Origin: Bacteroidales bacterium
GTDB taxonomy: Bacteria; Bacteroidota; Bacteroidia; Bacteroidales; UBA12170
Assembly (NCBI GenBank): GCA_029938465.1
Contig: JAOZUW010000004.1
Coordinates: 1-39,313 of the forward strand
Reading direction: 5' to 3'
Length of the DNA stretch: 39,313 bases
A program made the translations under genes and the position numbers. Shown piece after piece: positions 1 to 39,313 of this stretch. Below the pieces are notes generated by a model. The model worked only from the letters and a program-made list of their open reading frames with translations. It was not told where the DNA came from and ran no database searches. Within the stretch, counting starts at the first letter, position 1. The number at the start of each line of letters is the position of its first letter.

Positions 1-850
1 CACCTGGGTCAGCTAGGTTAATACTGGTAAAAAACAGAGACCAATCAGTTTCAGGAGCCATTTTTTGTAAAGAATCTAAGCTCATTTTATTATAGGTTCG
101 GAAGGGATCTCTATTCTCCAAACGTGTTAAGGAGACTTTGGCCAAACGTGTTTCCATATTCATAACCGTTTGGGCTTCAGTGGTAGCTTGTTTATCAGAA
201 TATCCTGCTAAACCAAACATTTTTGCAACATGCAACAGGTATTCTTTTCGTATATCGATTGAGCGGGCATCATCGCTAGTGTAATAATCTCTATCCGGTA
301 GGCCTAAACCTCCTTGGTAGAAATTAGCAATAACCATACTACTGTTTCTATCATCTTGAGAACCAAAGAAATAGAATAAGGGAGAAACGCCTAGTATATG
401 CATTTCGGCTATAATAGGAAGAATATCACTATTCGATTTCATTTGATCTATTGCATTCAATTGAGAAACAATTGGTTGCATACCTAGGGCATCAATTTTA
501 ACAGTATCCATTCCGCTATTATATAGGTCGCCAATTTTTTGTGCAATGCTTCCTTTTTCGGCATTAGATTTTGCTGCGTCTAAAACTAGGTCTTGTAGTT
601 TTTCTTGATTTTTGTCGTATAATACCGAGAAAGAGCCAAATTGTGTTTTATCATCAGGTACTGGATTGTTTTTTATCCAACCACCATTGGCATATTGATA
701 AAAATTATCACCGGCTTTTACGGTTAAATCCATATTTTCTTGATCTACAGCTTTTTCTTTAATGCTGTTTTCTTGTTTGTTGTTATCGCATGATATTATA
801 ACCATAGCTATAAGCAAACTAACAATAGTAATTGTTGTTTTTAATTTCAT
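1..850 (-). CDS. M13-family metallopeptidase lipoprotein (PepO/neprilysin-like), N-terminal part
   Basis: Open from the ATG at 850 to the window edge, about 283 codons, with no stop, so the gene continues outside the window. The product starts with a lipoprotein signal peptide: a charged MKLK, a hydrophobic stretch to about residue 19, and the lipobox I-I-S-C with Cys21. It then has the N-terminal M13 signature GDNFYQYANGGWI (about residues 47-59) and the downstream motif GLGLPDRDYY. The family consists of zinc endopeptidases that cut small peptides; as a lipoprotein it would sit in the cell envelope. The zinc-binding HExxH and GExxxD motifs lie in the missing C-terminal half, so activity cannot be judged. 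It starts 41 nt after the dnaX stop with no clear promoter between, so readthrough from dnaX is possible. Confidence 0.9.
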   Translation of the reverse strand, partial: MKLKTTITIVSLLIAMVIISCDNNKQENSIKEKAVDQENMDLTVKAGDNFYQYANGGWIKNNPVPDDKTQFGSFSVLYDKNQEKLQDLVLDAAKSNAEKGSIAQKIGDLYNSGMDTVKIDALGMQPIVSQLNAIDQMKSNSDILPIIAEMHILGVSPLFYFFGSQDDRNSSMVIANFYQGGLGLPDRDYYTSDDARSIDIRKEYLLHVAKMFGLAGYSDKQATTEAQTVMNMETRLAKVSLTRLENRDPFRTYNKMSLDSLQKMAPETDWSLFFTSINLADPG

Positions 851-891
851 TTTTTTTAATATTTATAGTTTTCGACTGTTGTGTGTTTTAT

Positions 892-2763
892 TTAGAATTC
901 TATTTCCAGATTCAATTGATCTTTTAATTTTTTAAGATTGGGGTTCTTCTCTACCATTTTCTTATATTTATCTATGGGTCCTTTGGCAGTAAATACTTCT
1001 GTTTTAATAATTTTTGTTTTTATTTTCAGCTGATAATTATTCAATTTTGTACGTAATTTCATCAAAAGCATTTCAGCATGTTCTGTCAGATCTTTTGCCT
1101 GAGCCTTATTATATAATTTAAACTCAATATCTGTTTCATTTATGAGTAGAGGTTCTTCTTCCAGTAAGACCGATTTTAAACTGGGTTGGTTTTCTAAATT
1201 CTGAATAAACTCATCTAAGAGTTTTTTTAAAGATGAGGGATCTATCTTATCTGCAATATTTTCTTTCCCAACCATATATGATTGGGGGTCGTTTTCTTGC
1301 TGTTTTTCTTTTTCTTCTTCATTTAATGAGAATCCAAAGCCCATGCCAGCAGTAAACCCTCTTCCTGAACTAGAAGAATATTTTGTTTTTTGAGGAGGAG
1401 TAATCGGAGCTTCAATAGTAGATGGAGTAGTGTTTTGCTCATTTACAGACGTAGAATCCTCTTTTTTATCATCAGAAATTGATTTTTCTGCAACAATACT
1501 TGGTGCTTCTTCTTTTTTATATGTTGAAATAGTAGATTCCTTTATCAGAGGAGGTGGTTTTGTATTTGCTTGTAAATCAGAGAGTAGAGGCTCGTTTACT
1601 TCATTTTTTTTTAGGCTAAGTGTTTTTTTTTCAATCGCTGTATTCTCACTTAAAGCATTGGCTAAGCCACACATTTGCATAAGGCTCAATTCCAGAAGTA
1701 ATCTTTTATTATTACTGGCTCTATAGCTTAAATCGCATTGATTATTCAAATCTAAAGCTTTTACTATAAAGGAAACACTATACTTTGATGCTTCTTCTCG
1801 ATATTTGTCTTTAATAGTTTTTGAGGTATCCATCAAATCAACAGTTGCTTCATCACGGCTTATCATTAGGCTTCTAAAATGTTCACCTAAACCCACAATA
1901 AAATGCTGACCATCAAACCCTTTTTCAATAATATCGTTAAGAAGTAAAAGCACATTAGTGATTTTCCCTTCAATAATACTATCAGATATTTTGAAGAAGT
2001 ATTCTTGATCTAAAACATGCAGGTTCTCAACTACTTGATCGTATGTCAGATTTGATGAAGTAAAACTCACCAGCTGATCAAAAATAGAAAGGGCATCACG
2101 TAATGCTCCGTCTGCTTTTTCAGCAATCAAATGTAAGGAGTTATCATCAGCAGTAACATTTTCGTTATCTGCAACCCAGCGCAAATGTTTAGCCATATCA
2201 TTTACTGTAATTCTGCTAAAATTAAAAACTTGGCAACGAGATAATATGGTAGGAATAATTTTATGCCTTTCAGTGGTAGCTAAGATAAATTTCACATAAG
2301 CAGGAGGTTCCTCTAAGGTCTTTAAAAAGGCGTTAAATGCTTGTGTAGAAAGCATATGAACCTCATCAATAATATATATTTTGTATTTCCCAACCTGAGG
2401 AGGAATCCGCACTTGATCTACCAATTGCCTGATATCATCTACACTATTATTAGAGGCTGCATCAAGTTCATAAATATTAAAAGAAGAATTAGTAGAAAAT
2501 GATTTGCAAGATTCACACTCATTGCAAGGTTCTATATTTTCGGGGTTTTTCTCTAAGTCAATATTCAAGCAATTAATAGTTTTGGCAAAAATACGTGCAG
2601 TGGTTGTTTTTCCTACACCACGTGGTCCGGTAAACAAATAGGCTTGTGCTAAATGATTACTGGCAATAGCATTTTTTAAAGTATTGGTAATACTTGCTTG
2701 TCCTACTACCGTATCAAAGGTAGCCGGACGATATTTACGTGCCGAAACAATAAAATTTTCCAT
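892..2763 (-). CDS. dnaX: DNA polymerase III subunits gamma/tau
   Basis: Clamp-loader ATPase of 623 residues. Seen: Walker A GPRGVGKT (46-53), zinc-module cysteines C65, C80, C83 and C86, Walker B IIDEVH (131-136), sensor-1 region and the SRC arginine-finger motif (175-177), domain III to about residue 370, then a Lys/Glu/Pro-rich linker and a C-terminal tau-type domain. I start at the ATG at 2763 (MENFIVSARKYRP), which matches the family. An in-frame ATG at 2784 lies inside the promoter -7 element and is rejected. In the cell it loads the beta clamp and, as tau, couples polymerase cores. Two A9 runs just after domain III (separate entry) could yield a shorter gamma form. It is divergent from the atp operon. 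Confidence 0.97.
   Translation of the reverse strand: MENFIVSARKYRPATFDTVVGQASITNTLKNAIASNHLAQAYLFTGPRGVGKTTTARIFAKTINCLNIDLEKNPENIEPCNECESCKSFSTNSSFNIYELDAASNNSVDDIRQLVDQVRIPPQVGKYKIYIIDEVHMLSTQAFNAFLKTLEEPPAYVKFILATTERHKIIPTILSRCQVFNFSRITVNDMAKHLRWVADNENVTADDNSLHLIAEKADGALRDALSIFDQLVSFTSSNLTYDQVVENLHVLDQEYFFKISDSIIEGKITNVLLLLNDIIEKGFDGQHFIVGLGEHFRSLMISRDEATVDLMDTSKTIKDKYREEASKYSVSFIVKALDLNNQCDLSYRASNNKRLLLELSLMQMCGLANALSENTAIEKKTLSLKKNEVNEPLLSDLQANTKPPPLIKESTISTYKKEEAPSIVAEKSISDDKKEDSTSVNEQNTTPSTIEAPITPPQKTKYSSSSGRGFTAGMGFGFSLNEEEKEKQQENDPQSYMVGKENIADKIDPSSLKKLLDEFIQNLENQPSLKSVLLEEEPLLINETDIEFKLYNKAQAKDLTEHAEMLLMKLRTKLNNYQLKIKTKIIKTEVFTAKGPIDKYKKMVEKNPNLKKLKDQLNLEIEF
1604..1631 (-). promoter_or_regulatory. 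Twin A9 slippery runs in dnaX (candidate gamma/tau switch)
   Basis: On the coding strand there are nine A residues at 1631-1623 and nine more at 1612-1604, separated by 10 nt. They encode E378-K-K and L384-K-K-N, directly after the end of domain III. Adding one A at the first run gives a TAG after residue 382; losing one gives TAA after residue 383. At the second run the same changes give TGA after residue 387 or TAA after residue 388. A dnaX A9 run in Thermus thermophilus makes gamma by transcriptional slippage, and E. coli uses ribosomal frameshifting at A AAA AAG. Function here is inferred. Confidence 0.55.
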
Positions 2764-2781
2764 AATGCTGCAATGAGTAGG

Positions 2782-2811
2782 CAAAAGTACATTAATTTTA
2801 TTATTTACAAA
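2782..2811 (-). promoter_or_regulatory. dnaX promoter, Bacteroidetes type
   Basis: Reading the minus strand: TTTG (2811-2808), an 18-nt spacer, then TACTTTTG (2789-2782), which matches the Bacteroidetes sigma consensus TTTG / TAnnTTTG. The predicted start of transcription near 2777 leaves a leader of about 14 nt before the ATG at 2763. The position rules out the upstream in-frame ATG at 2784 as the start of dnaX. Confidence 0.65.
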
Positions 2812-3101
2812 TTCAAACGGTTAAATAAATATTTTATAAGTTAGAGAAGCTTTTATTTTTAAAAATACATTTTTTATGTAAAAATTATCTGCTTTTATTA
2901 AATAGAAATTGGTAGGCCAGATGGGAATCAAATAGTTTCTTGGTAAAGTATTCTAATTTAATACTAACCAATTGTTTATAATTCGGAATTTCACTACCGA
3001 AATTTTTTGAAAAAAGCTTTACAATCATTCAGAATTTTTCGTAAACTTGCAACAGTTTTTAAAATACAGATTATAATAGTCAGTGTTATTTATATAAATA
3101 A
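2812..3101. other. Intergenic region between dnaX and atpB
   Basis: AT-rich, with no coding gene that I can support. It holds small inverted repeats (AATTGGT at 2917-2923 with ACCAATT at 2968-2974) and a weak hairpin followed by T6 (2983-3008). A possible atpB -7 element TAAACTTG at 3042-3049 has one mismatch to TAnnTTTG. The genes atpD and atpC, which precede atpB in many Bacteroidetes, are not here. Confidence 0.5.
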
Positions 3102-4304
3102 ATGATTTTGAAGCAGATACGACTACTTTTTATAGCGCTTATCATAGGCGGATTTGGCATTAATTTGAGCTTTTCAAACCCTCAACATCACGGGATTGAG
3201 TCGGAAGAGGAAATAGAAAATGCCGATAAGGAAGCTTTTAATGCAGGAGAGATGATTATTGAACATATCATCGATTCTTATGAATGGCATATAATGACCA
3301 TTGGTAATTCGCATATTACGCTACCTTTACCCGTTATTATTTATCATGAGGGTAGTTGGATTACCTTTATGTCATCGGCTTTTGTTAATCATGAAACCCA
3401 TCACAAGCAGCCAATATTATTTGATGAAAATGGAAATATGCTAGGTGAGCATGGAAATATTGACAATGCTGTTTTTGGCTTAAATATTATGAAAGACGGA
3501 CCTCATAAAGGGAAAATTGCCTATATACATGCTGATAAATATATTCAAGACCATCAAATAGTTGAAGATATAGAGGCTGGATTGCCCATAGATATTTCCA
3601 TTACTAAAAATGTGGTGGCGCTATGGTTTAGTATCTTTTTAATGCTTTGGATTTTTATAAGTGTTGCAAGAGGATATAAAACACGTAAAGGTATGGCACC
3701 AAAGGGTATACAAAGCGTAATGGAGCCTTTAATTGTTTTTATTAGAGACGATATTGCCAAATCATCTATTGGAGAAAAGAAATACGAGAAATATTTACCC
3801 TATTTATTAACCATATTCTTCTTTATTTTCTTTAATAATATTTTGGGTTTAATACCAATTATTCCTGCAGGAGCAAATGTTACAGGAAATATTGCTATAA
3901 CCGGTGTTTTAGCTATACTTACTTTTGTAATCACTAGTTTTAGTGCAAATAAAAGCTATTGGGTACATATTGTAAATACTCCAGGTGTTCCTTGGTGGTT
4001 AAAAATACCAATACCATTGATGCCTATCGTAGAAATAATGGGATTGTTTACCAAACCATTTGTATTAATGGTTCGTTTGTTTGCCAATATTACGGCTGGG
4101 CATATTATTATCTTAGGTTTCATTAGTTTGATTTTCATTTTTGGAGCTATGAATGCCTATTTAGGTTATGGAGTGAGTGTGGTTTCTATTGCATTTACAT
4201 TATTCCTTTCCCTATTAGAATTTTTGGTAGCCTTTATTCAAGCTTATGTGTTTACACTTCTATCTGCTTTGTATATTGGAGCTGCTGTAGAAGAAAGTCA
4301 TTAA
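3102..4304 (+). CDS. atpB: ATP synthase F0 subunit a
   Basis: Subunit a (400 residues) forms the proton half-channels of F0 in the inner membrane. There is an N-terminal hydrophobic segment (about 7-25) resembling a signal peptide, then a long hydrophilic, His-rich domain to about residue 165, typical of Bacteroidetes and absent from the shorter E. coli protein. Membrane helices follow from about 171. The essential arginine is R325 in VLMVRLFANITAGH, and the C-terminal helix has E373 and Q380 (LLEFLVAFIQAYVFTLL). It is the first gene of atpB-E-F-H-A-G, so the usual upstream partners atpD and atpC must be elsewhere. The start is the only suitable ATG and is preceded by an A/T-rich leader without a Shine-Dalgarno site. 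Confidence 0.97.
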   Translation: MILKQIRLLFIALIIGGFGINLSFSNPQHHGIESEEEIENADKEAFNAGEMIIEHIIDSYEWHIMTIGNSHITLPLPVIIYHEGSWITFMSSAFVNHETHHKQPILFDENGNMLGEHGNIDNAVFGLNIMKDGPHKGKIAYIHADKYIQDHQIVEDIEAGLPIDISITKNVVALWFSIFLMLWIFISVARGYKTRKGMAPKGIQSVMEPLIVFIRDDIAKSSIGEKKYEKYLPYLLTIFFFIFFNNILGLIPIIPAGANVTGNIAITGVLAILTFVITSFSANKSYWVHIVNTPGVPWWLKIPIPLMPIVEIMGLFTKPFVLMVRLFANITAGHIIILGFISLIFIFGAMNAYLGYGVSVVSIAFTLFLSLLEFLVAFIQAYVFTLLSALYIGAAVEESH

Positions 4305-4340
4305 AAAAAGAAATAAATATAATTACTAATCAATAAATAA

Positions 4341-4607
<267 letters not shown>

Positions 4608-4681
4608 AAAACCAAATATCAAGTATCCTGACGGTGGGTTAGGATGCTTGATTTATTATTCATCAAATAAAAAGATAATAT

Positions 4682-5182
4682 ATGGAACTAGTTAGCCCCG
4701 GAATGGGATTGATATTTTGGATGCTGGTATCTTTCGGCCTCCTGATGTTTGTTACCTTTAAGTATATTTGGCCTGCTATTTTAGGAGGATTAAAAGAGCG
4801 TGAAGAAGAGATTGCTAATTCTTTAGACGAAGCTAAAAATGCTCGTGAAGAAATGAAGGCTTTACAGTCGAATAATGAAGTATTGATTAAAGAGGCTAAA
4901 GAACAGCGCGATGGAATATTAAAAGATGCTAAAGCCATTAAAGAAGAAATTCTTTCTGCTGCTAAAAAACAAGCTGTTACTGAAGGCCAGCGATTGGTTG
5001 AAGAAGCAAAAAAGCGAATAGAACAAGAAAAAATGGCAGCCATCACTGAGTTGAAAAACGAAGTAGCCGATCTTTCTATAAAAGTTGCTGAGAAACTCAT
5101 AAAAACTGAGCTTGAAAGTAAGAATAAGAATAAAGCACTGATGGATAAGTTGATTAAAGAAGCTGATAAGCAATTAAACTAA
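4682..5182 (+). CDS. atpF: ATP synthase F0 subunit b
   Basis: Peripheral stalk subunit of 166 residues. One N-terminal membrane helix (about 7-28) runs into FKYIWPAILGGLKEREEEI, then a long charged helix rich in Lys, Glu and Ala forms the right-handed coiled-coil stator to the C-terminus. Length and arrangement are normal for the b subunit. It lies between atpE and atpH, and the stop is 6 nt before the atpH ATG, which suggests coupled translation. Confidence 0.96.
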   Translation: MELVSPGMGLIFWMLVSFGLLMFVTFKYIWPAILGGLKEREEEIANSLDEAKNAREEMKALQSNNEVLIKEAKEQRDGILKDAKAIKEEILSAAKKQAVTEGQRLVEEAKKRIEQEKMAAITELKNEVADLSIKVAEKLIKTELESKNKNKALMDKLIKEADKQLN

Positions 5183-5188
5183 AAAGAA

Positions 5189-5746
5189 ATGAAGCAATCG
5201 CGCTTAGCAAATAGATACGCCAAAGCATTATTTGAACTGGCACTTGAGCAGAAAAGACTGGATCAGGTAGGTGAAGATATGTTGTTGATTTCTCAAACTA
5301 TTGAAGAAAATGCAGAATTAGCTCAAATGTTAAAAAGTCCCATCATTAAACTCGAGATGAAGGAAAAAGTGATGCGAAAGTTATTTGCTGAAAGCACCGA
5401 TCCTATTAGTTTAAAATTTATGATGCTGGTAGCCAAAAAAAGTAGAGAAGAGTATTTAGCCTATTTTGCTAGGGAATTTACAGAAATCTATAAGGCTTAT
5501 CAAGGATTAGTAGATGCTTGGGTCACTTCAGCTTCTGATATTGAAACGGAAGTCAAAGAGCACTTATTGAGTTTGATGACCAAAATTACTGGAAAGAAGA
5601 TCGTTTTACACGAGAATATAAATAATGATTTGTTGGGTGGTTTTGTCGTGCGTATTGGTGATTATCAATACGATGCCAGTACTAAAACCCTTATTCGCAA
5701 ATTGAAAGAAGACTTTTCTAAAAATTTGTTTATAACAGATTTATAG
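5189..5746 (+). CDS. atpH: ATP synthase F1 subunit delta
   Basis: Delta (185 residues) ties the b stalk to the top of the alpha/beta hexamer. The start MKQSRLANRYAKALFELA is the conserved N-terminal helix. The C-terminal part GGFVVRIGDYQYDASTKTLIRKL (about 155-177) is the family signature. It sits between atpF and atpA, as in most bacteria. Confidence 0.96.
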   Translation: MKQSRLANRYAKALFELALEQKRLDQVGEDMLLISQTIEENAELAQMLKSPIIKLEMKEKVMRKLFAESTDPISLKFMMLVAKKSREEYLAYFAREFTEIYKAYQGLVDAWVTSASDIETEVKEHLLSLMTKITGKKIVLHENINNDLLGGFVVRIGDYQYDASTKTLIRKLKEDFSKNLFITDL

Positions 5747-5779
5747 GATTATTAGAAGAAAAGAAAAAAAGAAAAAGAT

Positions 5780-7360
5780 ATGGCTCAAATCAAACCTGCT
5801 GAGGTTTCAGCAATTTTAAGACAGGAGTTAGCTGGTTTTAAAGATGATGCACAACTTGAAGAAGTAGGTACTGTTCTCCAGGTAGGAGATGGTATTGCTC
5901 GTGCTTATGGATTATCTAACGCACAAGCCGGTGAATTGGTAGAATTTGAAAAAGGTGGTGTTAAAGGTATTGTACTAAATCTTGAAGAAGACAACGTTGG
6001 TATTGTACTTTTAGGTGAAGCCGATGAAATTAGCGAAGGTGATACTGTGAAAAGAACTAAATTAATTAGTTCTATTAAAGTTGGTGAAGGACTCTTAGGA
6101 CGTGTTATAAACACACTTGGAGAACCTATTGATGGTGCAGGACCAATACAAGGTGAAACTTTTGAAATGCCTTTGGAGCGTAAAGCACCAGGTGTAATTT
6201 ATCGTCAACCAGTGAGCGAACCATTGCAAACAGGTATCAAAGCTATCGATGCTATGATTCCTATTGGTCGTGGTCAACGTGAGCTTATTATTGGTGACCG
6301 TCAAACAGGTAAATCTACTATTGCTATTGATACTATTATCAATCAAAAAGAGTTTTATGATAAAGGAGAGCCTGTATATTGTATATATGTAGCTTCTGGC
6401 CAAAAAGGATCTACTGTAGCTAATATTATGCAACTTCTTAAAGAAAAAGGGGCATTAGCTTATACAGTCATCGTTACTGCCACAGCTGCTGATCCTGCTG
6501 CTATGCAGTATTATGCACCATTTGCTGGTGCTGCCATTGGAGAATTCTTCCGAGATACAGGTCGTCCGGCTTTAGTAGTCTATGATGATTTATCTAAGCA
6601 AGCTGTGGCTTATCGTGAAGTGTCTTTATTACTGCGTCGTCCTCCAGGTCGTGAGGCTTATCCAGGTGATGTATTTTATCTTCACTCAAGATTATTAGAA
6701 CGTGCGGCTAAAGTGATTGAAAGTGATGAGATAGCTAAAGAAATGAATGACTTACCTGAAAGTATCAGACATATGGTAAAGGGAGGAGGATCCTTAACGG
6801 CTTTGCCTATTATTGAAACACAAGCGGGTGATGTTGCGGCTTATATTCCAACAAATGTGATTTCCATTACAGATGGTCAGATTTTCTTGGAGTCTGATCT
6901 GTTTAACGCGGGTATTCGTCCTGCTATTAACGTAGGTATTTCGGTATCTCGTGTTGGAGGTGCTGCACAAATTAAACCTATGAAGAAAGTGGCAGGTACT
7001 TTAAAGCTCGATCAGGCACAGTATCGTGAGTTGGAAGCATTTTCTAAATTTGGTTCTGATTTGGATTCGGCAACCATGTCAGTACTCGATAAAGGAAAAC
7101 GAAATGTTGAGGTGCTTAAACAAGGATTGAATTCACCTATGAGTGTTGAAAATCAGGTAGCTATTATTTATTGTGGTACTTTTGGTTTGCTGAAAGATGT
7201 TCCTGTGAATAAGGTTATTTCATTCCAAACAGATTATTTGCATCATTTAGAAAGCAATGAAGCTGAAACAATGAAGCAAATAGCTGCAGGGAAATATAAC
7301 GATGAAATACAGGATGTATTAAAGAAAGCAGCTGCCCTAATAGCTGATAGATATAAATAA
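5780..7360 (+). CDS. atpA: ATP synthase F1 subunit alpha
   Basis: Non-catalytic nucleotide-binding subunit of F1, 526 residues. It has an N-terminal beta-barrel domain, the P-loop GDRQTGKST (172-180), the conserved [21 protein letters not shown] region (about 261-281), and the arginine finger R390 in GISVSRVGG, which reaches into the catalytic site of the neighbouring beta subunit. The beta subunit itself (atpD) is not encoded in this window. The length is usual for Bacteroidetes. It lies 33 nt after atpH. Confidence 0.98.
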
Positions 7361-7384
7361 AATAATCATTAAGTTTTTAGCAGC

Positions 7385-8269
7385 ATGCCAAACTTAAAAG
7401 AAGTAAGAACGAGAATAACCAGTGTAAGCTCTACACAGCAAATTACTAGTGCAATGAAAATGGTTGCTGCCAGTAAACTTCGTAGAGCTCAAATGGCTAT
7501 TGTCAATATGCGACCTTATGCAAAAAAGCTGAACGATATATTGAAAAATGTCACCAACAGCCTTGATGATGATAGCGACAATACTTATGGAGAAGAAAGA
7601 GTATTGAATAAAGCTTTAATAGTTGTTGTAACTTCAAATAGAGGTTTATGTGGTGCTTTTAATAATAATGTTATTAAAAGAACCCGTCAGCTTTTACAAG
7701 ATAATTTTGCATTTATCAATAAAAATGGAAATGTAGATATCATCACCATTGGAAAAAAAGCCGGTGATTTCTTCAAGAAGGAGGGATATCATCATATAGG
7801 ATCTTATGATGATTTTTATAGTGATTTAAGTTTTGAGAATGTGTCTCCCTTGGCAACAGAACTTTTGGAGAAATATAGCAATAGAGAATATGATAATATT
7901 ACTATTGTATATAATCAGTTTAAGAATGCGGCTACTCAATTGGTTATGGCTGAGCAATTACTGCCAGTTGTAGCTGCTGAATCTCAAGAGGAAGATACCA
8001 CACAAAATAATTTTATTTTTGAACCTTCAAAAAAAGAGATTGTGGAGAGTTTGTTGCCTGCTATATTAAAGACACAGTTTTATAAAACGCTGCTTGATTC
8101 TTATGCCTCGGAACATGGTGCTCGTATGACCGCTATGCAACAAGCTACTGATAATGCACAAGAAATGTTACGTGATCTTAAGCTCAAGTACAACAAAGCT
8201 CGTCAAGCTGCAATTACTGGAGAAATTCTGGAAATTGTAGGTGGTGCGGAAGCTTTGAAGAATGCCTAA
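7385..8269 (+). CDS. atpG: ATP synthase F1 subunit gamma
   Basis: Central rotor shaft, 294 residues. Conserved N-terminal helix (EVRTRITSVSSTQQITSAMKMVAASKLRRAQ, about 6-36), a Rossmann-like middle domain with TSNRGLCGAFN (about 82-92), and the C-terminal helix SEHGARMTAMQQATDNA (about 244-260). It is the last gene of the atp operon and is followed 20 nt later by a strong hairpin terminator. Confidence 0.97.
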   Translation: MPNLKEVRTRITSVSSTQQITSAMKMVAASKLRRAQMAIVNMRPYAKKLNDILKNVTNSLDDDSDNTYGEERVLNKALIVVVTSNRGLCGAFNNNVIKRTRQLLQDNFAFINKNGNVDIITIGKKAGDFFKKEGYHHIGSYDDFYSDLSFENVSPLATELLEKYSNREYDNITIVYNQFKNAATQLVMAEQLLPVVAAESQEEDTTQNNFIFEPSKKEIVESLLPAILKTQFYKTLLDSYASEHGARMTAMQQATDNAQEMLRDLKLKYNKARQAAITGEILEIVGGAEALKNA

Positions 8270-8288
8270 AGGAATATGTGATAATTAA

Positions 8289-8323
8289 AAAGGTCTTTCC
8301 AATTTGGAAAGACCTTTTTTTTT
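8289..8323. terminator. Bidirectional rho-independent terminator between atpG and eno
   Basis: A 12-bp stem (8289-8300 with 8306-8317) with the 5-nt loop AATTT is followed on the plus strand by a long T run to 8323. On the minus strand the complement of the leading A residues gives a shorter U-rich tail. It therefore closes the atp operon and may also end the convergent eno transcript, whose stop is about 50 nt away. Confidence 0.88.
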
Positions 8324-8373
8324 CATCAAGATGAAGTTTTTGATATCATTAATTGATGACATTCCTATGTTTA

Positions 8374-9669
<1,296 letters not shown>

Positions 9670-9719
9670 CTAATTTTAAATTGTTTATTAAATCTGTATA
9701 CTTCTGTTTTTTCGGAAAG

Positions 9720-9727
9720 CAAATATA
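9720..9727 (-). promoter_or_regulatory. eno promoter -7 element
   Basis: TATATTTG on the minus strand matches TAnnTTTG. It lies about 57 nt upstream of the eno ATG and downstream of the rplQ terminator. I see no good -33 TTTG at the expected spacing, so the call rests on the -7 element and position. Confidence 0.5.
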
Positions 9728-9771
9728 CGAATTATTGCCTTTGCATATTGGTTTAACAAAAAATTGATCAT

Positions 9772-9804
9772 AAAAAAAGGGCTCGAATGATTTCGGAGCC
9801 CTTT
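9772..9804 (-). terminator. Terminator after rplQ, end of the ribosomal cluster
   Basis: Read on the minus strand, AGGGCTC and GAGCCCT (9802-9796 with 9784-9778) form a stem, extended by two further A-T pairs, and are followed by seven T residues and an A. It lies about 22 nt after the rplQ stop and separates the ribosomal operon from eno. Confidence 0.88.
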
Positions 9805-9826
9805 GTAAAAGATATAGGAGAAAAAA

Positions 9827-10417
9827 CTATTCGGCTTTTTCTTCTTTTTTGTCATCGCTAGCTTTGGGGGCAGTTTTTTTAACTTCCTCTTTAACTTCCT
9901 CTTTAACTTCAGTTTTTGCTTCCGCTTTGGTTTCTTCTTTAACCTCAACTTTAACTTCAGTTTTTTCTTCAGTTTTAGCTTCAGGAGCAGTAGTTTTACT
10001 TCCGCCTCTACGACTTCTACGCGATTTTTTCTTAGTTTCCTTGGTGCTCAACATATGTTCGTTATAGTCAACAAGCTCTATCATACACATTTCTGCATTA
10101 TCACCTAAACGATTACCTAACTTAATGATACGAGTATATCCTCCTGGGCGATCAGCAACTTTCATTGAGATTTCTCTGAACAGCTCTGTAACAGCTTCCT
10201 TGCTTCTCAAATAGGAGAATACAACTCTTCTGGAGTGAGTGCTATCAGTTTTAGATTTAGTAATCAATGGCTCCACATACAATCTGAGTGCTTTTGCTTT
10301 TGCTACTGTTGTTTTAATTCTTTTGTGAATTAATAAAGAAGTAGCCATATTGGAAAGCATCGCTTTTCTGTGCGCACTTTTTCTTCCTAAATGATTGAAT
10401 TTTTTATTATGTCTCAT
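9827..10417 (-). CDS. rplQ: 50S ribosomal protein L17 with Lys/Glu-rich tail
   Basis: Residues 1 to about 122 are the L17 core ([21 protein letters not shown], ending in [11 protein letters not shown]), which lines the peptide exit side of the large subunit. Residues 123-196 form a low-complexity extension: a basic patch [11 protein letters not shown] followed by alternating Lys, Glu, Val and Ala ([23 protein letters not shown]). Longer L17 tails are common in Bacteroidetes; this one contains a 12-nt DNA repeat encoding VKEE (9878-9910) and could vary in length. It is the last gene of the ribosomal cluster, starting 6 nt after the rpoA stop. Confidence 0.97.
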
Positions 10418-10422
10418 TTCAA

Positions 10423-11415
10423 TTATTCCTTATCTAATTTGTACTTAGCAGTATTCATTCCAAATTCAAGATTCTTGTTTTTTACTAATTCTTCTAATTC
10501 GGTAAGAGATTTTCTACCAAAGTTTCTGAATTTAAGTAAGTCATTCTTATTGAATGCTACAAGCTCACCCAAGCTTTCTACATCAGCCGCTTTTAAACAG
10601 TTTAGTGCACGAACTGAAAGGTCCATATCTACTAATCTTGTTTTTAACAACTGACGAACATGTAAGGTGTTTTCGTCGAACTCTTCGGATACAGATTTTT
10701 CTTCAGTTTCTAAAGAAATCTTTTCATCAGAGAACAACATAAAATGATGAATAAGTATTTTTGCTGCTTCTTGCAATGCATCTTTTGGGTTTATGGAACC
10801 ATCAGAATCAATATCAAAAACCAATTTTTCATAATCAGTTTTTTGTTCTACTCTAAAGTTCTCCACATCGAATTTTACATTCTTAATTGGAGTGTGAATA
10901 GAATCAATTGCGATAGTACCAATAGGATCGTTAACGTTTTTATTTTCTTCGGCTGGCACATAACCTCTGCCTTTTTGAATAGTGATTTCAATATTCAATT
11001 TTACAGATGATTCCATGCGACAAATAAGCTGCTCAGGATTTAACACCTGAAATACAGATAAATATTTGTTGATATCTCCAGCTTTGAACGTTTCTTGATC
11101 CCCAATAACCACGTTTACCTTTTCACTGGTTTCAGAATCAATTTGTTGCTTGAATCGTACTTTTTTAAGGTTTAAAATGATATCAGTTACATCTTCTATC
11201 ACACCTTTTAAAGCTGAGAATTCATGATCAACACCTTCGATTTTTATTCCAGTAATGGCAAAACCTTCTAGTGAAGACAACAATATTCTTCTGAGGGCAT
11301 TACCAATTGTAATACCGAATCCTGGCTCTAAAGGACGAAATTCAAATTGTCCTTTAAAATCCGTAGATTCTATCATAATTACCTTATCTGGTTTTTGGAA
11401 TGCTAAAATAGCCAT
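10423..11415 (-). CDS. rpoA: RNA polymerase subunit alpha
   Basis: Scaffold for RNA polymerase assembly, 330 residues. The N-terminal domain has the dimer signature [21 protein letters not shown] (about 32-52); the C-terminal helix-hairpin-helix domain that contacts upstream DNA and activators is visible as [38 protein letters not shown] (about 275-312). It lies between rpsD and rplQ, the alpha-operon order. Confidence 0.98.
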
Positions 11416-11452
11416 ATTACGTTCCTTTTATCTTGGTTATTAAATTTATTTA

Positions 11453-12055
11453 TTATTTCGAGTAGAGTTCTACAATCAACTGTTCGTTGATATTTTCTGG
11501 AATATCACTACGCTCGGGAAAACTAACAAATTTTCCTGAAATTTGATCTTCATCCCACTCTAACCATGGATAATTAACTCTAGATGCGATTGCATTTGTT
11601 ACAATTTCCAAGGATTTTGATCTTTCTCTCACAGCAATTACATCACCAGGACGTAAGCTATAGGATGGGATATTTACTACTTTTCCGTTTACCGTCACAT
11701 GACCGTGCGATACGAATTGACGTCCTGCTGAGCGTGAAGGAGCAATTCCTAAACGAAAAATAGTGTTATCTAAACGAGCTTCAATCAACTGAAGTAAAAT
11801 TTCACCTGTAATACCCCTTTTGCTGGAGGCTTTCTTATACAGATTTCTAAATTGCTTTTCTAAGATACCGTAAGTGTATTTGGCCTTTTGTTTTTCCTTC
11901 AGCTGAACCCCATACTCAGAAACTTTCTTTCTGCGAGCATTGGGACCATGTTGTCCTGGAGGATAATTTTTCTTCTCATAGCTCTTATCCGGACCGAAAA
12001 TAGGGTCTTGGAACTTACGTGCAATTTTAGTCTTTGGACCAATATATCTTGCCAT
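11453..12055 (-). CDS. rpsD: 30S ribosomal protein S4
   Basis: Primary 16S rRNA-binding protein, 200 residues. The N-terminal [15 protein letters not shown] lacks the CxxC zinc motif found in other S4 proteins, so this is the Cys-minus type. The central S4 RNA-binding domain is [33 protein letters not shown] (about 92-124). In several bacteria S4 represses its own mRNA; a strong hairpin 14 nt before its start codon (separate entry) is a candidate target. Confidence 0.98.
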
Positions 12056-12069
12056 AATTAATTTTTTTT

Positions 12070-12103
12070 GTTTCAGCTAAAAAATTATCAGTAAAGCTGA
12101 AAC
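12070..12103 (-). promoter_or_regulatory. Hairpin in the rpsK-rpsD spacer (candidate S4 regulatory site)
   Basis: GTTTCAGCT and AGCTGAAAC form a perfect 9-bp stem (12103-12095 with 12078-12070 on the mRNA) with a 16-nt AU-rich loop, located 14 nt before the rpsD ATG. The mRNA after it is A-rich, not U-rich, so it is not an ordinary terminator. A role in translational control or RNA processing is inferred from position. Confidence 0.5.
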
Positions 12104-12119
12104 CAGTTAAATACTTTTA

Positions 12120-12512
12120 TTATACTCTTCTTTTCTTCGGAGGACGACAACCATTATGTGGTAGTGGAGTCACATCCTTAATCTCAGTTACTACAATGCC
12201 TTGTCCGTGGATGGTACGAATGGCGCTATCGCGGCCTGCACCTGGTCCTTTAACATAGACTTTCACCTTTCTTAAACCTAAATCAAAAGCCACTTTTCCG
12301 CAATCTTCGGCAGCCATTTGTGCAGCGTATGGGGTGTTCTTTTTAGAACCTCTAAATCCCATTTTACCTGCTGACGACCAAGAAATTACCTGACCTTGAT
12401 TGTTGGTTAAAGAAATGATAACGTTATTAAAAGAAGCATTGATAAAGGCTTTACCTTGTGCTTCAATTTTTACGTTTTTTTTCTTAGCAACCTTTTTTGT
12501 TTTCTTTGCCAT
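12120..12512 (-). CDS. rpsK: 30S ribosomal protein S11
   Basis: Small-subunit platform protein, 130 residues, full length. It has a basic N-terminal tail ([13 protein letters not shown]), the body with [15 protein letters not shown] and [19 protein letters not shown], and the signature [22 protein letters not shown] (about 85-106), ending in [12 protein letters not shown]. It lies between rpsM and rpsD. Confidence 0.98.
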
Positions 12513-12547
12513 AATTAAAAACTTCTAATTCGTTTTAATCTTTAATA

Positions 12548-12922
12548 TTAAATTGCTTTTTTCTTACCAGCAACTGTTTTCTTTCTACCTTTTCTGGTTC
12601 TACTGTTGTTTTTAGTAGATTGACCACGCAATGGTAATCCAGTACGGTGACGAATGCCTCTATAAGATCCTATATCCATTAAACGTTTGATGTTCATTTG
12701 AACTTCAGAACGTAATTCACCTTCGATAGTGTAACTATCTCCAATGATATCACGGATGGTTTTCTGTTCAGCATCAGTCCAGTCTTGGACTTTTTTACTC
12801 CAGTCGATACCAGCATCGGTTAAAATTTTCTGAGCATTACTTCTTCCTATTCCGAAGATGTAAGTCAAAGAAATTTCGCCTCTTTTTTGTTTTGGTATAT
12901 CAATACCTGCTATCCTAGCCAT
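12548..12922 (-). CDS. rpsM: 30S ribosomal protein S13
   Basis: Head protein of the small subunit that contacts the P-site tRNA and forms inter-subunit bridges; 124 residues. Start [26 protein letters not shown], signature [28 protein letters not shown] (about 87-114) and a basic C-terminal tail. First of the alpha-operon genes after rpmJ. Confidence 0.98.
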
Positions 12923-12944
12923 ACACTTACTTTATTAAAATTAT

Positions 12945-13061
12945 TTATCCTTGACGTTGTTTAAACCTAGGATTTTTTTTGTTAATTACATACAATCTTC
13001 CTTTTCTTCGTACAATCTTGCACTCAGCGCTTCGTTTTTTTATTGATGCTCTTACTTTCAT
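12945..13061 (-). CDS. rpmJ: 50S ribosomal protein L36, zinc-free form
   Basis: A 38-codon gene ([20 protein letters not shown], then [18 protein letters not shown]). In the zinc form the ligands are C11, C14, C27 and H33; here they are S11, C14, N27 and F33, so zinc cannot be bound. The start ATG at 13061 is 2 nt after the infA stop, and rpsM follows, the normal infA-rpmJ-rpsM order. Confidence 0.95.
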
Positions 13062-13063
13062 TG

Positions 13064-13282
13064 TTATTTGTATCTAAATGTTATTCTTCCTTTTGAGAGA
13101 TCATAAGGTGACATTTCAACTTTTACTTTGTCGCCAGGTAGAATCTTAATATAGTGCATTCTCATCTTACCACTAATATGAGCAGTGATGATATGTCCAT
13201 TTTCAAATTCTACCCTAAACATAGCATTGCCTAGCGATTCTATCACTTTGCCATCCTGTTCTATTGACATTTGTTTTGCCAT
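13064..13282 (-). CDS. infA: Translation initiation factor IF-1
   Basis: Single OB-fold (S1-like) protein of 72 residues that occupies the ribosomal A site during initiation. Family sequence [46 protein letters not shown], ending in [12 protein letters not shown]. It lies between map and rpmJ, 12 nt after map. Confidence 0.98.
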
Positions 13283-13294
13283 AATGATCTTTTT

Positions 13295-14083
13295 CTATTT
13301 ATTCTTTAAAACTTCTTCGATATAATCGAATGTTGATAAAATTTCTGCTTTTCCTTTGCGAATAACTATGTCATGCTCAAAATGTGCAGCTGCCTTGCCA
13401 TCAGTTGTTCTGATTGTCCAACCATCTGAATCTTGTGCTACTTCATAGGTTCCTCTAGTTATCATAGGTTCTATGGCAATTACCATACGCTCTATAAGTT
13501 TAGGGCCTGATCCGCGGCGGCCAAAATTAGGTATTTCTGGTTTCTCATGCAAATTTCTGCCCAATCCATGTCCCACTAAATCGCGAACCACACCATAGCC
13601 AAATTGTTCTACATGATTTTGAACTGCAAAACCAATATCACCTACTCTTTTACCGCTTACAGCTTGTTCAATGCCTTTGTAAAGAGATTGTTTTGTTATT
13701 TCTAACAAATGCAAATTCTTTTTTGAAACATTTCCTACTGCGAAAGTATAAGCTGAATCACCATAGAAACCATTCATAAGAGTTCCGCAGTCAATAGAAA
13801 CTACATCACCATCCTGAATAATTCTGTTGCCAGGTATTCCATGAACTACTTCTTCATTTATGCTAATGCACAAAGTAGCTGGAAAACCACCATAACCTTT
13901 AAATCCGGGTATAGCTCCATGGTCAAGAATATATTCTTCAGCAAGCTTATCGAGTTTAGCAGTATTTACACCTGGTTCGATAATTTTAGCTACTTCAGCC
14001 AGAGTTTTACCAACAAGTAAAGAACTTTTTCGAAGGAGTTCTATCTCCTCCTCTGTTTTTATTGTAACTTTATCTTTTGCCAT
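13295..14083 (-). CDS. map: Methionine aminopeptidase type I
   Basis: Removes the N-terminal methionine from nascent proteins; 262 residues. The five metal ligands are all seen: D98 (SIDCG), D109 (YGDSA), H172 (GHGLG), E205 (AIEPM) and E236 (FEHDI), plus the substrate-contacting H81 (VHGIPG). It lacks an N-terminal zinc-finger extension, as usual for bacterial type I enzymes. It starts 2 nt after the secY stop, so it is probably translated with it. Confidence 0.98.
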   Translation of the reverse strand: MAKDKVTIKTEEEIELLRKSSLLVGKTLAEVAKIIEPGVNTAKLDKLAEEYILDHGAIPGFKGYGGFPATLCISINEEVVHGIPGNRIIQDGDVVSIDCGTLMNGFYGDSAYTFAVGNVSKKNLHLLEITKQSLYKGIEQAVSGKRVGDIGFAVQNHVEQFGYGVVRDLVGHGLGRNLHEKPEIPNFGRRGSGPKLIERMVIAIEPMITRGTYEVAQDSDGWTIRTTDGKAAAHFEHDIVIRKGKAEILSTFDYIEEVLKNK

Positions 14084-14085
14084 TA

Positions 14086-15444
14086 TTACATTCCAGAAGC
14101 ACCACCTCTTCCTTTAATTCTTCCAGATTTGGTTAAGCCATCATAATGACGCATCAATAAGTGACTTTCTATTTGTTGTAAAGTATCCAATACAACACCT
14201 ACCATAATCAATAATGAAGTTCCACCAAAGAATTGAGCAAATTGATTACTAACACCTACAATACTTACAAATGCAGGCATAATAGCTACTAGTCCAAGGA
14301 AAATGGATCCAGGCAAAGTTATTTTAGACATAATATCATCTAAAAACTCAGCTGTTTTTTTACCTGGTTTTACACCGGGTACAAATCCACCATTCTTTTT
14401 CATATCTTCAGCCATTTGGTTCGGGTTAATAGTAACCGCAGTATAAAAATAGGTGAAGATAATAATCATAGTAAAAAATACTAGGTTATACCAAAAGCCA
14501 TTAATATTTGAAAATGTTGCGGCAAAAGTACTCATAGCTTCTGAATCAGAAAATCCAGCAAAAGTAATAGGCAAAAACATAATTGCTTGTGCAAAGATGA
14601 TAGGCATTACTCCAGCAGAGTTTACTTTTAGAGGTATGTACTGACGTACACCACCGTATTGTTTATTTCCTACAATTCGTTTAGCATATTGAACTGGTAT
14701 TCGCCTTGTTCCTTGCACCAGAAGTATGGTGAGCAAGATGACGAAAACAAGTACCACAAGTTCAATGATAAAGATGACCAGTCCTCCACCTTTTTGCTCC
14801 ATTCTTGAAATAAATTCACCAAATAATGAGAATGGAAGACGGGCTATGATACCAATCATAATGATTAAAGAGATACCGTTACCAATACCTTTTTCAGTAA
14901 TCCTTTCACCTAACCACATCACAAATAAAGTACCACCTACCAGAATAACAATACTGGATATCCAGAAAAAGGTAGTAGGGGAGGTGATATTAGGGTCAAA
15001 TGGAGATATTGCTTGTGCGGGAAGTTGAGAAAGTAAGTTGGTGATATAAGCTGGAGCTTGGAAGGCTGTAATAGCTACTGTTAACCAACGTGTAATCTGA
15101 TTGATTTTATTTCTACCACTTTCCCCTTCTTTCTGCAATTTCTGAAAATATGGGATGGCCATTCCTAACAGCTGAATCACAATAGATGCAGAGATATAAG
15201 GCATAATTCCCAAGGCGAAAATAGATGCATTGGAGAATGCACCACCCGAGAACATATTTAAAAGACCTAATAAACCATCACTAGTCTGATTCTTTAATGC
15301 TGCTAACTGACTTGGGTCTACACCTGGAAGTACCACGTAAGAACCCAATCGGTATATAAGAATAACACCAATAGTATAAAGAATCCTCTTACGAAGATCC
15401 TCTATTTTAAAGATATTTCTAATAGTTTCGATTAGTTTTTTCAT
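14086..15444 (-). CDS. secY: Protein translocase subunit SecY
   Basis: Pore-forming inner-membrane subunit of the Sec translocon, 452 residues, with about ten membrane helices. The N-terminal region RLGSYVVLPGVDP (about 31-43), the plug region LLNMFSGGAFSNASIFALGIMPYISASI (about 61-88), and the C-terminal cytoplasmic loop and tail (DDIMSKITLPGSIFLGLVAIMP; MRHYDGLTKSGRIKGR) are all present. It lies at the end of the spc part of the cluster, between rplO and map; no adk separates secY and map. Confidence 0.98.
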   Translation of the reverse strand: MKKLIETIRNIFKIEDLRKRILYTIGVILIYRLGSYVVLPGVDPSQLAALKNQTSDGLLGLLNMFSGGAFSNASIFALGIMPYISASIVIQLLGMAIPYFQKLQKEGESGRNKINQITRWLTVAITAFQAPAYITNLLSQLPAQAISPFDPNITSPTTFFWISSIVILVGGTLFVMWLGERITEKGIGNGISLIIMIGIIARLPFSLFGEFISRMEQKGGGLVIFIIELVVLVFVILLTILLVQGTRRIPVQYAKRIVGNKQYGGVRQYIPLKVNSAGVMPIIFAQAIMFLPITFAGFSDSEAMSTFAATFSNINGFWYNLVFFTMIIIFTYFYTAVTINPNQMAEDMKKNGGFVPGVKPGKKTAEFLDDIMSKITLPGSIFLGLVAIMPAFVSIVGVSNQFAQFFGGTSLLIMVGVVLDTLQQIESHLLMRHYDGLTKSGRIKGRGGASGM

Positions 15445-15455
15445 GTAAAAGAGTT

Positions 15456-15902
15456 TTATAGAGTAGTAGTTGTACCGCCCTGGGCTTCAATTAATTTGAT
15501 TGCAGTTTTAGAAAAAGCGTGAGCTGTAACATTTAATTTGGCATTTAATTCACCATCACCCAATATTTTCACTCTCTCACTTTTATGTGCCAACCCATTC
15601 TCTATTAAGATATCAAGATTTATAGTATCAATTTTCATAGCATCAGCTAATTCTTGTAATGTAGAAACATTAATTCCATGATACTCTACACGATTGATAT
15701 TCTTGAATCCATACTTAGGTATTCTTCTAAATAAAGGCATTTGACCACCTTCAAAACCTCTTTTTCTTTTATAACCAGAGCGAGATTTTGCTCCTTTATG
15801 TCCTCTTGTTGAGGTACCACCTCTTCCAGAACCTTGTCCACGACCAATTCTTTTTGTAGAATGTGTGGAACCTGCTGCGGGTTTTAAATTACTTAAATCC
15901 AT
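15456..15902 (-). CDS. rplO: 50S ribosomal protein L15
   Basis: Large-subunit assembly protein of 148 residues. Conserved N-terminal LKPAAGSTHSTKRIGRGQGSGRGGTSTRGHKGAKSR (about 6-41), then GGQMPLFRRIPKYGFKN (about 53-69) and a C-terminal domain ending in KLIEAQGGTTTTL. It lies between rpmD and secY. Confidence 0.97.
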   Translation of the reverse strand: MDLSNLKPAAGSTHSTKRIGRGQGSGRGGTSTRGHKGAKSRSGYKRKRGFEGGQMPLFRRIPKYGFKNINRVEYHGINVSTLQELADAMKIDTINLDILIENGLAHKSERVKILGDGELNAKLNVTAHAFSKTAIKLIEAQGGTTTTL

Positions 15903-15913
15903 GTTTATATAAT

Positions 15914-16096
15914 TTAAATTTCTTCTATTTGTAATAAATGTTTTACTTTATTGATCATTCCCTCTAATTGAGGATTTAAGGATAACTCTTTAACCTGATT
16001 AATCTTTCTCAGCCCAAGTGCATCCAAGGTAGCTTTTTGATCTTTTGGATGACCAATTCTACTTCTTACTTGCTTTATTCTAACTTTTTTTTCCAT
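15914..16096 (-). CDS. rpmD: 50S ribosomal protein L30
   Basis: A 60-residue protein starting MEKKVRIKQVRSRIGHPKDQ, typical of L30, with the conserved LDALGLRKINQVKEL. The frame is open further upstream to 16168, but that part overlaps the rpsE coding sequence and does not look like L30, so I use the ATG at 16096. It lies between rpsE (13 nt before) and rplO. Confidence 0.96.
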   Translation of the reverse strand: MEKKVRIKQVRSRIGHPKDQKATLDALGLRKINQVKELSLNPQLEGMINKVKHLLQIEEI

Positions 16097-16109
16097 AGCA
16101 CTTGTTTTG

Positions 16110-16628
16110 TTATCCGTTAAAAACTGTATCCAAACTAACACCTCTGAGTTGTGCAATAGTCTTTGCATCTCTCAATTGTGTTAATGCATCAATAGTTGCT
16201 TTTACTACCGAGTGAGGGTTAGAAGAACCTTTTGATTTAGCCAAAACGTCTTTTACACCAACACTTTCTAGTACTGCACGCATGGCACCACCAGCAATTA
16301 CTCCTGTACCAGGGGTAGCAGGTTTGATAAAAACTCGTGCGCCACTATATCTACCATATTGTTCATGTGGCAGGGTACCTTTTAAAATAGGTACTCTAAT
16401 AAGATGCTTTTTAGCATCATCAATTCCTTTTGCAATTGCCGAAGTTACTTCATTAGCTTTTCCTAAACCATAACCAACAACACCTTGTTCATTTCCAACC
16501 ACTATAACAGCTGAAAAACTAAAAGTTCTACCACCTTTAGTAACCTTAGTTACTCTCTGAATGCTAACCACGCGATCTTTAAATTCGATCTCGCTGGATT
16601 TTACTCTTTTAATATTTTTACTTGTCAT
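16110..16628 (-). CDS. rpsE: 30S ribosomal protein S5
   Basis: Accuracy-related small-subunit protein of 172 residues with an N-terminal double-stranded RNA-binding fold ([43 protein letters not shown], about 16-58) and the C-terminal signature with [42 protein letters not shown]. It lies between rplR and rpmD. Confidence 0.98.
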
Positions 16629-16634
16629 AATTGA

Positions 16635-16997
16635 TTATATTTTTAATCCACCTTTACGGGCAGCATCAGCTAATGATTTAATACGACCATGATATAAATA
16701 TCCGTTACGGTCAAAGACAACTTCAGTAATACCAGCTTCTTTAGCCTTTTCGGCAATTAGTTTACCAACTAAGGCAGCTTGTTCTACTTTGGTTCCTTTA
16801 TGATCAACAATACCTTCTTCCATTGAAGAGGCTGCTAACATGGTGTGACCTTTTGCATCGTCAATCACCTGAACATAAATCTGTTTATTACTTTTAAACA
16901 CATTCATTCTTGGACGTTCAGTACTACCTTGTAGTGTTCTTCTGATTCGTCTTCTAATTTTGAGCCTTCTATACTCTTTTTTGTTCTTTACTTTCAT
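16635..16997 (-). CDS. rplR: 50S ribosomal protein L18
   Basis: 5S rRNA-binding protein, 120 residues. Basic N-terminus ([37 protein letters not shown]) and the conserved C-terminal [28 protein letters not shown]. It stops 6 nt before rpsE. The 52-nt gap from rplF is larger than its neighbours' gaps and contains a GC-rich hairpin. Confidence 0.98.
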
Positions 16998-17017
16998 TTT
17001 CTAAAGACATTAATTAT

Positions 17018-17034
17018 CCCGGCTAAGCACCGGG
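17018..17034 (-). other. GC-rich hairpin in the rplF-rplR spacer
   Basis: CCCGG and CCGGG form a 5-bp all-GC stem with a 7-nt loop, in an otherwise AT-rich spacer. No U run follows on the mRNA, so it is not a standard terminator. It may be a processing or protein-binding site; function unknown. Confidence 0.4.
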
Positions 17035-17049
17035 CAAGTATTTTAATTA

Positions 17050-17604
17050 TTATTTCGCGGCTGTTTTACCAGCTTTTCTTCTAACTACTTCACCTTCGAA
17101 TCTAATTCCTTTTCCTTTGTATGGTTCTGGTTTACGAAGTGATCTTATTTTGGCTGCTACTTGACCTAACAATTGTTTGTCGTGAGAAGTCATAGTAAGT
17201 CTAGCAGGTTTACCTCTTTCAATAATAGATTCTGCTTTTATTTCAGGAGGTAATATAAAGAATACATGGTGAGAAAAACCTAATGAAAAGTCGATCAATT
17301 GACCTTTTACATCTGCTTTATAACCTACACCTACTAATTCTTGTACTGTTTTGTATCCTTCAGAAACACCTTTAACCATATTGGCAATTAATGCACGGTA
17401 AAGACCATGTTTTGAACGGTGATCTTTTGACTCGCTTGCACGATCTAAAGAAACGCTTCCATCTTCTATTTTTAAACTAATAGCAGGATCAATTTGTTGT
17501 AGTAGTTCGCCTAATTTACCCTTTACGGTTACTAAATTTTCCTTAGACACTTCTACTGTAACGCCTGCAGGAATAGTAACTGGGGATTTTCCGATTCTTG
17601 ACAT
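17050..17604 (-). CDS. rplF: 50S ribosomal protein L6
   Basis: Protein near the factor-binding centre, 184 residues, with the two-fold repeated L6 domains. N-terminus MSRIGKSPVTIPAGVTVEV; C-terminal signature with RKPEPYKGKGIRFEGEVVRRKAGKTAAK (about 156-183). Upstream is AAGGAG four nt before the ATG (17609-17614), one of the few Shine-Dalgarno-like sites in this cluster. It lies between rpsH and rplR. Confidence 0.98.
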   Translation of the reverse strand: MSRIGKSPVTIPAGVTVEVSKENLVTVKGKLGELLQQIDPAISLKIEDGSVSLDRASESKDHRSKHGLYRALIANMVKGVSEGYKTVQELVGVGYKADVKGQLIDFSLGFSHHVFFILPPEIKAESIIERGKPARLTMTSHDKQLLGQVAAKIRSLRKPEPYKGKGIRFEGEVVRRKAGKTAAK

Positions 17605-17621
17605 TTATTTATCTCCTTTTA

Positions 17622-18023
17622 TTAACTTACGTAACATAAAATTTCGCCACCAACATTTAGTTTGCGTGCTTCTTTATCTGTGATTACACCTCCTGATGTA
17701 GAGATAAGAGCAATACCCAAACCATTTAAAACGCGTGGTAATTCGCCAGCGTTTTTATATACTCTCAAACCTGGAGTACTAACACGCTTCAGCTCCTTAA
17801 TGGCGCTTGTTTTTGTTTGTGGATGATATTTTAGTGCGATTTTTATTTTACTATCTATCGTTCCTTCATTCTCCATTTTGTACTGAAGAATATATCCTTT
17901 TTCAAAAAGGATCTTGGTCATAGCTAATTTTAGCTTTGAACTTGGGATTTCAACAATTCTGTGATTAGCACTGATGGCGTTTCTCAACCTTGTTAAATAA
18001 TCTGCAATTGGATCTGTATTCAT
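17622..18023 (-). CDS. rpsH: 30S ribosomal protein S8
   Basis: Central-domain 16S rRNA-binding protein, 133 residues. Start MNTDPIADYLTRLRNAISANHRIVEIPSSKLK, and C-terminal signature GLGIALISTSGGVITDKEARKLNVGGEILCYVS (about 101-133). In E. coli S8 represses the spc operon by binding its mRNA; no equivalent structure is evident here. It lies between rpsN and rplF. Confidence 0.98.
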   Translation of the reverse strand: MNTDPIADYLTRLRNAISANHRIVEIPSSKLKLAMTKILFEKGYILQYKMENEGTIDSKIKIALKYHPQTKTSAIKELKRVSTPGLRVYKNAGELPRVLNGLGIALISTSGGVITDKEARKLNVGGEILCYVS

Positions 18024-18051
18024 TATTATCCTATTTTTATATATTACAAAA

Positions 18052-18321
18052 TTACCAGCTGGCTTTTTTAATACCAGGGATTAAACCATTACTCGCCATT
18101 TCACGGAAGTTAATACGTGAAACGCCAAATTGTCTCATATAACCCTTAGGTCTTCCCGTTAGCTTGCATCTATTATGCATACGAATAGGCATAGAGTTTC
18201 TTGGTAGTTTTTGTAAACCAACCCAATCACCTGCTTCTTTTAGCTCAGCTCTTTTTTTAGCGTATTTGTCAACGAGTTTTGCTCTTTTGACTTCGCGTGC
18301 TTTCATTGATTCTTTAGCCAT
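18052..18321 (-). CDS. rpsN: 30S ribosomal protein S14, zinc-free long form
   Basis: An 89-residue S14 of the long Cys-minus class: the C-terminal half reads [45 protein letters not shown] with a single cysteine instead of the CxxC...CxxC zinc site of the short form. It lies 3 nt after the rplE stop and before rpsH. Confidence 0.98.
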
Positions 18322-18324
18322 ATT

Positions 18325-18882
18325 CTAATTCTTTTTACTGTTTTTGAATGGGAAGCCAAACTCTTTTAACAATGCATAACATTCTTTATCAGTTTTAGCC
18401 GTTGTCACAATAGTGATATTCATACCACTAATCTTCGAAACTTTATCGATATTAATCTCTGGGAAAATGATTTGTTCAGGAACTCCAAATGTGAAGTTGC
18501 CACGGCCATCAAATCCTTTTTCATTAATACCACGGAAGTCACGAATACGAGGAATAGACACCGATACTAAACGATCGAAAAATTCATACATATTCTGTCT
18601 TCTTAGGGTTACTCTTGCACCGATAGGCATACCTTTTCTTAACTTAAAGTTAGAGATATCCTTTTTAGAAACTGTTGGCACTGCTTTTTGACCTGCAATA
18701 GAAGTCATTTCGTCTAAAGCCACATCAATTCTTTTCTTATCGGTGATAGCTTCACCTAATCCTTGATTGAGAGCAATTTTCACAATCCTAGGTATTTGCA
18801 TACTGCTTTTGTAGCCAAACTTTTTCATTAAAGCAGGTGCAACTTCTTTTGCGTATTTTTCGCTTAGTCTTGGTGTATACAT
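18325..18882 (-). CDS. rplE: 50S ribosomal protein L5
   Basis: 5S rRNA-binding protein of the central protuberance, 185 residues. Conserved [16 protein letters not shown] (about 30-45), [15 protein letters not shown] (about 90-104) and [16 protein letters not shown]. The ATG overlaps the rplX stop by one base (TAATG) and is preceded by a near-perfect Shine-Dalgarno sequence, unusual for this cluster, so coupled translation with rplX is likely. Confidence 0.98.
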
Positions 18883-19205
18883 TACTTAATCACCTCCCCA
18901 GATTTTTTGGAATATCGAATTGATTTTCCTGTTTTTTCATCTATTTTCTTACCAATTCTAGTGGCATTCCCTTTAGCATCAATAACCATCAGGTTAGACA
19001 TATGAATAGCAGCTTCTTGCTCTATTATACCTCCCTGAGGATTCTCTGCATTAGGTTTGGTGTGCTTCTTTATTAAATTAGCACCTTCCACTACGGCTCT
19101 ACCTTTTTCAGCATCTATTTTCAATACGCGTCCTTGTTTTCCTTTGGACACGCCAGAAATAACTTTTACAGTATCGCCTTTTTTAATATTTAATTTCACT
19201 TTCAT
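18882..19205 (-). CDS. rplX: 50S ribosomal protein L24
   Basis: Assembly initiator protein with a KOW motif, 107 residues. [44 protein letters not shown] (about 9-52) is the KOW and rRNA-binding region. The stop overlaps the rplE start by one base. It lies after rplN. Confidence 0.98.
18889..18897 (-). promoter_or_regulatory. Strong Shine-Dalgarno sequence for rplE
   Basis: GGAGGTGAT ends 6 nt before the rplE ATG at 18882 and is complementary over nine bases to the usual 16S rRNA 3' end. It also encodes the last residues of L24 (GEVIK). Most starts in this window have no such site, so it stands out, though coding constraint may explain it. Confidence 0.5.
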
Positions 19206-19218
19206 ATGATTTGCTTTT

Positions 19219-19587
19219 TTATAACACCTCTGGTGCTAGAGAAACAATTTTCATGAAATCATTCTCACGCAATTCTCGTGCCACAGGGCCAAAAATACGT
19301 GTTCCTGACATTTCGCCTGTTGTATTTAATAGTACTACTGCATTATCATCGAAACGGATATATGAACCATCAGCTCTACGTACTTCTTTTTTAGTACGTA
19401 CTACTACAGCTTTTGTAACCATTCCTTTTTTTGTGCCGCTACTAGGAACAGCCGATTTTACAGTAACTACTACTTTATCACCTAAAGAGGCATATCTTCT
19501 ACCAGTACCACCTAATACTTTAATAACCAGTACTTCTTTGGCGCCACTATTATCTGCTACGCCGCATCTGCTTTCTGTTTGTATCAT
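19219..19587 (-). CDS. rplN: 50S ribosomal protein L14
   Basis: Subunit-interface protein of 122 residues, [27 protein letters not shown] at the start and [26 protein letters not shown] at the end, both diagnostic. The start ATG is 1 nt after the rpsQ stop, so the two are probably translated together. Confidence 0.98.
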
Positions 19588-19588
19588 G

Positions 19589-19843
19589 TTACTTAGCTCT
19601 TTCTATAATTTCTACTAGTCTCCATCGTTTACTTTTGCTCAACGGACGAACTTCCATAATACGAACAGTATCGCCAATATTACAGTCATTTTTTTCGTCG
19701 TGCGCCATAAACTTATTGGTTTGTTTCACGAATTTACCATAGATAGGGTGTTTTTTCTTTCTTTCGATTTCAACCACTATCGAACGGTCCATTTTGTTAC
19801 TAACCACAAGACCTGTACGCTCTTTTCTTAAATTTCTTTCCAT
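19589..19843 (-). CDS. rpsQ: 30S ribosomal protein S17
   Basis: 16S rRNA-binding OB-fold protein of 84 residues from the ATG at 19843 ([24 protein letters not shown]). In-frame ATGs at 19849 and 19864 would add 2 or 7 residues, and the latter overlaps the rpmC end; I chose the start that matches other Bacteroidetes S17 proteins (ME-x-RNLRK). Conserved [19 protein letters not shown] and [27 protein letters not shown]. Confidence 0.95.
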
Positions 19844-19850
19844 TTTCATC

Positions 19851-20048
19851 TTATTTTTCTGCAAGTTCTCTTCTACGTAATTCTGTATTTAATCTTGCAA
19901 TAGTTTTTTTATACCCACTCAACACATTGGGATTTTCCAATGGAGAAACGGCATGATTCAAACGGGCCTTATTTAAAACCATTATCTGGTCTTCCAATCT
20001 TTCTTGAATATCTTTTGTAGATAATTCTTTTATCTCTGAATTTTTCAT
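19851..20048 (-). CDS. rpmC: 50S ribosomal protein L29
   Basis: Two-helix protein near the exit tunnel, 65 residues from the ATG at 20048 ([21 protein letters not shown]), with the conserved ending [22 protein letters not shown]. An in-frame ATG at 20069 overlaps the rplP coding end and is not used. It lies between rplP and rpsQ. Confidence 0.95.
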
Positions 20049-20058
20049 ATGACCAATT

Positions 20059-20481
20059 TTATGCTTCAACGTAGTCTCTACGAACTACGAATTTTGTTTT
20101 TACTGGTAATTTTTGAGCTCCAAGTCGCATGGACTCTTTTGCAGTTGCTAAATTAACACCAGCAGATTCGAAAATTAATCTACCTGGAGATACCCGAGCA
20201 ACGAATAATTCAGGAGCACCTTTACCTTTACCCATTCTCACCTCAGCAGGTTTTTTAGTTACGGGTTTGTCTGGAAAGATTCTGATCCATAACTGACCTT
20301 GACGTTTCATCTTACGTGTAATGGCCTGTCGAGCAGCTTCTATCTGACGCCCTGTAATCCAAGCTTCTTCCATAGTTTTAATTCCGAAAGCACCAAAAGA
20401 CAATTGATGACCACGCTGTGCGTTGCCTTTCATGCGCCCTTTTTGCATCTTTCTGAACTTTGTTTTTCTAGGCTGTAACAT
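20059..20481 (-). CDS. rplP: 50S ribosomal protein L16
   Basis: A-site-proximal large-subunit protein, 140 residues. [24 protein letters not shown] at the start; [48 protein letters not shown] in the middle (about 41-88), which is the L16 signature. It lies between rpsC and rpmC. Confidence 0.98.
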
Positions 20482-20508
20482 ATCTAATACTTATTTACTT
20501 TTTCCTAA

Positions 20509-21204
20509 TTATTTTCTTCTTCTTTGATGTGGACGTTTTCCACCTTTTTGAGGAGTAGCACTAGGTACCAATTCTGGTTTACCATAGATTTCTCCCTTCA
20601 TTATCCACACTTTGATACCAATACGACCATAGGTTGTATGTGCTTCAGCAAGTGAATAATCAATGTTGGCACGCAAAGTATGCAATGGAATACGACCATC
20701 TTTATACATTTCGCTACGTGCCATTTCGGCACCACCTACACGACCACTAATCAAAATCTTAATTCCTTCAGCTCCCGCTCTCATGGTAGCTTGTATGGAA
20801 GTTTTGATGGCACGTCGGAATGAGATACGGCCTTCAATTTGGTTGGCTACATTACGAGCTACCAAAGTGGCTTCTAATTCCGGGCGTTTGATTTCAGAAA
20901 TATTAATCTGAACTTCTTTCTTAGTGAGTTTCTTTAACTCTTCTTTTAGTTTGTCAACCTCTTGTCCTCCTTTACCAATAATGATACCTGGACGAGCAGT
21001 ATGAATAGTAATAGTAACTAATTTAAGAGTTCTTTCGATGGCAATTTTAGCCACACTGGCTTTAACTAAACGAGCAGTTAGGTATTGTCGGATTTTAAAA
21101 TCTTCCACTAACTTTTCATCAAATTTTTTGCCGCCGAACCAATTAGAGTCCCATCCTTTGATGTAACCTAATCTTAAACCGATTGGATTTGTCTTTTGTC
21201 CCAT
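20509..21204 (-). CDS. rpsC: 30S ribosomal protein S3
   Basis: mRNA-entry protein of the 30S head, 231 residues. The KH domain has its GxxG loop as GKGG (77-80) in [16 protein letters not shown]. The C-terminal signature is [31 protein letters not shown] (about 153-183), with a basic tail [13 protein letters not shown]. It lies between rplV and rplP. Confidence 0.98.
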
Positions 21205-21210
21205 AGTTTT

Positions 21211-21627
21211 TTAACTCTTATTATCTTCTTTTATTACTCTACTATCAACTACCAATGTTACGTGGTTTGAACGTTTACGTACTCTGTGTGCACGTCCTTG
21301 CGGAGCAGGTTGAATTCTTTTTAACATCCTCGCGCTATCTACATGCACTTCTTTAATATAAAGATTTGCATCTTCCATACGCTCTCCTTCATTTTTTGCC
21401 TGCCAGTTAGCCACGGCAGAAAGCAAAAGTTTATAGAGTCTGTTTGAGGCCTCTTTTGGCGAGTGCTTTAGAACATATAAAGCTTTCTCCACACTTTCTC
21501 CTCTAACCAAATCTGCTACCAATCTCATTTTTCGGGGAGATGTGGGGCAGTTATTCAATTTAGCAAAAGCAATATGCTTTTTTACTTCCTTGATTTTTTC
21601 TGCGGTATTATGTTTTCTGGATCCCAT
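21211..21627 (-). CDS. rplV: 50S ribosomal protein L22
   Basis: Exit-tunnel protein, 138 residues. Conserved [18 protein letters not shown] (about 26-43), [27 protein letters not shown], and the tunnel hairpin [28 protein letters not shown] (about 99-126). It starts 15 nt after the rpsS stop. Confidence 0.98.
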
Positions 21628-21642
21628 AGTGTCTCAATCTTT

Positions 21643-21921
21643 CTATTTTTTACCTTTATTTTTGCTTCCTGCATGTCCACGGAAGGTACGTGTAGGTGCA
21701 AATTCACCTAACTTGTGACCTACCATGTTTTCGGTAACATACACAGGAATAAATTTATTTCCGTTGTGAACTGCAATGGTTTGTCCCACAAAGTCGGGAG
21801 AAATCATAGAAGCTCTTGACCAGGTTTTTACCACAGTCTTTTTTCCTGATTCTACATTGGCTAAAACTCTTTGTTCTAGTTTGTAATGTATAAAAGGACC
21901 TTTTTTCAGTGAACGACTCAT
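21643..21921 (-). CDS. rpsS: 30S ribosomal protein S19
   Basis: 30S head protein of 92 residues that binds with S13. [19 protein letters not shown] at the start and the signature [40 protein letters not shown] (about 46-85). It lies between rplB and rplV. Confidence 0.98.
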
Positions 21922-21942
21922 AATTTTGAGATATTTAATTCC

Positions 21943-22767
<825 letters not shown>

Positions 22768-22772
22768 CTATT

Positions 22773-23066
22773 TTAAATATTGCTATAAAAATCAATTGTT
22801 TCACCTTCGGCTAATGTCACCATAGCCTTCTTATAATCATTCTCTTTCCCTGAGATAAATCCCGCCTTCGTGTGTCGGCTTTTTGATTTTCCCAGATAAT
22901 TCATCGTATTTACAGATACAGCTTCAACACCATAAACTTCTTTAATCGCTGCTTTGATTTGAAGCTTATTGGCATCTTTTCTTACGATAAAGCCATAACG
23001 GTTAGGAAACTTTTCAGTAACCGCCGTTAGTTTTTCTGTAATGATTGGCTTAATAATAATACCCAT
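22773..23066 (-). CDS. rplW: 50S ribosomal protein L23
   Basis: Protein at the tunnel exit that docks trigger factor and SRP, 97 residues from the ATG at 23066 (MGIIIKPIITEKLTAVTEKFPNRYGF). The frame is open to 23111, but that would overlap rplD by 32 nt and adds residues foreign to the family. Conserved KLQIKAAIKEVYGVEAVSVNTMNYLGKSKSR. Confidence 0.95.
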   Translation of the reverse strand: MGIIIKPIITEKLTAVTEKFPNRYGFIVRKDANKLQIKAAIKEVYGVEAVSVNTMNYLGKSKSRHTKAGFISGKENDYKKAMVTLAEGETIDFYSNI

Positions 23067-23079
23067 TGTTTTACTATTT

Positions 23080-23718
23080 TTATTTATCTTCTCGAATGGC
23101 AAGATCTGCAAAACCTTCTAATGAGCTCTCAACAACTAAAAGAGTTTTAGCTCTCAAGATTTCATAAGTGTTTAAATCAGAAACTCTTAGGACAGAAACG
23201 CCCTGTAAATTTCGAGTCGACAAATATACATTATTATTTATATCATTCAACACTATAAGTGTCTTTTTTCCACTCAGGTCAAGATTTTTAAGAATCTCAG
23301 CCATTTGAGCTGTTTTAGGAGCATCAAGATTTATATCTTCTACTATTTTAATAGCAGACTCTTGAGCTTTGTAAGTTAGAGCTGACAAACGAGCTATTTG
23401 CTTCAATTTCTTATTTAGTTTGAAGTTATATACTCTTGGTTCAGGACCAAATACACGTGCACCACCTCTAAAGATAGGTGATTTTATACTACCTGCACGA
23501 GCGGTACCTGTTCCTTTTTGACGCTTGATCTTTCTGGTACTACCTGAAAGCATGCTTACTTCTTTTGTGCTGTGAGTACCTTGCCTTTGATTGGCAGTGT
23601 ATTGCTTAACAGCTAAGTAAATAGCATGATCATTGGGTTCAACACCAAAAATCTTATCGTCTAGAACCACTTTCTTTCCAGATTCTTTCCCGCTAATATT
23701 ATATACTGCTACTTCCAT
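23080..23718 (-). CDS. rplD: 50S ribosomal protein L4
   Basis: Assembly and tunnel-wall protein, 212 residues. The extended loop contains [36 protein letters not shown] (about 61-96), the L4 signature. Its start overlaps the rplC end by 10 nt. In E. coli L4 also represses the S10 operon; no leader equivalent is obvious here because rpsL, rpsG and fusA precede rpsJ in the same run. Confidence 0.97.
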
Positions 23719-24332
23719 CTCTCAATAATTAAATAGGAGCCTTTTGCACCTGGCACAGAACCTTTTACTACTAAAAGATTCTTTTCAGATTCCACTTTTA
23801 ACACTTGCAAATTAATTGCTTTAACTCTCACATTTCCCATTTGTCCAGCCATTCTCATTCCTTTGAATACTCTGGATGGATATGATGAAGCACCAATAGA
23901 ACCTGGGGCTCTTAATCTGTTGTGCTGACCGTGTGTGGCATCATTAACACCAGCAAATCCGTGACGTTTAACAACTCCCTGGAAACCTTTTCCTTTAGAA
24001 GTTCCAACTACATCAACGTATTCACCTTCTTTAAAGACGTCTACGGTAACTACTTCACCATATTTCTTCTTTTCTTCAAATCTAGAGAACTCTACGAGCT
24101 TTCTCTTAGGGGTAGTTTTTGCTTTCTCAAAATGACCACGCAACGCTTTAGAGGTGTTCTTCTCTTTTTTGTCGTCATAGCCAAGCTGAATAGCCTCATA
24201 TCCATCTTTCTCGAGGGTACGAACTTGGGTAACTACACATGGACCAGCTTCGATTACTGTACAGGGAATATTCTTCCCGCTTTCATCAAATAGACTGGTC
24301 ATCCCAACTTTTTTTCCAATTATTCCTGACAT
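23709..24332 (-). CDS. rplC: 50S ribosomal protein L3
   Basis: Early-assembly protein near the peptidyl transferase centre, 207 residues. [32 protein letters not shown] at the start; the signature [19 protein letters not shown] (about 110-128) and [19 protein letters not shown] (about 152-170). The end overlaps the rplD start by 10 nt. Confidence 0.98.
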
Positions 24333-24355
24333 TTTTTTGAAATACCTTTAAAAAG

Positions 24356-24661
24356 TTATACTTTAATTTCTACCTCAACACCGCTAGGCAATTCTAAGCG
24401 CATCAACGAGTCGATGGTTTTAGCATTACTACTGTAAATGTCGAGTAATCTCTTATAAGAGTTCAATTGAAATTGTTCTCTTGCCGTTTTGTTCACAAAG
24501 GTTGATTTGTTAACTGTGTAGATCCTTCTGTGTGTTGGCAACGGAATTGGCCCATTTACCACCGCACCTGTAATTTTTACAGTTTTTACGATCTTTTCAG
24601 CTGATTTGTCAACCAAATTGTGATCATACGATTTTAGTTTAATTCTAATCCTTTGATTCAC
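24356..24661 (-). CDS. rpsJ: 30S ribosomal protein S10
   Basis: 30S head protein also known as NusE, which joins antitermination complexes; 101 residues. [20 protein letters not shown] and the signature [22 protein letters not shown] (about 37-58). It lies between fusA and rplC; no tuf gene is present. Confidence 0.98.
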
Positions 24662-24692
24662 GATTATTATTTTTAATATATATTATTAAAAT

Positions 24693-26774
24693 TTATTCTT
24701 TTCCTACCACATCTTCAACTACTGACTTTGGTGCTGGAGCAAAATGGCTAAATTCCATACTTGATGAAGCACGACCCGAAGTAATTGTACGAAGTGTTGT
24801 TACATATCCAAACATCTCACGCAAAGGCACTTTGGCTTTTACTATTTGTGATCCTGATTTGGCTTCTATACCTTCTAACTGGCCACGACGTCGGTTTAAG
24901 TCACCACTAACATCACCTAAGTAATCATCTGGAGTAGTAATCTCTACCTTCATAATTGGTTCTAATAAAATCGGACCGGCTTTTTTAGAAGCAGTTCTAA
25001 AGCCCAATTTAGCAGCCAATTCGAAACTTAACTGGTCAGAATCTACAGCATGATAGGAGCCATCTAAAACTGTAACTTTTAAGCTATCTACAGTAAAACC
25101 AGCTAAAGCACCATTACTCATAGCTTGAGTAAAACCTTTTTGGATAGATGGGATATATTCTTTCGGAATATTTCCACCTTTTACTTTATCTTCGAATTGC
25201 AATCCTTCTTTACCTTCGTCAGCAGGGCCCATTTCAAAGATAATATCGGCAAATTTACCTCTACCACCGGATTGTTTTTTATAGACCTCACGGTGTTTAA
25301 TAGTTTCTGTGAGGGCTTCTTTATAGGATACTTGTGGTTGTCCTTGAGTACATTCAACTTTGAATTCTCTCTTCAAACGATCCACTAAAATATCTAAGTG
25401 AAGTTCACCCATTCCACTGATAATGGTTTGCCCTGAATCTTCATCAGTTTTTACTTTAAATGTAGGATCTTCTTCAGCTAATTTCTGAAGAGCAATACCC
25501 ATTTTATCAAGATCTTTTTGTGTTTTAGGTTCCACAGCAACATTGATTACGGGAGCAGGGAAAGTCATTGACTCTAAAATTAGAGGGTTACTCATATCTG
25601 TAAGGGTATCACCAGTACGGATAGTTTTAAAACCTACAGCAGCACCAATATCACCTACGCCAATTTCGTCAAGAGGCTCTTGTTTATTGGAATGCATTTG
25701 CATAATTCTAGATATTCTTTCTTTTTTACCTGTTGTTGCGTTCAAAACGTATGAACCCGCTTTTAGTTTACCACTATATACACGGAAGAAGCAAATACGA
25801 CCAACAAATGGATCGGTTGCAATTTTAAAAGCAAGAGCTGAGAATTTCTCATCAGTAACGCTTCTCGTTTCTTTTTCTTCTGTTTTAGGGTGGAATCCTT
25901 CAACATCTTGTTGGTCAGCAGGGCTGGGTAGATAATCGATAACGGCGTTCAAAAGCATTTGAACTCCTTTATTTTTAAATGCTGAACCGCACATCATAGG
26001 TGTGATTCGCATATCGATAGTTGCTTTACGAATAGCGTTTTGCATTTCTTCTTCGGTAATGCTATCAGGGTCGTCCATAAACTTCTCCAATAATTCATCA
26101 CTTTCTTCAGCTACGCCTTCGATTAAATTCATACGGTATTCAGCTGTTTTTTCAACCAAATCTTCCGGTATAGGAATCTCTCTTATTTCAACACCTTTGT
26201 CGCCTTCATCCCAAACATAAGCTTTGTTTGACATTAAGTCAACAACGCCTGTAAAAGTTTCTTCAGCTCCAATAGGAATTTGAAGTGGAACGGGATTAGC
26301 TTTTAGTTTATCTCGTACCTGATCAATAACATCAAAAAAGTCGGCACCAGTACGGTCCATTTTATTTACGAATCCAATTCGGGGAACATGGTATTTGTCA
26401 GCTTGTCGCCAAACAGTTTCAGATTGTGGTTCAACGCCCCCAACTGCACAAAACAGAGCAACAGCTCCGTCAAGTACTCTTAAAGAACGTTCTACCTCAA
26501 CGGTAAAATCAACGTGTCCTGGGGTATCTATAATATTAATTTTGTGCTTAATATTTTTATGATCCCAATAAACAGTAGTAGCAGCAGAAGTAATAGTGAT
26601 TCCTCGCTCTTGCTCTTGCTCCATCCAGTCCATAGTAGCAGCACCGTCATGGACTTCTCCAATCTTGTAACTTCTACCAGTATAGTACAAAATACGCTCA
26701 GTCGTAGTGGTTTTACCAGCGTCGATGTGCGCCATTATGCCTATATTTCTTCTATGTTCTAGTTTCTCAGACAT
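24693..26774 (-). CDS. fusA: Elongation factor G
   Basis: Translocation GTPase of 693 residues, full length. G1 AHIDAGKTT (15-23), G2 region RGITITSAA (57-65), G3 DTPGH (83-87), G4 NKMD (137-140), then domains II-V with [18 protein letters not shown] and the C-terminal [22 protein letters not shown]. Its place between rpsG and rpsJ and its length fit the canonical translocase rather than a duplicated EF-G2 paralogue. Confidence 0.98.
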
Positions 26775-26814
26775 CTCTAAATTATATTGTTATAAACGTA
26801 ATACTCTCCCGTTC

Positions 26815-27285
26815 TTAGAAACGGAAGTGTGAGAAAGCCTTATTAGCATCTGCCATTCTGTGAGTTTCTTCTTTCTTTTTGAAAGCAGTTCCTTCCTCCT
26901 TGAATGCGGCTATAATCTCTCCAGCTAACCTTTCTCCCATTGTCTTTTCATGACGCTTACGTGATGCTTTAATCAAAGATTTCATTCCGATTGATTGCTT
27001 ACGAGCAGGTCGGATTTCGGCTGGAATTTGAAAAGTAGCTCCTCCAATTCTTCTACTCTTTACCTCTACGGCAGGAGTAACATTGAGTAAAGCTTTTTTA
27101 AATACATCCAGACTCTTTTCGTCTTTGAGTTTATCACCTACAATTTCAATAGCATCGTAGAAAATGTTAAATGAAAGATTCTTCTTTCCGGATAACATCA
27201 AGTTATTTACAAACTTTGTAACCAAAATATCATTAAATTTTGGATCCGGTAGAATAATTCTCTTTTTTGGTTTAGATTTCCTCAT
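26815..27285 (-). CDS. rpsG: 30S ribosomal protein S7
   Basis: Head-assembly protein of 156 residues. [30 protein letters not shown] at the start, [24 protein letters not shown] (about 74-97) and the C-terminal beta-hairpin region with [13 protein letters not shown]. It lies between rpsL and fusA. A 7-bp hairpin (26807-26826, one wobble pair) places the UAA stop codon in its loop. Confidence 0.98.
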
Positions 27286-27306
27286 TTCTCTTCTTACTAA
27301 AAATTA

Positions 27307-27684
27307 TTATTTCTTCTTGGGCATTTTAGTACCATACTTAGAACGTCTTTGGGTTCTTCCATCAACTCCTGAAGTATCTAATGCACCACGCACTATGTGA
27401 TATCTTACACCTGGCAAATCTTTAACTCTACCTCCCCTAACTAAAACGATAGAGTGCTCTTGTAGGTTATGTCCTTCGCCACCAATGTAAGCATTGACCT
27501 CTTTACCATTTGTAAGCCTAACTCTTGCTACTTTACGCATAGCTGAGTTTGGTTTTTTTGGTGTAGTTGTGTAAACTCTTAAGCATACACCTCTCCTTTG
27601 AGGACAAGAATCTAAGGCGCGAGACTTACTTTTGTATTCCAGTTTAGTTCGGCCTTTTCTTACTAATTGTTGTATCGTTGGCAT
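27307..27684 (-). CDS. rpsL: 30S ribosomal protein S12
   Basis: Decoding-centre protein, 125 residues. Signature [16 protein letters not shown] (about 42-57) and the loop [18 protein letters not shown] (about 83-100). The residues linked to streptomycin resistance, K43 and K88, are the ordinary sensitive-type lysines. It is the first gene of the cluster, with a promoter about 58 nt upstream. Confidence 0.98.
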
Positions 27685-27741
27685 ACTGTTAATTAATTTA
27701 TTTAATTTTATTCAATCGATTTACTTCGATTTTTCGGACTG

Positions 27742-27771
27742 CAAAAGTATAAATAATATTTTAATTACCAA
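27742..27771 (-). promoter_or_regulatory. Promoter of the rpsL ribosomal cluster
   Basis: Minus strand: TTGG (27771-27768), an 18-nt spacer, and TACTTTTG (27749-27742), matching TAnnTTTG. It uses the same -7 sequence and the same spacing as the dnaX promoter. Transcription would start near 27737, giving a leader of about 53 nt before rpsL. Confidence 0.65.
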
Positions 27772-28027
27772 CTACTTGATTAAAAAAATATAAGGAATTT
27801 TTCCATCATTAATACCGACCCGCAAAAAATGTAAGCTAAAAGCGTTATTTCTCTAGCCTTTTACTCACAATTGGTTGTTGGAAACTCCTGTTCTTTGCTG
27901 CAATATCTTTTGGTTTTTTAACACTGGTTGATGGGAGATGGATGTTGGTTATTATATAATAGGTGTAGAGTTAATAGTATTTATAAATTGAATCTAGGTA
28001 TTTAAAAAAAAGATCTTCATTTTAAAA
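27772..28027. other. Intergenic region between rpsL and a glycosyltransferase gene
   Basis: No coding gene, RNA gene or strong hairpin is visible. Together with the two flanking promoters it forms the roughly 366-nt divergent spacer, and it is AT-rich throughout. Confidence 0.5.
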
Positions 28028-28035
28028 TATTTCAA

Positions 28036-28043
28036 TATGTTTG
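28036..28043 (+). promoter_or_regulatory. -7 element directly before the glycosyltransferase ATG
   Basis: TATGTTTG matches TAnnTTTG and ends only 7 nt before the ATG at 28051. Initiation 4-7 nt downstream would give an mRNA with almost no leader. No convincing -33 element is seen. Confidence 0.5.
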
Positions 28044-28050
28044 CATCATA

Positions 28051-29220
28051 ATGAAAGCTCAGCAAAAACATATTCTCTTTCTCCCCAGATGGTATCCTAA
28101 TCGATATGACCCTATGTGGGGTTTATTTGTAAAGAAACATGCTGAAGCTGCTGCATTAAAGCAAAGGATTAGTGTTTTGTATTTAGAAGCTTTGGATAAG
28201 GAATTGGAAAATACAGAAATTGAAGAGTATAGAAAAGATGGTGTTTACTCCTTATATATATATTATAGTAAACCCAAAAATTTAGTTGCCTATTTCTTTG
28301 TATTTATTCGTTTGTTTTTTTGGGGATTTAAAAGAATAAATAAGGGAAATAAAATAGATCTAACTCATGTTCATATATTAAGCAGAATGGGCTTATTAGC
28401 TTTATTAGCTCGATTATGTTATGGTATACCTTTTGTTATAACAGAGCATTGGTCGCGTTATTTGCCTACAGTGAATACTTTTAAGGGAAAAGTGAGGATT
28501 CCTCTCACTCGTTTAATTGTAAAATATGCCAATGCCATAATGCCGGTAACACAAAATTTAAGCGAGGCGATGAAATCTTATGGTTTAAAAAACACTAATT
28601 ATAAAGTAGTGGCCAACGTGGTTGATCAATTATTCTTTCAGATGCCAATAATAAAGAAAGAAGCAAGTGTAAAAAGAATTATTCATGTATCTACCTTTGA
28701 AGACAAGAGTAAAAATATTTCTGGGATTATAAAAGCCATTTCAATTATGGCACAGCATAGGCAGGATTTTATAATGGTATTTATTGGTGATGGAATGGAT
28801 TTTAAGAAATTGAAAGACTTGGCAGAAGACATGAAAATTCCTAAAAAATGTATTGAATTTACAGGCATGTTAGAAAACAAAGCCTTAGTTAATCAATATC
28901 AAAAAGCTGATTTTATGTTAATAAACAGTCATTATGAAAATATGCCGGTGGTTATTAATGAAGCCTTTGCATGTGGCTTGGCGGTTTTGTCAACAGATGT
29001 GGGTGGAATTAGTGAACATTTAAATAAGGAAAGAGGAAGATTAATTTTGCCAGATAAGCCCCAAGAATTTCTAACAGAATTTGAATGGATGTTGGAACAT
29101 TGCCGTCAGTTTAATGCACAAGAAATAAGAGATTATGCTTATGAACATTTTTCTTTTGAGAAAGTGGGTGATGAATTGAGTAAACTTTATAATGAGACTT
29201 TAAAAAAAACACATAAATAG
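28051..29220 (+). CDS. GT4-family glycosyltransferase
   Basis: Retaining glycosyltransferase with the GT-B fold, 389 residues. The N-terminal domain opens with ILFLPRWYPNRYDPMWGLFVKKHA (8-31), typical of the family, and has VITEHWSRY (129-137). The C-terminal nucleotide-sugar domain has HVSTFEDKSKNISGIIKAI (212-230), FIGDG (244-248) and the E-x7-E pair E296/E304 in HYENMPVVINEAFACG. It probably adds a sugar to a lipid-linked glycan or polysaccharide at the cytoplasmic membrane; donor and acceptor cannot be told. The next in-frame Met (residue 22) would remove the first beta strand, so the ATG at 28051 is the likely start. It is not next to other glycan genes. Confidence 0.9.
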   Translation: MKAQQKHILFLPRWYPNRYDPMWGLFVKKHAEAAALKQRISVLYLEALDKELENTEIEEYRKDGVYSLYIYYSKPKNLVAYFFVFIRLFFWGFKRINKGNKIDLTHVHILSRMGLLALLARLCYGIPFVITEHWSRYLPTVNTFKGKVRIPLTRLIVKYANAIMPVTQNLSEAMKSYGLKNTNYKVVANVVDQLFFQMPIIKKEASVKRIIHVSTFEDKSKNISGIIKAISIMAQHRQDFIMVFIGDGMDFKKLKDLAEDMKIPKKCIEFTGMLENKALVNQYQKADFMLINSHYENMPVVINEAFACGLAVLSTDVGGISEHLNKERGRLILPDKPQEFLTEFEWMLEHCRQFNAQEIRDYAYEHFSFEKVGDELSKLYNETLKKTHK

Positions 29221-29248
29221 TGTGCTGAGGTAAATAGATGAATATATC

Positions 29249-29256
29249 TATCTTTG
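29249..29256 (+). promoter_or_regulatory. -7 element of the DEAD-box helicase promoter
   Basis: TATCTTTG matches TAnnTTTG and lies 28 nt before the ATG at 29285. No clear -33 TTTG is seen. Confidence 0.55.
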
Positions 29257-29284
29257 CAAAACAAAACAGTAAACAAAACTCCCT

Positions 29285-30418
29285 ATGTCATTTTCATCTT
29301 TAGGTTTATCTCCAGCTATTTTAGAAGCTTTAGTTGAACAAAATTTCAAAGAAACTTATCCTATTCAGCAACAGGCTATTCCAGCTATTTTAAAAAGGAA
29401 AGATGTTTTAGGTATTGCCAAAACAGGATCAGGAAAAACGGCTAGTTATGTTTTGCCTACTTTAATGAATGCGCAAAATGAAAGGGAACTTAAGAGTAGG
29501 CATATTCAGGTTCTGGTATTAGTGCCTACACGAGAGCTTGCTGTTCAGGTACGCGAAGTCTATCAGTTGTTTAATATTTCTAGCTCTGCAAGAATAAAAA
29601 CATTAGCTGTTTTTGGTGGGCTATCTATTAATCCGCAAATGCAAGCATTAAAAGGAGTTAGGATATTAATTGCCACGCCGGGACGATTGTTGGAGCTGAT
29701 AGAGTCCAATGCAGTGCATTTGTCAAGTATTGACACTTTGGTTTTAGATGAAGCAGATAAGATGCTCAATATGGGTTTTAAGGAGGAGATGAATCGTATT
29801 TTTGATTTATTGCCTAAAAGACGACAGAATTTATTATTCTCGGCCACTTTAAGTAAGGATTTGAGAGGAATGGAGAAGCTCTTATTAAAAGATCCTCTAT
29901 TTATTGAGATTGGATCGGAAAAAGAGAATATTGATTTGATAGAACAGACAGCTTACTTTGTAGCGGAGGACAAAAAAGGACCATTACTGCGGCATTTAAT
30001 CAAAAGCAAAGATTTAAAACAGGTTTTGGTATTTACATCATCCGTATTTAAAGCAGATGCTGTAGCTGCCAAATTAAATAAAAATGGTATTCAAGCGGTT
30101 GCTATTCATAGTAAAAAGAGCCAAAATGCCCGAACAGAAAATCTAAGGAAGTTTAAAACAGGCAAATTAAGAGTATTGGTGGCCACTGATCTAATATCGC
30201 GTGGTATCGATATCGAATTCTTGCCTTTTGTGATTAATTATGAATTACCGCGTTCACCTAAAGACTATATTCATAGAATAGGTAGAACAGGCAGAGCGGA
30301 AAACCCTGGTGAAGCCATTTCTTTTGTAAGTGGACCCGATAGGGATCATTTTAAGGTGATACAGAAAAAAATCAAAAAAGTAATTACCATCATTGATTCC
30401 AAGAATTTGGTTTTTTAG
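29285..30418 (+). CDS. DEAD-box RNA helicase, RhlE-like, core only
   Basis: ATP-dependent RNA helicase of 377 residues. Motifs in order: Q motif (YPIQQQAIP, 25-33), I AKTGSGKT (45-52), Ia PTRELA (81-86), Ib TPGR (131-134), II DEAD (155-158), III SAT (186-188), V ATDLISRGIDI (300-310) and VI HRIGRTGR (330-337). There is almost no C-terminal extension, whereas many RhlE and CsdA-type proteins have a basic tail, so RNA specificity must come from the core or a partner. Likely roles are rRNA maturation, ribosome assembly or RNA turnover. It has its own promoter element and lies 76 nt before ssrA. Confidence 0.93.
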   Translation: MSFSSLGLSPAILEALVEQNFKETYPIQQQAIPAILKRKDVLGIAKTGSGKTASYVLPTLMNAQNERELKSRHIQVLVLVPTRELAVQVREVYQLFNISSSARIKTLAVFGGLSINPQMQALKGVRILIATPGRLLELIESNAVHLSSIDTLVLDEADKMLNMGFKEEMNRIFDLLPKRRQNLLFSATLSKDLRGMEKLLLKDPLFIEIGSEKENIDLIEQTAYFVAEDKKGPLLRHLIKSKDLKQVLVFTSSVFKADAVAAKLNKNGIQAVAIHSKKSQNARTENLRKFKTGKLRVLVATDLISRGIDIEFLPFVINYELPRSPKDYIHRIGRTGRAENPGEAISFVSGPDRDHFKVIQKKIKKVITIIDSKNLVF

Positions 30419-30453
30419 AGACCCCCTCTGCTTTTTTGTCTCAAAATATTTTA

Positions 30454-30461
30454 TACCTTTG
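30454..30461 (+). promoter_or_regulatory. -7 element of the ssrA promoter
   Basis: TACCTTTG matches TAnnTTTG, 33 nt before the mature tmRNA 5' end. A TTTG at 30435-30438 is present but only 15 nt upstream, shorter than the 18 nt seen at dnaX and rpsL. Confidence 0.5.
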
Positions 30462-30494
30462 CAAACCCTTAGGAATAAGGGATTATTATTACAT

Positions 30495-30901
30495 GGGGTT
30501 GACTGGATTTGACAGCAAGGAAGTGTAGTGGTAAGCATGCCGAGGGTGGCGAATTTGCCTCGTTAATACCAAGTCGCAACAGCTATGTAAATGGCGATAA
30601 CAACAATTACGCTCTTGCTGCATAGACTTAGCTCAGCTAATCTATCTTAATCTACGAGACATAGTTTCGGGACAAGGCCTTCTCTCGGACGGACATGCTC
30701 TGTTCCAAGCCGAATATGGGGAGTCGTAAACTCAGAGATAGCTTTTGATTTTCTTCGCATCATTAGTGAAACAAAGAAGATAAGCTTTTGGATTGGGCGT
30801 TTTTTCCCGGCCATCTGCCGACAATTAATAAAAGACTAAGCATGTAGAAAGCCTTTGTGCTACTTGTTTGGACGAGGGTTCGAATCCCTCCAGCTCCACC
30901 A
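30495..30901 (+). ncRNA. ssrA: Transfer-messenger RNA (tmRNA)
   Basis: Rescues stalled ribosomes by trans-translation with SmpB. The 5' GGGGTTGACTGGATTTGACAG and 3' T-arm GAGGGTTCGAATCCCTC with CAGCTCCACCA pair into the tRNA-like domain: the acceptor GGGGTTG pairs with CAGCTCC. Total length is about 407 nt. The tag reading frame ends AAT TAC GCT CTT GCT GCA TAG (30605-30625). By comparison with the known Porphyromonas-type tag GENNYALAA, the resume codon is probably GGC at 30593, giving the tag GDNNNYALAA; a start a few codons earlier cannot be excluded. The encoded CCA is present. Confidence 0.96.
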
Positions 30902-30903
30902 AA

Positions 30904-30996
30904 TTAAGTACTTAGAGTAAGTTGAAGTATTTAGAGTAAATTAAAGTACTTAGAGTAAATTAAAGTGCTTGGGTAGATTAAAGTGCTTAGAGTTAT
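30904..30996 (+). repeat. Five 18-19-nt direct repeats after ssrA
   Basis: Consensus TAAAGTACTTAGAGTAAAT. The AAGT cores begin at about 30906, 30925, 30944, 30963 and 30981, giving a 19-nt period with the last step 18. The palindromic core AAGTACTT or its variants recurs in each unit. There are no unique spacers, so this is a tandem repeat and not a CRISPR. It starts within 3 nt of the ssrA 3' end. Confidence 0.8.
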
Positions 30997-31005
30997 GAAT
31001 TCATT

Positions 31006-31122
31006 ATGGATAATAAAGAGTTTGGTAAAAAACTAGAGTTACGGACTAGGCAATTCACATTGGCTATAATCCAGTTATCTTCACAGCTACCAAATTCTAT
31101 TGAAGCAAAAAACATGAAATAA
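31006..31122 (+). pseudogene. Truncated four-helix-bundle protein gene (23S rRNA IVS-protein family)
   Basis: A 38-codon frame, MDNKEFGKKLELRTRQFTLA followed by IIQLSSQLPNSIEAKNMK, then two stops in a row (TAATAA). This resembles the first helix of the four-helix-bundle family linked to 23S rRNA intervening sequences (KRTKEFAIRIIRLSSSLP-type). Full members are about 115-130 residues and continue with a QLIRSGTSVGANYREA-type second helix, which is absent here in every frame I checked. It is therefore a remnant, or just possibly a mini-protein. It lies between direct repeats on the left and an inverted copy on the right. Confidence 0.6.
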
Positions 31123-31136
31123 TAAATTCATTTTAT

Positions 31137-31181
31137 AACTTTAAGTACTTCAAGTATTTTAATTACTTTAAGTACTTAAAT
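31137..31181 (+). repeat. Inverted copy of the 19-nt repeat before tRNA-Arg
   Basis: The reverse complement of 31161-31180 reads TTTAAGTACTTAAAGTAATT and matches the left-hand unit TTAAGTACTTAGAGTAAGTT with few differences. A second, more degenerate copy lies at 31138-31156. Part of the match comes from the palindromic core, but the flanking AGTAA also agrees. The right end is 3 nt from the tRNA. Confidence 0.6.
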
Positions 31182-31183
31182 AA

Positions 31184-31257
31184 GGCCGCATAGTTCAATT
31201 GGATAGAATATCAGATTTCGGCTCTGAGGGTTGAGGGTTCGAGTCCTTCTGCGGTCG
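31184..31257 (+). tRNA. tRNA-Arg (anticodon TCG)
   Basis: A 74-nt cloverleaf: acceptor GGCCGCA/TGCGGTC, D-stem GTTC/GAAT, anticodon stem TCAGA/TCTGA with loop TTTCGGC (anticodon TCG at 31218-31220, reading CGA), T-stem GAGGG/CCTTC with loop TTCGAGT, and discriminator G. No CCA is encoded, so it must be added by the CCA-adding enzyme. Confidence 0.95.
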
Positions 31258-31263
31258 CATAAA

Positions 31264-31309
31264 AAAAGTCAAGTTTAGAAAAATCGTTTATTTTCTATTC
31301 TTGACTTTT
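31264..31309. terminator. Hairpin between tRNA-Arg and tal, usable in both directions
   Basis: AAAAGTCAAG (31264-31273) pairs with CTTGACTTTT (31300-31309), with a second inner pairing TAGAAAA/TTTTCTA. T-rich sequence follows on both strands. It would end the tRNA transcript and the convergent tal transcript. Confidence 0.7.
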
Positions 31310-31352
31310 AGTTTTTATAACAAAGTTATTGGTGTTTTATTAGAATCCCAAT

Positions 31353-32309
31353 CTACATCTTGGCTTCAATAAAGGACTCCAATTTCACCAAGTCGGCACT
31401 AAATTTCCGAATACCTTCGGCTAGCTTTTCGGTAGCCATAGCATCTTCATTCATTTGCCAACGAAATGAAGCTTCGTCAGTATCAAGTTTAGTAATTTCC
31501 ATATTTCTAACATGATCAGGATTGAGCTTTTGTTCTAAGATTTCATCACTATTTTCTAATTCGGCTAATAAAGAAGGAGAAATAGTTAACAAATCACATC
31601 CGGCTAATTCCATTATTTCTTCTTTATTACGAAAACTCGCTCCCATTATTTCGGTGGTATGATTGAATTTTCTGTAATAATTAAAAATAGTTGTAACTGA
31701 AAGTACGCCTGGATCTTCTGATGCTTCAAAATGATCAACTCCTTGATCTTTTTTATGCCAATCGAGAATACGTCCTACAAATGGAGAAATAAGCTGAACG
31801 CCTGATTCTGCACATGTTACTGCTTGTATTTTGCTAAAGAGCAGTGTTAAATTGGTTCTAATGCCTTCTTGTTCAATTATTTTTGCAGCATGAATGCCTT
31901 CCCAAGTGGCTGCAATTTTTATTAAGATTCTGCCTTTTTCAATACCGGCATGTTTGTATAAACCTATAAGCTTGCGTGCTTTTTCAATGGTTTTCTCCAT
32001 ATCAAAAGATAAGCGTGCATCTACTTCGGTACTGACTCTGCCGGGTACTATCTTCAATATCTCTAATCCAAATTTAACAGCCAAAACATCCAAAGCATGT
32101 TCTAATTGAATATGCCGATGGATGCTATATTCTTTCGCTTCTTGTAAAGCCTCATCAATCAAATGAGCATATTTCTCTTCTTGAGCTGCAGCATATATAA
32201 GCGATGGGTTTGTGGTAGCATCCAAGGGTTTAAATTGTTGAATAGATTGAAAATCACCAGTATCGGCTACTACTTTTGTGAATTGTTTTAGTTGTTCTAG
32301 ACTGTTCAT
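31353..32309 (-). CDS. tal: Transaldolase
   Basis: Pentose phosphate enzyme that moves dihydroxyacetone units between sugar phosphates; 318 residues, the length of the E. coli TalB type. Seen: DATTNPSLI (30-38), [12 protein letters not shown] (92-103), and the Schiff-base lysine K131 in [12 protein letters not shown] (127-138), followed by [12 protein letters not shown]. It lies 58 nt after the DUF4268 gene on the same strand, with no clear promoter between, so the two may be co-transcribed. Confidence 0.97.
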
Positions 32310-32367
32310 TCTACTTGGTTTTATATTGTTGTTTTATAATTGCGATGTTTTTGATATTTAGGTAAAT

Positions 32368-32823
32368 CTATTGTCGTATGATGTCTCTATATTCTTCTAG
32401 CCAATCTTCAAGTTGTATCATATTTTTGAAAAAGAAGGGATAAACTTTTTCCCAAGTATTTTTGTCAAAAATATTTACACCTTCCAAAGATAGGGCAATT
32501 CTTATGATATCTTTACCATTATCCAGTTCATACATATCATCCCATTCCATATTTAAATGATAATCATTGATAAGGATATTCTTTAATCCCAAAAGTTTAT
32601 TCCAATATTCGAGTCTTTTATCTATTGATTTACTTGTAATATCAATGCCTACACTAGCTTTGATTTTATTGATATCAAATTTTAAATCCAAAGCTTTAAT
32701 GCCTGTATTTTGCATCATCCATTTCTTAGGTTTCCCTAGTCTTTTACGCTTTGGAGCAGAATATTTCCTAAATTCCAACCAAAAACTTTCACGCAATTGC
32801 TTTGCTTCTTCTTTGCTATACAC
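32368..32823 (-). CDS. DUF4268-like protein, start codon replaced by an insertion
   Basis: A 151-residue soluble protein of unknown function resembling the DUF4268 family common in Bacteroidetes (start YSKEEAKQLRESFWLEF; WNKLLGLKNILINDYHLNMEWDD and GVNIFDKNTWEKVYPFFFKNMIQLEDWL later). The codon at 32823 is GTG, not ATG, and it is the last three bases of an inserted element. The native ATG followed by TAT lies at 33087-33082, on the far side of the element; read from there the frame hits TAA after seven codons. Expression now depends on the GTG and on a promoter inside or before the element, so the gene may be weakened or silent. The rest of the frame is intact, suggesting a recent event or continued use. 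Confidence 0.75.
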   Translation of the reverse strand: MYSKEEAKQLRESFWLEFRKYSAPKRKRLGKPKKWMMQNTGIKALDLKFDINKIKASVGIDITSKSIDKRLEYWNKLLGLKNILINDYHLNMEWDDMYELDNGKDIIRIALSLEGVNIFDKNTWEKVYPFFFKNMIQLEDWLEEYRDIIRQ

Positions 32824-33081
32824 CTGAGTTTGCTATTAAATAAAAATACAGAAAGCTAATAATGTGTGAGGTTTTAAAAATATATTTATGAGAAAAATGG
32901 AATGCTGTGAAAGTGTTAAAGATAAAAGATTTCTCCTTATTTGCTTTCCCTCCTGGCATTTTGATGTTTTCCATATACTTCCTCATATTTTCTCACATTA
33001 ATCCATTAGTGTTTTAAAAATCTGAGTCGTCAATGAAAAATATCAAAATGCTGTAAAATTATTTTATATCAAACTCAGGTG
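32821..33081. mobile_element. 261-bp MITE-like element inside the DUF4268 start
   Basis: Perfect 12-bp terminal inverted repeats, CACCTGAGTTTG (32821-32832) and CAAACTCAGGTG (33070-33081). ATA is duplicated at both junctions (32818-32820 and 33082-33084); the duplication could be read as ATAC if the element starts one base later. Deleting the element and one copy restores ATG TAT AGC AAA GAA on the minus strand, the expected start of the interrupted gene. Inside are an inverted repeat (32957-32971 with 33035-33050) and a 56-codon frame that looks non-coding. There is no transposase, so movement would need one supplied from elsewhere. Confidence 0.85.
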
Positions 33082-33133
33082 ATACATAATTGAAAAGCAA
33101 AAATAGTCAATTCTTTATTACCTGAATTCAGAA

Positions 33134-33733
33134 TTACAATTTTAATTTCAATTGTTCGGTCATATTAAAAGTTAGCCGATGATGTAAAGTAGTGCCGTGT
33201 ATTGCAATGGCTCTTTTATGAAATTTGGTAGGGTAACCTTTATTTTTATGCCAATCGTAATACGGAAAATCTTGATGGATCTTTTGCATAAACTCATCGC
33301 GATGCGTTTTAGCTAGAATTGAAGCTGCAGCAATGGACATATATTTGCCATCTCCTTTGATAATGCAGTGATGAGGTATGTTTTTATAGTCTTTGAATTT
33401 ATTCCCATCCACTAAGATGAGTTCTGGTTTTTTATGGAGCTGATCTAAAGCACGATGCATACTCAGGATACTGGCATTTAAAATATTTATTTGATCTATT
33501 TCTTTTGGCGAACAAGTGCCAATTGCCCAGTATAAGGCTTCTTTTTCAATAATAATTCGTAATTCGTTTCTTTGTTTCTCAGTAAGTTTTTTGGAATCAT
33601 TGAGAATGCTGTTCTTGAAATTTTTAGGCAAGATTACTGCTGCTGCAAAAACAGGTCCGGCTAAACATCCTCTGCCAGCTTCATCACAACCAGCTTCTAT
33701 GGTTTTTTTATTCGAATAATACTTTAGAAGCAT
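33134..33733 (-). CDS. rnhB: Ribonuclease HII
   Basis: Removes ribonucleotides and RNA from RNA-DNA hybrids; 199 residues. The catalytic acids are D17 and E18 (GCDEAGRG), D109 (LILVDG) and D128 ([18 protein letters not shown]), and the C-terminal [15 protein letters not shown] is present. The start overlaps the end of the upstream membrane-protein gene by 26 nt, which suggests coupled translation. Before the insertion downstream, the DUF4268 ATG lay 46 nt after its stop. Confidence 0.97.
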
Positions 33734-34712
33734 AGGCTAAATAGTATTTGTTGATGAGTAAGAGAATAATAAATGTAGTGAAAATGATGTCGATGAGTAT
33801 TCGGCGAGTTTTAACAATTCGTAGATAATAACCCAAGATTCCTGCCAGAGGGATTAAAAATAAATTTTTCGAAATACTGTCTGGAAAAAAAATAAGAGGG
33901 TATAAACTAAAAAACATCATCCAGATAGATAAACTTGTTTTTCTTCGGATATCGATAACTTTTGCAGTAGTTTCAGGTATTATTTTCGCCAGACTAACAA
34001 ATAAAAAGAATCCTAGAATACTAAAAATAATGCTATAAAAAATACTGTTAAACTGTGGTATTTGATAAAAGGTATGATAAGCTGAATCCCATTCAGAAGA
34101 TATTAATTCAAGTTTATCGAACCAAAATAGCCAAGTGAATAGAAACAAATAGGGGATAATAAGTCCCACAATGCTCATAGGAAGGTATCGCCAGTTGTAA
34201 TTTTGAAAGATAAAGAAGCTAAACCAGATAATTGGAAAAATAAGGAGGTTAGAATAGCTAATAAAACTGGCCAATGAGAGAATAAAAGAAGCGGTAAATA
34301 TGCTATTGTCAACTTGGTCATCATCTCCACTTTTCAATATAAAATCAAAAGCAATAGCGAGTAAAAATAGATTAACAATACCTAAAAATTGATATTGAAA
34401 GGGATAAAAGAAATTAAATAATGCGATCAGAATTAAAGAAGATAAAAAATTGGAGTGGTGTGCCAGTTGATGTTTTGCAAAAATTTCTTTCACATAAAAT
34501 GCTAAGCCTAATAGTAATAAATGACTAATGACTTGATATAGCCAATTAATTTTAAGCCAAGAGTAAAAACAGATGAGGTTTAAAAACAAAGTGGTTTGAG
34601 GAATGTATTCTGTATTGTTTTGAAAGAAATGAGGTACTGCAAAAGCTATGGCAAAGATGATAATCCAGCTTATTTGAATAAAAAATGTTTTTTTAAATAG
34701 TTGTAAAATCAA
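33708..34712 (-). CDS. Multi-pass membrane protein, DUF6427-like
   Basis: 334 residues with about nine or ten hydrophobic segments spread along the whole length, and no signal peptide or catalytic motif that I recognise. The N-terminal [20 protein letters not shown] and its place beside purD resemble the DUF6427 family of Bacteroidetes; the assignment is by resemblance only. Function unknown. It lies 58 nt after purD and overlaps rnhB by 26 nt. Confidence 0.65.
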
Positions 34713-34770
34713 AGCCTAAATTTTAAATCTTAAAAACAACTGAAATGCTCATTCAATAAAACTAATAAGA

Positions 34771-36045
34771 TTAAATATCAAAACCTAAATCAGTTCTATA
34801 ATATTTGCCGGTATAATTAATACTTTCCGCTAACTTATAAGAATGACTCAAGGCTTCTTGCATATCTTTACCGAAACTTGTTATAGCCAATACTCTACCA
34901 CCATTTGTTAGCGTTTTATCTTCTTGTTTTTTAGTGCCTGCATGAAAAACCAATTGATCTTGTGCTTTTTCTAATCCTGTGATTTCCATCCCCTTTTTAT
35001 AGGCTTCTGGATATCCTCCAGCTACCATCATTACAGAAGCTGCAACTCTGTTATCGGTTTCCACCGTATATTGATCAAGATTTCTTTCTACAACTCCTTG
35101 GAATAGATCCAATAAATCGGTTTTTAATCGGGGTAAAACACTCTCAGTTTCAGGATCGCCTAAACGCACATTATATTCTATAACATAAGGGTTGTTATTT
35201 ACATTTATCAAGCCAAAAAAGATAAATCCCTGATAATCGAGTTTGTCATTTTGTAAACCGTTAATGGTAGGTTCAATAACTCTGTCGATCACACGCTTCA
35301 TAAATTTATCGTCAGCAAAAGGTACGGGAGAAATAGAGCCCATACCTCCAGTGTTTAAACCAGTATCACCTTCGCCAATTCTTTTATAATCTTTGGCTTC
35401 GGGTAGTAAAACATACGATTTTCCATCTGTAAGAACAAAGACTGAAAGCTCTACGCCACTTAGGAATTCTTCGATAACAACTTGATTTCCTGCTTCTCCG
35501 AATTTATTTTCATTAATCATTTGAGTGTAAACAGTAGTGGCTTCTTCTAAATCATCAGTGATAACAACGCCTTTACCTCCGGCTAAACCATCTGCTTTTA
35601 ACACATAGGGCGACTTGATATCGTTTAGGAATTCTATTCCTGCTTTAAAATTTTCTTTGTTGAAAGTTTTGTAATTGGCTGTTGGAATATGATATTTGGT
35701 CATAAACTTTTTAGCAAAATCTTTGCTGCCTTCCAATTGTGCTGCTGCTTTTCTTGGACCAATGACTCCAATATGTTTTGTTTCCGCATCTGCTGCTAAT
35801 TGATCATGAATACCATCTACCAGAGGTGCTTCAGGACCAACCACTACCATATCAATTTGTTCTTCTAATAAAAACGTTTTAAGTAGGGAGTGATTATTGA
35901 AATCCAGCGTAATATTCTTGCCAATTTCATCTGTTCCTGCATTTCCGGGACAGATAAAAAGTTGGTTTAAGTTTTTGCTTTGCTTTAGTTTCCATGCCAA
36001 AGTGTGCTCACGGCCACCAGAGCCTATAATTAGAACATTCATCAT
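34771..36045 (-). CDS. purD: Phosphoribosylamine-glycine ligase
   Basis: Second step of purine synthesis: joins glycine to phosphoribosylamine with ATP. 424 residues, ATP-grasp fold. N-terminal NVLIIGSGGREHTLAWKL, ATP-binding LKADGLAGGKGVVI (about 149-162), conserved GLNTGGMGSISP and the metal/ATP site EYNVRLGDPETE. Two adjacent ATGs (36045 and 36042) are possible; most family members begin MNVL. It starts 1 nt after the stop of the upstream glycosyltransferase. Confidence 0.97.
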   Translation of the reverse strand: MMNVLIIGSGGREHTLAWKLKQSKNLNQLFICPGNAGTDEIGKNITLDFNNHSLLKTFLLEEQIDMVVVGPEAPLVDGIHDQLAADAETKHIGVIGPRKAAAQLEGSKDFAKKFMTKYHIPTANYKTFNKENFKAGIEFLNDIKSPYVLKADGLAGGKGVVITDDLEEATTVYTQMINENKFGEAGNQVVIEEFLSGVELSVFVLTDGKSYVLLPEAKDYKRIGEGDTGLNTGGMGSISPVPFADDKFMKRVIDRVIEPTINGLQNDKLDYQGFIFFGLINVNNNPYVIEYNVRLGDPETESVLPRLKTDLLDLFQGVVERNLDQYTVETDNRVAASVMMVAGGYPEAYKKGMEITGLEKAQDQLVFHAGTKKQEDKTLTNGGRVLAITSFGKDMQEALSHSYKLAESINYTGKYYRTDLGFDI

Positions 36046-36046
36046 C

Positions 36047-37174
36047 TTAATTATTTACTGTTTTTATAATCGATTTCCATAAATTATCGGCAGTCTTTTG
36101 CCAATGGAATTCATTTTTTCTTTTGTTGCCTTTTTCTATTAGTTCTTGTCGGAGTTCATCATCGACAGCTATTTTTGATAATGCCAATGCAATATCTTGG
36201 GGCGAAAATGGATCTACCAATAATGCTGCATCTCCAGCAACTTCGGGCATAGAAGTTACATTAGAGGTGATGACCGGGGTTTCGGTATAAAAAGCTTCTA
36301 CAATTGGTATTCCAAAACCTTCGAAATACGACACATAGGTTAAGGCAACAGCGGATGCTAAAGCTTTATGCAATTCTACATTGTTTAACCTTCCACTAAA
36401 ACTCACATCAGCTTTATAGTGCATATTTTCATAGGTATGGAATATGCCATTTGTTTTATGCATTTTTTCACCAACAATTAGCAATTGAATTCCTTTTTTA
36501 TCTGTTTCTTTAAATAAATCAAATGCTTTTAAAAGGTTTACCAAGTTTTTTCTAGGGTTTAAAGCTCCAATAAAAACAAAATAGGGTTTGCCTCCAGTAT
36601 GCTTTTCAATTATTAATTTCTTTATAGCTGGTGATAGCGGAATATATTTTTCGTTAGCACCGTTGTATACAATGTCTATTTTTTCTGAATCGATACCATA
36701 TTGTTTTATAATATCTTGTTTCGAAAACTCAGAAACAGTAGCTAAGCGCGAGGCTCTTTTAGCGAATTTCGGAAAATATTTTTTGTAGTAATATCTTTCG
36801 CTTAATGGCAGATCTTGAGAAAAATGCTCAAAGTTTAAATCGTGAAAAACCGCAAGAGTTTTTGTTTTGGTATTTAATGGAATATAACCATCTGGAGAAA
36901 GAAACAGATCGGGTTTGTGCTCTTCTAATACTTTTGGAATGCTACGGTTAAACCAAATATAGTATAAGAAAGGATGACGAGCTTGAGGGCCAATAACTAT
37001 TGGTGTTATATTATCACCAAAAATAAAGTCATCACAATAGGGGCGATCAAAGATGAAAATAAATTCATGCTCCTTATGCTGCTGGGTTATTCTTTTAAGA
37101 CTCTCAAATGTAAACCATCCAATGCCTTCCAGTTTGTCTTTGAGTAGTAATCTTGTATTAACGGCTATTTTCAC
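36047..37174 (-). CDS. GT4-family glycosyltransferase
   Basis: Retaining GT-B glycosyltransferase, 375 residues. The N-terminal domain has MKIAVNTRLLLKDKLEGIGWFTFE and the conserved AVFHDLNFEHF (108-118) with ATVSEFSKQDI (145-155). The C-terminal domain has FIGALNPRKNLVNLLKAF (201-218), the E-x7-E pair E285/E293 in YFEGFGIPIVEAF, and TSMPEVAGDAALLVDP (307-322). It resembles mannosyltransferase-type enzymes of polysaccharide pathways, but the sugar is unknown. It faces the flippase gene across a shared promoter region, which supports a role in surface-glycan assembly. The first gene of the run leading to purD and rnhB. Confidence 0.92.
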   Translation of the reverse strand: MKIAVNTRLLLKDKLEGIGWFTFESLKRITQQHKEHEFIFIFDRPYCDDFIFGDNITPIVIGPQARHPFLYYIWFNRSIPKVLEEHKPDLFLSPDGYIPLNTKTKTLAVFHDLNFEHFSQDLPLSERYYYKKYFPKFAKRASRLATVSEFSKQDIIKQYGIDSEKIDIVYNGANEKYIPLSPAIKKLIIEKHTGGKPYFVFIGALNPRKNLVNLLKAFDLFKETDKKGIQLLIVGEKMHKTNGIFHTYENMHYKADVSFSGRLNNVELHKALASAVALTYVSYFEGFGIPIVEAFYTETPVITSNVTSMPEVAGDAALLVDPFSPQDIALALSKIAVDDELRQELIEKGNKRKNEFHWQKTADNLWKSIIKTVNN

Positions 37175-37220
37175 CTTTGTTGTTTTGTTTCGAAAATATA
37201 GTTTATGATAGAAATATCAT

Positions 37221-37228
37221 TAAATTTG
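37221..37228 (+). promoter_or_regulatory. -7 element of the flippase promoter
   Basis: TAAATTTG on the plus strand matches TAnnTTTG, 55 nt before the flippase ATG. It lies 3 nt from the opposing element at 37232-37239. No clear -33 element is seen. Confidence 0.5.
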
Positions 37229-37231
37229 CCG

Positions 37232-37239
37232 CAAAGATA
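37232..37239 (-). promoter_or_regulatory. -7 element of the glycosyltransferase-purD promoter
   Basis: TATCTTTG on the minus strand matches TAnnTTTG, with a TTTT at 37261-37258 in the -33 position (18-nt spacer). It lies 57 nt before the glycosyltransferase ATG and would drive the run towards purD and rnhB. Confidence 0.55.
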
Positions 37240-37283
37240 CAAGATTGACCATTATTTAAAACAGCTAAGCCTAATTTATTTTT

Positions 37284-38738
37284 ATGCATAAGAAATTTAT
37301 TACAAATTTAGGTTTATTACTGCTTCTGAATTTGCTGATAAAGCCGTTTTGGGTTTTTGGTATCGATCGTACGGTGCAAAATGTGGTTGGGGCTCAGGAA
37401 TTCGGGTTTTATTATGCTGTATTGAATTTCAGCTTTCTATTCAATATTTTACTTGATCTGGGAATAACTAATTTTAATAACCGAAATATTGCACAAAACT
37501 CCCAGTTATTGGCTAAGCATTTTTCAGGTATTGTTAGTCTAAAGCTTCTTTTAGGAGTAGTTTATTTTATAGTAACGGTTGGTGTTAGCTGGTTGTGGGG
37601 TTATCGTGATCATCAACTACAATTGCTAATTTTAGTAGGATTTAATCAGTTTTTACTATCTTTTTTCCTTTATCTACGATCTAATATATCGGGCATGTTG
37701 ATGTTTCGTACCGAAAGCATTATGTCGGTGCTTGACCGAAGTTTAATGATCATAATCATGTCAGTTTTGTTATGGGGTGGAATAAGCAATAAACCCTTTA
37801 AGATTGAATGGTTTATATATGCTCAAACGGCTGCTTACATAATAGCTGTATCCGTAGCTTATTTAGTAGTTGTACTAAAAAGTAAATCCTTAAAAATATA
37901 TTGGAACCCTATTTTCTTTATTATGATATTGCGAAAAAGTATGCCTTTTGCTTTGCTTACTTTATTAATGATATTCTACATACGTATTGATTCGGTAATG
38001 ATTGAAAAATTACTTCCAGATGTATTGGGTGATGTTCAGGTGGGTATTTATGCTCATGCATATAGAATATTGGAAGCCACTAACCAAATAGCCTTTTTAT
38101 TTGCTATTTTTCTATTGCCTTTGTTCTCTCATCTTATTAAGGAAAAACAAAATTTAAGTGAGATAATTAGTATTTCTTTTTCATTATTGTTTGTGGGAAC
38201 TTTTATCCTGGCTATTGCATCCTATTTCTATAGTTATCAAATTATGGATTTATTATATGATGATTATTTGCAGAAATCTGCCGAAGTATATTCTGTTCTT
38301 ATCTTTGGAGTTATTGCTATGGGAACTTCTTATGTTTTCGGGACCTTGCTAACGGCTAATGGAAACCTAAAAGAATTAAATATTATTGCTGCTATTAGCG
38401 TTGCTATAAGCCTGTCTCTTAATTTGTTATTAATTCCTGAAATGCATGCTACTGGAGCTGCTATTGCAAATTTGAGCGCTCTTTCATTTAGTACTATAGC
38501 ACAATTATGGGTGGTAAAAAAGGTGTTTAAATTTCATCCGGATATTGCCTTTTTTAGATCTTTTTTTGGTTTTGTGATATTAAGTATTGGATTTGCTTAT
38601 ATAAGTAAGATGTTTTTTGAAAATAATTGGCTGTTGGGTATTGGATTATTTGTTATAAGTAGTTTTGTGGCAGCACTTATTCTGCGTTTACTTAATATTA
38701 AAACTTTTATTGGTTTTGTTAAAGAAACTGAATTGTAA
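37284..38738 (+). CDS. Wzx-like oligosaccharide flippase
   Basis: Polysaccharide-export membrane protein of the MOP superfamily, 484 residues, with roughly 12-14 hydrophobic helices. N-terminal TNLGLLLLLNLLIKPFWVFG (8-27) and GFYYAVLNFSFLFNILLDLGITNFNNRNIAQ (about 41-71) are typical of Bacteroidetes members of this family. It probably flips lipid-linked sugar repeat units across the inner membrane. It lies divergent from one glycosyltransferase and convergent with a methyltransferase, consistent with a small glycan locus that continues beyond the right edge. Confidence 0.88.
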   Translation: MHKKFITNLGLLLLLNLLIKPFWVFGIDRTVQNVVGAQEFGFYYAVLNFSFLFNILLDLGITNFNNRNIAQNSQLLAKHFSGIVSLKLLLGVVYFIVTVGVSWLWGYRDHQLQLLILVGFNQFLLSFFLYLRSNISGMLMFRTESIMSVLDRSLMIIIMSVLLWGGISNKPFKIEWFIYAQTAAYIIAVSVAYLVVVLKSKSLKIYWNPIFFIMILRKSMPFALLTLLMIFYIRIDSVMIEKLLPDVLGDVQVGIYAHAYRILEATNQIAFLFAIFLLPLFSHLIKEKQNLSEIISISFSLLFVGTFILAIASYFYSYQIMDLLYDDYLQKSAEVYSVLIFGVIAMGTSYVFGTLLTANGNLKELNIIAAISVAISLSLNLLLIPEMHATGAAIANLSALSFSTIAQLWVVKKVFKFHPDIAFFRSFFGFVILSIGFAYISKMFFENNWLLGIGLFVISSFVAALILRLLNIKTFIGFVKETEL

Positions 38739-38740
38739 TT

Positions 38741-38765
38741 ATTAGGAAGTATTAAGATTCCTAAT
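38741..38765. terminator. Hairpin between flippase and methyltransferase
   Basis: ATTAGGAA (38741-38748) pairs with TTCCTAAT (38758-38765), an 8-bp stem with a 9-nt loop, located between two convergent genes. The following sequence is only moderately T-rich, so it is a fair but not strong terminator. Confidence 0.5.
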
Positions 38766-38782
38766 TTACTTATTGAAAAGTA

Positions 38783-39313
38783 TCACTTTATCATATCTTT
38801 TATTTTGAAGGCCATCTTTTTTAAGAGATTTTGTTTCCCAGTAGTAAGCCAGGTAATACCATGATGTTTCATTAATGATTTAGTAGTAAAGAATTCCCTG
38901 AAATGCATACCATTGCGTTTATCCTCACCTATTTTTTGATATAAGGCAAAATTACGTAAAGGTGTTTTAATATATCTATAGTCAGGTCTGTTGCTATTAA
39001 TAAATGACATTACAAGTCGGGTTGTGCGCATCCAAGTATCGTGTAATAAAATATAACCTTTATTGTTAAGCAAAAGATCGGAATAATAAAAATCGACAAA
39101 CTCACCATCAAATTTATGATCACCATCAATAAATATAAAATCAAAACTTCTTTTTTCTTTATATAGTTGAGGCAATACATTATGTGAATAATCAGCTCTA
39201 AAGTCAACAAATTGATCTAAGCCCAGAGCTTTTAGATTCTTCATAGCCAAGTTTTGATAATTACCCTGAAAAGGATCCATTACAATATGTTTTGGTTGGT
39301 TGGTTGGTTGGTT
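38783..39313 (-). CDS. Class I SAM-dependent methyltransferase, N-terminus beyond window
   Basis: About 176 visible codons, open to the edge without a stop. The visible part starts inside the Rossmann fold: KHIVMDPFQGNYQNLAMKNLKALGL carries the acidic residue ending strand 2, then FDFIFIDGDHKFDGEFVDFYY with strand 4 and LLNNKGYILLHDTWM with strand 5. This matches the Methyltransf_24-like group. The SAM-binding glycine loop must lie outside the window, so the ATG at 39280 is not the real start. The substrate may be a glycan, from the neighbours. The frame runs through a TTGG tetranucleotide repeat at the edge. Confidence 0.8.
   Translation of the reverse strand, partial: NQPTNQPKHIVMDPFQGNYQNLAMKNLKALGLDQFVDFRADYSHNVLPQLYKEKRSFDFIFIDGDHKFDGEFVDFYYSDLLLNNKGYILLHDTWMRTTRLVMSFINSNRPDYRYIKTPLRNFALYQKIGEDKRNGMHFREFFTTKSLMKHHGITWLTTGKQNLLKKMAFKIKDMIK
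39292..39313. repeat. TTGG tetranucleotide repeat within the methyltransferase frame
   Basis: Five TTGG units plus TT up to the window edge; the true length is unknown. On the coding strand it encodes an Asn-Gln-Pro-Thr repeat just before the PKHIVMDP strand. Adding or losing one unit would shift the frame. Confidence 0.8.

Follow-up and report, generated by a model that had tools for sequence, protein, structure and literature searches.

The 261-bp segment at positions 32821-33081 of the window, which is the whole stretch of 39,313 nucleotides that was analysed, is most probably a non-autonomous MITE that depends on an IS982-family transposase supplied in trans and belongs to an old family of fixed size with a Y-shaped foldback. 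The most interesting property of this family is its long-lived, strand-symmetric foldback architecture. The features of the locus are:

32368-32823, minus strand: DUF4268 gene (PF14088), whose start is now a GTG (32821-32823) formed with the end of the element
32818-32820, no strand assigned: left copy of the target duplication, ATA (ATAC with the next base counted)
32821-33081, plus strand: MITE of 261 bp, given in the orientation that puts arm 1 first, which the family alignment also uses (E 1.1e-33 with the nhmmer profile of the family, in which this copy is itself a row)
32821-32851, plus strand: left terminal inverted repeat, perfect over 12 bp and imperfect over 31 bp, and 5' side of the closing stem P1
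32851-32948, plus strand: hairpin arm 1, with outer stem GAAAGC/GCTTTC and a tip that is degenerate here; the tip loop of the family is often CGGG
32956-33051, plus strand: hairpin arm 2, GCATTTTGATGTTTTCCAT / ATGAAAAATATCAAAATGC; the tip loop of the family is often CCCG
33051-33081, plus strand: right terminal inverted repeat and 3' side of P1, pairing with the left repeat
33082-33084, no strand assigned: right copy of the target duplication, ATA (ATAC if run to 33085)
33085-33087, minus strand: original ATG of the DUF4268 gene, now severed and reading ATG TAT CAC CTG AGT TTG ATA TAA
33098-33105, minus strand: TATTTTTG, putative -7-like promoter box as in Bacteroidota; same-genus relatives have it in the same position

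The borders given in an earlier, sequence-only reading are correct. The segment is bounded by perfect 12-bp inverted repeats (CACCTGAGTTTG / CAAACTCAGGTG) that extend imperfectly to 31 bp with 84% complementarity, and the flanking ATA (or ATAC) duplication is seen at both borders. The flanks, GCTATA/C...G/ATACAT, can be read as a 3-bp ATA duplication with C and G as the element ends or as ATAC/G+ATAC, and the arrangement TATAC/GATAC is compatible with a 3- or 4-bp duplication. Throughout the family the left flank has T in 116/122 and A in 120/122 copies, and the right flank T in 119/122 and A in 109/122, around three bases (NNN) that are identical in 92/122. This pattern would result from a 5-bp duplication, or from one of 3 bp in a TNNNA target if the outermost bases of the element are A and T. 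Because the flanks across the family read T-NNN-A, the duplication is put at 3, 4 or 5 bp. At 261 bp, and with no open reading frame of 60 or more amino acids inside it, the element is short and has no transposase gene, as had been stated. Only the further statement that no family could be named is superseded, since the element now has a place in a MITE family with IS982-type ends. The exact 12-mer end occurs nowhere else in the window, the whole of which was scanned.

The reading of the segment as mobile DNA with inverted repeats, inserted in the start region of DUF4268, is borne out by relatives without the insert, by a second copy in the same genome and by many related copies elsewhere. BLAST of the element against its own genome gave one full match, the window copy itself. 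The family profile, applied to the stretches around earlier matches, added a near-complete, diverged copy of 273 bp (G000:C21:3063-3335; E 6.7e-34) with ends ACCTGAGTTCCATT.../...GAATTCAGGT, flanks TTATA/TTGTA and no match in the reversed sequence. A single-copy segment, which would have spoken against mobility, is therefore not what this genome holds, and it may contain further copies. The BLAST fragments L002-L004 from the same genome, considered as decayed copies, fell short of the family profile and were not counted. Within the genus, G003 has about ten copies, most of them 266 bp long, G009 has one of 267 bp and G001 one that is shortened.

Related copies with ends at a spacing of about 260 bp are numerous outside the genus. 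A search of 85k species genomes for degenerate ends (ACCTGAGTTYGA-N226-256-TCRAACTCAGGT) matched at least 119 stretches of genome contigs, from Flavobacteriales, Bacteroidales, Chitinophaga, Pedobacter and other Bacteroidota. Together with the copies in the own genome and in G003 they are dispersed at unrelated loci. Campylobacterota MAGs account for 15/80 among the matches listed, and a few more lie in MAGs labelled Chlorobiota or cyanobacterial. The Campylobacterota copies, whose hosts are taken from the MAG label, form a separate subgroup (median identity 86% within it and 49% to others, at most 76%), and this speaks against mere contamination of the bins. Degenerate ends were needed: the window's own 12-mer ends, exact and at this spacing, were found in none of the 85k genomes. 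Both exact ends at this spacing were present in 4/295 genomes of the order, in four families. Viral contigs gave no family match, and plasmids gave no BLAST match with two copies as queries. A chance origin is far excluded because the same ends recur at the same spacing in many genomes.

The family ends are AACCTGAGTTCGA and the target is TNNNA. Among the distinct relatives 112/125 measure 261-267 bp, with lengths crowding at 262-266 bp in a search that allowed 250-280. The family length is thus about 263 bp, and the architecture is conserved at about 52% mean pairwise identity. The best explanation is an old family that has passed from lineage to lineage.

Some variants were observed beside the typical copies. 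A 131-bp element (L265:6156-6286) with ACCTCAG/CTGAGGT ends has one hairpin arm only and is a half-size derivative of the family. Two full-length elements (L257:2974-3237 and L235:4532-4795) have arm 2 of the family and an arm 1 that is unalignable with it, maybe replaced. In L270:6668-7490 family ends lie at 6668, 6900, 7239 and 7490, within 820 bp, possibly from a nested element or an adjoining remnant. The 266-bp L302 (L302:1501-1766, corresponding to G141:C36:104225-104490), with ACGTGAG ends, was rejected as a family member on its different interior and fold; it is a second MITE-like type of equal size with IS982-like ends and an unrelated interior.

The family folds back into a Y: the terminal repeats pair as the closing stem, and the interior is taken up by two long hairpins. 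By explicit criteria, closing stem and both arms were present in 104/126 copies and in 0/126 with shuffled interiors; the fold of the window copy has z scores of -6.3/-6.6. In 45 diverged aligned copies 91.5% of the cells were paired, against 72.1% after shuffling and 34-44% in slid controls; the shuffle comparison is inflated by relatedness, which the far lower slid control keeps, and the consensus-derived structure is favoured there too. Double changes were seen in 45/58 pairs, with 508 double-change cells against 166. The tip loops, often CGGG in arm 1 and CCCG in arm 2, stand at fixed places, and the pairs that close them covary freely. A kissing loop between these complementary tips was considered and found no support, with 3 against 2.2 expected once the CGGG copies are set aside. 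In the stem of arm 1 (A1 columns 50-54 and 118-124) AGAT is conserved on both sides, and the two copies form a tandem G-A mismatch in a constant position. Tandem G-A mismatches are a motif that is stable in DNA, and this one is possibly a protein-binding or kink site.

The structure would act as DNA, as a cruciform or as a single strand during replication, and would aid synapsis or the binding of transposase or host factor. Selection may be put forward, tentatively, as maintaining the DNA shape itself, that is the two-armed foldback and neither an encoded product nor sequence beyond the 12-bp ends; during transposition a hijacked IS982 transposase or a host factor would then recognise the extruded or single-stranded foldback. 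The covariation could instead have arisen unselected, by template-switching during replication of quasi-palindromes, which time and again copies one arm onto the other and so preserves perfect hairpins as the sequence drifts. This concerns the functional fold only and leaves the identification as a MITE untouched. It predicts a strand-symmetric structure dominated by Watson-Crick pairs, as is observed, but leaves the constant length, the arm positions, the CGGG / CCCG loops and the conserved unpaired columns unexplained, and it appears unlikely, with some weight still due to it.

A structured non-coding RNA gene that is mobile by chance, with the transcript of one strand folding into the Y and acting as RNA, would also account for paired columns that covary strongly. 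RNA tolerates G-U and not A-C, so lopsided mismatches are expected on one strand. Isolated mismatches were therefore counted after folding without G-U. With all 126 copies counted unweighted, one strand had more G-T than A-C (163 vs 97), and so did the shared consensus pairs (139 vs 85), but this strand-neutral test was symmetric among representatives below 80% identity (58 vs 60) and gave 81 vs 69 among those below 90%. The alifold covariation energy is also alike on both strands (-101.7 vs -102.7). Since mismatches and energies are strand-symmetric, the constraint on the fold points to the DNA rather than the RNA level, to which a weak RNA contribution may add a small share. No Rfam family reached its gathering score in the copies tested, which gave only sub-threshold matches to long hairpins; the orientation to neighbouring genes is inconsistent, and an unsystematic look noticed no conserved promoter. 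An RNA gene is accordingly rather improbable.

For the MITE reading a source of transposase is needed in trans, and an IS982-family enzyme would recognise the 12-16-bp ends. A full-length element with the same ends and a transposase was found in a relative, not in the own genome. It is a complete IS982-family IS of 1,041 bp (L136/L281, in G086) that has TAATA as the flank on either side and shares the 12-mer ends, and the 309-codon open frame of its transposase scores 275 bits against NF033520, over the cut-off. The family has the exact ends and the TNNNA-type target of this IS; it lacks the transposase, and the ends alone are in common. G009 has a longer multicopy repeat with the same ends, a peptide of which matches the C-terminus of IS982 transposases. 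Fourteen contig ends of G009 break inside the same IS982-type element (C2, C27, C53, C56, C74, C83, C93, C98, C115, C124, C127, C131, C141 and C144), so a recent IS982 expansion there is probable. In other genomes of the order many IS982 elements have ACGTGAG or ACCCG ends. No match to NF033520 was found in the window's genome, a 94%-complete MAG of 260 contigs from which repeats are easily lost, and the same model found none in several genomes with intact family copies. With no IS982 transposase seen in these carriers, mobilisation by IS982 is what we best infer; judged by the shared ends and target, an element of the L136/L281 type is the likely mobiliser, and the window copy may be stranded without one.

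The common ends would also be expected if the segment had arisen recently in this lineage by internal deletion from one local IS982 element, as has been proposed for MITECca01 of Cardinium (PMC9769881). Such an origin is very improbable, as no transposase remnant was recognised in the element and homologous interiors occur in copies from other families of the order and from other phyla; the window copy thus descends from an old family and not from a local IS deletion.

At the DUF4268 gene (PF14088, E 1.7e-26) the history of the insertion can be read from both sides. A GTG at the element end was said to have replaced the start codon in frame, and this is confirmed: the first two bases of the GTG are the end of the element, and the translation starts MYSKEE. 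The old ATG persists on the far side of the element from the frame, followed by its TAT codon (33082-33084, minus strand), and when read into the element gives M-Y-H-L-S-L-I-stop. Ten bases upstream of it sits TATTTTTG, which same-genus relatives also have immediately before their start and which we take to fit the Bacteroidota -7 box. Uninterrupted starts in relatives of the same genus and order, which were the material of the comparison rather than same-species strains, read ATG TAT AGC AAA GAA (L055), ATG TAT TCC AAA GAA (L051) and TTG TAC AAG AAA GAA. The first of these is the empty site that had been reconstructed from the window, and the insert is absent from the same-genus relatives. 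An ordinary, non-mobile promoter or leader hairpin of the DUF4268 gene would suit the location, with the -7-like box on one side and the frame on the other, but is refuted by the same-genus relatives without the segment and by the same element beside unrelated genes elsewhere, with target duplications.

As a MITE, the element would have entered the DUF4268 reading frame a few bases in, at TATAC, a TNNNA-like target. It would thereby have separated the native promoter and ATG from the reading frame, for which the junction GTG would be the first start after an in-frame stop. The native promoter and start now lie 261 bp from the frame, behind a strong hairpin, and the insertion is expected to lower or rewire DUF4268 expression. 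The frame is intact, with 62% identity to relatives, so the gene may still function from the junction GTG. The transaldolase gene lies 58 bp downstream of the DUF4268 gene, and the putative effect of the insertion on its expression, raised in the sequence-only reading, is possible. Elsewhere in the window (33708-34712, minus strand) a 334-aa membrane protein-like frame without a Pfam match adjoins rnhB, a position conserved in same-genus relatives (L045-L047).

Bacterial MITEs are usually regarded as short-lived, lineage-specific debris of one IS. The present family occurs in more than one class of Bacteroidota and in at least one phylum besides; its length is nearly constant, and its fold covaries and is strand-symmetric. 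No published account of such a phylum-wide structured family, or of its conserved fold, was found in the open-access papers searched. The family makes it testable whether a non-coding passenger transposon must have a DNA secondary structure in order to move, and its profile lets annotators mark an overlooked element that lies beside, and sometimes inside, genes. REPINs rely on RAYT tyrosine transposases and are without such terminal repeats and target duplications. We know of no report of REPINs or Borrelia structured repeats spanning many classes with one fixed fold of about 263 bp. REPINs (PMC3116915) and the Borrelia repeats (PMC2674063) resemble the family in being dispersed non-coding DNA with strong hairpins.

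Several known MITEs are among the closest parallels to the family. MITE239 of Porphyromonas gingivalis is about 240 bp long, and has the left end ACGTGAGTTCGATATAAAGGAA and a TIR matched to ISPg3, an element filed as IS5 (PMC4596501, Table 2). Compared by its ends only, it resembles the family in size, in the lack of a transposase and in its Bacteroidales host, and its end is close to the family's ACCTGAGTTCGATATAA, with one core base different; unlike for the present family, no structure or phylum-wide family is described in the excerpts of that paper (PMC4596501). An order-wide pattern search for MITE239 gave only the different element L302, and viral contigs gave none. MITECca01, a MITE of about 240 bp in Cardinium, has IS982-family ends, is derived from ISCca4 and is confined to one strain; set beside the family by description only, it shares the IS982-type ends and the Bacteroidota host, whereas the excerpted account reports no conserved fold for MITECca01 or MITECca02 (PMC9769881), and the present family extends over classes and into at least one other phylum. 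IS982-family ISs begin with AC, like the family ends, and the word MITE is absent from the main text of the review that describes them (PMC7335449). MITEs with IS982-like ends were thus known already, and the new point is the conservation of length and two-armed architecture at about 52% identity.
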